A stretch of DNA of 64,000 nt from Bifidobacterium breve (GTDB lineage: Bacteria; Actinomycetota; Thermoleophilia; Solirubrobacterales; Solirubrobacteraceae), in assembly GCA_945878865.1 (NCBI GenBank), contig CAMCUD010000018.1, positions 1 through 64,000 on the forward strand, given 5' to 3'. The notes under the pieces were generated by a model. The model was not told where the DNA came from. It saw only the letters and a program-made list of their open reading frames with translations, and ran no database searches. The position numbers were made by a program, and so were the translations under genes. Positions 1-64,000 of this stretch are shown one piece after another. How positions within the stretch are numbered: position 1 is the stretch's first letter; each line of letters opens with the position of its first letter.

Positions 1-224
1 CCAGGATGGGGGGAGACGGGGCGGCGCGCCGACCGGTGGACAGGGCCGTCCGAGCAGCACGCGCGGTGTTCAGGGAGACGCGTCGAGCTCAGTACCCGGA
101 GGGACCAGGGCGCCGGATGGGGGAGGGCGCCTCGATCCAGACATCGGCCCGGGTGGGGCCCCGCAAGAGCGTGATGTGTACGGACCGGGTACGGGGGACC
201 CCGGTTCCGGGGATGACTTGCGCG

Positions 225-1139
225 TCAGCCGCGGCCGTGCGGCGCGTCGAAGTCGAGCTCCGGCCCGATCGGGATGAGCCGGTTCCCGTTGATCTGCGGA
301 TGCGTGAGGTAGTAGTGCGCCTTGATCTGATCGAGGCGCACGGTGTCGGCGATGCCGTAGGACTGGTAGAGGTCCCGCGTGTACGCCCAGAGGTTCGGGT
401 AGTCGACGAGCCGCCGCAGATTGCACTTGAAGTGCGTGACGTAGACGCTGTCGAACCGCGCGAGCGTGGTGAACAGCCGCCAGTCGGCCTCGGTCGGGAC
501 GTCGTCGGTCACGAGGTAGCGGCGATCGGCCAGGCGCTGTTCGAGCTCGTCGAGTGTGGCGAACACCCCACGGGCCTCGCGCTCGTAGATCTCCTGGTTC
601 GTGGTGAAGCCGGCCTTATAGACGCCGTTGTTGACGGTGTCGTAGATCCGGGCGTTCAGCGCATCGATCTCAGGGCGCAGCGGCTCGGGATACAGGTCGA
701 CGGTGCTGTCGGCGAGATCGCCGAAGCCGCCGTTGAGAATCCGCAGGACCTCACCGGACTCGTTGTTGACGATCGTGCCCAGTTCCTTGTCCCACAGGAC
801 CGGCACGGTGACGCGCGCGTCGAACGTCGGGTCGGTGGCGCGGTAGGCCTCGCTCAGGTAGCGGAAGCCGTTGACCGGGTCGGTGAACTCGCCGCCGGTG
901 AACGCCCACCCGCGCTCGTCGCGCACCGGGTCCACCACGGACATCGAGATGGCGTCCTCGAGCCCCTTCAGCCGCCGCCCGATGATCGCGCGGTGCGCCC
1001 ACGGGCAGGCGTAGCTGACGTACAGGTGGTACCGCCCGGCGACCGGCTCGACGGTTCCGCTCCGGAACGCGCTGTCCTGGCGCTGGAACGAGCCGTCCCC
1101 GCCGGTCTCACGCCCGAAGGCGGGGGTCACGGAGGTCAT
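225..1139 (-). CDS. Glutathionyl-hydroquinone reductase / Omega-type GST family protein
   Basis: Translation contains YVSYACPWAHRAIIGRRLKGLEDAISMSVVDPV (ECM4/YqjG-type active-site Cys) and the C-terminal GST helical region. Confidence 0.88.
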   Translation of the reverse strand: MTSVTPAFGRETGGDGSFQRQDSAFRSGTVEPVAGRYHLYVSYACPWAHRAIIGRRLKGLEDAISMSVVDPVRDERGWAFTGGEFTDPVNGFRYLSEAYRATDPTFDARVTVPVLWDKELGTIVNNESGEVLRILNGGFGDLADSTVDLYPEPLRPEIDALNARIYDTVNNGVYKAGFTTNQEIYEREARGVFATLDELEQRLADRRYLVTDDVPTEADWRLFTTLARFDSVYVTHFKCNLRRLVDYPNLWAYTRDLYQSYGIADTVRLDQIKAHYYLTHPQINGNRLIPIGPELDFDAPHGRG

Positions 1140-1201
1140 GCCTTCGACGGTAGCGGCGGCGGACAGCGTCTCCGCGCCGCACCCTCAGCCCGCGACGCGA
1201 C

Positions 1202-4200
1202 CTACGCGTCGCCCGCCAACGCCGGGGCGTCCTCCGACTCCACCGACCCCTCGGGCGGATCGCTGTCGAGCTTCTCGAAGTTCTCGACGATCTTCGTCGG
1301 ATCCGCCGCCGTGTCCTTGATGAGCGCGTCCGGGGGCGCGACCTCGCGCACCCGGCCGGACTTCATCGAGAAGTACTCGGCCTGCGGATGGTGGGCGATG
1401 ATCGCCACCGTCGACTGCTCGGGCTCGATCGCGTACTCCCCGGAGAGCCGCAGGCCGATCTGCGGCGCGTCCAGGACGTCGAACAGCTTCGTGTGCTCGC
1501 TCTGCTCCGGGCAGGCCGGGTAGCCCCAGGCGTACCGGCGGCCCTGGCCGAGCTCGATGCCGAGCTGCATCCGCACCTGCGCGTGCAGCCACTCCATCAT
1601 GCCCTCCGCGACCTGCGTGCCGAGGCCGTGGACGAACAGCTGCTCGGCGAACTCGCCGTCCTTCTCGAGCTGGGCCATGAGCTCGGTGACCTGGTCGCCG
1701 GCGGTGACCGCCGCGAACGCGACGACATCCAGCTCGCCACTGTCCTTCGGGCGGTAGAGGTCGGCCAGGCAGATGCGGTCGCCCTTGGGCTGGCGCGGGA
1801 ACGTGAACCGCTGGATGACGGTCTCGCGGTCCTCCGGGTCCAGCACGACGACGTCGTTGCCCTCGGAGTAGCAGGGGAAGTAGCCCAGCAGCGCCTTCGG
1901 GAACAGGTAATCCTGCTCGCGGTACATCCGCTCGAGCTTGTCCTTGAAGCCCTCCTCCTCGCCACCGCCGAGGATGAGCTCCTTCCAGGCGTCGCCCTTC
2001 ACGCCGCGGCCGCCCCAGTGCAGCTTGAACAGCACGTGGGTGTCGAGGTACGGGTAGACCTCGTCGAGCGGGACATCGATCTGGCGGACGCCCCAGAAGG
2101 GCGGGTCCGGGATCGGGGTGTCCGTGCGGTACGCCGAGCGGACGGTGTCGTCGTCGGTGGGCAGCGCGTCGGCCTCCGGGCCCTTCTCGCGCAGGGCCTT
2201 GGCCTCGTCGCGGATCTTCTCCACGAGCGCGGCGCGCGCCTCGTCGTCGACGATCTGGTCCATCACGGCCAGGCCCTCGAAAGCGTCCTTGCAGAAGAAG
2301 ACGCCGGGCTCGTAGATCTCGTCGTTCTCGCGCCCGTTGGGGTACAGCGCGCGGCGGCCGAAGTCGCGGTTGATCGCCGCGCCGCCGATGAGCAGCGGGT
2401 ACTCGAGCTGCTTGGCGTGCAGCTCCTGGATGCACGCGGGCATCTGCTTGGAGGTCGAGACGAGCAGGGCACTCAGGCCGATCGCCGTGGCGTCGTGCTC
2501 CTGCGCGGCGTCGACGATCGTCTGCACCGGGACCTGCTTGCCGAGGTCGATGACGGTGTAGCCGTTGTTCGTGAGGATCGTGTTGACGAGCGACTTGCCG
2601 ATGTCGTGCACGTCGCCGAACACGGTCGCCAGGACGACGGTGCCCTTCGTGTAGCCCTCGATGCGGTCGAGGTAGTTCTCCAGCTGCGCGACAGCCTTCT
2701 TCATGACCTCGGCGCTCTGCAGCACGAACGGCAGGATGAGCTCGCCGGCGCCGAACTTGTCGCCGACCTCCTTCATCGCCGGCAGGAGGACGTCGTTCAG
2801 CGTGGGGACCGCGCCGATCTTGTCGACCGACTTGTCGATCCACGCCTCGACGCCGTCCTTCTTGCGGCGCAGGATGTGGAAGTGCAGCGCCTCCTCGGGC
2901 TCCATGCCCTCGGTCGGATCGGCGCTGGTGGCCGCCTCCTCTTCGCCCTTGCCCTCGAAGTGCGCGATGAACTTCTCGAGCGCGTCGTCGGCGCGGTTGA
3001 AGACGAGGTCGTCGGCGAGCTTGCGCTCCTCCTCGCTGATCTCGCCGTACGGCGTGATGTGGTTCGGGTTGACCATCGCCAGGTCGAGCCCCGCCTCCAC
3101 GCAGTGGTGCAGGAAAACGGAGTTCAGGACCGCGCGGGCGCCCGGCGACACGCCGAAGGAGACGTTGGAGACGCCGAGGGACGTCTTCACCCCCGGGATC
3201 TCCGCCTTCAGGCGGCGGATCCCCTCGATGGTCTCGACGGCGGACGGCTTCCACTCGTCGTCACCGGTCGTCAGCGTGAACGTCAGGACGTCGAAGATGA
3301 GCAGCTCGCGGTCGAGTCCGTGCTCGTCGCACGCGATCTCCGTGATCCGCTTGGCGATCTCGACCTTGCGCTCGGCCGTCTTGGCCATGCCGACCTCGTC
3401 GATCGTCAGCGCGATGAGGGCCGCGCCGTGCTCGACGGCCATCGGGATGACGGTGTCGGCCTTCTCGCGGCCGGCCTCGAGGTTGATCGAGTTGACGATC
3501 GCGCGCCCGGGGATCTGGTCCAGGGCCGTGGCGATGACCTCGGGCTCGGTCGAGTCGATCTGGATCGGCGCCGGCTGCGTCAGCGAGACGCGCTTGGCGA
3601 CCTGGCGCATCTGCTCGTCCTCGTCCTGGCGCTCGGTGAGCGCGACGCAGAGGTCGAGCACGTGCGCGCCGCCCTCGACCTGATCCTCGGCGACCTGGAC
3701 GAGGCCGTCGTAGTCGTCGGCGAGCAGCAGTTCCTTGGCCTTACGCGAGCCCTGCGAGTTCACGCGCTCGCCGACGAGCGTCGGGCGCGGCTCCTGCACG
3801 AGCGGCGCGGCGGCGATCATGCTCGACATGCGCGGGGCGCGCGGCTCGGGGCGCTCCCCGGGTGTGATCCCCTTGACCCGCTCGGCGATCGCGGAGATGT
3901 GGTCGACGGTCGTGCCGCAGCAGCCGCCGACGACCGAGACGCCGTAGCGCTCGACGAACTCGCCCAGGGCGGTCGCGAGGTGCTCGGGGGTCTCGGGGAA
4001 GATCGTCTCGCCGTCGGGGCCCTGAAGCGGGAGGCCCGCGTTCGGGATGCAGTGGACGGGGATGGGGGAGTGCTCGCCGAGGAAGCGGATCGCGTCGCGC
4101 ATGTCCTCCGGGCCGGTGGAGCAGTTCAGGCCGATGACGTCGACCTTCAGCGCCTCAAGCGTGGTGAGCACGGCGTCGATGTCGGTGCCGAGCAGCATCT

Positions 4201-4789
4201 TGCCGCCGTTGGGCAGCAGCGAGACCGACGTCTGGATCGGCAGCGTGCGGCCGACCTGCTTCATCGCCTCGCGCGCGCCGAACACGGCGGCCTTGACCTC
4301 GAGGATGTCCTGCGCCGTCTCGATGATCAGGAGGTCCGCGCCGCCGCGGATGAGCCCCTCGGACTGCTCGCGGAAGACCTCGACGAGGTCGCGGAAGCGA
4401 ATCTGGCCCAGCGTCGGGTCGTCCGAGGCGGGCAGGAAGCCGGTCGGGCCGATCGACCCGGCGACGAAGCGGTCCTCACCGACGGCCTTGCGCGCGATCT
4501 CGGCGGCCTTCTGGTTGATCTCCAGGGTGTGGTCCTCCAGACCCCACTCCTCGAGCTTCAGGCGGCTGGCCTGGAACGTGTCCGTCTCGACGACCTCGGC
4601 GCCCGCGTCGACCATCGAGAGGTGGAGGTTCTCGATGACGTCGGGCCGGTTGAGCACGAGGACCTCGTGGGCCCGGCCGGGAAGCTTGTAGTCGTCCTCG
4701 AGCGAGAGGTCGAACGCCTCGAGCGTGGCGCCCATGCTGCCGTCGAAGACGACGACCCGCTCGCGGACCGCCTGGAGGAAGTCGCGCAT
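1202..4789 (-). CDS. metH: Cobalamin-dependent methionine synthase MetH
   Basis: Hcy-methyltransferase domain (GSMGATLEAF, VVGGCCGTT), pterin-binding domain, B12-binding GDVHDIGKSLVNTILTNNGY, activation domain. ATG at 4789 (MRDFLQAVRER) preferred over the 4918 ORF start. Confidence 0.95.
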   Translation of the reverse strand: MRDFLQAVRERVVVFDGSMGATLEAFDLSLEDDYKLPGRAHEVLVLNRPDVIENLHLSMVDAGAEVVETDTFQASRLKLEEWGLEDHTLEINQKAAEIARKAVGEDRFVAGSIGPTGFLPASDDPTLGQIRFRDLVEVFREQSEGLIRGGADLLIIETAQDILEVKAAVFGAREAMKQVGRTLPIQTSVSLLPNGGKMLLGTDIDAVLTTLEALKVDVIGLNCSTGPEDMRDAIRFLGEHSPIPVHCIPNAGLPLQGPDGETIFPETPEHLATALGEFVERYGVSVVGGCCGTTVDHISAIAERVKGITPGERPEPRAPRMSSMIAAAPLVQEPRPTLVGERVNSQGSRKAKELLLADDYDGLVQVAEDQVEGGAHVLDLCVALTERQDEDEQMRQVAKRVSLTQPAPIQIDSTEPEVIATALDQIPGRAIVNSINLEAGREKADTVIPMAVEHGAALIALTIDEVGMAKTAERKVEIAKRITEIACDEHGLDRELLIFDVLTFTLTTGDDEWKPSAVETIEGIRRLKAEIPGVKTSLGVSNVSFGVSPGARAVLNSVFLHHCVEAGLDLAMVNPNHITPYGEISEEERKLADDLVFNRADDALEKFIAHFEGKGEEEAATSADPTEGMEPEEALHFHILRRKKDGVEAWIDKSVDKIGAVPTLNDVLLPAMKEVGDKFGAGELILPFVLQSAEVMKKAVAQLENYLDRIEGYTKGTVVLATVFGDVHDIGKSLVNTILTNNGYTVIDLGKQVPVQTIVDAAQEHDATAIGLSALLVSTSKQMPACIQELHAKQLEYPLLIGGAAINRDFGRRALYPNGRENDEIYEPGVFFCKDAFEGLAVMDQIVDDEARAALVEKIRDEAKALREKGPEADALPTDDDTVRSAYRTDTPIPDPPFWGVRQIDVPLDEVYPYLDTHVLFKLHWGGRGVKGDAWKELILGGGEEEGFKDKLERMYREQDYLFPKALLGYFPCYSEGNDVVVLDPEDRETVIQRFTFPRQPKGDRICLADLYRPKDSGELDVVAFAAVTAGDQVTELMAQLEKDGEFAEQLFVHGLGTQVAEGMMEWLHAQVRMQLGIELGQGRRYAWGYPACPEQSEHTKLFDVLDAPQIGLRLSGEYAIEPEQSTVAIIAHHPQAEYFSMKSGRVREVAPPDALIKDTAADPTKIVENFEKLDSDPPEGSVESEDAPALAGDA

Positions 4790-4815
4790 GAGGGCGATGC
4801 TAGCAAGGGTTCGAA

Positions 4816-4843
4816 CAACCTTGACATGACTGTGGCAAGGTTG
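4816..4843. promoter_or_regulatory. Inverted repeat CAACCTTG-N12-CAAGGTTG in the metH / GGDEF divergent intergenic region
   Basis: Perfect 8-bp arms read directly from sequence; further CAAGGG at 4804. Confidence 0.4.
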
Positions 4844-4916
4844 CGAGGGTCGGCTTTCCGTCTGCGCGGCATGTCCCCGGTTCACGCTGGTTCCCCGCCG
4901 GACCGATGTCCGGGAC

Positions 4917-6587
4917 ATGGCGGCCTCGCGGCGCTATCCGTTCACCAATCCGTTCGCCGACCCGGGTGAGGGTCGCGGCGAGACGATCCACCTCATCCGG
5001 ACCGTCATCGTCGCGCTCTACCTCGTCGGCGGCCTGACGATGCTCGCCGTCCGCCTGCTGCCGGATCCGGGCCTCAAGCCGGGCGCCGAGCCGTATCACC
5101 TCGCGCTCGTCGCGTTCATGCTCGGGTTCGGCGTCTTCACCTGGGCGAATCGCCGGCTGCCGGACTGGTGGTACATCATGGGCGCGTACCTCGGGATCGT
5201 CGCGGTGTCGGTGAACATCGCGCTGCTCGAGGAGCTGCGGCCCGTCGCCTTCTTCTACGTGTGGCCCGCCATGGCCGGCGCGTTCTTCGGGCAGAAGCGC
5301 GAGGCGTTCGTCGGCTACGTCCTCGCGGTCGTCAGCTACTCGATCGTGCTGCTCGGGTTCCGCGACAACCCGTATCTGCTCGAGTGGTTCATCGACGTGG
5401 CCTGCTCGATCGCGGTGGTCATGGTCATGATCTTCCTGCTCAAGGCGCGCGCGGTGAAGCTCGTCGGAGAGCTCGGTCGCCGCGCGAGCACCGACCCGCT
5501 GACCGGGATCGCGAACCGCTCCGTCTTCGAGCGCGCGCTGGAGGATGAACTCGACGACGCCGACAGCCACGGCTTCGGCTGCGCCGTCATCTCGCTCGAC
5601 CTCGACCGCTTCAAGCAGGTCAACGACATCTACGGCCACCAGACCGGCGACGAGGCGCTGCGCGCCGCCGCGCGGATCTTCGAGGAGGTCATCGGTGACC
5701 GCGGCACCCTCGCCCGCGTCGGCGGGGAGGAGTTCGCCGTCGTCATGCCGGAGATGGACCTGTCGCGCGCGCGGCTGCTCGCCGAGGAGGTGCGGGTGGC
5801 ACTCGAGCGCGACACCGCGTCGGCCGACCCCTCGCTGACGGTGAGCATCGGCGTCGCCGCGTACCCGGGCTCCGGGGACAGCCCCTCGTCGATCATGCTC
5901 GCCGCCGACCGCGCGCTGTACGCCGCCAAGCAGGCGGGGCGCAACCAGGTGGTGGCCGCCGACGAGAGCGCCGAGCGGCTGCTGGGTCTCGCCGAGCAGG
6001 AGCGGGCGCTGTTGGCCGACGCCGGCGCTCAGACGGCGATCCGCCTGGCCGAGCGCCTCGACCTGCACCGCCACGGGGAACACCGCCGCTCCGAGCGCGT
6101 GGCCGACGTGGCGGCGCTCATCGCCGAGGACATGGGCCTCTCGGTCGACGACGCCAGCCGGGTCCGCCTTGCCGGCATGGTGCGCGACGTCGGCATGCTC
6201 GGCGTGCCGGACGAGCTTCTCGCGACGGCGCACCCGCTGACGCCGGAGGAGCGCGAGCTCGTCGAGCGCCACGTCGACATCGGCACGGAGGTCCTCACGG
6301 CCTGCGGACTGCCCGAGATCGCGCGGTGGGTCGCCGCCCACCATGAGCGGCCCGACGGCAGTGGGTATCCGCGCGGCCTGCGGGGCGAGGACATCCCGCT
6401 CCCCGCGAGGATCATCGCCGTGGCAGAGGCCTACGTGTCGCTCACGCACGGCCCGGGCGTCGCACCGGCCGTCGCGATCGGCGAGCTGCGCGAGTGCGCC
6501 GGCAGCCAGTTCGACGAGGGCGTCGTCTCCGCGCTGGCCGCCGTGCTGCTCACCCGCGGCGACCTCCCGAGATTGCGCGTCGCCTGA
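4917..6587 (+). CDS. Membrane GGDEF diguanylate cyclase with C-terminal degenerate HD-GYP-like domain
   Basis: Multiple N-terminal TM segments, VGGEEFAVVMPE (GGEEF), HHERPDGSGYPRGL (GYP motif) but VRDVG in place of LHDIG. Confidence 0.88.
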   Translation: MAASRRYPFTNPFADPGEGRGETIHLIRTVIVALYLVGGLTMLAVRLLPDPGLKPGAEPYHLALVAFMLGFGVFTWANRRLPDWWYIMGAYLGIVAVSVNIALLEELRPVAFFYVWPAMAGAFFGQKREAFVGYVLAVVSYSIVLLGFRDNPYLLEWFIDVACSIAVVMVMIFLLKARAVKLVGELGRRASTDPLTGIANRSVFERALEDELDDADSHGFGCAVISLDLDRFKQVNDIYGHQTGDEALRAAARIFEEVIGDRGTLARVGGEEFAVVMPEMDLSRARLLAEEVRVALERDTASADPSLTVSIGVAAYPGSGDSPSSIMLAADRALYAAKQAGRNQVVAADESAERLLGLAEQERALLADAGAQTAIRLAERLDLHRHGEHRRSERVADVAALIAEDMGLSVDDASRVRLAGMVRDVGMLGVPDELLATAHPLTPEERELVERHVDIGTEVLTACGLPEIARWVAAHHERPDGSGYPRGLRGEDIPLPARIIAVAEAYVSLTHGPGVAPAVAIGELRECAGSQFDEGVVSALAAVLLTRGDLPRLRVA

Positions 6588-6655
6588 CCGGACGGTTGCC
6601 GAGACGCGCCGCTGCGCCTTCAGCTCGGCGACCTCCCGACCGACACCCGAGACCG

Positions 6656-7741
6656 ATGCGCCTCCCCCTGGACTCCTACCGCTTCACGAACCCGTTCGCC
6701 GCCGGCGGGCGGGACGATCGGGCTGCGACCGTCACGCTCATGCGCCGCGTCGGCATCGCGATGTACGGCATCGGCGGGCTCATGGTGGTACTCGCGATCC
6801 TCACCGGCGGGGGACTCTCCGGGACGCGCGCCCCTCTCGTCCTCGGGATCGTCGCGGCGGTCGAGTGGGCGTACTGCCTGTACTTCCTCATCGACCGGGA
6901 TCCGCCGGCGCTGGCCCTCCTGGCCTCGCCGGTCGTGGGGATCCTCTGCGTGGGTGTGGCGTCGAGCGTGGTCGAGATCGCGAGCCGCCCGACGCCGCTG
7001 TACTACCTGTGGGCGCTCGTGTCCGCGGCGTTCTTCCTGCGTGCGCGAGCCGTGGCCTTGGTCTTCGCCTTCTTCCTCGCCACCTTCACCGTCGTCCTCG
7101 TCGCCTTCGTGCCCGATGCGGAGGCGGTGGGCTGGTGGCCGGACGTGGTGGGGGTCACGGCGCTGGTGACCGTGCTCGTCTACCTGCTCAAGGTCCAGCT
7201 GTTGCGCGCGATGACGAACCTCCGCCGCGCGGCGCTGACGGACACCCTGACCGACGTGCCCAACCGGGCGGCCTTCGAGCACGCGCTGGACGACGCGATC
7301 ATCCACGCGGCGCTCCAGGACGAGCAGTGCGCCGTGCTCTCCGTCGACATCGACGACTTCAAGCAGGTCAACGACCGCTTCGGCCACGCCGCCGGGGATG
7401 AGGCGCTGCGGCGGATCGCCGCGACGATCGGCACCGCGACCGGCGACCGGGGCATCCATGCGCGGATCGGTGGCGAGGAGTTCGCCGTCGTGCTGCCGAA
7501 CACCGACCTCGGTGCCGGGCACCGCTTCGGGGAGGTCCTGCGCGCGGCCGTCGAGCGGGAGATGGCCGACTTCCACGTCCCGCTCACGGTGAGCGTCGGC
7601 GTCGCCGCGTTCCCCGAGGCGGGCCGTACGCCGTCATCGGTGCTGCTGGGCTCCGACCGGGCGCTCTACGCGGCGAAGAACGCGGGGCGCAACCGCGTCA
7701 TCTCGCTGCGCGGCAGCACGGCGCTCAAGCTCGCCGCCTGA
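6656..7741 (+). CDS. Membrane GGDEF-domain protein
   Basis: TM segments, IGGEEFAVVLP; ATG at 6656 (MRLPLDSYRFTNPFAAGG) preferred over the 6494 ORF start. Confidence 0.87.
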   Translation: MRLPLDSYRFTNPFAAGGRDDRAATVTLMRRVGIAMYGIGGLMVVLAILTGGGLSGTRAPLVLGIVAAVEWAYCLYFLIDRDPPALALLASPVVGILCVGVASSVVEIASRPTPLYYLWALVSAAFFLRARAVALVFAFFLATFTVVLVAFVPDAEAVGWWPDVVGVTALVTVLVYLLKVQLLRAMTNLRRAALTDTLTDVPNRAAFEHALDDAIIHAALQDEQCAVLSVDIDDFKQVNDRFGHAAGDEALRRIAATIGTATGDRGIHARIGGEEFAVVLPNTDLGAGHRFGEVLRAAVEREMADFHVPLTVSVGVAAFPEAGRTPSSVLLGSDRALYAAKNAGRNRVISLRGSTALKLAA

Positions 7742-7796
7742 GCCTGTCTGGACGGGATCGTGCACGCCGGCCGCAGGCCGGCGTAGCGTCGCGCGG

Positions 7797-8324
7797 ATGC
7801 TCCGAGAGGCCAAGGGCGCGGACTTCGTGCAGACCGGCGCCTGGCTGCGCCGGCGCTGGGTGTTCCACGCCGGCCGCCACATCGCCGCGCGCGGCCTGAC
7901 CGCCGCCGAGCTCGACGCCGCGACTTCCGCCCAGGAGCAGACGGCCGTCCCGGTCCTCGACGCCGAGCCGCGCCGCTACTGGTGGTGCCGCGGGCGCTTC
8001 TGGTGGGAGGACGACGGGCTGGACGCCGAGGACGTCTTCGCTCTCGTCTTCGAGCGCGAGCAACGGACCGCCCGCCGGCTCGAGCGCGCGCACGCGATCG
8101 TCGCCGCCGAGGCGCTGCCCGAGCGCCCGCGGCGCACGCCGATCCCGCAGGACGTTCGGCGCGCGGTGTTCGACCGCGACGGCGGGTGCTGCGTGGAGTG
8201 CGGGGCGACGTTCGACCTGCAGTACGACCACGTCATCCCCGTGGCGCTCGGCGGCGCGAGCACGGCGCAGAACCTCCAGCTGCTCTGCGCGCCGTGCAAC
8301 CAGCGCAAGGGGGCGTCGCTGTAG
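7797..8324 (+). CDS. HNH endonuclease family protein
   Basis: RRAVFDRDGGCCVECGATFDLQYDHVIPVALGGASTAQNLQLLCAPCNQRKG. Confidence 0.9.
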   Translation: MLREAKGADFVQTGAWLRRRWVFHAGRHIAARGLTAAELDAATSAQEQTAVPVLDAEPRRYWWCRGRFWWEDDGLDAEDVFALVFEREQRTARRLERAHAIVAAEALPERPRRTPIPQDVRRAVFDRDGGCCVECGATFDLQYDHVIPVALGGASTAQNLQLLCAPCNQRKGASL

Positions 8325-8328
8325 AACG

Positions 8329-8360
8329 ATGGAGGGCCCCGGAAACACGGGGCCCTCCAT
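8329..8360. terminator. Perfect 12-bp stem hairpin between convergent HNH and glutamine synthetase genes
   Basis: ATGGAGGGCCCC-GGAAACAC-GGGGCCCTCCAT. Confidence 0.75.
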
Positions 8361-8437
8361 ACCTTCGTCGGAGCTGCGCTGCCCGGGAGAACGTGTTTCG
8401 CCCTCCGGTCGTCGCAAGCTCCGACCTTCGGTCGACG

Positions 8438-10597
8438 CTACTTGATGAACAGCATCTCCGAGTAGCGCGGCAGCGGCCAGTAGTCGTCCGGCACGATCGC
8501 CTCGAGCTTGTCGGCGATCTCGCGGACCTCGGCGTACGCGCCCAGGACGTCGTCACGCAGGTACTTCGCGGCGACGATGAGGTCGTCGGTCTTCGGGTGG
8601 CTCGTGTTGGCCACCTCGAGCGCCTTGATCTTGACGACGAGGTCGTTGACGAGCGCCTCGGCCTCCTCCTTGAGCGCCTTCGCGCCTTCGCCGGGCACCT
8701 CATCGAGGAGCGCGAGGTACTTCAGCCCCGCCGGGAGGATCTGCGTCCGCGCGATGAGCGCCGCCGTCTCGGCCTCGATGTTGAGCTTCACCACGTACTG
8801 CTCGGTGAAGACCTCGAAGCGGGCCTCGACCTCCGGCTCGGTCAGGACGCCGTACTTGTCGAACGTCTCGATCGTCTGCTCGGAGATGAGCTCCGGCAGC
8901 GCGTCCGGCGTCGTGCGCAGGTTGAGCAGGCCGCGGGAGGCGGCCTCGTCCTGCCAGGCGTCGCTGTAGCCGTCGCCGTCGAAGACGATGTCCTTGTCGG
9001 CGACGTAGTGGGCCTTGATGACCTCGGTGACGGCCTCCTCGAACGCGGCGCCGCCCTCGAGCTTGGCCTCCAGCTCCGTGGCCATCTCCTCGAGCGACTC
9101 GGCCGCGATCGTGTTCAGCACGCAGTTGACGAACCCGACCGTCATGTTCGAGCCCGGCGCGCGGAACTCGAACCGGTTGCCGGTGAACGCGAACGGCGAG
9201 GTGCGGTTGCGGTCGCCGCCGTGGAGCGGCAGCTTGGGCAGCACCTCGGTGCCGAGGCCGAGGAAGCCCGCCTCGCCGGCGTCGACCGGCACGCCCGACT
9301 CGATCGCCTCAAACGCCGCGCTGAGCTCGGCGCCGAGGAAGATCGAGATGATCGCCGGAGGCGCCTCGTTCGCACCCAGGCGGTGGTCCTGGCCGGCCGT
9401 CGCGACCGACGCGCGGAGCAGGCCCTGATGCTTCTTGACGGCCTTCAGGACGGCCGTGCAGAAGAACAGGAACTGCAGGTTCTCGCTCGGCGTGTCACCC
9501 GGATCCATCAGGTTGACGCCGGTGTCGGTGCCCATCGACCAGTTGTTGTGCTTGCCCGAGCCGTTGACGCCGGCGAAGGGCTTCTCGTGCAGGAGCGCGA
9601 CGAGCCCGTACTTGCGGGCCGTGTTCTTCAGCACCTGCATGATGATCTGCTGGTGGTCGCAGCCGAGGTTCGAGTTCTCGAACAGCGGGGCGATCTCGAA
9701 CTGGTTCGGCGCGACCTCGTTGTGCCGGGTTTTGACCGGGACGCCGAGACGCTGGAGCTCGCGCTCAGCCTCGAACATGTACGCCTGGACCCGCTCCGGG
9801 ATGGCCCCGAAGTAGTGGTCGTCGAGCTCCTGGCCCTTCGGCGGCTTGGCGCCGAAGAGGGTGCGCTCCGTCGCGAGAAGGTCCGGGCGCTCGAAGTAGT
9901 ACTGCTCGTCGATCAGGAAGTACTCCTGCTCGGCGCCGACCGTCGTGAAGACGCGCTTGCTCTCGGTGTCGCCGAAGAGCTTGACCGCGTGGATGGCGGC
10001 CTTGGAGAGCGCGTCCATCGAGCGGAGCAGCGGGATCTTGTGGTCGAGCGCTTCGCCGGTCCACGAGACGAAGGCGGTCGGGATGGTGAGCGTCGCGCCG
10101 TTCGGGTTGGGCGTGATGAACGCCGGCGACGTCGGGTCCCACGCGGTGTAGCCGCGGGCCTCGAACGTCGCGCGCAGGCCGCCGTTGGGGAACGAGGAGG
10201 CGTCCGGTTCGCCGCGGATGAGCTCCTTGCCCGAGAAGTCGGCGATCGCGCCGCCGCTGCCGGTCGGGCTGTAGAACGAGTCGTGCTTCTCCGCCGTGCT
10301 GCCGGTCAGCGGCTGGAACCAGTGCGAGTAGTGCGTGGCGCCGTGCTCGAGGGCCCACTCCTTCATCGCCTGGGCGACCGAGCCCGCGAGGGCCGGGTCG
10401 AGCGGCTTGCCGTCCGCAAGGGTGGTCTGCAGCTTCTTGAAGACGTCCTTCGGGAGCAGCTGACGCTGCACGTCGACACTGAAGACCAGTTCGCCGAAGA
10501 CGTTGTTGCTGGGAATCGTGAGGTCCGTCGGACCCAGGGCGCCTCCGTTGGCGCTCCACTGGGCGGCGGTCACGTTGTGCTGGCGAAGTCCTGACAT
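8438..10597 (-). CDS. glnN: Type III glutamine synthetase
   Basis: ~720 aa GSIII with [59 protein letters not shown] 10597 preceded by GAGGAGG. Confidence 0.92.
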
Positions 10598-10686
10598 GGG
10601 CGGGAAGGGTCCTCCTCGGGGACTGGTACTCGCGTCGTGCGTACTCGGTGAAACGCAGACCCTACGCCCGGGATGGAGCACTGTCC

Positions 10687-10702
10687 TTGTCCATCTGGAC
10701 AA
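10687..10702. promoter_or_regulatory. Palindrome TTGTCCA-TC-TGGACAA in the glnN/amt divergent promoter
   Basis: 7-bp perfect arms. Confidence 0.45.
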
Positions 10703-10721
10703 AACGTCCGGGTGCCGCGTT

Positions 10722-10738
10722 CTCCCGACTGTCGGGAG
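10722..10738. promoter_or_regulatory. Palindrome CTCCCGAC-T-GTCGGGAG in the glnN/amt divergent promoter
   Basis: 8-bp perfect arms. Confidence 0.4.
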
Positions 10739-10882
10739 CAAAGGTCCACGTACGCGCGTGAGGAGGCCGAAACGCGGCCACGACAAGGTGTCTAAGGGCC
10801 TTCAGCGATGTTTCGACACGGGGCTAAAGACCCTCCCCGGCTGCGAGAGCACGATTTTGTGGCACTCGACTGAGGAGGACGC

Positions 10883-12313
10883 ATGAGACGTACCCTGTTG
10901 CCCAAGGCGCTGGCCTTGGGCGCCATTGGGCTGCTGACGCTGCCCAGCCTGGCGCTCGCCCAGGACGACGGCATCGAGACGGTGTCGACCCAGCTCAACG
11001 ATGTCTGGATCATCGTGACCGCCTGCCTGGTCCTGTTCATGCAGGCCGGCTTCCTCGGGCTGGAGCTCGGCTTCTCGCGCGGCAAGTCCGTCGGCTCCGG
11101 CGTCGCGAAGATCGCCGTGAACCTCGCGATCGCCTCGATCATGTGGTGGCTCATCGGCTACGGCATCGCCTTCGGCGGCGACGGCGCCTTCTGGGGCACC
11201 AGCGGCTTCCTCTTCCAGAACGGTCGCGACGTCGCCGGTGAAGCGGCGAACAACAGCACCCTGACGTTCTTCGTCTTCCAGTTCACGTTCGCCGCCGTGT
11301 CGCTGGCGATCGTGTGGGGCTCGACCCTCGAGCGCATCAAGTTCAGCGCCTACCCGCTGTTCGCGATCCCGTTCGCGGCGGTCCTCTACCCGATCGTCGC
11401 CCACTGGAGCTGGGGCGGCGGCTGGCTGTCGACCTTCGGCGGTGGCGTCCAGGACTTCGCCGGCTCCGGCGTCGTCCACCTCACCGGCGCGACGGCGGCC
11501 CTCGCGGCCACGCTCGTCCTCGGCGCTCGCAAGGGCAAGTACGGCCCCGACGGCAAGCCGCGGGCGATCCCCGGTCACAGCATGCCGATCTTCGGCTTCG
11601 GCGTGCTCATCCTGTGGCTCGGCTGGTTCGGCTTCAACGGCGGCTCGACGCTCGGCACGGCGGACTCGGCCTTCGGCCACGTCATCGCGGTGACGAACCT
11701 CGGCGCGGCCGGCGGTGTCATCGGCGCGCTGATCATGGTCCGCCTCGTCATGAAGACGCTCGACGTCGGCATGATCGGCAACGGCGCGATCGCCGGCCTC
11801 GTCGCGATCACGGCCCCCTCGGGCTACGTCGAGATGTGGGCGGCGCCGATCATCGGCCTCATCGGCGGCTTCATCGTCGTCGTCGGTGTCGTGACGATCG
11901 ACAAGTTCATCGACGACCCGGTGGGGGCGACGTCCGCGCACGGTCTCGCGGGCATCTGGGGCACGCTGTCGTGCGGCCTCTTCGCATCGCCGCGGTTGAT
12001 CCTCGAAGGCCAGCACGCCGGCCTGTTCTACGGCGACGGCTTCCAGCAGCTGGGTGTCCAGGCGGTGGCGACCATCGCGACCTTCGCGTTCGTCTTCACC
12101 TGCTCCTTCGCCCTCTTCATGCTCATCAAGGTCACGGTCGGCCTGCGCGTGACCGAGGCCGAAGAGGACGCCGGGCTGGACATCTCCGAGCATGGCATGT
12201 ACGGGTACCCCGAGCAGTTCATCCCGGCGCCTGAGCTCGTCGGCTACGCGCCCTCACCGGCCGTGGCAGCGAGCAGCGCTGTCCCGACGAGCAAGGAGGT
12301 CCCGGCGACATGA
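10883..12313 (+). CDS. amt: Ammonium transporter Amt
   Basis: Signal-like N-terminus, Amt family core (VHLTGATAALAATLVLGARKGKY, GWFGFNGGSTLG, AHGLAGIWGTLSCGLFA), RBS GAGGAGG. Confidence 0.95.
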   Translation: MRRTLLPKALALGAIGLLTLPSLALAQDDGIETVSTQLNDVWIIVTACLVLFMQAGFLGLELGFSRGKSVGSGVAKIAVNLAIASIMWWLIGYGIAFGGDGAFWGTSGFLFQNGRDVAGEAANNSTLTFFVFQFTFAAVSLAIVWGSTLERIKFSAYPLFAIPFAAVLYPIVAHWSWGGGWLSTFGGGVQDFAGSGVVHLTGATAALAATLVLGARKGKYGPDGKPRAIPGHSMPIFGFGVLILWLGWFGFNGGSTLGTADSAFGHVIAVTNLGAAGGVIGALIMVRLVMKTLDVGMIGNGAIAGLVAITAPSGYVEMWAAPIIGLIGGFIVVVGVVTIDKFIDDPVGATSAHGLAGIWGTLSCGLFASPRLILEGQHAGLFYGDGFQQLGVQAVATIATFAFVFTCSFALFMLIKVTVGLRVTEAEEDAGLDISEHGMYGYPEQFIPAPELVGYAPSPAVAASSAVPTSKEVPAT

Positions 12314-12678
12314 AGATGGTCGTTGCCTACATTCGCCACGAGGCGTTCGAACCCATCCGCACCGAGCTCCTGGAGCTCGGGTTCCCGAGCCTGACCATCA
12401 CCGAGGTCAAGGGCTCCGGGCGGCAGAAGGGCATCACCGAGCGCTACCGCGGGGCGGAGCTCACGAACTACCTCCGGCCGAAGATCAAGCTGGAGTGCGT
12501 CGTGGCGGACAAGGACGTGCAGACGATCGTGGACACGATCCTCAAGCACGGCCGCACCGGGGCGGTGGGTGACGGCAAGGTGTTCGTCCTCTCCGTCGAC
12601 GAGGCGTACAGGGTCCGGACCGGCGAGGCCGGCGAGGAGATCCTGCAGTCCCACCCCGGCGCCGCCACGGCGGTCTAG
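12310..12678 (+). CDS. glnK: P-II family nitrogen regulator with atypical T-loop
   Basis: MKMVVAYIRHEAFEPIRTELLELGF, GSGRQKGITERYRGAELTNYLRPKIKLE, DGKVFVLSVDEAYRVRTGE; ATGA overlap with amt. Confidence 0.93.
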   Translation: MKMVVAYIRHEAFEPIRTELLELGFPSLTITEVKGSGRQKGITERYRGAELTNYLRPKIKLECVVADKDVQTIVDTILKHGRTGAVGDGKVFVLSVDEAYRVRTGEAGEEILQSHPGAATAV

Positions 12679-12682
12679 GGGT

Positions 12683-13930
12683 ATGGCCAGGGCGGCAGCA
12701 CACGATGGTGACGCTGCCGCCCCTCGCTCCGGCCGCGGCGCCGCCCCCACGGGCGACGCCGCGGGCGAGGAGTCGCTCGTCGAGCGGCTCCGGCAGCTCC
12801 ACCTGAGGATGGTGGATGCTGTCCTCGGAGGCGAGGGGCTGGCACGCGTGGCCGAACTCGCCTGCGAGGCGGCCGGCGCTCCGGTGGCGATCGTCGTCCC
12901 GCGCCTCGGCGCGGCGGTGCTCGCGCCCGAGGGGGCCGAGGGTGACCTTCCCGGGATCCGCCGGTACGTGGCGGACCGGACAAAGGACCGTCCGACCCAG
13001 GTGCCGGACGGCCTCCTGGCCGAGGTGCCGATCCAGTCCGGCGACGACGTCGTGGGCGCGGTCGTGCTCATCGGCGCCGGCGTCGCGGCGCCCGACGCCG
13101 CGGAGTTCCTGCACCTCGCCGCGGTGGCGTCGCTCACCGAGGTCGCGGTGGAAGAGGCCAAGGAGGAAGTCGAGCAGAACCTGCGCGGCTCGTTCCTGGA
13201 GGACCTGCGCTCACGGCCCGATCTGGAGCCGCGCGAGATCGTGCGCCGGGCGGGACGCCTGGGCTGCGACCTCTCGCGGGGCGCGGTGATCCTCTGCGCC
13301 GAGCTGAAGACCGACCGGCCGCGCCACGTGGTCGCGATGATCTCCGAGGAGTTCCCCGGGGCGCTCGCGCAGCACATGGACGGGCGGGTGTACGCCCTGC
13401 TCCCCGCGGCGGGCGGTGACGACGCGCCGGAGATGACGCTCGACACTGCGCGCAAGCTGGCGACGCGCCTGCAGCGGCACGGCACGGTGGGGCTCTCGTC
13501 CTTCTACGCCGACCCGGGGGAGTTCACGCGCGGCATCCAGGAGGCCGAGCTGGTGCTCGACGTCCTGCGGCAGTCCGACGCGCCGATCGCCGAGGACATC
13601 GGCACCGGGACGTATCGGCTGCTGTTCCGCGTGCTGGCGTCGCATCCCGAGGAGGTGCGGTCGTTCTACGAGGACACGGTGGCGCCGATCGTCAAGTACG
13701 ACGACCAGTACCGGACCGACCTCGTCGGGACGCTCGAGGCGTACCTCGACCAGAACTGCAACATGAACGCGACGGCGGCCGCGATCTACGCGCACCGCCA
13801 CACGGTGGCGTACCGGCTGGACCGGGTGAAGGAGCTCACCGGGCTCGACCCGATGCAGTCCGAGGATCGCGAGCGCCTGGGCCTCGGCCTGAAGGCGTAT
13901 CGCATCATCGCGCCGCGGCTTCCCAAGTAG
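12683..13930 (+). CDS. PucR/CdaR-like transcriptional regulator (GAF-like N-terminus, C-terminal HTH)
   Basis: C-terminal LVGTLEAYLDQNCNMNATAAAIYAHRHTVAYRLDRVKELTGLD is the PucR-type HTH; ATG 12683 directly after glnK. Confidence 0.85.
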   Translation: MARAAAHDGDAAAPRSGRGAAPTGDAAGEESLVERLRQLHLRMVDAVLGGEGLARVAELACEAAGAPVAIVVPRLGAAVLAPEGAEGDLPGIRRYVADRTKDRPTQVPDGLLAEVPIQSGDDVVGAVVLIGAGVAAPDAAEFLHLAAVASLTEVAVEEAKEEVEQNLRGSFLEDLRSRPDLEPREIVRRAGRLGCDLSRGAVILCAELKTDRPRHVVAMISEEFPGALAQHMDGRVYALLPAAGGDDAPEMTLDTARKLATRLQRHGTVGLSSFYADPGEFTRGIQEAELVLDVLRQSDAPIAEDIGTGTYRLLFRVLASHPEEVRSFYEDTVAPIVKYDDQYRTDLVGTLEAYLDQNCNMNATAAAIYAHRHTVAYRLDRVKELTGLDPMQSEDRERLGLGLKAYRIIAPRLPK

Positions 13931-13937
13931 CCATCCG

Positions 13938-13976
13938 CAGCTCTGCCGGCTCTTACCGGCAGAGCTGCCGGTAAGA
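13938..13976. promoter_or_regulatory. Two overlapping, mutually exclusive inverted repeats (terminator/attenuator-like)
   Basis: CAGCTCTGCCGG-CTCTTA-CCGGCAGAGCTG (13938-13967) and TCTTACCGGCAG-AG-CTGCCGGTAAGA (13951-13976) share a middle arm. Confidence 0.55.
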
Positions 13977-14058
13977 TGGGTGTCGGTGATGCGTCGTCGT
14001 CGAAGAATCGCCGAAGGGTTCGAGGGAGAACGGTCCGGCGGGGCGTACGGTTGACGCC

Positions 14059-14751
14059 GTGATCGCTCCGGGGCAGGCACCGACGGTCCTCGTGGTCGAG
14101 GACGAGCCCGCAGTCCGCCGCGCGATCGGTCGTGCGCTCGGCGCCGGCGGCTTCGATCCGGTGCTCGCCGCCACGGCGCACGACGCGCGGGCGGAGATCG
14201 CAGACGCGAGTCCTGACGCACTCGTGCTCGACCGCCTGCTGCCCGACGGCGACGGCGTCGACCTGTGCAACGCGCTGCGCGCCGACGGCTGGCGCGGGCC
14301 GATCCTCATGGTAACCGCGCGCGCCGAGGTCGCCGACCGCATCGCCGGCCTCGAGGCGGGCGCCGACGACTACCTGCCCAAGCCGTTCGACGTCGGCGAG
14401 CTCCTCGCCCGGCTCCGGGCGCTGCTGCGCCGTGTCGAGCCCGAACCGGCGCAGGTCGACGCCGGCGAGCTGCACCTCGACGTCGCCGAGCGCCGGGTCC
14501 GCTGGGCCGGCGGTGAGGCCGTGGAGCTCACCCACACTGAGGCGGCGCTGCTCGCCGTGCTCATGCGCCACGCCGGTCGTGCGCTCTCGCGCCGCGAGCT
14601 GTTCGAGCAAGCGTGGGGCTACGACTACGGGCCAGGAGGGGGCACGCTCGCGGTGTACGTCGGCTATCTCCGCCGCAAGCTCCAGTCTGCGGGCTCCCCA
14701 TCCACCATCCGCAACGTGCGCGGCCACGGCTACGGGCTGGACGTCCCGTGA
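14059..14751 (+). CDS. OmpR/PhoB-family response regulator
   Basis: Receiver (VLVVEDEP, LVLDRLLPDGDG, DDYLPKPFDVGELLARLRALLRR) plus winged helix (ELFEQAWGYDYG, YVGYLRRKL, VRGHGYGL); GTG start. Confidence 0.93.
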   Translation: MIAPGQAPTVLVVEDEPAVRRAIGRALGAGGFDPVLAATAHDARAEIADASPDALVLDRLLPDGDGVDLCNALRADGWRGPILMVTARAEVADRIAGLEAGADDYLPKPFDVGELLARLRALLRRVEPEPAQVDAGELHLDVAERRVRWAGGEAVELTHTEAALLAVLMRHAGRALSRRELFEQAWGYDYGPGGGTLAVYVGYLRRKLQSAGSPSTIRNVRGHGYGLDVP

Positions 14752-16172
14752 GCCTGCGGACACGGGTCGCCGTGCTCGCCGCACTCGCGGTGGGCGTCGT
14801 GGTCGCGGGTGCGACGGCGGCGGTCTACGTCGTCGTCGACCAGCGCCAGCAAGCCCGCGTCGAGAACACGCTCTCCTCCCGGCTCGACCGCTTTCTCGCG
14901 CTCTCCCCCGAGCAGCGTCGGGTGCTCGCCGATCGGCTGGGCGACGCGCTGCCCGACGACGCGGTGGCGCCGCTGCTGAGCGACGCGCAGCTCGTCGGGC
15001 CGGACGGCACGGTGAGCACGCCCGAGGGCGCGCGGAGGATCCCGGTGACCGACGCCGTCCGCGAGCTCGCGGCGGGCCGCAGGACCGACCGCGTGGTCTA
15101 CGAGACGCGGCGCGGCCGCGAGCGAGTCCAGGTGATGGCGGTGCCGGCGGGGGATCTCGGCGCCGCGATGGCCGCCCAGTCGCTGCGCGAGGCCGACGGC
15201 CTGCTGCGCGACGTGCTGATCGCCTGTCTGGCCGTCGGCGCGGTCGGATGCCTCCTGGCCGCGCTCGCCGGATGGCTTGTCGCCCGCCGGGGTCTTGCTC
15301 CCCTCGACGCGTTCGTGCAGCGCCTTGAAGGAATCTCGCGCACGCGCGATCTGGGCCGGCGCCTGCCGGAGGGCGGGCCCGCGGAGATCGACCGGCTCGC
15401 CCATGCGCAGAACGCCACGCTCGCTGCGCTTGAGGCGTCCGTGCGCGCGCAGCGCCAGCTCGTCGCTGACGCATCGCACGAGCTGCGCTCGCCGTTGGCC
15501 GCCATCCAGGCGAACCTTCATCTCCTGCGCGACCGCGATGGCCGCGTCGGACCGGACGCCGACGCGGCCGCGCAGGACGCCGCCGACGAGGGGCGTGCCC
15601 TCGGCGCGCTCGTGGGCGACCTCATCGACCTCGCCCGCGACGGGCGGGACACCCTCGTCGAGGAGGACTTGCGCCTGGACCTCCTCGTCGCCGACCTCGT
15701 CGAGCGCACCCGGCGGGGTGGCGTGGAGATCGGGCTGCGCGCAGCGATGGTGCGCGTCGTCGCCGACGAGGCGGCGATCGCCCGCGCCGTCGGCAACCTC
15801 CTCGACAACGCCATCAAGTACAGCCCTGCGGGAGGACGCGTCGAGGTCGAGGTCGGCGCCGACGGCGTCGTGGCCGTCCGCGACCACGGCCCCGGCATCG
15901 CCAGCGAGGACCTGCCGCGGGTGTTCGACCGGTTCTACCGCTCGCGGCGCACCGCGGAAGTGCGCGGGAGCGGGCTCGGCCTGGCGATCGTGCGCCGGAT
16001 CGCCGACGCGCACGGCGCGGGCGTCGCCGCCGAGAACGCTCCCGGCGGCGGCGCCCGCTTCACCCTCGACCTCTCCGGCCGGGTGGTCGCGCCGTCAGGC
16101 GCTGGGCGCGAACCCGCCCGCCTGCGCTCGGACGCCGGTGCCGGCGGGGACGACGAGCACGGCGTCGCCTGA
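14748..16172 (+). CDS. Sensor histidine kinase
   Basis: HELRSPLAAIQANLHLL H-box, DNAIKYSPAGG N-box, DHGPGIASEDLPRVFDRFYR, GSGLGLAIVRRIADAHG; GTG 14748 overlaps the RR stop. Confidence 0.93.
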   Translation: MSLRTRVAVLAALAVGVVVAGATAAVYVVVDQRQQARVENTLSSRLDRFLALSPEQRRVLADRLGDALPDDAVAPLLSDAQLVGPDGTVSTPEGARRIPVTDAVRELAAGRRTDRVVYETRRGRERVQVMAVPAGDLGAAMAAQSLREADGLLRDVLIACLAVGAVGCLLAALAGWLVARRGLAPLDAFVQRLEGISRTRDLGRRLPEGGPAEIDRLAHAQNATLAALEASVRAQRQLVADASHELRSPLAAIQANLHLLRDRDGRVGPDADAAAQDAADEGRALGALVGDLIDLARDGRDTLVEEDLRLDLLVADLVERTRRGGVEIGLRAAMVRVVADEAAIARAVGNLLDNAIKYSPAGGRVEVEVGADGVVAVRDHGPGIASEDLPRVFDRFYRSRRTAEVRGSGLGLAIVRRIADAHGAGVAAENAPGGGARFTLDLSGRVVAPSGAGREPARLRSDAGAGGDDEHGVA

Positions 16173-17957
16173 CGCGTCAGTCGCGGCGGCATCGCCGCCG
16201 TCGGTGGCGGTGACGGTGGCCGCCTGCACAGGACGGCGCTCGGCGTCCTCGGCGACCTGGGTGTCGACGTGCACGCGGACACGCTCCCGCCCGTCACCCA
16301 GCGCGGTGCGTTCGGTCACGTCGGCACGCAGGCGCGGCTGCGCACGGCCTGGGCAGTCGGCCTGCTGCGGCACCCCGCTGCGGGTCACGCCGTCGTAGGT
16401 GCTCTTCACCGTGCCGCGCCACGCGTTCTGGGCGCCGATGGTGATGTCCCCGGTCATCGAGCCCTTGTGCGCCCCGGTCATCTTGAGGTTCGCCCGCCAG
16501 CGGCTCTGGAACAGCGGGTTCGTGACGTCGATCCGCTCGGTGCCGGTGAGGAAGGTCTTGCCGTCCTCGGAGTAGCGGTTGTAGTCGACCCTCCAGGCGC
16601 CGCCGAAGTAGACGCCGAGGTACGTCGCGGCGATGTATCCGCCGCCCTTGCCGTAGATCCGCCGGCCGAGGACCTGGCGCCCCGTGATCCCGTGGTACTG
16701 CGAGGCCGGGATCGTGACCTGCTCAAAGGCGGTGTCGGCGAGGTGGCGCGGCTCGAGCGGCGGCGCCGCACCGACGGCGGGCAGCGAGACGATCCGGATC
16801 CGCGACTCCGGCGTCCCGGTGCGTTCCTCGGTCACCACGGCGCGGTTGCCGCCAGGCAGCCAGTCCCACTCCTCGATGCGCCAGCCCTCCTCGAGGATCA
16901 CGGGCTGGCCGGCGTAGCCGCCGAGCGTCTGGCCGGACCGCTGGTCCATGAGCCACCCCTCGTTCATGCACTCGCGGTTGTTCCACAGGGAGACGCGGCC
17001 CATCTGCGCGAACGCGGCGTTGTCGATGAGCGACGGGCGCGGGAGCTGCGTGAACACGTCCATCCGATCGAGGCCGCGGGCGGATGAGTAGTACAGCCAG
17101 CGCCCGTCGTCGGCGAAGCGGCCGACCTCGTTGTAGTCCATGTCCGTCGTGACCTGGCGTCGCTCGCCGGTCTGCAGGTCGAGGAGGTAGACGTCGTAGT
17201 TCAGCCCGGTTGTCGTGGTCTGGTACTTGAGGTAGCGGTTGCCGCCGACGAACTCCGTGCCCTCGTACCACCGGCCGCCCGCGACCCAGTCGTTGATGTC
17301 CGAGGTCAGCCGGTACCGCGGGTTGACGATCCGCTGCTCGGTGACGTGGTAGGCGCCGTCGCGGCGGACGAGCCGGCCGACACTGACGTGCGGGCCGTCC
17401 TCGACCCGGACCTCGTTCCAGCCGACGTACTCGCCGAAGTCGTCGGGCTTGGCCTCGCGGTTCTGCGCGCCCTTGGCGAGCCCGTCGCGCGGGAAGCGGA
17501 CCTTCAGCACCTGCTTCTGCGCACAGTCGTAGACGCTCGGCGCGCACTCGAGGATCCGCCACGAGAAGTCGCCCGTCCCGCCGCTGAGCGGGTTGCCGTT
17601 CGCCGAGGCACCGGCGGTGTTCGCGAACCACAGCCGCGTGCCGTCGCCGAAGATGCGGGCCTTCTGGGCGGTCTTGGCGACCCCGCAGGTGACGCAGCGA
17701 TAGCCCGAGCCGTCGAGGGCGCTGACGGCGACCTGCTCGGCGCCGCCGGTCACGACGGAGAAGTACAGGTGGGCGCCGTCCGGGGCGACCTTCGGCGCGG
17801 GGCGTGTGGGGGACAGCGTCACGCCATCGGGCAGCTGGAGGTGGATCTCCTCGTCGACGTGCAGCGCCTGCAGGGGCGGCGTCGCCGCCGCGGGGGTCGC
17901 ACCCGCGGCGGCGAGCACCGCGGCGGCGGTGAGCATGACGGCTCGGGGAACACGCAT
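16095..17957 (-). CDS. Secreted beta-propeller-like protein with C-terminal Ig/CarboxypepD-like segment, CVTCG-motif family
   Basis: Signal peptide MRVPRAVMLTAAAVLAAAGATPAAA, GYRCVTCGVAKTAQKARIFGDG, SSARGLDRMDVFTQLPRP; ATG 17957 with GGAG RBS. Paralogue of 18087-19973. Confidence 0.75.
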   Translation of the reverse strand: MRVPRAVMLTAAAVLAAAGATPAAATPPLQALHVDEEIHLQLPDGVTLSPTRPAPKVAPDGAHLYFSVVTGGAEQVAVSALDGSGYRCVTCGVAKTAQKARIFGDGTRLWFANTAGASANGNPLSGGTGDFSWRILECAPSVYDCAQKQVLKVRFPRDGLAKGAQNREAKPDDFGEYVGWNEVRVEDGPHVSVGRLVRRDGAYHVTEQRIVNPRYRLTSDINDWVAGGRWYEGTEFVGGNRYLKYQTTTTGLNYDVYLLDLQTGERRQVTTDMDYNEVGRFADDGRWLYYSSARGLDRMDVFTQLPRPSLIDNAAFAQMGRVSLWNNRECMNEGWLMDQRSGQTLGGYAGQPVILEEGWRIEEWDWLPGGNRAVVTEERTGTPESRIRIVSLPAVGAAPPLEPRHLADTAFEQVTIPASQYHGITGRQVLGRRIYGKGGGYIAATYLGVYFGGAWRVDYNRYSEDGKTFLTGTERIDVTNPLFQSRWRANLKMTGAHKGSMTGDITIGAQNAWRGTVKSTYDGVTRSGVPQQADCPGRAQPRLRADVTERTALGDGRERVRVHVDTQVAEDAERRPVQAATVTATDGGDAAATDASGDAVLVVPAGTGVRAQAGGFAPSA

Positions 17958-18014
17958 CGTTCGTCTCCTTCGCTGATGGGGACCCGAACGTAGGCTCGAT
18001 CGCGCCCGCCAGGC

Positions 18015-18052
18015 CAAGAGGACGTCAAGAGGCCGCTCTTGCACGGCTCTTG
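18015..18052. promoter_or_regulatory. Symmetric array: CAAGAG x2 (11-bp period) facing CTCTTG x2 (11-bp period), putative OmpR-family operator
   Basis: CAAGAG at 18015 and 18026; CTCTTG at 18036 and 18047; exact dyad centre 18033.5, in the divergent intergenic region. Confidence 0.65.
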
Positions 18053-18086
18053 ACCTGGGCGCCCGCGGCGGTGAGACGCTCGGCAC

Positions 18087-19973
18087 ATGTCCCGGAACCC
18101 ACGTCTCCACGCCCTGGCAGGGGTCGCCATCACCGTACTCGTCGCCGCCGGCTCACCCACGGGGGCGGCGGGCGCGCCGCCGCCGCTCGAGCCGATCGAG
18201 GTCGAGCGCACACTCCCGACTCCCGCGGGCATCACCCTGCGGAGCGCCACGCTCGCCCCAGGCGATCGGTCGGCGGTCGTCGGCGGCGAGGTCGACGGCG
18301 CGGAGCAGGTCGGTGTCATGGGTCTCGACGGCGAGGGCTTCCGCTGCGTGACCTGCGGCCTGGCCAAGCAGGCCCTGGACCCTGACCCGTTCGACGACGG
18401 GCGCCGCATCCTGCTCACCGGCGTGCAGCCCTCGAAGCTCGATCAGGTCCTGCAGGGTCTCGGCGGCGGGGCCGGGCTAGGGGACCTCCAGTTCAGCGTG
18501 CTGGAGTGCGCGCCCTCGATCGAGGACTGCTCCGACCGTCGCATCGTCCCGCTGGACTTTCCGCGTGACGGCCTCGCCGAAGGGGCGCAGGTCCGCGAGG
18601 TCTCCGCCTCGCCGGACGGCACGCTCATCAAGTGGAACGAGGTGCTGGCAACCTCGGGCGAGCGGATGGTCATCGGCCGGCTCGTGCGCACTGCGAAGGG
18701 CTACGAGGCCCGAGATCCGGTGATCCTCAACGAGCCGTTCACCGTGGACAACCGCACGGAGAGCTGGCAGGCCGCCGGCAGGTTCTTCGAGTCCGGTGGG
18801 GGCGCGAGCGGGCGGAGCTTCTGGGACGGCGGCCGGACGCTGAAGTACAACGCGACGAGCACCGCGCTGAACTACGACCTCTACGAGCTCGACCTCCTCA
18901 CCGGGGCGCGCACCCGCCGCACCACGGACCTCGACTACAACGAGATGTCCGACGCCTCACCGGACGGGCGCTGGCTCTCCTACGCGTCTGCGCGCGGGCT
19001 GGACCGCATGGACGTCTTCACGCAGCTCGAGCGCCCGCCGTTCCTCGACGCCGTGACCTTCGGTGCGCTCGGCCGCATCTCGCTCTTCTCCAACCGGCGG
19101 TGCATGAACGAGCGCTGGCTCATGGACCGCGAGGGCCAGAGGGGAACCTACGGCGGTCAGCCCGTGGTGACCGAGGACGGCTGGGTCATCCGCGGCTGGC
19201 GCTGGTTCGAGGACGGCACGCGTGCCCTGATCACCGAGGAGCGCATCCCCAACGAGCCGGAGCCCAGGGACCCGGCGGCGCGCAAGCGACTGCGGGTCAT
19301 CCGCTTTCCCGAGCGCACGCCGACCGCCCCCGTCGCTCCCGTGCACATCGACGCTGCCGACCTGCGCCGGATCGGGGCGCCGTACACGAGCTACCACAGC
19401 ATGGCCGACCGGCGGGTGCTCGGCCGGGTGGTCCGCGGCAAGACGTCGGGGACCGCGACGCTCACCTACCTGGGCAGCTTCACCGCGGGGACGTGGCGCG
19501 TGACGTACGCGAACTACAGCGATGACGGGCGGTCGTTCGTCACCGGCACCGAGTCCTTCGCTTCGGCTGTGCCGAACCTGCTGAGCACGTGGAGCGCGGC
19601 GCTCGTCGTCCGCGGGGAGCACCACGGCCACCTGCGCGGCACGGTGACGCTGCTGCCCGGGTCGAAGTTTCGCGCCTCGGTCGACAGCGTCGTCGACGGG
19701 CAGCGGTTCGACCGCGTGCCGGTCCAGGCCGATTGCCCGGGCGTCCGTCAGGCGCCCCTGGCCGTCGAGCGCCTCGATGGCGGGCGCTACCGGGTCACCG
19801 CGCGGGTTCCCGAGGATCCCGTGGCGCGGCCGGTGCGCGGCGCGACCGTCGAGGCGGGCGACGCGCGCGCGACGACGGATGCCGACGGCGTCGCCGCGCT
19901 CGCTGTGCCGCCTGCTGCGGCGACGGTGCGCGCTTCGGCGGGCGGGTTCCGCCCGGCCGAGGGGCCGGCGTGA
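18087..19973 (+). CDS. Secreted beta-propeller-like protein, CVTCG-motif family (paralogue of 16095-17957)
   Basis: Signal peptide, GFRCVTCGLAKQALDPDPFDDG, DYNEMSDASPDGRWLSYASARGLDRMDVFTQLERP, NRRCMNERWLMD. Confidence 0.75.
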   Translation: MSRNPRLHALAGVAITVLVAAGSPTGAAGAPPPLEPIEVERTLPTPAGITLRSATLAPGDRSAVVGGEVDGAEQVGVMGLDGEGFRCVTCGLAKQALDPDPFDDGRRILLTGVQPSKLDQVLQGLGGGAGLGDLQFSVLECAPSIEDCSDRRIVPLDFPRDGLAEGAQVREVSASPDGTLIKWNEVLATSGERMVIGRLVRTAKGYEARDPVILNEPFTVDNRTESWQAAGRFFESGGGASGRSFWDGGRTLKYNATSTALNYDLYELDLLTGARTRRTTDLDYNEMSDASPDGRWLSYASARGLDRMDVFTQLERPPFLDAVTFGALGRISLFSNRRCMNERWLMDREGQRGTYGGQPVVTEDGWVIRGWRWFEDGTRALITEERIPNEPEPRDPAARKRLRVIRFPERTPTAPVAPVHIDAADLRRIGAPYTSYHSMADRRVLGRVVRGKTSGTATLTYLGSFTAGTWRVTYANYSDDGRSFVTGTESFASAVPNLLSTWSAALVVRGEHHGHLRGTVTLLPGSKFRASVDSVVDGQRFDRVPVQADCPGVRQAPLAVERLDGGRYRVTARVPEDPVARPVRGATVEAGDARATTDADGVAALAVPPAAATVRASAGGFRPAEGPA

Positions 19974-20008
19974 GGCGCGGCAGGCCGGGCGAGGTCGGCG
20001 TGTGGCGC

Positions 20009-20037
20009 AACATTCGGTCCGTCCGGTCGGTATCTTT
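20009..20037. promoter_or_regulatory. Divergent member of the island operator family (ATTCGGTCCGTCCGGTCGGTATCTTTC)
   Basis: Right half resembles GGTCGGTATGTTT at 27061; immediately upstream of tetR. Confidence 0.4.
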
Positions 20038-20051
20038 CCGAGGCGTATCGC

Positions 20052-20723
20052 ATGAGCCCAGCAACCTCCACGTCCAAGCCCCGCCGCCGCACTCAGGCGG
20101 AGCGCCGCGCCGCGACCCGGGCGCTGCTGCTCGACGCGACGATCGACTGCCTGATCGACTACGGGTACAACGGCGTGACCACAACCCGCGTCGTGGAGCG
20201 CGCGGGCGTCTCACGTGGCGCCCAGGTCCACCACTTCCCGACCAAGGCGATCCTGGTGTCCGAGGCGATGGTCCATCTCGCCGACCGGCGCAGCGCTGAC
20301 CTGGAGCGGCAGGCGGAGCAGCTCCCGCGCGGGAAGAAACGCCCGGCGGCGGCGCTCGACCTTCTGTGGGCGTCGCATCGCGGGCCTCTCTTCGAGGCGG
20401 CGATGGAGCTGTGGGTTGCGGCGCGGACCGACGATGAGCTCCGCGAGCGTCTGGTTCCCGTGGAGCTCCAGCTGGCACGCAGGACCTGGGAGCTGTGCCG
20501 GGCGCTGTTCGGTGACTACGCCAAGGCCAAGACGTTCCCGGCGAGCGTGGAGGTCGCGCTCGCGTCGATGCAGGGGCTCGCCGTGCTGGCGCTGCCCATG
20601 CGCGACGACGGCGGTGCGCTGACCGGCGAGGGCCAGACGCTGGATCAGCTCTGGCGGGCGTGCCGCAAGCGTCTGCTCGTGCTCTTCGACGAGCCCGCAC
20701 CCCCGAAGGGCGCCCGCGGCTGA
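20052..20723 (+). CDS. TetR/AcrR family regulator
   Basis: [49 protein letters not shown]; related to 44931-45584. Confidence 0.93.
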   Translation: MSPATSTSKPRRRTQAERRAATRALLLDATIDCLIDYGYNGVTTTRVVERAGVSRGAQVHHFPTKAILVSEAMVHLADRRSADLERQAEQLPRGKKRPAAALDLLWASHRGPLFEAAMELWVAARTDDELRERLVPVELQLARRTWELCRALFGDYAKAKTFPASVEVALASMQGLAVLALPMRDDGGALTGEGQTLDQLWRACRKRLLVLFDEPAPPKGARG

Positions 20724-20730
20724 TCCCGGC

Positions 20731-21474
20731 GTGGGCGGGGTGTGGCGTGAGCTCGCGGCACCGCTCGAAGCGCGGCGTCTGCGCGCCTCGGGGATCTATC
20801 GCTGGGATGCGGCGCCGCCCCCGAGGCCCGGCGTCGTCGTCCTCGTCCCCGGGTTCCTGACGCCCCGGTGGGCGCTCGCGCCGATGGCGGGCTGGTTGCG
20901 CCGCGGCGGCATCCGCTGTCACGTCGCACGGGTGGGCCTGGACATCGGCTGCGGGGACGCGCTCGCCAGCGCGCTCGCACGCGAGGTGGGCGCCCTGGCC
21001 GCGCGCGAGGAGCAGCGCGTGACACTCGTCGGTCACAGTCGCGGTGGCCATCTCGCCCGCGCGTGCGCGCATCGCCGCCCGGACGACGTCGCGGGCGTCA
21101 TCACCCTGGGCGCGCCGCCGCTGGACCACCGCGGTGTCCATCCGGTGGCGGCGCTTCCGGCGATCACGATCACGGCCCTCGGCACGAGCGGCGTGCCCGG
21201 GCTCATGGGGCTGTCCTGCTTCTACGGCAGCTGCTGTGCCGACTTCCGCGAGGAGCTCGAGCGGCCCGTGCCCGCGGGTCTGTTCCACCACGCCGTCTGG
21301 TCGCAGGATGACGCGGTGGTGCGGTCACACCGGCTGCGTCGGGGTGCTGAGACGCCCGTCGAGGTTCGGGCGAGCCACTGTGGGATGCTGGTGAACCCTG
21401 ACGTGTACGCCGCGATCGCCGCGGCGCTTGCCGACCGCGATCAGGTCGTCGAGCCCGCTGCCCGTCGTTCGTAG
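20731..21474 (+). CDS. Alpha/beta hydrolase (lipase/esterase-like)
   Basis: GVVVLVPGFLTPRWALAPMAGWL, LVGHSRGGHLARA nucleophile elbow (GHSRG), C-terminal SHCGML. Confidence 0.85.
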   Translation: MGGVWRELAAPLEARRLRASGIYRWDAAPPPRPGVVVLVPGFLTPRWALAPMAGWLRRGGIRCHVARVGLDIGCGDALASALAREVGALAAREEQRVTLVGHSRGGHLARACAHRRPDDVAGVITLGAPPLDHRGVHPVAALPAITITALGTSGVPGLMGLSCFYGSCCADFREELERPVPAGLFHHAVWSQDDAVVRSHRLRRGAETPVEVRASHCGMLVNPDVYAAIAAALADRDQVVEPAARRS

Positions 21475-22280
21475 TCGCGGCGTGCCGCGGAGTTCTGGCC
21501 GGTGAGGTAACGGTCAGCGCCGAGCGTGCGCGTCAGCCGCCGCCGAACCCTAATCGGGAGCAGGTTGAAGACGGTGGCCGCCAGGCCCAGCGAACGCGGC
21601 ACCCACACGACCGGCCGATCGTGCTGCACGGCGCCGACGATCGCGCGGGCGACATCCTCGGCATCGACGGCCTTCGCGAACCTCGGGGTCTCCAGCCCGC
21701 TCGTGAGCTCGGTCCGGACGATCCCCGGCAGCACGGTGGTCACGCGGATCCCGTCGTCGATGAGCTCCTCGCGTGCCGCGGTGCCCAGGGCGAGGACGAA
21801 GGCCTTCGTCGCGCTGTAGGTCGCGCCGCCCGGATAGGGGATGGATCCGGCGGACGAGGCGACGTTGACGATGTGGCCGCTGCCGCGGGCGCGCATCCCG
21901 GTGAGCGCCGCCTGCATGCCGTGGCGCACCCCCTCGGCGTTGATGTCGAGCATGCGTCGCGCGGCGGCGGCGTCCTCGTCGGCGAGGAGCCCCACGTGCA
22001 TGATGCCGGCGTTGTTCACGAGGATGTCGACGGGCCCAAACCTCGCGGACACCGCTTCCAGGAACGCGTCGATGCTCGTCGGGTCCGTGACGTCCAGGGC
22101 GCACGGGAAGGCCGCGTCGCCGATCGCCTGCGCGGTCGCCGATGCGGCGGTCTCGTCAATGTCGCCGACGCCCACGCGCGCGCCGGCGTCGGCGAACGCC
22201 TTCGCGGTCGCGCGTCCTATGCCCCGTCCCGCGCCGGTGATCGCGACGACGGCGCCCTGTAGTTCCGGCCCTCGGCCCAT
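21441..22280 (-). CDS. Short-chain dehydrogenase/reductase
   Basis: VVAITGAGRGIGRATAKAFADAGA, LVNNAGIM, YSATKAFVLAL; ATG 22280 with GGAGGAG RBS. Confidence 0.92.
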   Translation of the reverse strand: MGRGPELQGAVVAITGAGRGIGRATAKAFADAGARVGVGDIDETAASATAQAIGDAAFPCALDVTDPTSIDAFLEAVSARFGPVDILVNNAGIMHVGLLADEDAAAARRMLDINAEGVRHGMQAALTGMRARGSGHIVNVASSAGSIPYPGGATYSATKAFVLALGTAAREELIDDGIRVTTVLPGIVRTELTSGLETPRFAKAVDAEDVARAIVGAVQHDRPVVWVPRSLGLAATVFNLLPIRVRRRLTRTLGADRYLTGQNSAARRDYERRAAGSTT

Positions 22281-22300
22281 GGTCCGCTCCTCCAAGAAAG

Positions 22301-22322
22301 ATACAGTCGGATCTGACTGTAT
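22301..22322. promoter_or_regulatory. Island operator-like palindrome ATACAGTC-N6-GACTGTAT
   Basis: Perfect 8-bp arms upstream of the SDR gene. Confidence 0.65.
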
Positions 22323-22417
22323 ACGTTCGCACGAAGGGAAAGCGAAGGGCGGGTGAAGCAGCTGCGAAGAAGCTGAATGGGGGCGTGACGCGCCGCCGAA
22401 GAGGTTCATGAGAGAGG

Positions 22418-22445
22418 GATACAAACAGTCATGACGTGATGAAAC
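22418..22445. promoter_or_regulatory. Island operator-like site GATACAAACAGTCATGACGTGATGAAAC
   Basis: Imperfect palindrome upstream of the sulfatase. Confidence 0.55.
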
Positions 22446-22485
22446 ATCGGGTCTCAGTGCGTTCGTCAGCAGTGAGGAGACCTTG

Positions 22486-23907
22486 ATGCGCCCCATGTTC
22501 ACCTGGCTCGGAGTCGTCGCGCTGGTCGCGGCGGGTCTGTGCTTCCCGGCCGCCGCGAGTGCGACGGCCACCAAGCCCAACGTCGTGGTCATCCAGACCG
22601 ACGACCAGTCGCTGAACACCATGCAGGTGATGGCCCGCACGCAGCGCCTCATCGGCGACGCAGGCCTGTCCTTCGACCGCTACTTCACGTCGTTCTCGCT
22701 CTGCTGCCCGTCTCGCGCGAGCCTGCTCACGGGCCAGTACGCCCACAACCACGGCGTCGAGAGCAACATGCCGCCGAGCGGCGGCTACTACGCGCTGGAC
22801 TCCAGCAGCACGCTGCCGGTGTGGCTGCAGCGTGCGGGCTACGTGACCGCGCACGTCGGCAAGTACCTGAACGGCTACGTGCTCGGCGTGCCGCGCGGCT
22901 GGAACGAGTGGTACACCGGCATGGATCCGACGACGTATCGGTACTTCAACTACTGGCTCAACGAGAACGGGATCCCGCGGAAGTACGGTCGCGCCGATCG
23001 CGACTATCAGACGGATGTCCTGACGCGCAAAGCCGTGGGCTTCATCGAGCGGAGAGCGAGGTCGGATAGGCCGTTCTTCCTCAGCCTGGACTACCTCGCC
23101 CCCCACGAGCAGGTTGGCGGCATCCCGCGGGTCACGCCTGCCCAGCCTCCGGTCCCGGCGCCGCGTCACGCCGGGGCGATGGCGCATGCGGAGCTTCCGG
23201 CGGATCCGAGCTTCGACGAGGCCGACGTGTCGGACAAGCCCGCCCATGTCCGCAACCGGCCGGCGCTCACCGATGCCCAGCGGGAGGAGATCACCACCCA
23301 GTACCGCGCACGGCTCGAGTCGCTGCTCGCGGTTGACGAGGGCGTCGAGCAGGTCATCCAGGCGCTGGAGGCAGCGGGTGAGCTCGATTCGACGTACGTG
23401 CTGTTCGTCAGCGACAACGGCTGGATGGAGGGGCAGCATCGGTACCCCAGTGGCAAGCGCGTCGTCTACGAGCCATCGATGCACCTTCCGCTGCTCATGC
23501 GCGGCCCGGGAGTTCCGGCCGGTACGCGCACGGCGGCGATGGCGGCGAACGTCGACCTCGCGCCGACGCTGCTCGAGCTGACGGGCGCGGCCGCGGATGC
23601 CGAGATCGACGGGCGGTCGCTCGTGCCGGTGCTCGGCGCGCCGGACACCGACTGGGACCGCGACATCCTGCATGAGTTCGTGAGCGGGAGTCGCGGCGGA
23701 GGCGATCCCTCGTTCACGGCGGTCCGCAGTCCCGACGACCTCGTCTACGTCGAGCACGCCACCGGCGAGCAGGAGCTCTACGACCTGCGCGCCGACCCGT
23801 TCCAGCTCGACAGCCGCCACGACGACCCCGCCTACGCCTCGCGCCGCGAGGCGCTGGCCGAACGGCTCGCCGAGCTGCGCAGCTGCCACGGCGAGAGCTG
23901 CCGTTGA
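22486..23907 (+). CDS. Secreted Cys-type sulfatase
   Basis: Signal peptide, PNVVVIQTDDQSLNTM, LCCPSRASLLTGQYAHNHGV (C-x-P-S-R formylglycine motif), HVGKYLNGY, LFVSDNGWMEGQHR. Confidence 0.93.
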   Translation: MRPMFTWLGVVALVAAGLCFPAAASATATKPNVVVIQTDDQSLNTMQVMARTQRLIGDAGLSFDRYFTSFSLCCPSRASLLTGQYAHNHGVESNMPPSGGYYALDSSSTLPVWLQRAGYVTAHVGKYLNGYVLGVPRGWNEWYTGMDPTTYRYFNYWLNENGIPRKYGRADRDYQTDVLTRKAVGFIERRARSDRPFFLSLDYLAPHEQVGGIPRVTPAQPPVPAPRHAGAMAHAELPADPSFDEADVSDKPAHVRNRPALTDAQREEITTQYRARLESLLAVDEGVEQVIQALEAAGELDSTYVLFVSDNGWMEGQHRYPSGKRVVYEPSMHLPLLMRGPGVPAGTRTAAMAANVDLAPTLLELTGAAADAEIDGRSLVPVLGAPDTDWDRDILHEFVSGSRGGGDPSFTAVRSPDDLVYVEHATGEQELYDLRADPFQLDSRHDDPAYASRREALAERLAELRSCHGESCR

Positions 23908-23934
23908 CCCCAGCACGACCCAGGAGGAAGCACG

Positions 23935-25503
23935 ATGCATGATCGACCCACCATCCTTCGCCGAGCGACCCGTGGTGCGCCGTGGTGGCTTGCCGCCGTT
24001 GCTGCGCTGATGCTCATGGCGGCGGCGCCCGCACGCGCGGACGGCCCCCAGGACCTCAACGGCGTCGATGGCTACGTCGACGGCGAGGGCCGATGGTTCA
24101 CCGACGACGAGGGCCGCGTGATGTTCTTCCGGGGCTTCGTCTGGCCGTACAAGCGCGAGCCATGGCTCATCGACGCGGCGGGCGTCGGCGAGGACGACGC
24201 GCAGTTCGTCGCCGACGAGGGCTTCAATCTCATGCAGGTCCGATTCACCTACCAAGGCCTGGAGCCCGCGCCCGGCCAGTACGACGAGGCCTACATGGAC
24301 CGCGTCGTCGCGCTGGTCAAACAGTTGACCTCCCGCGGGGTGCGCGTGTTCATCCAGGCGAACCAGGGCGGGTGGGGCCCGGCGGTCGGCGGCCACGGTT
24401 TCCCGCCGTGGGCGACGTACACCGGAGGCCGCCCGAACCCCGACGTGCCGTTCGGCTTCAGCTACATCCTGAACCCGGCGACGAACAAGGCGTTCGACAA
24501 CTTCTGGGCGAACCGCACGAGCCCGCGCGGTGACGGCCTGCAGGACGGCTTCGCCAAGGCGGTCGCCGAGCTGGGCCGACGGCTGGCCGACGATCCCCTG
24601 TTCCTGGGTGTCGACGTCCTCAACGAGCCGTGGCTCGGGTCGGACTGGCCGGGGTGCTTCCCCATCGGGCGGATCAATCCTGCGGGCTGCCGGAAGTTCG
24701 ATCGCACGAAGCTCAAGCCGTTCTACGAGCGGTTCATCGACACGGTGCGCCCGGCCATGCCGCGGCAGATGGTGCTCTACGAGCCCACGCCGACGTTCGA
24801 CCTGGGCATTCCGACCGGACTCGACGACATCGGCGGCGACGACGGCAACGTCGGCTTCTCCTTCCACGCCTACTGCGCGCTCGACGGCGGCGGGGCCGAC
24901 CTCAAGCCCCTGCCCTTCGAGCGGCTGAAGACGCGGTTCTGCACGAAGGAGGAGGACGACATCATGGACTACGCGCACGAACACGCCGCAGCGCAGGGCG
25001 TGCCGATGCTCAGCAGCGAATTCGGCGCCACGCCGCTGGCCAGCACGACCGCACGGCTGATGGCGCTGCACGAGCGGCGCATCGTGCCGTGGACCTATGC
25101 GGCGTACTGCTGCCGCGACGCCAGTCAGGAGGCCAGCGGCGACGTCATCCTCGATCCGAAGAAGCCCCCGACCGAAGACAACCTCGACCAGGAGAAGCTG
25201 CGGGTGCTCGTGCGACCGTACCCCGCGGCGCTCGCGGGTGTGCCCACGAGGATGGCGTTCGACCCCGCGTCGCGGAGCTACGAGCTGCGCTTCACGACCT
25301 CGCGGCCGGGCGGCGGCGCGTATGACGCCGGTACCGAGTCGGTCGTCCAGGTGCCCAAGCGACAGTACCCCGATGGGTACGCCGTCACCGAGCTCACGGG
25401 CGCGCGGGTGACCTCTGTGCCGGGCGCGGAGCAGCTGACGCTCGTCGCGGAGACCGGCGCAGAGGAGGTCGTGCTGAAGATCGGGCCCCGACCCGCGGCG
25501 TGA
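23935..25503 (+). CDS. Secreted GH5 endoglycoceramidase-like glycosidase
   Basis: Signal peptide, FFRGFVWPYKREPW, DVLNEPWLGSDWPGC (acid/base), SFHAYC, LSSEFGATPLAS (nucleophile), RPYPAALAGVP characteristic of EGCase-type GH5. Confidence 0.82.
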   Translation: MHDRPTILRRATRGAPWWLAAVAALMLMAAAPARADGPQDLNGVDGYVDGEGRWFTDDEGRVMFFRGFVWPYKREPWLIDAAGVGEDDAQFVADEGFNLMQVRFTYQGLEPAPGQYDEAYMDRVVALVKQLTSRGVRVFIQANQGGWGPAVGGHGFPPWATYTGGRPNPDVPFGFSYILNPATNKAFDNFWANRTSPRGDGLQDGFAKAVAELGRRLADDPLFLGVDVLNEPWLGSDWPGCFPIGRINPAGCRKFDRTKLKPFYERFIDTVRPAMPRQMVLYEPTPTFDLGIPTGLDDIGGDDGNVGFSFHAYCALDGGGADLKPLPFERLKTRFCTKEEDDIMDYAHEHAAAQGVPMLSSEFGATPLASTTARLMALHERRIVPWTYAAYCCRDASQEASGDVILDPKKPPTEDNLDQEKLRVLVRPYPAALAGVPTRMAFDPASRSYELRFTTSRPGGGAYDAGTESVVQVPKRQYPDGYAVTELTGARVTSVPGAEQLTLVAETGAEEVVLKIGPRPAA

Positions 25504-25529
25504 TACATACAGTCAAGCCGGTTGGTACG
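25502..25529. promoter_or_regulatory. Island operator-like site GATACATACAGTCAAGCCGGTTGGTACG
   Basis: Left half identical to sites at 40811 and (nearly) 46796; upstream of the cyclase gene. Confidence 0.55.
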
Positions 25530-25537
25530 TTGGCGCT

Positions 25538-27115
25538 GTGACGCCACTGCCATCGGGGCTGCAGACGTGGATGGGTGAGCACCCTGCGCGGGCCCTCATG
25601 CTCACCCTCGCGGCTGTGGCCGGCCAGACCCTCCTGGCCGCGGTGGCCGCGACCCTCCTCGCGGGCGCCGCGGCCCAGGAGGCTGCCGTCGCGGCGGCGG
25701 GCATCGGCCTGGTGCTCTCTGCCGAGACCGCGCTCGCCGCGGTGCGGATGCGTCGGGCGATGCGCCCGGCCCGTTCGTGGCTGTTCGCGGCGGAAGGCGC
25801 TGCGGTCGCCGGGGAGGCGTGGTGCGCGCTGGTGCGCCTGCCCCGCATGGCGGGGGACCGCATCGGCGTGCTGGCCACCGTGATCGCGGCGGCGGCCTCG
25901 GCCGTGGTCGTGGCGGTCGCCGCCGGCTGGACTTCGGCCGATCTCCCCGCGCTGATCGCGGTCGCGGCGGCCCTGTCGATCCTCATGGCGCTCCTGCGCT
26001 TCCTCGGAGCCGAGTTCGCGCTGCGGCCGGCGCTGCGCCGGGTCTGCGACGACCTCGCGCCTGGAGCTCCGCTCGCGGGGGCCGGCGTCTCCCTGCGGCT
26101 CCGTCTGCTGATCGCGCTCCTCGCGATGAATGTCATGACCGCGTTGATCGTGGGCACGACGGCGTCCGGCGGCACGAGTGGGGGCACCGGCACGGGACTC
26201 GTCGTCGCCGTCGGCGCCGGGCTGCTCTGCTCGCTGGGGGTGTCGTTGCTGCTGGCACGATCAGTCGTCGAGCCGCTCCTCGGGCTCCGCGACGCCGCGG
26301 ATCGCGTCACTGGCGGTGTGCTGGACGTGCACGCCGCGGTGCTCGCCGGTGACGAGACCGGCGAGCTGGCCGTTGCGCTGAACCGCATGCTGCTGGGACT
26401 GCGCGAACGCGCGGGGCTCCGGAACGCCCTGGGGCGCTATGTGCCCGGCGAGGTCGCCGACCGGCTCGCGGCTGAGGGCGGGCGCCTCCCGGCCGAGGAC
26501 GTCGACCTCACGGTGGTGTTCCTCGACGTTCGCGGGTTCACCGCGCTCAGCGAGCGCGTCAGCGGGGTGGAGCTGGCCGGGCGGCTCAACCGGCTGTTCG
26601 AGCGGGTCGTGCCCATCATCGAGCGGCATGGGGGGCACGCGAACAAGTTCGTCGGGGACGGGCTGCTCGCGGTCTTCGGCAGTCCGCGCCCGTTGGAGCG
26701 ACACGCCGATGCCGCGGTGGCGGCGGTGCTCGAGATCATCGAAGGCGCCCCTGAGGGCGAGCTCCCGCTCTGCGCCGGCGTGAACTCGGGGCGCGCGCTG
26801 GTCGCGACGATCGGCGGCGGAGCGCGGCTGGACTTCACGGTGCTGGGCGACGTCGTCAACACGGCCGCGCGGGTGCAGGCGGCGACGCGCGAGACGGGGG
26901 ACCCGGTCCTCATCACCGAGGCCGTCGTGGAGCGCCTGGCTGGGGGCGCTCGGGGCTGGGCGCCCCGCCCCGCGGTGCCCCTACGGGGGAAGGCGCGCCC
27001 GGTCCTCCTCTTCGGCTACGAGCTGTGGCGGTCGCCGGCCGCATGTGATAGATACAGTCAGGTCGGTATGTTTATTGGTCGCAATCCGGCTCGCCGGGAG
27101 GACACATGGACTTGA
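25538..27115 (+). CDS. Membrane class III adenylate/guanylate cyclase with HAMP-like linker
   Basis: N-terminal TM helices, LTVVFLDVRGFTALSERV, GHANKFVGDGLLAVFG, LDFTVLGDVVNTAARVQAATRETG; GTG start. Confidence 0.9.
   Translation: MTPLPSGLQTWMGEHPARALMLTLAAVAGQTLLAAVAATLLAGAAAQEAAVAAAGIGLVLSAETALAAVRMRRAMRPARSWLFAAEGAAVAGEAWCALVRLPRMAGDRIGVLATVIAAAASAVVVAVAAGWTSADLPALIAVAAALSILMALLRFLGAEFALRPALRRVCDDLAPGAPLAGAGVSLRLRLLIALLAMNVMTALIVGTTASGGTSGGTGTGLVVAVGAGLLCSLGVSLLLARSVVEPLLGLRDAADRVTGGVLDVHAAVLAGDETGELAVALNRMLLGLRERAGLRNALGRYVPGEVADRLAAEGGRLPAEDVDLTVVFLDVRGFTALSERVSGVELAGRLNRLFERVVPIIERHGGHANKFVGDGLLAVFGSPRPLERHADAAVAAVLEIIEGAPEGELPLCAGVNSGRALVATIGGGARLDFTVLGDVVNTAARVQAATRETGDPVLITEAVVERLAGGARGWAPRPAVPLRGKARPVLLFGYELWRSPAACDRYSQVGMFIGRNPARREDTWT
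27047..27074. promoter_or_regulatory. Island operator-like site GATAGATACAGTCAGGTCGGTATGTTTA
   Basis: Imperfect palindrome; lies inside the 3' end of the cyclase ORF and upstream of the acyl-CoA dehydrogenase. Confidence 0.6.
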
Positions 27116-28302
27116 AGGACACCCCAGACCAGGCCGCGTACCGCCAACGCGTGCGCGCGTGGATCGAGGAGCATCGCCACGAGGCGCCCGAGCTGAGCAG
27201 CGGCTTGCACGCCGCAGACCCCACGGCATTCCGCACGTGGCAGGGCACGCTCGCGGACGCCGGCCTCGTGGGCATCACGTGGCCGAAGGAGTTCGGCGGC
27301 GCCGGCCTCGGCCCGATCGAGCAGGTCATCGTCTCGACCGAGCTGCGCCGCGCGGGCTGTCCGGGCATCGTCGACCACATCGCGGTCGGCAACATCGGGC
27401 CGACGATCTTCACGTACGGCAGTTCTGCGCAGCAGGAGCGCTACCTCGGGCCGCTGCTCCACGGCGACGAAGGGTGGTGCCAGCTCTTCAGTGAGCCGGC
27501 GGCGGGCTCCGACCTCGCAGGCATCACGACGCGCGCCGTCGCCCAGGACGACGGGACGTGGCGGGTCACCGGACAGAAGGTGTGGACCACGATGGCGCAG
27601 TTTGCCGACTACGGCATGCTGCTGGCGCGGACCGACCCCGACGTGCCCAAGCACCGCGGGCTGACGATGTTCCTCATCGACATGCGCGCGGCCGGAGTGA
27701 CGGTCCGACCGCTGCGCCAGATCTCTGGGGCGGCGCACTTCAACGAGGTCTTCCTCGACGACGTCGAGCTGCCGGCCGACGCCGTGCTCGGGCCGGTCGA
27801 CGGTGGCTGGGGCGTGGCGATGACGACGCTGATGTTCGAGCGTCTCGCCCTGCTCGCGGCCTTCGAGGAGCTCGGCTGGAGCGCGGAGGACTTCGTGGAG
27901 CCAGTCGCCGATCTCCCGGCGATGGGCGACGCGCACGTGCGTCAGCGCATCGCAGAGCTCACGACCGAGCTGCTGTCGCTGCGCTACTCGGCGTACCGCA
28001 CGCTGACGGCGCTCTCGCGCGGTGACGTCCCCGGGCCGGAGGCCGGGCTCGGGAAGATCGCGATCATCAACGCCGGCGTGCAGGCCAGCGAGCTCATCGT
28101 CGACCTGCTCGGACCGGCGGCGATCGACGGCCGCTGGGGTGACCTCGCCATGGAGATGCCCGGTCTGCGCTCAGGCGGAGGCACCGAGGAGATCCTGCGC
28201 ACGACCGTCGGCGATCGGGTGCTCGGGCTGCCCCCCGAGCCGCGTGTCGACAAGGACGTGCCGTTCAGCGAACTGACGACCGGAAAGGCGGTGGCGGCAT
28301 GA
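27106..28302 (+). CDS. Acyl-CoA dehydrogenase (FadE type)
   Basis: GITWPKEFGGAGLGPIEQ, SEPAAGSDLAGITTRAV, TGQKVWTTMAQFADYGMLLARTD, GGGTEEILRTTVGDRVLGLP. Confidence 0.93.
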   Translation: MDLKDTPDQAAYRQRVRAWIEEHRHEAPELSSGLHAADPTAFRTWQGTLADAGLVGITWPKEFGGAGLGPIEQVIVSTELRRAGCPGIVDHIAVGNIGPTIFTYGSSAQQERYLGPLLHGDEGWCQLFSEPAAGSDLAGITTRAVAQDDGTWRVTGQKVWTTMAQFADYGMLLARTDPDVPKHRGLTMFLIDMRAAGVTVRPLRQISGAAHFNEVFLDDVELPADAVLGPVDGGWGVAMTTLMFERLALLAAFEELGWSAEDFVEPVADLPAMGDAHVRQRIAELTTELLSLRYSAYRTLTALSRGDVPGPEAGLGKIAIINAGVQASELIVDLLGPAAIDGRWGDLAMEMPGLRSGGGTEEILRTTVGDRVLGLPPEPRVDKDVPFSELTTGKAVAA

Positions 28303-29453
28303 ACTTCGGGCTCTCCGAGGAGCAGGAGCTCCTGCGAGACACCGCGCGCGACGCGCTCGAGCGTCTGGACACCATCGCGTCGGCACGGGAGGCACTCGAC
28401 GGCGTGGACCTGCTCGACAGCTGGTCGACGGCGGCCGAGGCGGGCTGGGCCGGCCTGGTCATCGACGAGGAGCACGGCGGAGCCGGGCTGGGCGTCTTCG
28501 ACGCCATGCTCGTGCACGAGGAGCTGGGCCGCCGCCTGACGGGGACAGGGCTGCTCGGGCACGTCACCGCGACGGGGCTGCTGAACGCCGCGGCGCAGGA
28601 CGAGCGCGTGGCCACGATCCTTCCCGCCCTCGCGGCCGGGGAGCGCCGTGCGGCGATGACGCTGGCCCGCCCGCCCCGCGACGACGACGAGGGGTGGACG
28701 CTCGACGCGCCGGTTCCCGGCGGAGGCCGTGCGTCGCTGCCCGCCGCGGACGCCGGCGGCGCCCTGAGCGGGACAGTCGCGCTACACCCCGAGCTCCCCG
28801 GGGCCGACGTCGTCGTCGTGGTCGCGACGGGACCGAGTGGCCGGGTCGGCGCCTACCTCGTCGACACCGCGGCTCCAGGGGTGCAGATCACCGAGGTGGT
28901 GCACGGTGACGCGACGCGCCCGCTCGGCACGCTCGAGCTGCGGCAGGCGGCCTCGACGCCGCTGCAGGCGGATGAGGGGGACCTCGCGCGCGCCTGGTAC
29001 ACGGGGCAGGCGCTGCTGGCGGCGGAGGCGCTCGGGGTCTGCCAGGCGACGCTGGACCTCGGGGTGGCCTACGCGAAGGAGCGCCACGCGTTCGGCCGGC
29101 CGATCGGGTCCTACCAGGCCGTCAAGCACCAACTCGTGGAGATCCTCCGGCGGATCGACCTCACGCGCAACCTGTGCTTCTTCGCTGGGTACGCCGCCGA
29201 TTCGTCGCCCGGCGAGTTCGCGCTCGCCGCGAGCTCCGCGCGCTTCGCGGGGGAGCAGGGCGCCGACTACGCGACGCGCACCTGCATCGCCGTCCATGGC
29301 GGCATCGGATCGACGTGGGAGCACGACGCGCCCCTCTTCTGGCGCAGGGCCCAGCTGTCACGCCGCCTGCTGGGCGGCGTCGAGGACGCCGGCGACAGGG
29401 TCGCCGGGGAGATCATCACGACCGCTCGCGACCGGGTCGCGGCGGCGGCCTGA
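28299..29453 (+). CDS. Acyl-CoA dehydrogenase (second, paired subunit)
   Basis: MNFGLSEEQELLRDTARDALERL, VIDEEHGGAGLGVFDAMLVHEELG, AYAKERHAFGRPIGSYQAVKHQLVE; ATGA overlap with the previous gene. Confidence 0.9.
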   Translation: MNFGLSEEQELLRDTARDALERLDTIASAREALDGVDLLDSWSTAAEAGWAGLVIDEEHGGAGLGVFDAMLVHEELGRRLTGTGLLGHVTATGLLNAAAQDERVATILPALAAGERRAAMTLARPPRDDDEGWTLDAPVPGGGRASLPAADAGGALSGTVALHPELPGADVVVVVATGPSGRVGAYLVDTAAPGVQITEVVHGDATRPLGTLELRQAASTPLQADEGDLARAWYTGQALLAAEALGVCQATLDLGVAYAKERHAFGRPIGSYQAVKHQLVEILRRIDLTRNLCFFAGYAADSSPGEFALAASSARFAGEQGADYATRTCIAVHGGIGSTWEHDAPLFWRRAQLSRRLLGGVEDAGDRVAGEIITTARDRVAAAA

Positions 29454-29473
29454 CCGGCCACCGAAAGGACACC

Positions 29474-30328
29474 ATGAGCACCACGGAGACCCAGTTCAAC
29501 GCCGACGCGATCGGCGTTCCCAGTGACCCTGTCGAGTTCGAGGTCACGCGCGAGCGCATCGTGCAGTACGCCGAGGCGACGAACGACACGCTCACCCCGC
29601 ACGCCGAGGGCATCTACGCGCCGCCGGTGTTCGCCGTCGTCCCTGCGTTCGAGGTCCTCGCCCCGACGATGGCCGAGGTGATCCCGCCCGAGCTGCTCAT
29701 GATGGGGGTCCACGGCGAGCAGGACTTCCGCTTCCACCGCCCGATCGAGCCCGGCATGACGCTCGTGACCCGGGCGACCCCCATCGGGTTCGCCGCACGG
29801 TCGTCGGGCGTCACCGTCACCGTTCGCGGGCAGACCACCCTGCCGGACGGCACCCCGATCGTCGACCAGGACATGACGTCGTTCGTGCGGGGCGCGACGT
29901 CTGCGACGTCCGTGGGCGAGACCGCCGCCGACCACGCCTTCGACGAGGCGCTGCGCCGGACCGAACCGGACGCGACGGTCGTGCAGCAGTTCGACGCCGA
30001 CCAGACGTACCGGTACGCCGAGGCGTCGGGGGACCCGATGCCGATCCACCTCGACGAGGATGTCGCCAAGGCGATGGGCCTGCCCGGGATCATCATCCAC
30101 GGGCTGTGCACGATGGCGTTCTGCTCGCGTGCGGTCATCGAGACGGCGTGCCCGGAGAACCCGACGCGGCTGCGTCGCCTCGCGGTGCGGTTCAGCAAGG
30201 TCGTGCAGCCGGAGCAGGAGATCATCACGTCCCTGTGGCGGACGGGGCCGGGGGAGTTGCGGTTCGAGACGTCCCTGGTCGGCGGCGCGCCCGTCATCAA
30301 GGACGGGCTCGCGGAGATCGCCGGCTAG
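29474..30328 (+). CDS. MaoC-like double-hotdog acyl-CoA hydratase
   Basis: C-terminal hydratase motif YAEASGDPMPIHLDEDVAKAMGLPGIIIHGLCTMA; N-terminal second hotdog; ATG 29474 (MSTTETQ). Confidence 0.87.
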   Translation: MSTTETQFNADAIGVPSDPVEFEVTRERIVQYAEATNDTLTPHAEGIYAPPVFAVVPAFEVLAPTMAEVIPPELLMMGVHGEQDFRFHRPIEPGMTLVTRATPIGFAARSSGVTVTVRGQTTLPDGTPIVDQDMTSFVRGATSATSVGETAADHAFDEALRRTEPDATVVQQFDADQTYRYAEASGDPMPIHLDEDVAKAMGLPGIIIHGLCTMAFCSRAVIETACPENPTRLRRLAVRFSKVVQPEQEIITSLWRTGPGELRFETSLVGGAPVIKDGLAEIAG

Positions 30329-30331
30329 CCG

Positions 30332-31939
30332 ATGCGTCGCAGCCTGCGTCGACTGGAGATCAACGCCCGTGCGTTCCGTGCGCTGGCGGCCTCGGGCCTG
30401 CTCGGCCCGGTGCCGCCGCGCGCGGTGCCCGGTGTTGTCCGCGCGCTGCGGCGCTGGGGCCCGGCCGCCGGTCTGGCCGCCCAGGCCTCCGCGCGGTACG
30501 GGGATCGCACCGCGCTCATCGACGATCGCGGTTCGCTGACCTACCGGGACCTGGACGAGCGCTCGAGCGCGCTCGCCGCAGCCTGGCGCGCCGACGGGCT
30601 CGGCGCGGGAGACGGGATCGGAATCCTCTGCCGCAACCACCGGTACTTCGTCGACGCGATGCTGGCGACGTGGAAGCTCGGCGGGCGCGGGGTCTACCTC
30701 AACACCTCGTTCGCCGGCCCGCAGTTGTGCGACGTGCTGCGCCGGGAGGACGTCGAGTTCGTGGTGTGTGACGAGGAGCACCTCCCGCTGCTGGCCGGTG
30801 CGGCCGGCGTGAGGCGTGCCGTCGGATGGTGCGCATCGGACGCCTGTGACGTTCCTACGGTCGACGCCCTGATCGCGGCGCACGAGGGTGCCGAGCCGGA
30901 CCCACCCGAACGCGAGGGCAGCGTCGTCATGCTCACGAGCGGGACGACCGGCACGCCGAAGGGCGCCCCGCGGCCGGCGCCCCGATCGATCGTGACGGTC
31001 GGCGCGCTGCTCGACCGCATTCCGCTGCGCGGCGACGAGCCGATGCTCCTCGGCGCGCCGATGTTCCACGCCTGGGGCTTCACGCACGCCTCCTTGGCGA
31101 TCGCGCTGGGCGCGCCGCTCGTCATCACGCCGCGATTCGATCCGCTGTGGGCCGTCCGCGCGGCCGCGTCGCATCGCTGCACGACGCTCGTGCTCGTCCC
31201 GGTGATGCTCAAGCGGATCCTGGATCTCGGAGACGCGGAACTCGCACGGCACGATCTGTCGGCGGTCCGGATCATCGGTACCGGCGGGTCGGCGCTGACG
31301 GCCGAATGCGCACGGCGCACGAGCGAGCGCTTCGGCGACGTGCTGCACAACCTGTACGGCTCGACGGAGGTGTCGGTCGCGACGATCGCGACGCCGCGCG
31401 ACCTCCGCGAGGCGCCGGGCTGTGCCGGCCGTCCGGTGCTGGGGACGGAGGTGCGGCTCTACGACGAGGACGGCCTGCGGCTGCACCGGCCCGGAGAGAT
31501 CGGCGGCATCTACGTGCGCGGCGACTTGTCGTTCGAGGGGTACACCGACGGGGGAACCAAGCGCGAGATCGACGGCCTGCTGTCCTCCGGCGACCTGGGA
31601 TATCTCGACGAGGAGGGGCGGCTGTTCGTCGTCGGCCGGGACGACGACATGATCGTGTCCGGGGCCGAGAACGTCTTCCCGCAGGAGGTGGAGGAGCTGC
31701 TGCTCGCCCATGAGGCGATCGCCGACGCGGCCGTCGTCGGCGTCCCGGACGAGGAGTTCGGGCAGCGGCTGCGCGCGTACGTCGTCCCGGCGGGGGAGCC
31801 CCTGTCCGCCGACGACGTGCGCGACCATGTGCGGGCCGGCCTCGCCTCGTTCAAGGTCCCGCGCGACGTCGTGTTCATCGACGAGCTGCCGCGCAACCCG
31901 ACGGGCAAGGTCCTCAAGCGCGAGCTGGCCGGCAGGTGA
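30332..31939 (+). CDS. AMP-dependent acyl-CoA synthetase/ligase
   Basis: VVMLTSGTTGTPKGAPR, LYGSTEVSVATIATP, GDLGYLDEEGRLFVVGRDDDMIVSGAENVFPQEVE, NPTGKVLKREL. Confidence 0.93.
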   Translation: MRRSLRRLEINARAFRALAASGLLGPVPPRAVPGVVRALRRWGPAAGLAAQASARYGDRTALIDDRGSLTYRDLDERSSALAAAWRADGLGAGDGIGILCRNHRYFVDAMLATWKLGGRGVYLNTSFAGPQLCDVLRREDVEFVVCDEEHLPLLAGAAGVRRAVGWCASDACDVPTVDALIAAHEGAEPDPPEREGSVVMLTSGTTGTPKGAPRPAPRSIVTVGALLDRIPLRGDEPMLLGAPMFHAWGFTHASLAIALGAPLVITPRFDPLWAVRAAASHRCTTLVLVPVMLKRILDLGDAELARHDLSAVRIIGTGGSALTAECARRTSERFGDVLHNLYGSTEVSVATIATPRDLREAPGCAGRPVLGTEVRLYDEDGLRLHRPGEIGGIYVRGDLSFEGYTDGGTKREIDGLLSSGDLGYLDEEGRLFVVGRDDDMIVSGAENVFPQEVEELLLAHEAIADAAVVGVPDEEFGQRLRAYVVPAGEPLSADDVRDHVRAGLASFKVPRDVVFIDELPRNPTGKVLKRELAGR

Positions 31940-33399
31940 GCGTCGTGGAGGCCGCTGCGCGCGCACGGACCGCGCAGGCGGCGTGGGCTGCGAAGGGAGT
32001 GCGGGACCGGTGTGAGGTGCTCCGGCGGATGGCCCGCTGGGTGGGCGAGCACGCCGACGACCTCGCGGACGTCATCGTCGCCGAGACCGGCAAGGCACGC
32101 GACGACGCGGTGATCGCCGAGCTCGGCTACACGCTGCAGGCCCTCGCGTTCTGGGCGCGCCGGGCGCCGGGCTGGCTCGCCGACGAGCGGGTCCGGTGGG
32201 CGGGACCCGCGCTGGTGGGCAGGCGGCTGTCGGTTCGCCACGTGCCCCTCGGTCTCGTGGGGGTCATCGCGCCCTGGAACTACCCGCTCGCCAACGCGCT
32301 GGGCGACGTCATCCCCGCGCTGACTGCGGGCAACGCCGTGCTGCTCAAGCCCTCGGAGCACACGCCGCGCACCGCGCGGCTGGCCGCCGACGGGCTGCGC
32401 GCGTGTGGGCTGCCCGACGGAGTGCTGGAGGTCGTGACTGGCGCGGGTGAGGCGGGGGCTGCGGTCGTCGACGCCGTCGACATGGTGATGTTCACCGGCT
32501 CGACCGCGACGGGTCGTGCCGTGGCCGAGCGCGCCGGCCGCCGGCTCATCCCGGCGTCGTTGGAGCTGGGTGGCAAGGACCCGATGCTCGTCCTCGCGGA
32601 CGCCGACCTCGAGCGCGCGGCGAACACCGCGGTCTACTACGCGATGCAGAACGCAGGGCAGACGTGCTTGTCGATCGAGCGGGTGCTCGTCGAGGACGCC
32701 GTGCACGATCGGTTCGCGGCGCTGGTGGCCGAGCGCGTCGCCGCGCTGCGGACGGGGCGCCCTGGGGGCCTGGGCGCTGTGGACGTCGGCGGCCTGAGCG
32801 CCCCGGGGCAGATCGAGATCGTCGAGGCGCACGTCGCCGACGCGGTGGCGCAGGGCGCGGCGGTGATGTGCGGCGGACACCGGATCACGGGCCCGGGTGA
32901 CCTGTACGCGCCGACGGTGCTGACCAGCGTGACGCCCGCGATGCGCTGCATGCGCGAGGAGACCTTCGGCCCGCTGCTACCCATCATGCGCGTCGCCGAT
33001 GTGGACGAGGCCGTGGCGGTGGCGAACGACTCGCCGTATGGCCTTGCGGCGTCGGTGTTCACACGCAGCGCGCGGCGCGGCGAGGCGGTCGCCGCGCGTC
33101 TGGAGGCCGGCAGCGTGGCCGTCAACGACGCGATGGTGTTCTTCGCCGCGCTCGATCTGCCGATGGGAGGCTGGAAGGACTCCGGTGTCGGATCGCGCCA
33201 CGGCATCGGCGGAATTCGCAAGTACACGCGCGCGCAGTCCGTCGTCGCCGCGTCGCGGCTGCCGCGCCGAGACCTCCATACCTACCCGTACCGTGCGTGG
33301 CGCACCCGCCTGCTGCTCAGCGCGCTCCGGCGGTTGTCCGCTCCTCGCCGAGGGCGACCACGCCTCGCCGCGCCAGGCCGCCGATCTCCCGGTCGCTGA
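31936..33399 (+). CDS. Aldehyde dehydrogenase family protein
   Basis: GVIAPWNYPLANALGDVIPALTAGNAVLLKPSEHTP, SLELGGKDPMLVLADADLERAANTAVYYAMQNAGQTCLSIERVLV, EETFGPLLP. Confidence 0.93.
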   Translation: MSVVEAAARARTAQAAWAAKGVRDRCEVLRRMARWVGEHADDLADVIVAETGKARDDAVIAELGYTLQALAFWARRAPGWLADERVRWAGPALVGRRLSVRHVPLGLVGVIAPWNYPLANALGDVIPALTAGNAVLLKPSEHTPRTARLAADGLRACGLPDGVLEVVTGAGEAGAAVVDAVDMVMFTGSTATGRAVAERAGRRLIPASLELGGKDPMLVLADADLERAANTAVYYAMQNAGQTCLSIERVLVEDAVHDRFAALVAERVAALRTGRPGGLGAVDVGGLSAPGQIEIVEAHVADAVAQGAAVMCGGHRITGPGDLYAPTVLTSVTPAMRCMREETFGPLLPIMRVADVDEAVAVANDSPYGLAASVFTRSARRGEAVAARLEAGSVAVNDAMVFFAALDLPMGGWKDSGVGSRHGIGGIRKYTRAQSVVAASRLPRRDLHTYPYRAWRTRLLLSALRRLSAPRRGRPRLAAPGRRSPGR

Positions 33400-34551
33400 G
33401 GCCGAGGTCCTGCGCGAGATCTCCTCGGTGTGCTCGCCGAGCAGCGGCGCACGCCGCGCGGGGACGTCGCCGGAGGCGCCGAAGACCAAGGGGGAGGCGG
33501 GCATGAGGTACGTCCCCACGCCCGGGTGGTCGAGCGCCTCCCACATCGGGTGGCCGGCCGCGCAGCGTGGGTCGTCGCGGACGAGCTGGGAGAAGGTCTG
33601 GTAGGGCGCCCACGACACCGCGGTTCCGTCGAACGCGTCGCGGACCTCACCCAGATCGCGCGCCGCGAACCACGGGCGCAGGACGGCGGCGAGGAGGTCC
33701 CGTGCGCGGTAGCGGTCGCTCTCCAGGTCGAGGTCGACATCGACCGCGCGCTCGATGGCGGCGACGGCGTCTGCCAAGCCGGTGGCCTCGCGCAGCGCGG
33801 CCCACTGGCGGGCCGTCAGGGCGACCACCATGACGCGGCGCCCGTCGCGGGTGGCGAAGTCGTGACCGAACGCGCCGTAGAGGTAGTTGCCGTCCTTCGG
33901 CTGGTCCTCGCCCCCGAGCTGCGCCTCGGCGACCCGTCCGAGGTTGCCGACCATCGCGAACGCGACGTCGGAGAGCGCCACACGCACGAGCTGCCCGCGG
34001 CCGTGGGCACGGCGGTGACCCTCGGCGGCCAGGAGCCCGACCGCCGCGTGCAGCCCGAGCGCGATGTCCCACGCGGGAAGCACGCTGTTCAGCGGGTCGG
34101 CCTGGCCGCGGGGCCCGGTCGCGGCGGGGAAGCCGGTCGCGGGGTTCACGGTGTAGTCCACCTCGGAGGTGCCGTCGCGGTTGCCCTGCAGCGCGACCAT
34201 GACGAGGTCCTCCCGGCGGGCACGGAGCCGCTCGTAGGACAGCCACCCGCGTTCCGGGAAGTTCGTCAGCAGCGTCCCGGCCCGCGCGATGAGCTCGCCG
34301 ACCAGCTCCCGGCCCTCGTCTGCCGTCAGGTCGACGGCGAAGGACCGCTTGCCCTTGTTCATCCCGGCCCAGAACAGGCTCTGCCCGCTCGGCGCAAGTG
34401 GCCAGCGGCTGTGGTCCAGCCCCCCTTCGAGCCGGTCGAAGCGGATCACGTCGGCGCCGAGCTGCGCGAGTGTCATCCCGCCCAACGGCGCGGCGACGAA
34501 CGCCGAGCCCTCCACGACGCGTAGTCCGGCGAGGATGCCCGAGCCGCTCAT
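33317..34551 (-). CDS. CaiB/BaiF CoA-transferase family protein with apparent 1-nt frameshift near its 3' end
   Basis: GLRVVEGSAFVAAPLGGMTLAQLGADVIRFD, family-like up to APLLGEHTEEI; the expected C-terminus DLAQDLGLSDREIGGLARRGVVAL-stop lies in the neighbouring frame (stop 33317-33319). Uncorrected ORF runs to 32977. Confidence 0.8.
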
Positions 34552-36407
34552 GGCAGGAGCACCACCGGCCGCCAGTCCAGGACGTCGGTCTCGACCTCAT
34601 CTCGCTCGGCGCTGGTCCGCACGCGAAGGCGGGCGAGCGTCCCTCCCGGCACGGCGTGGGTGTCCTCGATCTCGATGGTGCTGCGCAGGCGGTCGCCCTC
34701 GAGCACGGGACCGAGGTGCTCGCACGATCGCCACGCGAGGATCGTGGCGAGCTGCGGAAGTGCACGGGTGATGTGCGCCGCCGCGATGCCGATCACGTGC
34801 CCGCCGTACACGAGCCGCCGTCCCCGGACGGCGGCATCCAGATGGGCCATCGCGACATTCATGGTCAGGCGAGCGAGCTCCGGCGCGGCGGTCACGGTGT
34901 CGCGTGCCTCCACGGTCAGCACCTCGCCCGGGCTCAGGACGCCCATTCCCGGCGGAGCGAACGCTCGCAGCGGCGCGAGGTCCCAGCCCGGCGGGACGAG
35001 TGCGGCGATCCGCTCGGGGGCGACGTCGGCGGAGATCGTGTCGAGGTCGTCGTCGTGCTCGCCGGGTACCGCCGGGCCGCGGGCGGGGAGCAGGGGGCAG
35101 CGGTACGCATCGAGCACGGTCCGGCCGTCTTGATCGGTGGTGGTCATCCGCAGGACCACGAGCCCCCGGTGCTCGCGCCCACGCGACCGTCGCCTGGCCA
35201 CCACTGTCGTGGTCGTCCGCAGGGTCGCGCCGATGGCGACCGGCGCGACGGTGAGCCCGCGGTAGAACAGGTTGCCGAGGACGCGGGAGCTCGGCCAGGT
35301 CGACTGCCCGATCGCCACGTCGGTGACGAGCATGGGATGCGCGAGCCGCGCGGCGCCCACCTGCTCGGCCAGCGGGCGATCGAGCGCGAGGGCGAGCCGG
35401 TCGCCCACCACCGCCTGGTGCAGGGCCGCGTGCCCTTCGGTGAGGGTCAGCCCGGGAGCGTGGAAGCTGGCGCCGGGATGGAGGTCCTCGAACCACGGGG
35501 CGACGCACCGCGGATCTTCGTCGCGCGCTGCGCGGGGCGTGTGGCCGTTGCGGCGGTCCAGCAGCCGGCGCGCGGCGCGGCCCGTTGCCTCGTCGACCAT
35601 CTCGCCGTCGAGCCGCGCGACCGCCGACGTGTCGAGCGTCGTCGCCACCGCGTGGGCGCGGGCGAGCTCACGCGCTGACGGTGCGAACGCGCGCCGGATG
35701 ACCGGGAGCTGGTTCGGGTGGATCGCCCACGCTCCGTCGAAGCCGAGGGCTCGGGCGCGGGCGGCCGCGCCGGCGAGCCCCAGCGTGTCGGCGAGGTGCA
35801 CGTACGGCCCGTCGATCGCCCGGATGCCGGCGGCGCGGGCGGCATGCAGCACGCGCTCCTGCACCACGAGCCAGTGGTCGAGCGCCACGGTGGTCCCGCG
35901 GCGCCCGAGCGACGCCGTGAGATCGACGTAGCCGACGATGAGCGCGGCCGGTCGGCAGGCGGCGCGCGCGATGCTGCCCGCCGCCTCGAGCCCCGCGGCG
36001 GTCTCGATGAGCGCCTGCAACGCGATGGACGCGCCACCGGTTCCGAGTTCCGCGGCGATCCCGTCGAGGTGTCCGGCCGACTCGACCTTCGGTACGACCA
36101 CTGAGAGTTGCGCGTCCGTATCCAGCTCGCGGCAGAGGCGCAGGTCGTCGGCCAGGTCCGGAGATCCGGGTGGATTGATGCGCACGGCGACGGCTCGCCC
36201 GGCCCACCTGGGTTCGGCGAGGGTCGCGGCGATGGCACCCCGAGCCTCGGCGCGGTCCGCCGGCGCGACGGCGTCCTCGAGGTCGAACACCACCTCGTCG
36301 GCGCCGGCGGCGAAGGCGCTGTGGTGCATGCGGCGCGCGTGACCGGGGACGACGAGGCAGGTCTCGCGCCGCGGCGTCGTCGCCAGAGAGGGAGGGGTGG
36401 TCGGCAT
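34548..36407 (-). CDS. Fusion: N-terminal HpcH/HpaI-CitE-like CoA lyase plus C-terminal MaoC/mesaconyl-CoA hydratase-like domain
   Basis: N-term CLVVPGHARRMHHSAFAAGADEVVFDLEDAVAPADRAEAR, VRINPPGSPD, GAWAIHPNQLPVIRRAF; C-term FEDLHPGASFHAPGLTLTEGHAALHQAVVGDRLAL, RVLGNLFYRGLTVAPVAIGATL. Confidence 0.85.
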   Translation of the reverse strand: MPTTPPSLATTPRRETCLVVPGHARRMHHSAFAAGADEVVFDLEDAVAPADRAEARGAIAATLAEPRWAGRAVAVRINPPGSPDLADDLRLCRELDTDAQLSVVVPKVESAGHLDGIAAELGTGGASIALQALIETAAGLEAAGSIARAACRPAALIVGYVDLTASLGRRGTTVALDHWLVVQERVLHAARAAGIRAIDGPYVHLADTLGLAGAAARARALGFDGAWAIHPNQLPVIRRAFAPSARELARAHAVATTLDTSAVARLDGEMVDEATGRAARRLLDRRNGHTPRAARDEDPRCVAPWFEDLHPGASFHAPGLTLTEGHAALHQAVVGDRLALALDRPLAEQVGAARLAHPMLVTDVAIGQSTWPSSRVLGNLFYRGLTVAPVAIGATLRTTTTVVARRRSRGREHRGLVVLRMTTTDQDGRTVLDAYRCPLLPARGPAVPGEHDDDLDTISADVAPERIAALVPPGWDLAPLRAFAPPGMGVLSPGEVLTVEARDTVTAAPELARLTMNVAMAHLDAAVRGRRLVYGGHVIGIAAAHITRALPQLATILAWRSCEHLGPVLEGDRLRSTIEIEDTHAVPGGTLARLRVRTSAERDEVETDVLDWRPVVLLP

Positions 36408-36415
36408 GCCTGCAA

Positions 36416-36443
36416 GATACAAACAGGCGATTTGGTATGTTTC
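36416..36443. promoter_or_regulatory. Island operator-like site GATACAAACAGGCGATTTGGTATGTTTC
   Basis: GATACAAAC-N10-GTATGTTTC, in the divergent intergenic region. Confidence 0.65.
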
Positions 36444-36480
36444 TTTCTCGCACGTTCCCACCGGGAGAGGGAGATACGCA

Positions 36481-37214
36481 TGCAGCATGTCCGCAGCTCG
36501 GCGCTCGTCGGTGCCGTCATCGCAGGCTTGGCCTGCCCATCCGCCGCCGGGGCCGAGGTAACGCAGGACTTCGACGTGAGCATCAGCCCGGCGCGCGCCG
36601 GGGTGCCGGTCACCGTCGGCTTTAAGACCGGCACGAAGGAGTCGACCCCTGGCGTCATGCCCCCGACCGTCGCGACGGTGGAGGTGTACTTCCCGCAGGG
36701 CGCCGTTTACAACGGCGGCATGTTCCCGGTGTGCAAGGACGCGTACATCTCGCGGGAGAAGACCACCGAGGGATGCCCGGGCAAGTCCGTCCTCGGCATC
36801 GGCAAGGGCATCGCGCTGGCGCCAGGAGGCATCGTCCAGGACGACATCACCGTCACGGCCGTCAACGGCGGGCCGTCGACGGCCAACCTGTTCCTCGAGG
36901 GCGTGTCCCCGGTGCGGCTGCAGTCGAACCTCGTCGCGAAGATGGGGCGGACCACCGGCTCGTATGGCGTGAAGCTGTCCGCGACGATCCCGGAGAACAT
37001 GCGCGAGCCCGCACCCGGCGTCAAGGTCGCGCTCGGGCTGTTCTCGACGAAGATCGCGGGGACGGTGGTCAAGGATGGGCGCAAGCGCGGCATCGTCGAG
37101 ATCCGGTCCTGCAAGACCGGGACCTGGAAGATGAAGGGCGTCTTCACATTCGACGACGGGCGCAAGATCACGACGTACGACACGGTGAAGTGCCGGCCGG
37201 CCAAGGCGTCCTAA
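36481..37214 (+). CDS. Secreted protein of unknown function, single copy of the Cys-pair domain repeated in 40869-43892 (tentative)
   Basis: Signal peptide ALVGAVIAGLACPSAAGA; VYFPQGAVYNGGMFPVCKDAYISREKTTEGCPGKSVLGIGKG. Confidence 0.7.
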
Positions 37215-37296
37215 CCGCTGCCTCATGAACGTCTTCGGGTTCTCTTACCTGCATCGCGGACGGTATGTGCGGATCGAGTTCCCCACGGGAGGACGC

Positions 37297-38904
37297 ATGA
37301 CCTTCGGGATGCGCGGCGCCGCAGGCGCCTGTCTCACCTTCGTCGCCGCTGTGGCCCTCACGGCCGTGGCGGCGGCGCCGCAGGCCGGCGCGACGAGTGG
37401 CTGCACCACGCCGGCCAGCCCGGACGAGCACGAACCGCCGTGCAATCCGGCGCTCGCCGACTCGCCCTGGCCAATGCCCCACCGCAACAGTTACGCGCAG
37501 GCGTCCTCGCCCTTCCCCGGGCCTGCAGCCGGCCAGGCCACGGCCTATCAGGGCGTGCGATATCTCGGGGTGTCGTTCGCGAACATCACCGGGCCGTACC
37601 CCGACGGCCGGCGCAACATCTTCTCGGCGGCGCTCGTCGGCGAGCAGGTGCGCCCCGTCGTGAAGGTCGACGAGCAGCACGGGCGGCTCATCGGCGCCGC
37701 GACCCGCCGGGGCGTCTCGCAGATCGGGACCACCTCCGGGGTCTACGCGCTGCTCGACCGTGACAACCGGCAGATCGTCCCGTATGGCCGGACCATCGAG
37801 GTCTGGGGCGACGCACGCCCGGGCGTGCGCGCCTCGCAGCCGAAGCTTCTGCTCCGCTATCCGCTTCCCACGCAGGCGCTGTGCCGCCCCAGCGACGAGA
37901 TCGTGGGCCTGACTATGCGCTACGACGGGCGACTGGCGTTCGCCACGCGGTACGGGATGGTGGGCACGATTCCGCGCGAGCCCGAGGCGATGCGCGACGA
38001 CGCGCTGCGCGTCGCGTCGATCAACGGCGAGCAGTGCGCCGCCCCGGCGGTCCCGGAGGCCGACCTCGAGCTGATCTCGAACTCGATCGCGGCGGACGAG
38101 GCGGGCGGGATGTACCCGGCCTCCAACCGCGCGCAGTACCGCTTCGACGACGACGGCACCGCGGTCACGCGCACCTGGCGGGCCGAGTACGCGGTCGAGC
38201 CGAGCAGCGGCGGCGTACGGCTCACCGACGGCACCGGGTCGACGCCCACGCTCATGGGCACCGACGAGGACGACGACCGGTTCGTCGTCATCACCGACGG
38301 CCAGCGCGTCATGCACCTCACGCTGCTTTGGCGCGACGAGATCCCTGAGGACTGGGAGCCCATCGCGCCGGGCAAGGACCGCCGGATCGCCTGCGAGGTG
38401 CCGATCACGTTCGATGATCCGACGGCCACCGACACCGTCTCCGAGCAGTCGGTCGTCGTGCGCGGGTACGCGAGCTACGTGCCGAACAACCAGCTGCGCC
38501 ATGCGGACTGGGTCAACCGGCTGAGCGACACGCAGCGCGTCGCGGTCTCCGGTTTCCTCGGCCAGGACCCGAAGCACGCGCCGTACGGGCTCGAGCGCAT
38601 CGATTGGGACCCGGAGACGCGGACGTGCAAGGTCCGCTGGGTCAATCGCGACGTCTCGATCCCCAATGGGGTCCCCTCGATGAGCGCGGCGACGAACCTC
38701 GTGTACGGCGTCGGCCAGCGTGACGGGGTCTGGGGGCTGGAGGGCGTCGACGCCGATTCCGGCAGTTCGCGGCTCTGGGTCCCGGCGGGGCGCGACCCGG
38801 TGGACAACGGCTTCTACTCGCCCGCGGTCATCGGCGTGAACGGTGACCTCTGGACCGGCACGGTCGCCGGCCTTGGCCGGTATCGCGCGAAGGCGGCCGG
38901 GTGA
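37297..38904 (+). CDS. Secreted protein of unknown function, possible beta-propeller/quinoprotein-like fold
   Basis: Signal peptide, ATG 37297 with GGGAGG RBS; long ORF ending ATGA-style at the next gene. Confidence 0.65.
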   Translation: MTFGMRGAAGACLTFVAAVALTAVAAAPQAGATSGCTTPASPDEHEPPCNPALADSPWPMPHRNSYAQASSPFPGPAAGQATAYQGVRYLGVSFANITGPYPDGRRNIFSAALVGEQVRPVVKVDEQHGRLIGAATRRGVSQIGTTSGVYALLDRDNRQIVPYGRTIEVWGDARPGVRASQPKLLLRYPLPTQALCRPSDEIVGLTMRYDGRLAFATRYGMVGTIPREPEAMRDDALRVASINGEQCAAPAVPEADLELISNSIAADEAGGMYPASNRAQYRFDDDGTAVTRTWRAEYAVEPSSGGVRLTDGTGSTPTLMGTDEDDDRFVVITDGQRVMHLTLLWRDEIPEDWEPIAPGKDRRIACEVPITFDDPTATDTVSEQSVVVRGYASYVPNNQLRHADWVNRLSDTQRVAVSGFLGQDPKHAPYGLERIDWDPETRTCKVRWVNRDVSIPNGVPSMSAATNLVYGVGQRDGVWGLEGVDADSGSSRLWVPAGRDPVDNGFYSPAVIGVNGDLWTGTVAGLGRYRAKAAG

Positions 38905-39974
38905 TGCGGCTCGGCGCGAGCGTCGGCTACTTCAGTGCGCTCTCCGGCGTGGAGGACGAGCTGCGCTTCGCGGTCGAGGCCGAACGCCTGGGCTACGACT
39001 CGCTGTGGGTCGGCGAGCCGTACGGCAACGACGCTGCCACCGTGCTGGCCTGGTTCGCCGGTGCGACCTCCACCATCACGCTCGGATCGGGCATCCTCGC
39101 GATCCCAGGCCGGACACCCGCGATGTGTGGGCAGACCGCCGCGACCCTCGATCTGATCTCGGGCGGGCGGCTGATCCTGGGGCTCGGCGCGTCGGGCCCT
39201 CAAGTCTCCGAGGGCTGGCACGGCGTGCGCTTCGCCCGGCAGTTGCAGCGGACACGCGAGTACGTCGACATCGTGCGGATGGTCGTGCGCCGCGACCGGG
39301 TCCGGTACGACGGGCAGGAGTTCGTCCTGCCGCTGCCCGACGGGCCCGGCAAGGCGCTGAAGCTCATCCTCCATCCGCCTCGACGCGAGGTCCCGGTCTA
39401 CCTGGCCGCGCTGGGCCCGCGCAACCTCGAGCTCTGCGGTGAGATCGCCGATGGCTGGCTGCCGCTCTGGTATGCGCCCGAGCATGCGGAGCGGCTCGCC
39501 GAGCCCCTCGTCGCGGGGGCCGAGCGGGCGGGTCGCGATCCGGCGCAGATCGCGGTGTGCCCGTCGGTGATGTTCCGGGTCGACGACGACCTCGAACGCG
39601 CCCGGGCGATCATGCGCCCGGCGCTCGCCCTGTATGTCGGTGGGATGGGTTCGCGCGAGCAGAACTTCTACCGCGCGCTCATCGGCAGCTACGGGTACGA
39701 GGAGCTGTCGCTCGCCGTGCAGGACCGGTATCTCGGCGGCGACCAAGCCGGGGCCGCGGCGATGCTGCCGGACGAGCTCATCGATCTCGTCTGCCTGTGC
39801 GGCCCCGTCGACCGGGTCGCCGCGCGGCTGGGCGACTTCGCCGGTGCCGGCGTCGAGACGGTCATCGGGATCCCGGGCGCGATGTCCGCGGACGACCGGC
39901 TCGACCAGCTGCGTCGGCTCGCCGAGGCCGGCGCGGCCGCCGGGGTCACCATGGGCGCCCGGGCGGCCTCATGA
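38904..39974 (+). CDS. LLM-class (luciferase-like) F420-dependent oxidoreductase
   Basis: GASVGYFSALSGVEDELRFAVEAERLGYDSLWVGEPYGNDA, TITLGSGILAIPGRTPAMCGQTAATLDLISGGRLILGLGASGPQV. Confidence 0.88.
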   Translation: MRLGASVGYFSALSGVEDELRFAVEAERLGYDSLWVGEPYGNDAATVLAWFAGATSTITLGSGILAIPGRTPAMCGQTAATLDLISGGRLILGLGASGPQVSEGWHGVRFARQLQRTREYVDIVRMVVRRDRVRYDGQEFVLPLPDGPGKALKLILHPPRREVPVYLAALGPRNLELCGEIADGWLPLWYAPEHAERLAEPLVAGAERAGRDPAQIAVCPSVMFRVDDDLERARAIMRPALALYVGGMGSREQNFYRALIGSYGYEELSLAVQDRYLGGDQAGAAAMLPDELIDLVCLCGPVDRVAARLGDFAGAGVETVIGIPGAMSADDRLDQLRRLAEAGAAAGVTMGARAAS

Positions 39975-40768
39975 CCACGTTCGAGACCCTCGAGATCGAC
40001 CGCGCGGATGACGGCATCGTGACCGTGACGCTGTCGCGTCCCGAGTGCCTGAACGCGATCAGCGGGCAGATGTTCGTCGAGCTGCATGAGCTGTGCGCGC
40101 TGGTTGATCGAGACGAGACCATTCGTGCGGTCGTCCTCACCGGCGCGGGTCGGGGCTTCTGCGCGGGGCTCGATCTCTCCGAGGCACGCGCGATCCCGGG
40201 CATGAGCGCGCAGGAGATGCTGCGGTTGCAGGAGCATGGGGCCGACGCCATCGTGCGGTTGCGACACCTCACGGTGCCGGTCATCGCCGCGGTCAACGGC
40301 CCAGCTGCGGGTGGGGGTCTCGCGCTGGCGCTCGCGGCCGATGTGCGGCTCGCGGCGCCTGAGGCGAGGTTCGGTGTGGCGTTCGTGCGCCTGGGCCTGT
40401 CGGCGTGCGACGTCGGCGTGTCGTGGCTGCTGCCCCGCGTCGTCGGTCTCGGCCACGCGTCGGAGCTCATGCTCACCGGGAGGGTGATCGACCCATCCGA
40501 GGCTGAGCGCATCGGGCTGGTGAACCGTGTCGCCGACAGCGACGTGGTCGCCGCCGCGCGGGCCGTCGCGCAGGAGATGGTCCGCAACAGCCCGTTCGGC
40601 CTGAAGCTCACGAAGCAGGGGCTGCAGCTGGCCGTCGACGCGCCGTCGATGCAGGCCGCGGTCGCGCTGGAGAACCGCAACCAGGCGCTCGCGTCGCGGA
40701 CGCGGGACATGGAGCGGGCCGTTCGCGGGTTCATCGCGAGCGAGCCGGTCGAGTACCGGGGGGACTGA
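39971..40768 (+). CDS. Enoyl-CoA hydratase/isomerase
   Basis: VVLTGAGRGFCAGLDLSE, VIAAVNGPAAGGGLALALAADVRLAAPEARFGVAFVRLGLSACDVGVSWLLPRVVG. Confidence 0.92.
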   Translation: MTTFETLEIDRADDGIVTVTLSRPECLNAISGQMFVELHELCALVDRDETIRAVVLTGAGRGFCAGLDLSEARAIPGMSAQEMLRLQEHGADAIVRLRHLTVPVIAAVNGPAAGGGLALALAADVRLAAPEARFGVAFVRLGLSACDVGVSWLLPRVVGLGHASELMLTGRVIDPSEAERIGLVNRVADSDVVAAARAVAQEMVRNSPFGLKLTKQGLQLAVDAPSMQAAVALENRNQALASRTRDMERAVRGFIASEPVEYRGD

Positions 40769-40810
40769 GCAGGTGCACGCATGGTCTGAGCGTGTTCCGC
40801 GAGGAAGCTA

Positions 40811-40838
40811 GATACATACAGTTGTGACTGTATAGTTG
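40811..40838. promoter_or_regulatory. Island operator-like palindrome GATACATACAGTTGTGACTGTATAGTTG
   Basis: ATACAGT-N4-ACTGTAT core, upstream of 40869. Confidence 0.65.
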
Positions 40839-40868
40839 TTAACGGGTCGGTCGGAGGAGCGTGGAGAG

Positions 40869-43800
40869 ATGGTGCAAGGACAGCGTGGGGCGATGGCCCT
40901 GCGGGGAATCTCGCTGGTCGCAGCCACTGCGCTGCTGCTCGTACTCGCATCGTCTGCGAGCGCAACAGTCCGGATCACCGGACTCGTCGCCCAGCCGATC
41001 TCGGCGTCGGCGGCCTGCACCACCGCGCCCCCGCCCGCGGTCGACGCGCCCGCGGGCGCCCACCGCGACCTCTGCGTCTCCGTGAGCCTGGACGGCGGCG
41101 GCGACCGCTTCGGCGGCGGCGACGACGCGCGCAACGTCGCCATGCACCTCCCGCCCGGCTTGGTCGGCAACCCGACCGCGGCGCCGACCTGTGCGGTCGC
41201 GGCATTCAAAGCCGGGCGCTGCGCGGCGGACACCCAGGTCGGTGCGGTGACCGCGAGCGTCGAGACGCTCATCACGATGAGCGTGAAGGGGGAGATCTTC
41301 AACCTGGCGCCGTCCGGAGCGGAACCCGCCCGGCTCGGCCTCCAGGTCGCCGATCCGGTGTTCGGGCTCGCGACGCTGCGGATGGACGCGCCGATCACCA
41401 TCCGGACCACCACCGACTCCGGTCTCGACACCGCGGTGCTCGACGTGCCGCGCTCCTTCGCGGGCCTGCCCATCGAGATGCGGCGCATCAGCATGCGCCT
41501 CTGGGGCTCCGAGAGCGATCACCCCTCGCTCCGATCGTCCTTCGTGACGCTGCCGACCGACTGCGCGCAGAAGACGTCGAGCGTCGACGTCACGAGCTGG
41601 CAGGGGTCGACCGACACCGCGACCGCGTCGTTCACACCGACCGGGTGTGACCAGGTCCCCTTCGAGCCGGCCGTGCGGTTCTCGACCGACACGCGCCGCA
41701 CGGAGACGCCGACCGCGCTGACCGCGTCCATCACCTTCCCGGAACAGGACGAACCGCGGGTGCAGGCGCACCTGGACTCCGCGCGCATCGTCATGCCGCT
41801 CGGCATCGAGCCGTCGCCGTCGATCGGCTCCGACCCGTCGCTCGTGGTGTGCACCGCCGAGCAGCTCGGGCTCGGGCAGGCCGGTCCGGCCGCGTGCCCG
41901 GCGGGGAGCCGCGTGGGGGAGGCGCGGTTCGCCTCGTACGTCCTGCCCACGCCCCTCGCCGGCTCGGTGTATCTCGCCGAGCCGGAAGGGGACGCGCTCA
42001 TGCGGATCTTCATCCTCGCTGAGCTCGGCCCCCAGCGTGACGCGCCGCGGTACAAGTTCGCCATCGATGTGGAGGTCGACGACGCGACCGGTCAGATGAG
42101 CGCGGTCATCGACGATCTGCCGCCGCTGCCCTTCACCGACTTCGACCTGACGTTCCGCGGTGGCGACACCGCAGTCGTCTCGACCCCGCGCGACTGCGGC
42201 ACGGCCAGCGGGGCGCTCACACTGCTCCCGGACAGCGGCGGGGCGGCACGCACCCTGGACGCCGCGGTCACGGTGGATGAAGGCTGCGGGGACAACCAGG
42301 CGTTCTCGCCGAGCATCGGGCTGGCCGTCGACCCGCTCCAGGCCGGCGCAGATGCATCCCTCAGCACGATCGTCGAACGTCCGGACCGGCAGGCGCACCT
42401 CTCGCGCATGGACGTCTCGCTGCCGACCGGCCTGCTCGGGAGGCTGGGCTCGCTCACGTTCTGCCCCGTGGCGGTCGCGCGGGCCGCGGCGTGCCCGCCG
42501 GAGAGCCGCATCGGACGGGCGGTGGTCAGCGCCGGGCCGGGCGGCAGCCCGGTGACGCTCACCGGCGACGTGTTCCTCACCGAGGGGATCAACGGGTCGC
42601 TCGCCGGGATGGCGGCGGCGATCCCCGCGCGGCTCGGGCCGATCGACTTGGGAACGATCGTGACGGTCGCCGAGATCCGTGCGCGAGGGACGGGCGACGG
42701 CCTCGACATCGTCTCTGAGCCGTTCCCGTCCCGGATCGCGGGGATCCCCGTGGCGGTGCGGCGATTCGAGCTGGCGCTGGGCAGCGGGTTCGCCTTCAAC
42801 GCCACGAGTTGCGCGCCGAAGGAGGCCGTCGCGCGCTTCACCAGCGACCGCGGCCAGGCCGCGGCCTCCACGACGCCGTACCAGCCCCAGGGTTGTGAGC
42901 GCCTCGGGTTCAAGCCGCAGATCGCCGCGACGGTGAAGGGACCCGTCCCGCGCAACGCGCACCCCGAGATCTCCGCGGCCGTGCGCCTGGCACCGGGGCA
43001 GTCCAACGCGAGCAAGATGCGGATCGCACTGCCCGCCGGGCTGTCCGTGGACTTCGAGAACCTCAGCAGCATCTGCACGCAGGCGCAGTTCGAGGCGCGC
43101 GCCTGCCCCCCGGCGAGCGCGGCCGCGCGCCTGCGAGCCACCACGCCCGTCTGGCCGACGCCGCTTGAGGGCGTCGGATACGTGCTCCAGCGGCCGGGAG
43201 CCGCCCTGCCGGAGCTGGGCGTGCAGGTCGACGGCCCGATCCCGCTGGCACTTACCGGCTCGATCGAGATCGGGACGGACAAGCGGCTCTCGACCGTGTT
43301 CGCCGGTCTGCCCGACGTGCCGCTCTCGGAGATCGAGCTCACGCTCACGGGCGGTCCGAAGGGGCTGCTCGTGGCGACGAAGGATCTGTGCACGGGCAAC
43401 GCGCCACGCTTCGACGGAACGCTCGACGCGCACTCCGGGGCAGCGACGAAGATCTCGGTCGCGGCCCAGACCACGGGGTGTCGGCCCTCGGCGACCGTCC
43501 AGTCCGGTTCGCTGCGGGACGGGCGCCCGGCGGTCACGCTGCGGGCCGACAGCGGGCAGCAACGGCTCTCCGACGTGCGCCTGCGCCTGCCGTCGGGGAT
43601 GCGGATGGCGTCCGCGCAGAGCGTGCGCAAGCGGCTGAAGCTCACGGCGGTCGGGGGTGATCGCCGGCGGGCGCGTGTGACCGTGGGCCGCGAGAGCATC
43701 CGGGTGCGCGTGCCGGCCGCGGCGTCCGTCCGGCGGCTCACGCTGCGCCTGGACAAGGGCGCGGTGCGGGTGTCCTCGCGGCTGCGGCGCGCCCGGAGCC

Positions 43801-43892
43801 CGCGGCTGGGGTTCGAGGTGCGGCTCGCGGGACCCGGCGCGCGGACCACGAGCACGCGGGTCTCGGCCCGACCCCCGTCCGGCCAGGGATGA
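40869..43892 (+). CDS. Large secreted protein with about four tandem diverged Cys-pair domains
   Basis: Signal peptide; repeated pattern LPxGL...C...CPxxSxVGxA... (LPPGLVGNPT, MPLGIEPSPS, LPTGLLGRLG, LPAGLSVDFE units); basic C-terminal tail. Confidence 0.75.
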   Translation: MVQGQRGAMALRGISLVAATALLLVLASSASATVRITGLVAQPISASAACTTAPPPAVDAPAGAHRDLCVSVSLDGGGDRFGGGDDARNVAMHLPPGLVGNPTAAPTCAVAAFKAGRCAADTQVGAVTASVETLITMSVKGEIFNLAPSGAEPARLGLQVADPVFGLATLRMDAPITIRTTTDSGLDTAVLDVPRSFAGLPIEMRRISMRLWGSESDHPSLRSSFVTLPTDCAQKTSSVDVTSWQGSTDTATASFTPTGCDQVPFEPAVRFSTDTRRTETPTALTASITFPEQDEPRVQAHLDSARIVMPLGIEPSPSIGSDPSLVVCTAEQLGLGQAGPAACPAGSRVGEARFASYVLPTPLAGSVYLAEPEGDALMRIFILAELGPQRDAPRYKFAIDVEVDDATGQMSAVIDDLPPLPFTDFDLTFRGGDTAVVSTPRDCGTASGALTLLPDSGGAARTLDAAVTVDEGCGDNQAFSPSIGLAVDPLQAGADASLSTIVERPDRQAHLSRMDVSLPTGLLGRLGSLTFCPVAVARAAACPPESRIGRAVVSAGPGGSPVTLTGDVFLTEGINGSLAGMAAAIPARLGPIDLGTIVTVAEIRARGTGDGLDIVSEPFPSRIAGIPVAVRRFELALGSGFAFNATSCAPKEAVARFTSDRGQAAASTTPYQPQGCERLGFKPQIAATVKGPVPRNAHPEISAAVRLAPGQSNASKMRIALPAGLSVDFENLSSICTQAQFEARACPPASAAARLRATTPVWPTPLEGVGYVLQRPGAALPELGVQVDGPIPLALTGSIEIGTDKRLSTVFAGLPDVPLSEIELTLTGGPKGLLVATKDLCTGNAPRFDGTLDAHSGAATKISVAAQTTGCRPSATVQSGSLRDGRPAVTLRADSGQQRLSDVRLRLPSGMRMASAQSVRKRLKLTAVGGDRRRARVTVGRESIRVRVPAAASVRRLTLRLDKGAVRVSSRLRRARSPRLGFEVRLAGPGARTTSTRVSARPPSGQG

Positions 43893-43951
43893 GAAGGCAG
43901 GCCGCGCGGGCGAGGGGGAGGCGCGCCCGCGCGGCCGTTCGGCGGCGTTGA

Positions 43952-44836
43952 TCAGCTGATCGCGGCGCCGCCGAGCTTGTCGGCGATCACGTCGATCGTC
44001 CACGGCTGGTCGGTGTCGATGCCCTCGCCGACCTCCCAGTTGCGCAGGCGGTTGATCTGCCCACCCTGGACGGCGAAGACCTCGCCGGTGACCGGGCAGT
44101 CGGCGGTGGCCAGCCAGGCGACGAGCGGCGAGATGTTCGCCGGATCGAACGCGTCGAACGCATCCGGATCGTCGGGCTTGGCCATCATCGCGCCGATCCC
44201 CGGCACGTCCGCGGTGAGCCGGGTGCGCGCGGTCGGCGCGATCGCGTTGACCCGCACGCCGTAGCGCTCGAGCTCGGCGGCGGCGACGAGCGTCAGCGCC
44301 GCGATCCCCGCCTTCGCCGCGCCGTAGTTGGCCTGGCCGGGGTTCGGGAGGAAGACGCCCGAGCCCGACGCGGTGTTGATGACCGCGGCATTGACCTCCT
44401 CGCCGGCCTTGCTGCGGGCCCGCCAGTGCTCGACGGCGTGACGCAGGGCAGAGAAGTGGCCCTTGAGGTGGACGCGGACGACGGCGTCCCACTCCTCCTC
44501 GGTCATCGCGTTGAGGAACCGGTCACGAAGGATGCCCGCGTTGTTGACGAGCACGTCGACGCGGCCGAACCGGTCGACCGCCGCCTGGATGAGGCGTTCG
44601 GCGCCGGCGAAGTCGGCGACGTCGTCGGTGTTCGCGATCGCCGTGCTGCCGGCGGCTTCGATCTCCGCGACCACGTCGGCGGCCGGGCCCTGGTCGGCGC
44701 CCGTGCCGTCGTTGGCTCCGCCGAGGTCGTTGATGACGACCTGCGCGCCCTCGCGGGCGAACAGCAATGCGTGTTCGCGGCCGATGCCGCGTCCCGCGCC
44801 GGTGATGACCGCGACGCGGCCTTCCAACGCTCCCAT
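43952..44836 (-). CDS. Short-chain dehydrogenase (3-hydroxyacyl-CoA dehydrogenase-like)
   Basis: VAVITGAGRGIGREHALLFAREGAQVVINDLGG, LVNNAGILRD, NYGAAKAGIAALTLVAAAEL; ATG 44836. Confidence 0.92.
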   Translation of the reverse strand: MGALEGRVAVITGAGRGIGREHALLFAREGAQVVINDLGGANDGTGADQGPAADVVAEIEAAGSTAIANTDDVADFAGAERLIQAAVDRFGRVDVLVNNAGILRDRFLNAMTEEEWDAVVRVHLKGHFSALRHAVEHWRARSKAGEEVNAAVINTASGSGVFLPNPGQANYGAAKAGIAALTLVAAAELERYGVRVNAIAPTARTRLTADVPGIGAMMAKPDDPDAFDAFDPANISPLVAWLATADCPVTGEVFAVQGGQINRLRNWEVGEGIDTDQPWTIDVIADKLGGAAIS

Positions 44837-44881
44837 GTGGTGCTCCTCTCGTAGGTGGGCGGCAGGCGCCGCCGTCGACTT

Positions 44882-44909
44882 AATACATACCAGCTTGACT
44901 GTTTGTTTC
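44882..44909. promoter_or_regulatory. Island operator-like site AATACATACCAGCTTGACTGTTTGTTTC
   Basis: Between divergent SDR and tetR genes. Confidence 0.6.
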
Positions 44910-44930
44910 ATACCACGTACGGTCCGCGCC

Positions 44931-45584
44931 ATGACGGGTGTCGACCCAGCACCGAGAACGCAGGACGCTCGCCGTGTCGCCACGCGCACGGCGTTGCTCG
45001 ACGCGACCATCGAGTGCCTGATCGTCTTCGGGTACCAGGGCACGACGACCGCGCGGATCGCCGAGCGCGCTGGCGTCTCGCGCGGCGCGCAGATCCATCA
45101 CTTCCACACGAAGGCGGGGCTGGTGGCCGAGGCGCTGCACCAGCTGGCCGAGCGGAGGGCGATGCAGCTGGTTCCCCACCTGGAGCGTCTGCCCGCCGGC
45201 GCCGGCCGGGTGACCGCGGGCCTGGACCTGCTGTGGGACGCGCACACCGATCCGCTGTTCGAAGCGGCGCTGGAGCTGTGGGTGGCCGCGCGCACCGATG
45301 AAGAGCTGCGCGCGCAGCTGGCGCCAGTCGAGCGCGACATCACCAGCCGGCTGCGCGCCGCCGGCCGCCCGGTCTTCGATCCCGACGGCGAGATCGCCGA
45401 CCTGGACACGTGGCTTGATCTCGCACTCGGAACGATGCGTGGCCTGGCCATGCAGCGTTCCCTCCAGCCGCCGGACCGTCGCGCGCCGACGGCACGCGAG
45501 TGGGCGCGGTGGCGCGAGCGCCTCGCGGCGCTCCTACGCGCACCCGCCTTCGCATCACACCCCAGAACAAGGAGCATCACGTGA
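44931..45584 (+). CDS. TetR/AcrR family regulator (related to 20052-20723)
   Basis: [68 protein letters not shown] shared with the first TetR. Confidence 0.93.
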
Positions 45585-46792
45585 GTAGCAACGGGTCCAA
45601 CCGCGTCTTCGTCATTGGCGTGGGGATGACGAAGTTCGAGAAGCCGGGCAGTCGCGAATGGGACTACCCGGACATGGCCAAGGAGGCCGGCACGAAGGCG
45701 CTGGAGGACGCGGGGGTGGACTACGCGGACATCGAGCGCGCGTTCGCGGGCTACGTGTACGGCGAATCCACCAGCGGGGAGCGGGCGCTGTACGAGTTGG
45801 GGCTCACCGGCCTGCCCATCGTCAACGTCAACAACAACTGCTCCACGGGATCGACCGCGCTGTACCTCGGTCGTGAGGCGGTGCGGGGCGGGCTGGCCGA
45901 CTGCGTGCTCGCGCTCGGCTTCGAGAAGATGCAGAAGGGCTCGCTCGGAGCCACGTTCCATGACCGCGAGCAGCCGACGATGCGCCACTTCATGGCGCTG
46001 TCCGAGCTGTACGAGTTCGAGGCCGCACCCCCCGCCGCGCAGATGTTCGGCAACGCCGGACGGGAGCACATGTCCAACTTCGGGTCCACGCCCGAGCACT
46101 ACGCGTGGATCGGCTGGAAGAACCACAAGCACTCGGTCAACAACCCCTACGCGCAGTTCCAGACCGAGTACACGCTCGACGAGATCAAGGAGGCCCCGCT
46201 GATCTACGAGCCGCTCACGAAGCTTCAGTGCTCGCCGACGAGCGACGGCGCCGGCGCCGCGGTGCTGGCCTCGGAGCGCTTCGTCGACGAGCACGAGCTC
46301 TGGGACCAGGCGGTCGAGATCGTCGCGCAGTCCCTCGTCACGGACATGGAGAGCAGCTTCGGGGACCGCAGCGCCATCAGCGTGGTGGGGTCGAAGATGA
46401 CGCGGCGGGCCGCCGACGAGGTGTACGCGGCGTCGGGCCTCACAGCCGCGGACGTCGACGTCGTCGAGCTCCACGACTGCTTCAGCTGCAATGAGCTGGT
46501 CACCTACGAGGGGCTCGGGCTTGCTGCCGAGGGCGAGGGGCACAAGCTCGTCGAGAACGAGGCGACGACGTACGGCGGCAGTGGCCCCGTCGTCAACCCG
46601 TCCGGCGGGCTGATCAGCAAGGGTCACCCGCTGGGAGCGACCGGCCTGGCGCAGTGCAGCGAGTTGACGTGGCAACTGCGCGGCACCGCCGACAAGCGGC
46701 AGGTCGACGGCGCGGAGGTCGCGCTGCAGCACAACATCGGCATCGGCGGGGCGGTGGTCGTGACGTTGTATCGCCCGGCTGCTGCCGCCTAA
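45581..46792 (+). CDS. SCP-x/lipid-transfer-type thiolase (acetyl-CoA acetyltransferase family)
   Basis: [72 protein letters not shown] start with AAGGAG. Confidence 0.93.
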
Positions 46793-46795
46793 CAA

Positions 46796-46823
46796 GATAC
46801 ATACGGTCACGACCGTATCTGAA
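46796..46823. promoter_or_regulatory. Island operator-like palindrome GATACATACGGTCACGACCGTATCTGAA
   Basis: ATACGGTC-AC-GACCGTAT perfect core, upstream of the SRPBCC gene. Confidence 0.7.
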
Positions 46824-46853
46824 CGTTCCATCACCACCAACAGGAGGCCATCG

Positions 46854-47282
46854 ATGCCCACCATCACCAAGACCGCCGAGCTCGCCGCCGCACCCGACAA
46901 GGTGTGGGCCACGCTCACCGACTTCGCCACGTACGGCGACTGGAACGTCGTCCACGTCGGGTTCCCCGACGGCGCGCCGGACGCCGTCGCGGAGGCCGCG
47001 ACGTTCAAGGAGAAGGTGAAGATCATGGGCATGCCCGGCGAAGTGACCTGGACGGTCGCGGCCGCGGAGGAGCCCTCGAAGCTCGAGCTCGCGGGCGCCG
47101 GCCCGATGGGCACGACGATGCGGACCCTCTACCGGCTGGAGCCCAATGGCGACGGCACGCTGCTGACCTACGAGAGCGAGTTCGGCGGTGCGGCGCTCGC
47201 GGCGATGGCGGGGCCGCTCACGAAGGAGTCCGACAAGGCCGCCTCCCAGTCGATCGAGAAGCTCACGGGCCTGCTCGGCTGA
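46854..47282 (+). CDS. SRPBCC family (polyketide cyclase/START-like) protein
   Basis: TITKTAELAAAPDKVWATLTDFATYGDWNVVHVGFPDG; C-terminal amphipathic helix. Confidence 0.85.
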   Translation: MPTITKTAELAAAPDKVWATLTDFATYGDWNVVHVGFPDGAPDAVAEAATFKEKVKIMGMPGEVTWTVAAAEEPSKLELAGAGPMGTTMRTLYRLEPNGDGTLLTYESEFGGAALAAMAGPLTKESDKAASQSIEKLTGLLG

Positions 47283-47313
47283 GGCGAGTACCCGCGCTCG
47301 AGCTGGGGCGCCT

Positions 47314-47353
47314 CGGCGGGGGAGAACGGGCCGGCGCCCGTTCTCCCCCGCCG
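47314..47353. terminator. Perfect 18-bp stem hairpin between convergent SRPBCC and FUSC-like genes
   Basis: CGGCGGGGGAGAACGGGC-CGGC-GCCCGTTCTCCCCCGCCG. Confidence 0.8.
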
Positions 47354-47356
47354 TCT

Positions 47357-49540
47357 TCATCGGCGTGGGAGGGCGCCGCCCGCGCCCGTGAGCAGTGGCT
47401 CGAGCTCGTGCAGGACCCGCAGGTGACGGTGGGTCCAAGCGATCGCGAGGCCGTCGAGGACGCCGTCGCCATCCTCGACGACGAGGCGATCCGGCGTGAG
47501 GTCCGGTCCGGCTTCCGGTTCGGGCACAGGCTCGCCGTTGGCGACGGCCCGGCCGAACCCCGCGTACCACGCGCATCGACGGTGGGTGTCCGCGCGGAGG
47601 TCGGCGGCGGCCGCGGCCACGTGGGGGAGACGTTCGTCGATCGGGCGCAGACGCCCGAGCCGGCCGCCTTCCAGCAGCCGGGCGATGCTGCGGATGCGCC
47701 GCGCGCCGGTCGACAGGATGCCGAGCTCACCGAGCGCGCCCCCGCCCGAGCCGCGCTCGGCGAGGTAGTCGCGGACGGTCGCGTCGAGCACCTGGCCGCT
47801 GCGAAACGCCTCGTCGGCGAGATCGGCGGGAGGCCGGTCGTCGCCCAGCAGCGCGTCGATCGTGCCCTGCAGGTAGGCGCCCGCGCGCTCGTAGCCGTCG
47901 CCGATGGAGCGGCGCAGCACGGCGGACGCGCCGCGCGGCCAGAGCAGCACGCCCACCGCCAGGCTGATGGCGGCGCCGATCGCGACATCCTCGATCCGGA
48001 CGAGCCCGACCTGCCAGCCCGCCGGCTCGAGCAGGTTGAAGAGGATGAGCACGGTCATGGAGAACGCCGCCTGTCCGGCGGTGAAGGAGACCGCGCGCGG
48101 CGCGTAGGCGGCCAGGCCGCAGGCGAACGGCAGCAGGACCCACAGCGCCGCGCGGCTCTCGTCGACAAGCACGACGAGCAAGCCGCCGGCGACGATGCCC
48201 AGGAACGTTCCGAGCAGCGCGCGCTCGATCGTCGCGCCGGTGGTCATCGCGTTCGAACGCAGGACCGACATCGTCCCGAGCACGACCCAGAAGGCGTGGT
48301 CGAGGTCGGCGAGCTCGGCGACCAGCACCGCGGCCGCCAAGCCGACGGCGCCCCGCAGGCTGTTGCGCAGCCACACGGAGCGCAGGGTGGCGTGGGCGTG
48401 CACCACGTCGGTGCGTGACCCGGCGCTCGAGCGCAGCGCCACCCATGGCGGGTCGTCGACGCGGACCCCCATGCAGTCCAGCGCCTGCGACGCGATCTCG
48501 ACGACGGTGAACGAGAGCATCCGCAGGCGGTAGCCCTCATCGACCTCGCCGGTCACGTCACCAGCGCCGGCCGGCGCCTCGGAGAAGAACGCGATCACCG
48601 CGTCGCCGAGCTCCTGATGACAGCGCTCGAGGGCGTGCATGTCCCTGAGCAGCGCGTCGGCGTCGCCCTCGCGGCGCAGGACGGCGCCCGAGCCGTGGAG
48701 CGCCGTGGCGGCCAGCAGGTCGATGGTCCGCCTGTGCTCGGCGAACACGGTGTCGTCGGCCCGCGGGAGGGCGGCGAGCCGGACGAGCAGCGCGAGGTCG
48801 TCGATGAGGCGGGCCAGTGCGGCGGATCGTCCGGCGGTCCCGCTCGGGCGGTGCTGCATGGCGAGGAAGTCCTGGCGCGCCGCCTGCAGCCGCGTGACGG
48901 CCTCGTCGATGCAGGCCTCGGCCCGTGCGTCGTCGCCGGTGACGCGTGCTGCGATCGCGTCCGCGAAGGCGTCGCACGTCGTGCCCGCCTTGGTCCGGAC
49001 GATGTCCCGGGGGCGGCGAGGCCAGAGCAGGAGGACGGCCGCCGTCGCGAGCACGGCGGCGATGGCCCATCCCAGGAGGCGCTCGGGAACCGCGGAGGCC
49101 GGCGCGGGCACCATGACGGGGAGGACGAACGCGAGGATCGCCGCCGACTGCGCGGCGGCGATGTGCTCGTCGAGCACGCCCGCGTACAGGACGACGAACG
49201 CGACCGCGCCCATCGCGAGCACGGCGGGAACCGTCATCTCAGACAACAGCGTCCCGGCCGGGATGAACACGAGTCCGGTTGCGGCGAGCATCGCGTAGGC
49301 GCGCAGCCGGGCGCTGGGCGGCCCGCCGAAGTCGACGAAGACCAGCATCGCCATTGAGCCGAAGGCTGCGAACAGCGCGGTCTGCGGGCGATCGAGGACC
49401 TCGAGGCCGAGAGCGAACGCCACCGGCACCACGAGCCCGGCGCGGACGGCGCCCTTGAGCGCGAAGCGTCCCGGGTCCCTCGGCCACCAACTGGACTGCC
49501 GTGCGCGCGCCGCCGGGGCGGCCCTCGCACGGTCGGCCAT
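47357..49540 (-). CDS. FUSC-like integral membrane protein (aromatic acid exporter-like)
   Basis: Two sets of TM helices: RAGLVVPVAFALGLEVLDRPQTALFAAFGSMAMLVFVDFGGP; HAFWVVLGTMSVLRSNAMTTGATIERALLGTFLGIVAGG. Confidence 0.85.
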   Translation of the reverse strand: MADRARAAPAARARQSSWWPRDPGRFALKGAVRAGLVVPVAFALGLEVLDRPQTALFAAFGSMAMLVFVDFGGPPSARLRAYAMLAATGLVFIPAGTLLSEMTVPAVLAMGAVAFVVLYAGVLDEHIAAAQSAAILAFVLPVMVPAPASAVPERLLGWAIAAVLATAAVLLLWPRRPRDIVRTKAGTTCDAFADAIAARVTGDDARAEACIDEAVTRLQAARQDFLAMQHRPSGTAGRSAALARLIDDLALLVRLAALPRADDTVFAEHRRTIDLLAATALHGSGAVLRREGDADALLRDMHALERCHQELGDAVIAFFSEAPAGAGDVTGEVDEGYRLRMLSFTVVEIASQALDCMGVRVDDPPWVALRSSAGSRTDVVHAHATLRSVWLRNSLRGAVGLAAAVLVAELADLDHAFWVVLGTMSVLRSNAMTTGATIERALLGTFLGIVAGGLLVVLVDESRAALWVLLPFACGLAAYAPRAVSFTAGQAAFSMTVLILFNLLEPAGWQVGLVRIEDVAIGAAISLAVGVLLWPRGASAVLRRSIGDGYERAGAYLQGTIDALLGDDRPPADLADEAFRSGQVLDATVRDYLAERGSGGGALGELGILSTGARRIRSIARLLEGGRLGRLRPIDERLPHVAAAAADLRADTHRRCAWYAGFGRAVANGEPVPEPEAGPDLTPDRLVVEDGDGVLDGLAIAWTHRHLRVLHELEPLLTGAGGALPRR

Positions 49541-50433
49541 CAGAAGATCCCGACGAGATCGACGCCGACGGCGCCTTCGATGATGATGTAGATCGCCGCC
49601 GCCGCGATGAGGAACACCACGAGCGCGAGCAGGCGGCCGAGGATCCGGCGGCGCCGGAGCTTCGCGCGGCGCTCGACCTGCATCCGCTTCAGCGTGGCCT
49701 CGTAGACCGCCTCGTGCTCGGCGGTGGCCGGCGGTGCGACCCGCCGGGGCGCCGGGAGCGGATCCACGTCCTCCGCATCATCGTCGTCCTCGTCCCGCGG
49801 GGTGTCGGGATGGCTGCCGTTGCGCGGAGGCGACGCGAGGTCCTCGGGGGTCTCCTCGGCTTCGATCTCGTCGAGCCAGGTCGCCTGCGGACGAGCCGGC
49901 GCGGGCTCGCGCTCGGCCGCCTGCTCGGCGTCGGCCCGGACGCGCGCGAGCTCGGCCTCGGTCTCCACGAGGCGGGCCTGCGTCTCCTCGAGTTCGCGGC
50001 GCGCCTCGGAGAGGTCGACCACGAGCGAGCCCCAGGTCTGACCCTCAACCTCATCTCGAGGGTGAGGGTCCAGCGGCGCGGTGTCTCGCGCGGGGTCGGG
50101 GAGATCGAGGGTCGCCGAACGCCCGACGGCGAGGGCGAACCGGGCGCTGTCGTCGTCGGTCAGCGTGCGGGGGACGGCGAACGCGGCGGTCCAGGTCGAG
50201 GGGTCCGGGCCGGCGTGCGCAGTGTGCGCCTCGACGGCCTTGAACTCCGCGCTGCCGTCCGGCGTGGTGACGACGAGGCGTGGCCGGCCCGCCGAGCGCT
50301 TGGACGACGCATGGAACACGCCGGCGAGCTCGAGGATCGCGATCTCGTCGTGCGCGGCGACGAGGACGTTGCGGCTCGGCTCGAAGCGGATCGCGTCCGA
50401 TCCACTGCGCGACGCGCGCTCGCCGACGGCCAT
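49540..50433 (-). CDS. Membrane-anchored protein with acidic coiled-coil/disordered region, unknown function
   Basis: SEARRELEETQARLVETEAELARVRADAEQAAER; basic stretch then C-terminal TM RILGRLLALVVFLIAAAAIYIIIEGAVGV. Confidence 0.65.
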   Translation of the reverse strand: MAVGERASRSGSDAIRFEPSRNVLVAAHDEIAILELAGVFHASSKRSAGRPRLVVTTPDGSAEFKAVEAHTAHAGPDPSTWTAAFAVPRTLTDDDSARFALAVGRSATLDLPDPARDTAPLDPHPRDEVEGQTWGSLVVDLSEARRELEETQARLVETEAELARVRADAEQAAEREPAPARPQATWLDEIEAEETPEDLASPPRNGSHPDTPRDEDDDDAEDVDPLPAPRRVAPPATAEHEAVYEATLKRMQVERRAKLRRRRILGRLLALVVFLIAAAAIYIIIEGAVGVDLVGIF

Positions 50434-51080
50434 CAGTCGCCCTCGGGGTCCTGGTCGGCGGGACCGCTGGGCCGCAGGAGGGACTGGTGCCGGCTGGGCG
50501 GCGCCTCGGTCGGCGCGGGCCCGGCGGCCGGTCGCGGCGCGGTGGCCGGCGCGTCGTCGGCCGGCGGGGCGCTCCACGACGGCGGGGCGGTGGGCGCGAT
50601 CGGCGCGCCGTCGTCGATGTCGACCTCCTCCCGGCCGCCGACGCTGACGGTGACGGAGACGCGCGCGAGGTCCAGCAGGCCGGCGACGAGGATGACGAGC
50701 GCCCCGAACAGCGCGAGCCACGCCCCGAAGCCGAGGCTTGCGTCCTGGGCGACGGGCGGGGGTTCGACCATCGTCGCGAACACGGCGATGAGCGCCGCGC
50801 CGCCCGCGATCGGGACGCCGCGCCGGTCCGTTCCCGGGTCGACCTCCAGGAGCCGGAGCGTCGCGGTGACCCCCACGTAGAGGGCCAGGAAGATCAGGAC
50901 GAGATCCAGCAGCTCGAACAGCGACCACGCGCTGCCGCCCGGGTCGAACCACGTCAGGAACGGGCTGACGAGCAGGAGGACCGCGCCGAAGAGCGCCGCG
51001 AGCGAGGCGGCTTCGAATCGCTGGGGTTCTTCGGTCACGTCGAAGGCCACGGTAGGCGGTCCTCCGGAGGGGTCGGTCAA
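50433..51080 (-). CDS. Multi-pass membrane protein of unknown function
   Basis: Several TM helices followed by Pro/Ala-rich tail; overlaps neighbours by start/stop. Confidence 0.65.
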   Translation of the reverse strand: MTDPSGGPPTVAFDVTEEPQRFEAASLAALFGAVLLLVSPFLTWFDPGGSAWSLFELLDLVLIFLALYVGVTATLRLLEVDPGTDRRGVPIAGGAALIAVFATMVEPPPVAQDASLGFGAWLALFGALVILVAGLLDLARVSVTVSVGGREEVDIDDGAPIAPTAPPSWSAPPADDAPATAPRPAAGPAPTEAPPSRHQSLLRPSGPADQDPEGD

Positions 51081-51667
51081 TCGATCGGGCGCACGATGGT
51101 GCCGGTCTCGGGGTTCACGAAGGTCTGCGGCGGGACCTTGCGGACCCGGACGCGGAACGTGCCCTCCGGGACACCGCCACCGGCCAGCTCAGCCTTCGCG
51201 CTGCCCGTGAGATTCCCTGCGACCCGCCAGCGCAGCGTGTGGGTGCCGGCGACGACGGGCGTCATCCGCCAGACGTACTCCTGCTCGGCGTTCGGCGCGA
51301 GCCCGCCCAGCGCCCAGGTGCTCACGTACGCGGTCACCCCGGCGCGCGGCGCGTCGTCGACGATCCACACGGGCGACTGGGGATCGGCGATGCCCGGCTG
51401 CTCGTTGAGCTCGTTGATCCCGTCAAGCGAGACGGCCACGTTCGGGATCGTCTCCGTGCCCGCGTTGCGGACGGTGACGCGCAGGGTGGAGGTCTTGGCG
51501 AGCCGCTGGAGCTTCGGGAACGACGCCGTGACGATGTCGACCTTGTACGTGCCGGCCTTGTCGCCCGCGTCCTGCTCCTCGTCGCCGCCACCGCAGCCCG
51601 ACAGGGCCAGCAGGCCCATCAGAGCCGCCGGCGCGACCCATCGGACGAACGCCGCAGACCCCCGCAT
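51077..51667 (-). CDS. Putative lipoprotein of unknown function
   Basis: Signal peptide with lipobox LALSGC at the N-terminus. Confidence 0.65.
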   Translation of the reverse strand: MRGSAAFVRWVAPAALMGLLALSGCGGGDEEQDAGDKAGTYKVDIVTASFPKLQRLAKTSTLRVTVRNAGTETIPNVAVSLDGINELNEQPGIADPQSPVWIVDDAPRAGVTAYVSTWALGGLAPNAEQEYVWRMTPVVAGTHTLRWRVAGNLTGSAKAELAGGGVPEGTFRVRVRKVPPQTFVNPETGTIVRPID

Positions 51668-51849
51668 CGGCGGCGAACGTAGCACAGGGACATGACCGCA
51701 GACGCTCCTTCTGTTGTGCGCGTGTTAGCGAGCCCGTTGCCGTTGGACACTCCTCCGGCGGTTCGCATACGCTTCGGCCCGTACGGCGTCGGGCGGGCAG
51801 TCTCACCACGGCGCCGGCATACGTCCCGCCCTGAGGAGAGAGAAGGCCG

Positions 51850-52650
51850 TTGAGCAGTTTCGCCGACCGGCTGGCCCCAGCGAAGAACGCGCTGGAGGAA
51901 GTCGGCGACATGATGATCCTGACCGGGAAGACCGTCGTCTCGGCGGTGCGCCCGCCGTTCCCCTATGGCGGCGAGTTCATCTCGCAGTTCCTCTTCGCGG
52001 TCCGCCTGTGCTGGTTCCCGCTGCTCATCTCCACGGTCGCGGTGAGCTACGGCGCGTCCGGCATCCAGGCCATCAACTTCCTCAACATCTTCGGCTCGCC
52101 CGACCGTCTTGGCGGCTTCTTCGTCCTCGCGGCGATCCGTGAGTTTGCGCCGTTCGTCACCGCGATCGTCCTCGCGGGCGTCGCCGGCACCGCGATCACC
52201 GCCGACCTCGGCGCCCGCAAGATCCGCGAGGAGCTCGACGCGCTGCAGGTGCTCGGCGTCGACCCGGTGAAGAACCTCGTCGTGCCGCGGTTCCTCGCGC
52301 TCATGATCGTGACGGGCCTCTTCGACGTGTTCGCGGTCATCTTCGGCGTCTTCGGCGGCGTGCTCGCCACCGTCACCTCGAACCTCCCGCTCGGCGGCTT
52401 CTGGGCGACGTTCCTGACGAACGCCTCGATCGTCGACCTCTGGGGCTCGTTCGTGAAGTGCACGCTCTTCGGCGCGATCATCGCGATCGTCTGCTGTTAC
52501 AAGGGCATGACCGCGTCGGGCGGCGCCGAGGGCGTGGGCCGGGCCGTCAACCAGGCCGTCGTCATCGCGTTCATGGCGGTCTTCGCCTTCAACTACGTCT
52601 TCACGCAGACGCTGCTGGCGACCAACCCCGAGATCCAGGTGATCCGCTAA
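51850..52650 (+). CDS. MlaE/YrbE-family ABC transporter permease (Mce system, first)
   Basis: EFAPFVTAIVLAGVAGTAITADLGARKIREELDALQVLGVDPVKNLVVPRFLAL; TTG start with GAGGAG RBS. Confidence 0.93.
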   Translation: MSSFADRLAPAKNALEEVGDMMILTGKTVVSAVRPPFPYGGEFISQFLFAVRLCWFPLLISTVAVSYGASGIQAINFLNIFGSPDRLGGFFVLAAIREFAPFVTAIVLAGVAGTAITADLGARKIREELDALQVLGVDPVKNLVVPRFLALMIVTGLFDVFAVIFGVFGGVLATVTSNLPLGGFWATFLTNASIVDLWGSFVKCTLFGAIIAIVCCYKGMTASGGAEGVGRAVNQAVVIAFMAVFAFNYVFTQTLLATNPEIQVIR

Positions 52651-52653
52651 GCC

Positions 52654-53457
52654 ATGGGCCCCGCCACCTGGACCGCCGTCCCGCGCGACCTCTTCGCGAG
52701 CCTCGGCGAGATCATCAAGTTCACCGGGCGGATCCTCGCCCAGGTCCTGTCGCTGCGCGTCCTGCACTTCTCCGGCGAGGTGCTCCGCCAGGCGGGGCTG
52801 CTGATCGTCTCCTCAGCCCTGGTGATCTGGATCCTCGTCTTCACCGTCGGCCTGCAGTGCGGCATCGAGGGCGCCTACTTCAGCCGTGCCGTCGGCGCGC
52901 CTGCGAACGCCGGCACGTTCGCGGCGTTGTGCAACCTTCGCGAGCTCGTGCCGTACGCCTTCGGCTGGATGATGGCCGCGAAGATCGGGACGGGCATCGT
53001 CGCCGAGCTCGGCTCGATGCGCATCAGCGACGAGATCGACGCCCTCGAGGTCATGGGCATCGACTCCGTCCTCTTCCTGTGCGCGACGAAGCTCCTCGCC
53101 TCGTGGATCACGCTTCCGTTCCTCTACGTCATCGCGATCGGCGCCGGCTTCTTCGCCAGCTACCTCGCGGTGGTGCAGCAGATCGGCGAGGTCTCCAGCG
53201 GCGGCTACTTCCTGCTGTTCTGGATGTTCCAGAACCCGCCCGACATGTTCTTCAGTCTCGCGAAGGCGATGGCGATGGCCACGGTCATCGTGCTGGTCGG
53301 CTGTTATTACGGCTACAACGCGTCGGGCGGTCCGGTGGGAGTCGGAACCGCGACGGCGAAGTCCATGGTGCTCAATCTCGTGATGGTTCACCTCATCGGG
53401 ATGCTCGGCACCCAGGTGTTCTGGGGCGGGAACGCTCGCGCCCCCATCGGAGGTTGA
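52654..53457 (+). CDS. MlaE/YrbE-family ABC transporter permease (Mce system, second)
   Basis: RELVPYAFGWMMAAKIGTGIVAELGSMRISDEIDALEVMGIDSVLFLCATKLLASWI. Confidence 0.93.
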   Translation: MGPATWTAVPRDLFASLGEIIKFTGRILAQVLSLRVLHFSGEVLRQAGLLIVSSALVIWILVFTVGLQCGIEGAYFSRAVGAPANAGTFAALCNLRELVPYAFGWMMAAKIGTGIVAELGSMRISDEIDALEVMGIDSVLFLCATKLLASWITLPFLYVIAIGAGFFASYLAVVQQIGEVSSGGYFLLFWMFQNPPDMFFSLAKAMAMATVIVLVGCYYGYNASGGPVGVGTATAKSMVLNLVMVHLIGMLGTQVFWGGNARAPIGG

Positions 53458-53459
53458 CC

Positions 53460-54728
53460 GTGCCCGAAGATCCCCGCGATCCCAAGAACCCGTCCGGCGA
53501 CCTCCCCGCGTGGCCGCCGAGCTGGGCGATGAGCGACACGCCGCAGGAGCCCACGGGTCCCGCGGCCGAGCCGCCCGCCGCCTCAGAGCCGGTGGCCGAG
53601 GAGCCGCCGACGACGGTGCACGAGGCTGCGCCGGCCGAGGCCGCGCCGTGGACGACGCCGGCGCCCGAGCCGGTGGCCGCCGAGCCCGAGCCCGAGCCGG
53701 TCGCGGAGGCGCCCGCCCCCGCCGAGGAACCCGCGTGGGCGCCGGAGTGGACCGAACCCGCGCCTGAGGCGGCGCCGGAGCCCGTCGCCTACGAGCAGCC
53801 CACGATCCAGCACGAGTCGATCTCGGCGCCCCTGGCCGCCGCCGCCGCGCACCACGAGCACGCTGAGCCGCCGGTCGACGAGTCGCCGCGGGTGTCGGTC
53901 GTCAACGAGCCGGAGCCCGAGGGCCAGGACGACGAGTACCGCTACCACAACAGCCCGAAGCGCTCGGCGGGTGTGCCGAACGCGATCGAGTTCGTCGACG
54001 TCCACAAGGCGTTCGGCCGCAACCAGATCCTCCGGGGCCTGAACATGGGCATCCCCGAGGGCAAGATCTCGATGATCCTCGGCCCGTCGGGCACCGGCAA
54101 GTCCGTCTGCATCAAGCACATGGTCGGCCTGCTGTATCCCGACCAGGGCGACGTCATCGTGCACGGCCAGTCGGTCCCGAACATGACCGACGACGAGCTC
54201 TTCGACATGCGCAAGCGCTTCGGCGTCCTCTTCCAGGACGGCGCGCTCTTCGGCTCGATGAACCTCGAGGACAACGTCGCCTTCCCGCTGCGCCAGCACA
54301 CGGACAAGGGCGAGGAGGAGATCCGGGAGATCGTGCACCGCCGCCTCGGCGAGGTCGGTCTGTCGGGCTCCTGGGACAAGATGCCGAACGAGCTGTCGGG
54401 CGGCATGCGCAAGCGCGCGGGGTTCGCCCGGGCGCTCGTGCTCGACCCGGACATCGTCCTCTTCGACGAGCCGGACTCGGGCCTGGACCCGGTCCGCACG
54501 GCGCTGCTGTGCGAGCTCATCGAGGAGATCCACCAGGAGAACGGTGGCGCCTACGTCGTCATCACCCACGACATCCTCTCGGCCCGCCGCGTGGCGGAGC
54601 ACATCAGCGTGCTCTGGCGCGGGCGGATCGTGGAGTCCGGGCCGGCGGAGGAGCTGTTCAACTCCGACAACCCGTTCGTGCGCCAGTTCCTCTCGGGCGA
54701 ATCACAAGGCCCGCTGGGAATGGAGTGA
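53460..54728 (+). CDS. Mce-system ABC transporter ATPase (MlaF/MceG-like) with long disordered N-terminus
   Basis: GPSGTGKSVCIKHMVGLLYPDQG, NELSGGMRKRAGFARALVLDPDIVLFDEPDSGLDPV, THDILSARRVAEHISVLWRGRIVESG; GTG 53460. Confidence 0.93.
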   Translation: MPEDPRDPKNPSGDLPAWPPSWAMSDTPQEPTGPAAEPPAASEPVAEEPPTTVHEAAPAEAAPWTTPAPEPVAAEPEPEPVAEAPAPAEEPAWAPEWTEPAPEAAPEPVAYEQPTIQHESISAPLAAAAAHHEHAEPPVDESPRVSVVNEPEPEGQDDEYRYHNSPKRSAGVPNAIEFVDVHKAFGRNQILRGLNMGIPEGKISMILGPSGTGKSVCIKHMVGLLYPDQGDVIVHGQSVPNMTDDELFDMRKRFGVLFQDGALFGSMNLEDNVAFPLRQHTDKGEEEIREIVHRRLGEVGLSGSWDKMPNELSGGMRKRAGFARALVLDPDIVLFDEPDSGLDPVRTALLCELIEEIHQENGGAYVVITHDILSARRVAEHISVLWRGRIVESGPAEELFNSDNPFVRQFLSGESQGPLGME

Positions 54729-54866
54729 GAAGGCCCCAAGCCATTCACTCCCGAGGGTTGTCAACACACACTCAACATCGCTTCGGAATCATGCCCCGCC
54801 TGCTTTGCAGGGGAGCCCTGTCGTGACCCGTTTTCGTCCTCACCCCCATCGCGGGAGCACCGCGCG

Positions 54867-56195
54867 ATGACGCCCGCCCGCGGCGTCGTCCTCGGTGTGC
54901 TCGTCATCGCGATCGCCGCGGTGGCGTTCGTCGTGCTGCGCGGAGACGGCGGGCCGACGTACAACCTCGTCTTCGAGAACTCCGGCCAGCTCGTCAAGGG
55001 CAACCAGGTGGAGATCTCCGGCCGCGCCGTGGGCAAGGTCGACGAGATCACGCTGACCGACGACAACCAGGCGAAGGTCAAGGTCACGATCACCGACTCG
55101 TCGCTCCAGGACGGTCTCCCGCGCGGGACAAAGGCCACGGTGCGCCAGGCGTCGCTGTCGAGCGTCGCGGGGCGGTTCATCTCGCTGGAGCTCGGCACCG
55201 GGCCGAAGCTGTCGTCCGGCTCGACCATCCCCGCGACGCAGACCCTGTCGACGGTGGACCTCGACCAGCTGTTCAACACGCTCGACGAGCCCACGCGCAA
55301 GAGCCTGCAGAAGGTCGTCCAGGGTCAGGCGACGTGGTACCAGGGCCAGGGCGCGAACGCCAACGAGGCGGCGAAGTGGTTCTCGCCGGCGCTGTCGAGC
55401 ACCTCGAAGCTCCTGCGCCAGCTCACCGAGGATCAGGGCACGTTCGAGTCGCTCGTCGTCAACGCGTCGAAGGTCGTCGGCGCGCTCGCACAGCAGCGCG
55501 ACTCGATCTCCGGCCTCGTGCAGAACGCCAACGAGGCCAGCGCCGCGGTCGGCGACCAGAGCCAGGCGCTCGAGGAATCGCTGAGCGTCCTGCCGACGAC
55601 GCTCAAGCGCGGCAACTCGACGTTCGTCAACCTGCGCTCCACGCTCGACGACCTCGAGCCGCTCGTCGACGTGTCGCTCGAGCAGACGAAGGACCTCGCG
55701 CCGTTCCTCGCCGAGCTGCGTCCGCTGCTCGAGGAGGCGGGGCCGACGGTCAAGGACCTGTCGACGATCGTCAGCAAGCCGGGCGCGAACAACGACCTGA
55801 CCGACCTCATGAAGCAGGCGCCGCAGATCCAGAAGACCGCGACGCCGACCTTCAAGAACACGACCCAGGCGATCAACCAGTCGCTGCCGGTGCTCACGTT
55901 CGCGCGCCCGTACGCGCCTGACGTCATCGGGCTGCTGCGCGACTTCGGTCAGACGAACGCGTACTACGACGCCAACGGCCACTTCGCGCGCGCCCAGGTC
56001 ATCACGAACGCCTTCAGCTACGACCAGGCGACGAACACGCTCACGCCGCAGGACCCGTCGCAGCGGCTCAACGGCGTCTCGACGGGCAACGTCCGGCGCT
56101 GCCCGGGCGCGGCGAGCCAGGCCGCCGCCGACGGTTCGGGCCCGTGGACGGAGAACGGCACGCTGGACTGCGATCCGACGAAGGTGCTGCCGTGA
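54867..56195 (+). CDS. Mce family (MlaD-domain) protein 1
   Basis: N-terminal TM then YNLVFENSGQLVKGNQVEISGRAVGKVDEITLTDDNQAKVKVTI. Confidence 0.92.
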   Translation: MTPARGVVLGVLVIAIAAVAFVVLRGDGGPTYNLVFENSGQLVKGNQVEISGRAVGKVDEITLTDDNQAKVKVTITDSSLQDGLPRGTKATVRQASLSSVAGRFISLELGTGPKLSSGSTIPATQTLSTVDLDQLFNTLDEPTRKSLQKVVQGQATWYQGQGANANEAAKWFSPALSSTSKLLRQLTEDQGTFESLVVNASKVVGALAQQRDSISGLVQNANEASAAVGDQSQALEESLSVLPTTLKRGNSTFVNLRSTLDDLEPLVDVSLEQTKDLAPFLAELRPLLEEAGPTVKDLSTIVSKPGANNDLTDLMKQAPQIQKTATPTFKNTTQAINQSLPVLTFARPYAPDVIGLLRDFGQTNAYYDANGHFARAQVITNAFSYDQATNTLTPQDPSQRLNGVSTGNVRRCPGAASQAAADGSGPWTENGTLDCDPTKVLP

Positions 56196-57646
56196 AGCGC
56201 GCGGGCCTTATCGCGATCCCCGCCGTCCTGATCGCCGCCGTGGCGATCCTGGCGCTCGGCACGGGCGCCAAGGACGACGACGGCGCGTACCGCGTGCGCG
56301 CGATCTTCGACAACGCGTTCACGGTCATCCCCGGCCTCGACGTGAAGATCGCGGGTGTTCGGGTGGGGCAGGTCGAATCGCTCGACCTCACGAAGGACAA
56401 CAAGGCCGCGGTCGTCCTGCGCATCGACAACAAGTCCTTCCAGGACTTCCGCACCGACGCGCTGTGCACGATCCGCCCGCAGGGCCTGATCGGTGAGAAG
56501 TTCGTCGAGTGCGATCCCACGCTGCCGCGGCGCGAGGGCACGCCGGCGCCGCCCGAGCTGCCGGTCGTTCCCGAGGGCGAGCCGGGCGCCGGCCAGCACC
56601 TCCTGCCGGTGTCGCGGACGGGCAAGCCGGTCGACATCGACCTCATCAACGACACGCTGCGGCTGCCCTACCGCGAGCGCCTGACGCTCATCCTCAACGA
56701 GCTGGGCACGGCGGTGTCGGGGCGCGGCACGGAGCTGCGCGCCGCGATCAAGCGGCTGAACCCCGGCCTGCAGGAGACCGACAAGGTCCTGAAGATCCTG
56801 GCCGAGCAGAACGAGACGCTGGGCCGGCTCGCCGAGGAGTCCGACACGGCGCTCGCGCCGCTGGCCGCCGAGCGCCAGCGCGTCGCCGGGTTCATCCAGG
56901 GGGCCGACACGACGCTCCAGGCGCAGGCGAACTCCAGCGAGGCGCTCGAGCAGAGCCTGCAGAAGCTGCCGACGTTCCTCCAGGAGCTCCAGCCCACGAT
57001 GCGCCAGCTGTCGTCGCTCTCCGACGAGGCGATCCCGGTGATCGCCGACCTCGAGGCCGTCGCGCCGCAGCTCAGCCAGTTCATCGAGGGCCTGGGCCCG
57101 TTCAGCACGGCTGCGATTCCCGCGACGACGTCGCTCGGCGAAGCCGCGGACACGGGCGGCAAGGCGCTCATCGCCAGCAAGGGCACGATCGACCAGCTCG
57201 GCACGCTCGCGGAGAACGCGGCGCCGGCGTCGGAGAACCTCAAGGCGCTGACCGAGAGCCTGGAGGAGACGGGGTCGTTTGAGCGGATCCTCAGCCTCAT
57301 CTTCTACGCGGCGAATTCGCAGAACGGATTCGACGATCTCGGGTACTACGCGCGTGGCCTGATCCTCACGGAGCTCAGCGCCACGACGTACGTCACGTCG
57401 AAGACCACTGAGTCGCGCCGGATCGGCGAGAAGCTGGCGAACCCGCCGAAGGACGAGAACGCGGACGCGTCCGCGGCGAGCGCCAGCGCCGCCTCCACGC
57501 TCAAGCTCCCGACCGAGGTCACCGCGCCGCAGAAGACGCGCGCGCCGAAGGAGGCCGTCACGCCGGTGTCCTCTTCGGCCTCCGGCGAGACCCAGTCCTC
57601 GGCCGAGGAGACCGTGGCCGATTACCTGCTCGGGGGTGACTCGTGA
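56192..57646 (+). CDS. Mce family protein 2
   Basis: YRVRAIFDNAFTVIPGLDVKIAGVRVGQVESLDLTKDNKAAVVLRID; GTG start overlapping the previous stop. Confidence 0.92.
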   Translation: MKRAGLIAIPAVLIAAVAILALGTGAKDDDGAYRVRAIFDNAFTVIPGLDVKIAGVRVGQVESLDLTKDNKAAVVLRIDNKSFQDFRTDALCTIRPQGLIGEKFVECDPTLPRREGTPAPPELPVVPEGEPGAGQHLLPVSRTGKPVDIDLINDTLRLPYRERLTLILNELGTAVSGRGTELRAAIKRLNPGLQETDKVLKILAEQNETLGRLAEESDTALAPLAAERQRVAGFIQGADTTLQAQANSSEALEQSLQKLPTFLQELQPTMRQLSSLSDEAIPVIADLEAVAPQLSQFIEGLGPFSTAAIPATTSLGEAADTGGKALIASKGTIDQLGTLAENAAPASENLKALTESLEETGSFERILSLIFYAANSQNGFDDLGYYARGLILTELSATTYVTSKTTESRRIGEKLANPPKDENADASAASASAASTLKLPTEVTAPQKTRAPKEAVTPVSSSASGETQSSAEETVADYLLGGDS

Positions 57647-59061
57647 GGCAGCGGCGCGGCTCCCTGGCCTCCAACCCCGTGCTCATCGGCGCGGCGACGG
57701 TGCTCGTCGTGCTCGTCGGCGTGTTCCTCGCGTACAACGCGAACTCCGGTCTGCCGTTCGTGCCGACGTACAGCCTCAAGGTGGAGGTGCCGAACGCCGC
57801 GCAGCTCGTCAAGGGCAACGAGGTTCGGGTCGGCGGCACGCGCGTCGGCATCGTCGAGGACATCGGCACGAAGACGTACCCGAACGGCGCGACCACCGCG
57901 ATCCTCAACCTCAAGCTCGAGACGAGCGTCGACCCGCTGCCGAAGGACTCCACCTTCGTGATCCGCTCGCGCTCGGCGCTCGGCCTGAAGTACGTCTCGA
58001 TCACGCGTGGGACGAGCTCGGAGGGGTGGGCCGATGGATCGACGCTGCCGCTGAGCGCTGCGCGCCCGCGCCCGGTCGAGCTCGACCAGGTGCTCAACAC
58101 CTTCAACGAGCCGACCCGTCGCGCCAGCCAGGTCAACATCAAGAACTTCGGCGACGCGCTCGCCGGCCGCGGTGCGGGCCTGAACCGGACGATCGAGGAG
58201 CTCAACCCGCTGCTGGAGAACCTCACGCCGGTCATGCGGATGCTCTCGCAGGAGGACACCGGCCTGCGCAATCTCGTCGTGGCGCTCGAGGCGACGGCGG
58301 CGGAGGTCGCGGGGGTCGCGACGCAGCAGGCCGAGCTGTTCGCCGGGCTTGACACGACGTTCTCGGCGCTCGCCGAGGTCGCGCCGGATATCCAGCTCGC
58401 CACCGAGCGCGCGCCAGCGGCGCTCGACACGGCGATTCGCTCGTTCCGCGTGCAGCGCCCCTTCCTCAAGGACAGCGAGACGCTCTTCACGGCGCTGCAG
58501 CCGGCCGCCAAGGCGCTGCGCGCGTCGGCGCCCGACCTGGCGAACACGGTCGACGTCGGCACCCCGGTGCTCCAGCGGGTTCCGCAGTTCAACGCCGAGC
58601 TGACGACGACGCTGCAGGCGCTGCAGACGTTCTCCGACGATCCGAGCACGGACCTCGGCCTGCGGGGTCTGACCACGCTCGTCGGCATCCTCAACCCGAC
58701 GCTCGCGGACATCACGCCGACGCAGACGCTCTGCAACTACATCGGCATCGCCGCGCGAAACGTCGCCTCGCTCTTCAGCATCGGCGACGCCAACGGCACC
58801 GCGGCGCGTGCGGCGCTGATGAGCCCGATCACGGGCCCGAACAGCCTCGTCGGCCCTGCCTCGGCACCGGCCGCGGGTGGCGGGCCGGAGGCGGCGAAGA
58901 ACTGGGCGCATCTCAACCCGTACCCGAATGCGGGCCAGCCGGGCGCGCCGAAGGAGTGCGAGGCGGGCAACGAGCCGTACACGCCGGGCCAGGTCCAGAT
59001 CGGCAACCCGCCGGGCACCCAGAGCACGAAGACCGACCGCCTCGTGCGAGGTGAGGACTGA
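57643..59061 (+). CDS. Mce family protein 3
   Basis: YSLKVEVPNAAQLVKGNEVRVGGTRVGIVEDIGTKTYPNGATTAILNLKLE. Confidence 0.92.
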   Translation: MRQRRGSLASNPVLIGAATVLVVLVGVFLAYNANSGLPFVPTYSLKVEVPNAAQLVKGNEVRVGGTRVGIVEDIGTKTYPNGATTAILNLKLETSVDPLPKDSTFVIRSRSALGLKYVSITRGTSSEGWADGSTLPLSAARPRPVELDQVLNTFNEPTRRASQVNIKNFGDALAGRGAGLNRTIEELNPLLENLTPVMRMLSQEDTGLRNLVVALEATAAEVAGVATQQAELFAGLDTTFSALAEVAPDIQLATERAPAALDTAIRSFRVQRPFLKDSETLFTALQPAAKALRASAPDLANTVDVGTPVLQRVPQFNAELTTTLQALQTFSDDPSTDLGLRGLTTLVGILNPTLADITPTQTLCNYIGIAARNVASLFSIGDANGTAARAALMSPITGPNSLVGPASAPAAGGGPEAAKNWAHLNPYPNAGQPGAPKECEAGNEPYTPGQVQIGNPPGTQSTKTDRLVRGED

Positions 59062-60764
59062 TGGCGCGCGGCGACAAGGCTGATCGGCCGCGCGTGCTGC
59101 GCAAGGACCGGACGGGCGCCAACCCGGTGACGGTCGGCCTGCTCGCGCTGGTCGTCATCGTCGTGGCGTGCTGGCTGGCCTTCCGCAAGGACAACCCACT
59201 CACGACCCCGTTCAAGCTCGAGGCGGTCTTCCAGACGTCGAACGGCGTGCGTCCGAACATGCCCGTGCGCATCGCCGGCGTTGACGTCGGCAAGGTCACG
59301 GCGGTCAAGGCGCAGGCGACCACGACGGAGACCTCCGTCATCGAGATGGAGATCAACCCGAAGGGGCTGCCCATCCACAAGGACGCCGAGCTGAAGATCC
59401 GCCCCCGCATCTTCCTCGAGGGCAACTACTTCATCGATCTGAAGCCGGGCACGCCGAGCCAGCCGAGCGTCAGCAGTGGCGACACGATCCCGGTGACGCA
59501 GACGGCCACGCCGGTGCAGCTCGACCAGGTGCTGACCGCGCTCCAGCAGAACACCCGGGAGGACCTCCAGGGCCTGCTTCAGGGCTTCGGCGATGGCCTG
59601 ACGAACAAGCCGACGGCTGCGGAGAACGCGACGCAGGACGAGTCCGTCAAGGGCCTGACCGCCGCGCAGGCGCTGAACAAGAGCCTCAACGACGCGCCCG
59701 GCGCCGCGCGTGGCACCGCGATCGTCAACTCGGCGATCGTGGGCGACGGCAACGATGTCGCGGCCACGATCAAGGCGCTGAACACGCTGAGCGTGTCGCT
59801 GTCGGGTGAGACGCAGGCGCTCCAGGACACGGTCGTGAACTTCAACAAGACGGTGTCCGCGTTCGCCGATGAGAGCACGGCGCTCGGCCAGTCGATCGCC
59901 GCACTGCCGAAGACGCTGAAGACGGCCAACGCGACGTTCGACGCGCTCAACGCCTCGTTCCCGCCCGTCCGTGCCTTCGCCAAGGAGATCCTCCCGGGCG
60001 TCGCGGAGACCCAGGCGACGATCGACGCCGCGCGGCCGTGGATCACGCAGGCCACCGCACTGCTCTCCGACGATGAGCTCGGCGGGCTGGTCGACATCCT
60101 CACGCCGACCACCCAGGACCTCGCAGAGGCGGGTGGCAGCACCCAGAGCCTGCTCAACCAGCAGAACCTCCTCGCGCAGTGCGCGACGAAGGTGCTGCTG
60201 CCGACGGGCGACGTCGTCATCGAGGACGGCCCGCGGACCAGCGGCGCGTCGGTCTACAAGGAGTTTTTCTACGCCGCGGTCGGCTTCAACGGCGAGGGCC
60301 AGGAGACCGACGGCAACGGCCAGTGGCTGCGCGCGACGGTCGGCGGGTCCAACCGCGTCGAGACCGGCTCCGTGCCGCTGCAGGGCAACCCGAAGCTCTA
60401 CGGCAACGCGCTGCTGCCGCCGAAGGGCACACGCCCGGCGATGCCGAGCAGCCTGCCGACGCAGAACTTCAAGGAGAACTGCAAGGACCAGGCGCCGCCG
60501 AACCTCAACGCCGCGATCACGGGCCCCGCGGACGGCCAGAACGGCAAGGCCGGTACGTACAAGGGCCTGGGCGGCTCCACGAGCGCGACCGCCGGATCGG
60601 CGTCCTCGACGCCCGTCAAGGCCGCCGCTGCCGCGAAGCCTCGCGCCGCCGCCGAGCCCCAGGCCGTCGCGAAGGCCGACGACGCCGGGGCAGACGACGG
60701 CTCGGTCGCCGGCGGACTGCTCGGCGTGCTCAACCCGCTGCGCAGCGAGGAGGGCGGGAAGTGA
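59061..60764 (+). CDS. Mce family protein 4
   Basis: FKLEAVFQTSNGVRPNMPVRIAGVDVGKVTAVKAQATTTETSVIEMEI; low-complexity Ala-rich C-terminus. Confidence 0.92.
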   Translation: MARGDKADRPRVLRKDRTGANPVTVGLLALVVIVVACWLAFRKDNPLTTPFKLEAVFQTSNGVRPNMPVRIAGVDVGKVTAVKAQATTTETSVIEMEINPKGLPIHKDAELKIRPRIFLEGNYFIDLKPGTPSQPSVSSGDTIPVTQTATPVQLDQVLTALQQNTREDLQGLLQGFGDGLTNKPTAAENATQDESVKGLTAAQALNKSLNDAPGAARGTAIVNSAIVGDGNDVAATIKALNTLSVSLSGETQALQDTVVNFNKTVSAFADESTALGQSIAALPKTLKTANATFDALNASFPPVRAFAKEILPGVAETQATIDAARPWITQATALLSDDELGGLVDILTPTTQDLAEAGGSTQSLLNQQNLLAQCATKVLLPTGDVVIEDGPRTSGASVYKEFFYAAVGFNGEGQETDGNGQWLRATVGGSNRVETGSVPLQGNPKLYGNALLPPKGTRPAMPSSLPTQNFKENCKDQAPPNLNAAITGPADGQNGKAGTYKGLGGSTSATAGSASSTPVKAAAAAKPRAAAEPQAVAKADDAGADDGSVAGGLLGVLNPLRSEEGGK

Positions 60765-62083
60765 GGCGCGCGATCCGCCGGTACTCCCGGGACTTCGTGA
60801 TGATCGCCATCATCGCGGTCATCGCACTGGTCGTGGGCGGCTACATCCTCTCCAACCAGCGCCTGTACCTGCCGAAGTGGGTGCCGGGCGTCGGCACCGA
60901 GTTCGTCGAGTACCAGGCGGACATGGAGACGGCGAAGTCGCTGACGCCGGGCCAGGGCCAGACGGTGACGATCGCCGGCGTGCCGGTGGGCGAGATCGGC
61001 GACGTCGAGCTGCAGAACGGCCGCGCGGTCGTGACCCTGAAGATCCGCAAGAAGTACGCGAACCTCTACAAGGACGTCACGGCGCTCGCTCGGCCGAAGA
61101 CCGGCCTGGAGGACATGACGATCGAGCTCAACCCGGGGACGGCGGACGCCGGCGTGCTTCCCGCGGGCGGCACGATCCCCGCGTCGCAGACCGCGCCGAC
61201 GGTCGCCCTCGACGAGATCCTCGCGAGCCTCGACAAGGACACGCGGCAGTACCTCGTGATGCTCGTCGGCGGCGGTGGCGAGGCGCTGACGGAGAACGAC
61301 AAGGCGCTCAGCGCGTCGCTGCGCCGGTTCCAGCCGACGACGCGCGACATCAACCTCATCACCAAGCAGCTGGAGAAGCGCCAGACGAACATCCGGCGCG
61401 TCACGAAGAACTTCCGCCTGCTCGTCGAGGCCGTCGGCGAGAAGAACCAGCAGCTCACATCCCTGGTGCGCGCCTCGGACAAGGTCTTCGCCGCGTTCGC
61501 CGCGCAGGACGAGTCGCTGCGGAAGACGATCTCCGAGCTCCCGATGAGCCTGAAGGACACGCAGAAGGCGCTCTCGAAGGTCGACACGCTCGCGACGGAT
61601 CTCGGGCCGACGGCCGAGAAGCTGCGTCCCGGCGCGCGGGCGCTGGCCGGCACCTCGAAGGCGACGCAGCAGTTCTTCAAAGAGACGACGCCCGTCGTCG
61701 AGGACCAGCTGCGGCCGTTTGCGCGCGACGTGCAGCCCACCGCGAAGTCCACGCAGAAGGCCGCGCAGTACCTGGCGGCGGACATTCCCGCGCTCGACCG
61801 CTCGCTCGAGCTGGTCAACGAGCTGCTGAACGGGCTGACGTACAACCCGTCGGGCAACGCGAACGAGGGCTACCTCTTCTGGCTGTCCTGGCTCAACCAC
61901 TCCAGCGCCTCCGTGCTGTCCTCGCAGGACGGCAACGGCGTGATCCGCCGCGTGCTCGGCCTGGCGTCGTGCGGCAGCATCTTCGCGCTGCAGAACAGCT
62001 TCCGGCAGGGCAACCCGCTACTGGCGGCGATCGCCGACCTCTCCAACCTCCCGAAGGCCTCCGCCGGCGGGACCAAGTGCTGA
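60761..62083 (+). CDS. Mce family protein 5
   Basis: EFVEYQADMETAKSLTPGQGQTVTIAGVPVGEIGDVELQNGRAVVTLKI; GTG 60761. Confidence 0.9.
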   Translation: MRRAIRRYSRDFVMIAIIAVIALVVGGYILSNQRLYLPKWVPGVGTEFVEYQADMETAKSLTPGQGQTVTIAGVPVGEIGDVELQNGRAVVTLKIRKKYANLYKDVTALARPKTGLEDMTIELNPGTADAGVLPAGGTIPASQTAPTVALDEILASLDKDTRQYLVMLVGGGGEALTENDKALSASLRRFQPTTRDINLITKQLEKRQTNIRRVTKNFRLLVEAVGEKNQQLTSLVRASDKVFAAFAAQDESLRKTISELPMSLKDTQKALSKVDTLATDLGPTAEKLRPGARALAGTSKATQQFFKETTPVVEDQLRPFARDVQPTAKSTQKAAQYLAADIPALDRSLELVNELLNGLTYNPSGNANEGYLFWLSWLNHSSASVLSSQDGNGVIRRVLGLASCGSIFALQNSFRQGNPLLAAIADLSNLPKASAGGTKC

Positions 62084-62087
62084 TCTG

Positions 62088-63611
62088 ATGCAGAAGCAAG
62101 CTCCGACACTCGGCCGTCTCGCGATCATGGTGGGCTTCGCGTTCTCGTGCTTCGGCCTGCTGCTCTTCCTGTGGCTGTCGTTCGGCGGACCGATCCCGCT
62201 CAAGCCGAAGGGCTACCGCTTCGACATCAGCTTCAAGGAGGCCAACCAGCTGGCCAGCGAGGCCGACGTGCGGATCTCCGGGGTGCCCGTCGGCAAGGTC
62301 AAGACCATCGTCAACAGCCCCGACGGCAGCACCGACGTCACCGTCGAGATCAACGAGAAGTACGCGCCCGTCCCGAAGGACACCCGCGCGATCCTGCGGC
62401 AGAAGACCCTGCTCGGCGAGACCTACGTCGAGCTGTCGCCCGGCAACAAGAGCAGCGGCTCCCTTCCCGAAGGCGCTGCGCTCCCGCCGGTGCAGACGAA
62501 GGAGACCGTCGAACTCGACGAGATCACCCGGGCGTTCGACGCGCGGACGCGCAAGGCGTTCCAGGTCTGGCAGCAGGCGCAGGCCGAAGCGGTGGCCGGT
62601 CGCGGCGCGGACCTCAACGATGCACTCGGCAACGTTGAGCCGTTCACGCAGGACACGCGCGAGGTCCTCGAGATCCTCAACTCGCAGTCCAACGCGGTGC
62701 AGCAGCTCGTGCGCGACACCGGCGAGGTGTTCAACGCACTCTCCGAGCAGCGCGGCCAGCTCTCCGGGCTCATCACGAACTCGAACAAGGTCTTCCAGGC
62801 GACGTCGAACCGCAACACCGAGCTGAAGGAGGCGCTGCGCGCGCTGCCGACGTTCGAGACCGAGGCGACCAAGACGCTGACCCGGCTCGACCAGTTCGCG
62901 AAGCAGACCGACCCGCTCGTCAAGCAGCTCACGCCGGCGGCCGAGGAGGCGGGTCCCACGCTCGAGGCGCTCGCCGACGTCGCCCCGTCGCTGAACACGC
63001 TGTTCGTCGACCTCGACCCGCTGCTCGACGCCAGCGAGACCGGGCTGCCCGCCACGCAGCAGTTCCTCAAGGAGCTCGCGCCGTTCCTCGGCACGTTCGA
63101 CCCGGCGCTCAAGCAGCTCAACCCGCTGCTGCAGTTCCTCGCGTCGTACCGGTCGGATCTCCGCGCGTTCTTCGCGAACACCGCCGCGGCGACCGAGGCG
63201 TTCGGCCGTGAGAACGGGAAGAAGATCAACTACTTCACGATCACCCCGGCGCCGCTGAACCCCGAGGGCCTCGCGGCGTACCCGAGCCGGATCGGCTCGA
63301 GCCGGCCCGTGCCGTACCCGTTCCCCGAGGTCTTCCTCAAGCTCGCACAGGGGCTCGGCTTCTACGAGACGAGCCAGTGCAGCAAGCCTGACCCGGTGCT
63401 CACGCAGGACGCCAGCGGGCTCTCCGGCCTGACCCCGGATCCGCAGAAGCTGCTCGACACGATCCGGACCAACGCGTTCCCCGGCCCGAACGAGTCGGTG
63501 CCGGCCCCTGCCTGCAAGCAGCAGGACAAGTTCACGACGAACGGCGCGCCGACGACGTTCCCGCAGATGCCGGCGGCCAGCAGCAGCACCGAGGTTCCCC
63601 CGTCGCCGTGA
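62088..63611 (+). CDS. Mce family protein 6
   Basis: YRFDISFKEANQLASEADVRISGVPVGKVKTIVNSPDGSTDVTVEI. Confidence 0.92.
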   Translation: MQKQAPTLGRLAIMVGFAFSCFGLLLFLWLSFGGPIPLKPKGYRFDISFKEANQLASEADVRISGVPVGKVKTIVNSPDGSTDVTVEINEKYAPVPKDTRAILRQKTLLGETYVELSPGNKSSGSLPEGAALPPVQTKETVELDEITRAFDARTRKAFQVWQQAQAEAVAGRGADLNDALGNVEPFTQDTREVLEILNSQSNAVQQLVRDTGEVFNALSEQRGQLSGLITNSNKVFQATSNRNTELKEALRALPTFETEATKTLTRLDQFAKQTDPLVKQLTPAAEEAGPTLEALADVAPSLNTLFVDLDPLLDASETGLPATQQFLKELAPFLGTFDPALKQLNPLLQFLASYRSDLRAFFANTAAATEAFGRENGKKINYFTITPAPLNPEGLAAYPSRIGSSRPVPYPFPEVFLKLAQGLGFYETSQCSKPDPVLTQDASGLSGLTPDPQKLLDTIRTNAFPGPNESVPAPACKQQDKFTTNGAPTTFPQMPAASSSTEVPPSP

Positions 63612-64000
63612 GCCGGCCGCTGCACGCGCTGGCGGCGTTCGCCGCCGGGCGGCCGCGGCTGGTGCTGGCGGTGTGCGTCGTCCTGAGCCTGGCCGGCGCG
63701 GGGCTCGCTCTGCGCCTGCAGCCTGACGCCAGCAACGACACGTTCGTCGGGAAGGGCAGCGCGACCTCGCAGGCGACGAGCGAGCTGGCCGACCGCTTCG
63801 GTGAGGACAGCGTCATCGTCCTGGTCCGCGGCCAGCTCAACCGGATCATCCTCACGGACAATCTCCAGAAGCTCATCGGGCTGGAGGGCTGCCTGTCGGG
63901 CAACGTGCCGCGCGGGGTCATCCCGACCGGCGGCTCGACCGGCCCCTGCGGACGGCTCGCCGATAGCCAAGCGGTGAAGGTCGTCATCGGCCCTGGCACG
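63608..64000 (+). CDS. MMPL/RND-family transporter, 5' part only (truncated by window edge)
   Basis: GTG 63608 overlapping the previous stop; TM helix then ASNDTFVGKGSATSQATSELADRFGEDSVIVLVRG. Confidence 0.8.
   Translation, partial: MSRPLHALAAFAAGRPRLVLAVCVVLSLAGAGLALRLQPDASNDTFVGKGSATSQATSELADRFGEDSVIVLVRGQLNRIILTDNLQKLIGLEGCLSGNVPRGVIPTGGSTGPCGRLADSQAVKVVIGPGT

What the first reader, a model, noticed from the sequence alone, without database searches (positions are those of the whole stretch)
18015..18052. Mirror-symmetric pair of 11-bp-period direct repeats between divergent paralogues
CAAGAG-N5-CAAGAG and CTCTTG-N5-CTCTTG are exact and share one dyad centre (18033.5). Direct repeats with 11-bp period are the known recognition geometry of OmpR/PhoB response regulators, and an OmpR-type TCS is encoded 2 kb upstream (14059-16172). 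This suggests one RR dimer per promoter, controlling both secreted proteins.
Basis: partly seen in the sequence, partly recalled or inferred. Interest (0 to 1): 0.62.

Follow-up and report, generated by a model that had tools for sequence, protein, structure and literature searches.

The report
Mirrored response-regulator sites between divergent genes
Between two back-to-back genes for related secreted proteins lies a mirror-image pair of repeats that is very probably the DNA docking site of the neighbouring two-component regulator, a tidy new example of a well-known kind of bacterial gene switch.

Summary
CAAGAG-N5-CAAGAG (18015-18031) and CTCTTG-N5-CTCTTG (18036-18052) are exact, share the dyad centre 18033.5, and are the only two exact copies in the 4.96-Mb genome. 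New support comes from relatives. In Patulibacter medicamentivorans the orthologous kinase-regulator pair (RR 62% identical, near-identical recognition helix) also sits tail-to-tail with a copy of the secreted-protein gene. The only two near-copies (at most 2 mismatches) in that 20-kb region lie in the regulator's own promoter and in the promoter of the secreted-protein operon. In Streptosporangiales, diverged RRs of the same module have another 11-bp-period repeat (TGTGAGTTCC) in these promoters, exactly 26 bp before the RR start codon in all three species. Geometry remains open: the four half-sites are also in helical phase (spacing 11-10-11) and the inner pair forms a 6-4-6 inverted repeat as in AgrR/CopR boxes, so one joint tetramer is possible instead of two independent dimers. 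A TetR regulator (20052-20723) is a weaker rival. No binding data exist. It is a new member of a known kind.

The parts
18015..18031 (-). direct repeat CTCTTG-N5-CTCTTG read towards secA (CAAGAGGACGTCAAGAG on +); predicted RR site of the secA promoter
   Evidence: exact, one of only two exact copies in the genome
18036..18052 (+). direct repeat CTCTTG-N5-CTCTTG read towards secB; predicted RR site of the secB promoter
18026..18041 (.). inner 6-4-6 inverted repeat CAAGAG-GCCG-CTCTTG (same geometry as an AgrR/CopR box)
   Evidence: geometry compared with PMC7380067
18009..18058 (.). whole imperfect palindrome, 23-nt arms, extending the similarity to CCTGG on both outer flanks
18050..18055 (+). 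-35-like TTGACC overlapping the outer half-site, towards secB; -10 element weak (TGAGAC 18072-18077)
   Evidence: read from sequence; inference
18012..18017 (-). -35-like TTGGCC overlapping the outer half-site, towards secA; TANNNT-type -10 TACGTT at 17992-17987, spacing 19
   Evidence: read from sequence; inference
14059..14751 (+). OmpR/PhoB-family response regulator (receiver + winged helix), predicted binder
   Evidence: Pfam Response_reg 2.7e-24 and Trans_reg_C 5.2e-22; PDB PrrA 2.7e-47
14748..16172 (+). sensor histidine kinase (HAMP, HisKA, HATPase_c)
14002..14018 (-). degenerate 11-bp-period repeat (GAAGAA-N5-GAAGGG on +, 4 mismatches in 12) 40 bp upstream of the RR start; candidate autoregulatory site, same orientation as and near the position of the Patulibacter RR-promoter site
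   Evidence: weak on its own
16095..17957 (-). secA: predicted secreted TolB-like beta-propeller protein
   Evidence: TIGR02800 local match; sister of Patulibacter sec in the tree
18087..19973 (+). secB: divergent paralogue with a C-terminal carboxypeptidase-regulatory-like domain (below Pfam's cut-off)
20052..20723 (+). TetR-family regulator downstream of secB (rival binder)
   Evidence: TetR_N 5.9e-11; 44% identical TetR near the TCS in two mycobacterium-like loci

Best explanation
The 38-bp element is a composite operator for the OmpR/PhoB-type response regulator encoded at 14059-14751. Each CTCTTG-N5-CTCTTG direct repeat is read head-to-tail by two RR DNA-binding domains, one repeat per divergent promoter, with the outer half-site overlapping a -35-like hexamer. 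When the kinase (14748-16172) is stimulated, phosphorylated RR occupies both repeats and switches secA and secB together, most likely by activation from the -35 position. Shown: the repeats, their uniqueness, the gene context, and the recurrence of the repeats in the expected promoters of relatives. Inferred: binding, phosphorylation dependence, sign of regulation and signal.
For: Exact double repeat unique in the genome. A complete OmpR-type RR and HK lie nearby. In Patulibacter medicamentivorans (L023/L072, G084) the RR (62%) and HK (47%) orthologues are tail-to-tail with the secA orthologue. The predicted DNA-contacting helix region is nearly identical: GGTLAVYVGYLRRKL against GGTLSVYVGYVRRKL. 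The only two matches with 2 mismatches or fewer in that 20-kb locus are CAAGAGGTTCATGAGAG, 38 bp before the RR start, and CTCTTGGATGGATCTCG, 27 bp before the first gene of the secreted-protein operon. With 77 such matches in 5.1 Mb, about 0.003 are expected in these two regions. The second clade agrees: Microbispora and Planomonospora have an RR-HK pair divergent from sec; Actinomadura has a divergent sec pair with an RR 82% identical to Microbispora's about 14 kb away. Their sec intergenics share a block with 11-bp period, TGNGAGTTCCG-TGTGAG. A profile from these sites finds untrained sites 26 bp before the RR start in Actinomadura (rank 2 in 18 kb) and Planomonospora (rank 2 in 14 kb), the same 26-bp gap as in Microbispora. 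Direct repeats of about 11 bp are documented for this family (PhoP, 7-bp repeats with 4-bp spacer, abstract of PMC4832192; MtrA 8-3-8, cited in PMC7380067).
Against: No binding or expression data. The window's own RR promoter has only a degenerate repeat (4 mismatches). Only one other genome carries the CTCTTG version, so that footprint rests on two loci. The Patulibacter sites differ by 2 of 12 bases, and the RR-promoter copy is in the opposite orientation relative to its gene. Promoter elements of secB are weak. Seven-of-eight matches at 11-bp period arise in 4-5% of shuffles of regions this size, so single cases of loose repeats prove little.
Confidence: 0.75

Rival explanations
1. The same RR binds, but as one joint assembly: the inner 6-4-6 inverted repeat is the core box (as for AgrR, CopR, PcoR) and the outer half-sites are flanking in-phase repeats, so a symmetric dimer or tetramer couples both promoters. 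(This is a variant of the best explanation, not exclusive of RR binding.)
For: CAAGAG-N4-CTCTTG is exactly 16 bp, 6-4-6; half-site spacing 11-10-11 keeps all four on one face; AgrR has a 6-4-6 core plus in-phase direct repeats, and binds control regions of divergent operons (PMC7380067); the HK's best NCBIfam match is the heavy-metal kinase family CztS/SilS/CopS, below its cut-off.
Against: The Patulibacter operon promoter and RR promoter have the direct repeat without a matching inverted half-site; the RR is closer to PhoB/MtrA models than to the CopR model.
Confidence: 0.25
2. The palindrome is the operator of the TetR-family protein at 20052-20723, which represses secA and secB as a pair of dimers.
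For: TetR is encoded 78 bp after secB on the same strand; a 44%-identical TetR sits near the TCS and sec genes in two mycobacterium-like loci (L100, L106); TetR operators are usually palindromic (general knowledge).
Against: No TetR relative lies near the Patulibacter locus, which still has the repeats; of 19 other TetR-relative loci in the family (about 1.5 kb flanks), none has a CAAGAG-N4-CTCTTG match with 2 mismatches or fewer, and only two have a 2-mismatch direct-repeat match; the TetR upstream regions in L100 and L106 lack the motif; the repeats persist in Patulibacter as direct, not inverted, repeats.
Confidence: 0.12
3. The symmetry is a relic of an inverted duplication of a gene with its promoter, not a selected double operator.
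For: The flanking genes are paralogues in mirror orientation, and similarity extends to CCTGG beyond the repeats.
Against: secA groups with Patulibacter sec and secB does not; the proteins are 44% identical, so unselected DNA would have lost exact hexamers; the rest of the intergenic region is not symmetric.
Confidence: 0.05

Closest known systems
OmpR/PhoB-family direct-repeat operators (PhoP of M. tuberculosis, PmrA boxes, PhoB, MtrA)
   Same: two half-sites in tandem with about 11-bp period, near the -35 region, close to an OmpR-type TCS
   Different: half-site CTCTTG is not that of any named regulator I know (from memory, not searched exhaustively); two repeats face each other 4 bp apart between divergent paralogues
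AgrR/CopR/PcoR boxes (6-4-6 inverted repeat with in-phase flanking half-sites)
   Same: the inner 16 bp here have exactly the 6-4-6 geometry with flanking in-phase direct repeats
   Different: different half-site; in the Patulibacter relative only direct repeats remain; no metal-resistance genes were identified among the genes examined around the site

Membership tests
OmpR/PhoB response-regulator operator | two or more tandem half-sites with 10-11-bp period | tested here: met
   exact 11-bp period, twice
OmpR/PhoB response-regulator operator | cognate RR has receiver plus winged-helix Trans_reg_C domain | tested here: met
OmpR/PhoB response-regulator operator | motif follows the RR orthologue in other genomes | tested here: met
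   Patulibacter; a different half-site with the same period in the Streptosporangiales clade
OmpR/PhoB response-regulator operator | autoregulation site in the RR's own promoter (common, not obligatory) | tested here: inconclusive
   good in Patulibacter and three Streptosporangiales; only a degenerate repeat in the window
OmpR/PhoB response-regulator operator | phosphorylation-dependent binding in vitro | not testable with these tools
   needs EMSA or footprinting
AgrR/CopR-type inverted-repeat box | 6-4-6 inverted repeat | tested here: inconclusive
   present in the window (18026-18041), absent from both Patulibacter promoters
TetR operator | palindrome conserved near TetR relatives | tested here: not met
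   no inverted-repeat match near 19 other TetR-relative loci; TetR absent from the Patulibacter locus

The most novel reading that the evidence does not exclude
A single four-subunit RR assembly spans the 38-bp element, combining two head-to-tail pairs with a head-to-head inner contact, so that two divergent paralogous promoters fire as one unit; a hybrid of the PhoB-type and AgrR-type recognition modes.
Probability: 0.2. Interest if true: 0.45.

Novelty: new member of a known kind. Interest (0 to 1): 0.3.

Why it matters
It gives a concrete operator and a small, apparently dedicated regulon for an uncharacterised two-component system that travels with an uncharacterised family of secreted propeller-like proteins in Solirubrobacterales, Streptosporangiales and mycobacterium-like genomes. 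It makes the signal and function of that family testable with one simple reporter. It does not change the general picture of how OmpR-type regulators work.

Tried and rejected
Triple and quadruple CTCTTG-like repeats elsewhere in the Patulibacter genome (C35, C320) were checked as possible regulon members and rejected: one lies at the start of a signal-peptide coding region, the other in an intergenic region beside a different (HxlR-like, by eye) regulator gene with its own palindrome. Window and Patulibacter RR promoters show no significant ungapped similarity as wholes. More distant sec homologues of the order have no CTCTTG pair in the stretches inspected (those loci are in contig orientation, so for minus-strand genes the printed stretch is not the promoter). 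The sec family is rare (15 of 201 genomes of the order at E 1e-10, 13 of 399 of the class at E 1e-40), so deeper footprinting of the CTCTTG version was not possible. The structure prediction for secB was mediocre (pLDDT 63) and fold hits are mostly generic propeller-containing proteins at low TM-scores, including TolB.

Full report
Observation. The sequence at 18015-18052 is CAAGAG-GACGT-CAAGAG-GCCG-CTCTTG-CACGG-CTCTTG. Both direct repeats are exact with period 11 and share one dyad centre at 18033.5. The element is the core of a 23-nt imperfect inverted repeat, 18009-18058. It is the only mirror-symmetric hexamer pair of its kind in the window, and none appeared in 1.9 Mb of simulated sequence or in about 0.7 Mb of other loci. 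In the 4.96-Mb genome the repeat CTCTTG-N5-CTCTTG occurs exactly twice, both times here. The two one-mismatch copies lie inside long reading frames, and 71 copies have at most two mismatches.

Context. The RR (14059-14751) has the receiver and Trans_reg_C domains of the OmpR/PhoB family, and the kinase (14748-16172) has HAMP, HisKA and HATPase_c (the HAMP match is slightly below Pfam's cut-off). The RR matches PhoB and MtrA models best, though below their cut-offs, and PrrA among solved structures. The two flanking genes encode paralogous proteins, 44% identical, with signal-peptide-like N-termini (read by eye) and, in secA, a local TolB-propeller match. secA is convergent with the TCS. A TetR gene follows secB.

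Relatives, same RR type. The only other genome found with the same TCS and secreted-protein arrangement is Patulibacter medicamentivorans I11. There the RR is 62% and the kinase 47% identical, and secA's orthologue (53% identical, sister in the tree) is the third gene of an operon behind a putative ABC permease and ATPase. The region of the RR that should contact DNA is nearly identical to the window's. Scanning the 20-kb locus for the repeat gives two matches with at most two mismatches. CAAGAG-GTTCA-TGAGAG lies 38 bp before the RR start, and CTCTTG-GATGG-ATCTCG lies 27 bp before the operon start. From the genome-wide density of 77 per 5.1 Mb, about 0.003 such matches are expected in these two regions; the two-mismatch threshold was not fixed beforehand.

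Relatives, second clade. Microbispora and Planomonospora carry an RR-kinase pair divergent from a secreted-protein gene. Actinomadura carries two divergent secreted paralogues, as in the window, and an RR 82% identical to that of Microbispora about 14 kb away on the same contig. The best common block of the three intergenic regions scores 31 against a maximum of 28 in 60 shuffles and reads TGNGAGTTCCG-TGTGAG, again an 11-bp-period repeat. A half-site profile from those three places finds further sites that were not used for training, in the RR promoters of Actinomadura and Planomonospora (second-best score in 18 kb and 14 kb). In all three species the RR-side site ends exactly 26 bp before the RR start codon, in the same orientation (in Microbispora that site is one of the three training sites). 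The module therefore repeatedly pairs its RR with 11-bp-period repeats in the RR and secreted-protein promoters, the half-site sequence changing with the RR clade. That is the pattern expected of an RR and its operators.

Mechanism. The most likely reading is one direct repeat per promoter, bound head-to-tail by two RR DNA-binding domains, with the outer half-site overlapping a -35-like TTGRCC in both directions. Activation from the -35 position is the usual outcome for this geometry (established knowledge of PhoB-type activators), but repression cannot be excluded, and secB lacks a clear -10. The window's own RR promoter holds only a degenerate repeat (GAAGAA-N5-GAAGGG, 14002-14018), at nearly the same distance and in the same orientation as the Patulibacter one. 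This is suggestive only.

Rivals. The inner half-sites form a 6-4-6 inverted repeat with in-phase flanking repeats, the architecture measured for AgrR of Cupriavidus metallidurans (PMC7380067). In that reading a joint complex controls both promoters. The Patulibacter promoters, which have only the direct repeat, argue for the direct repeat as the basic unit but do not exclude cooperation across the dyad here. The TetR protein is a less likely binder. It is absent from the Patulibacter locus, and none of 19 other TetR-relative loci shows a matching inverted repeat, although a 44%-identical TetR does accompany the module in two mycobacterium-like loci. A relic of inverted duplication is unlikely because the two paralogues separate early in the tree.

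Verdict. It is a well-formed new member of a known class of operators. Interest is modest and lies mainly in giving a handle on an uncharacterised secreted-protein and two-component module.

Noticed in passing
window 16095-19973; L069, L070, L071, L023, L100, L106: An uncharacterised family of secreted TolB-like propeller proteins recurs with OmpR-type two-component systems across Solirubrobacterales, Streptosporangiales and mycobacterium-like genomes; no curated family was found to cover the full length.
   Followed up: partly
L134:5225-5257: Three half-sites at 11-bp period overlap the end of the Actinomadura kinase gene, about 46 bp before a gene for a putative DUF2993-like lipoprotein that precedes a putative MmpL/RND-like transporter gene (names by eye, not searched); a possible further target of that RR.
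   Followed up: partly
L100:11160-14080, L106:6628-8115: A TetR regulator 44% identical to the window's (20052-20723) sits near the two-component system in mycobacterium-like genomes, suggesting it belongs to the same module.
   Followed up: partly
G084:C320:21184-21211 (L108:7184-7211): CTCATG-N5-CTCTTG-N5-CTCAAG array between an HxlR-like regulator and an alpha/beta-hydrolase gene (names by eye); looks like that regulator's own palindromic site.
   Followed up: partly
window 13940-13975: Strong hairpin CTCTGCCGG-CTCTTA-CCGGCAGAG between the gene ending at 13930 and the RR gene, probably a terminator.
   Followed up: no
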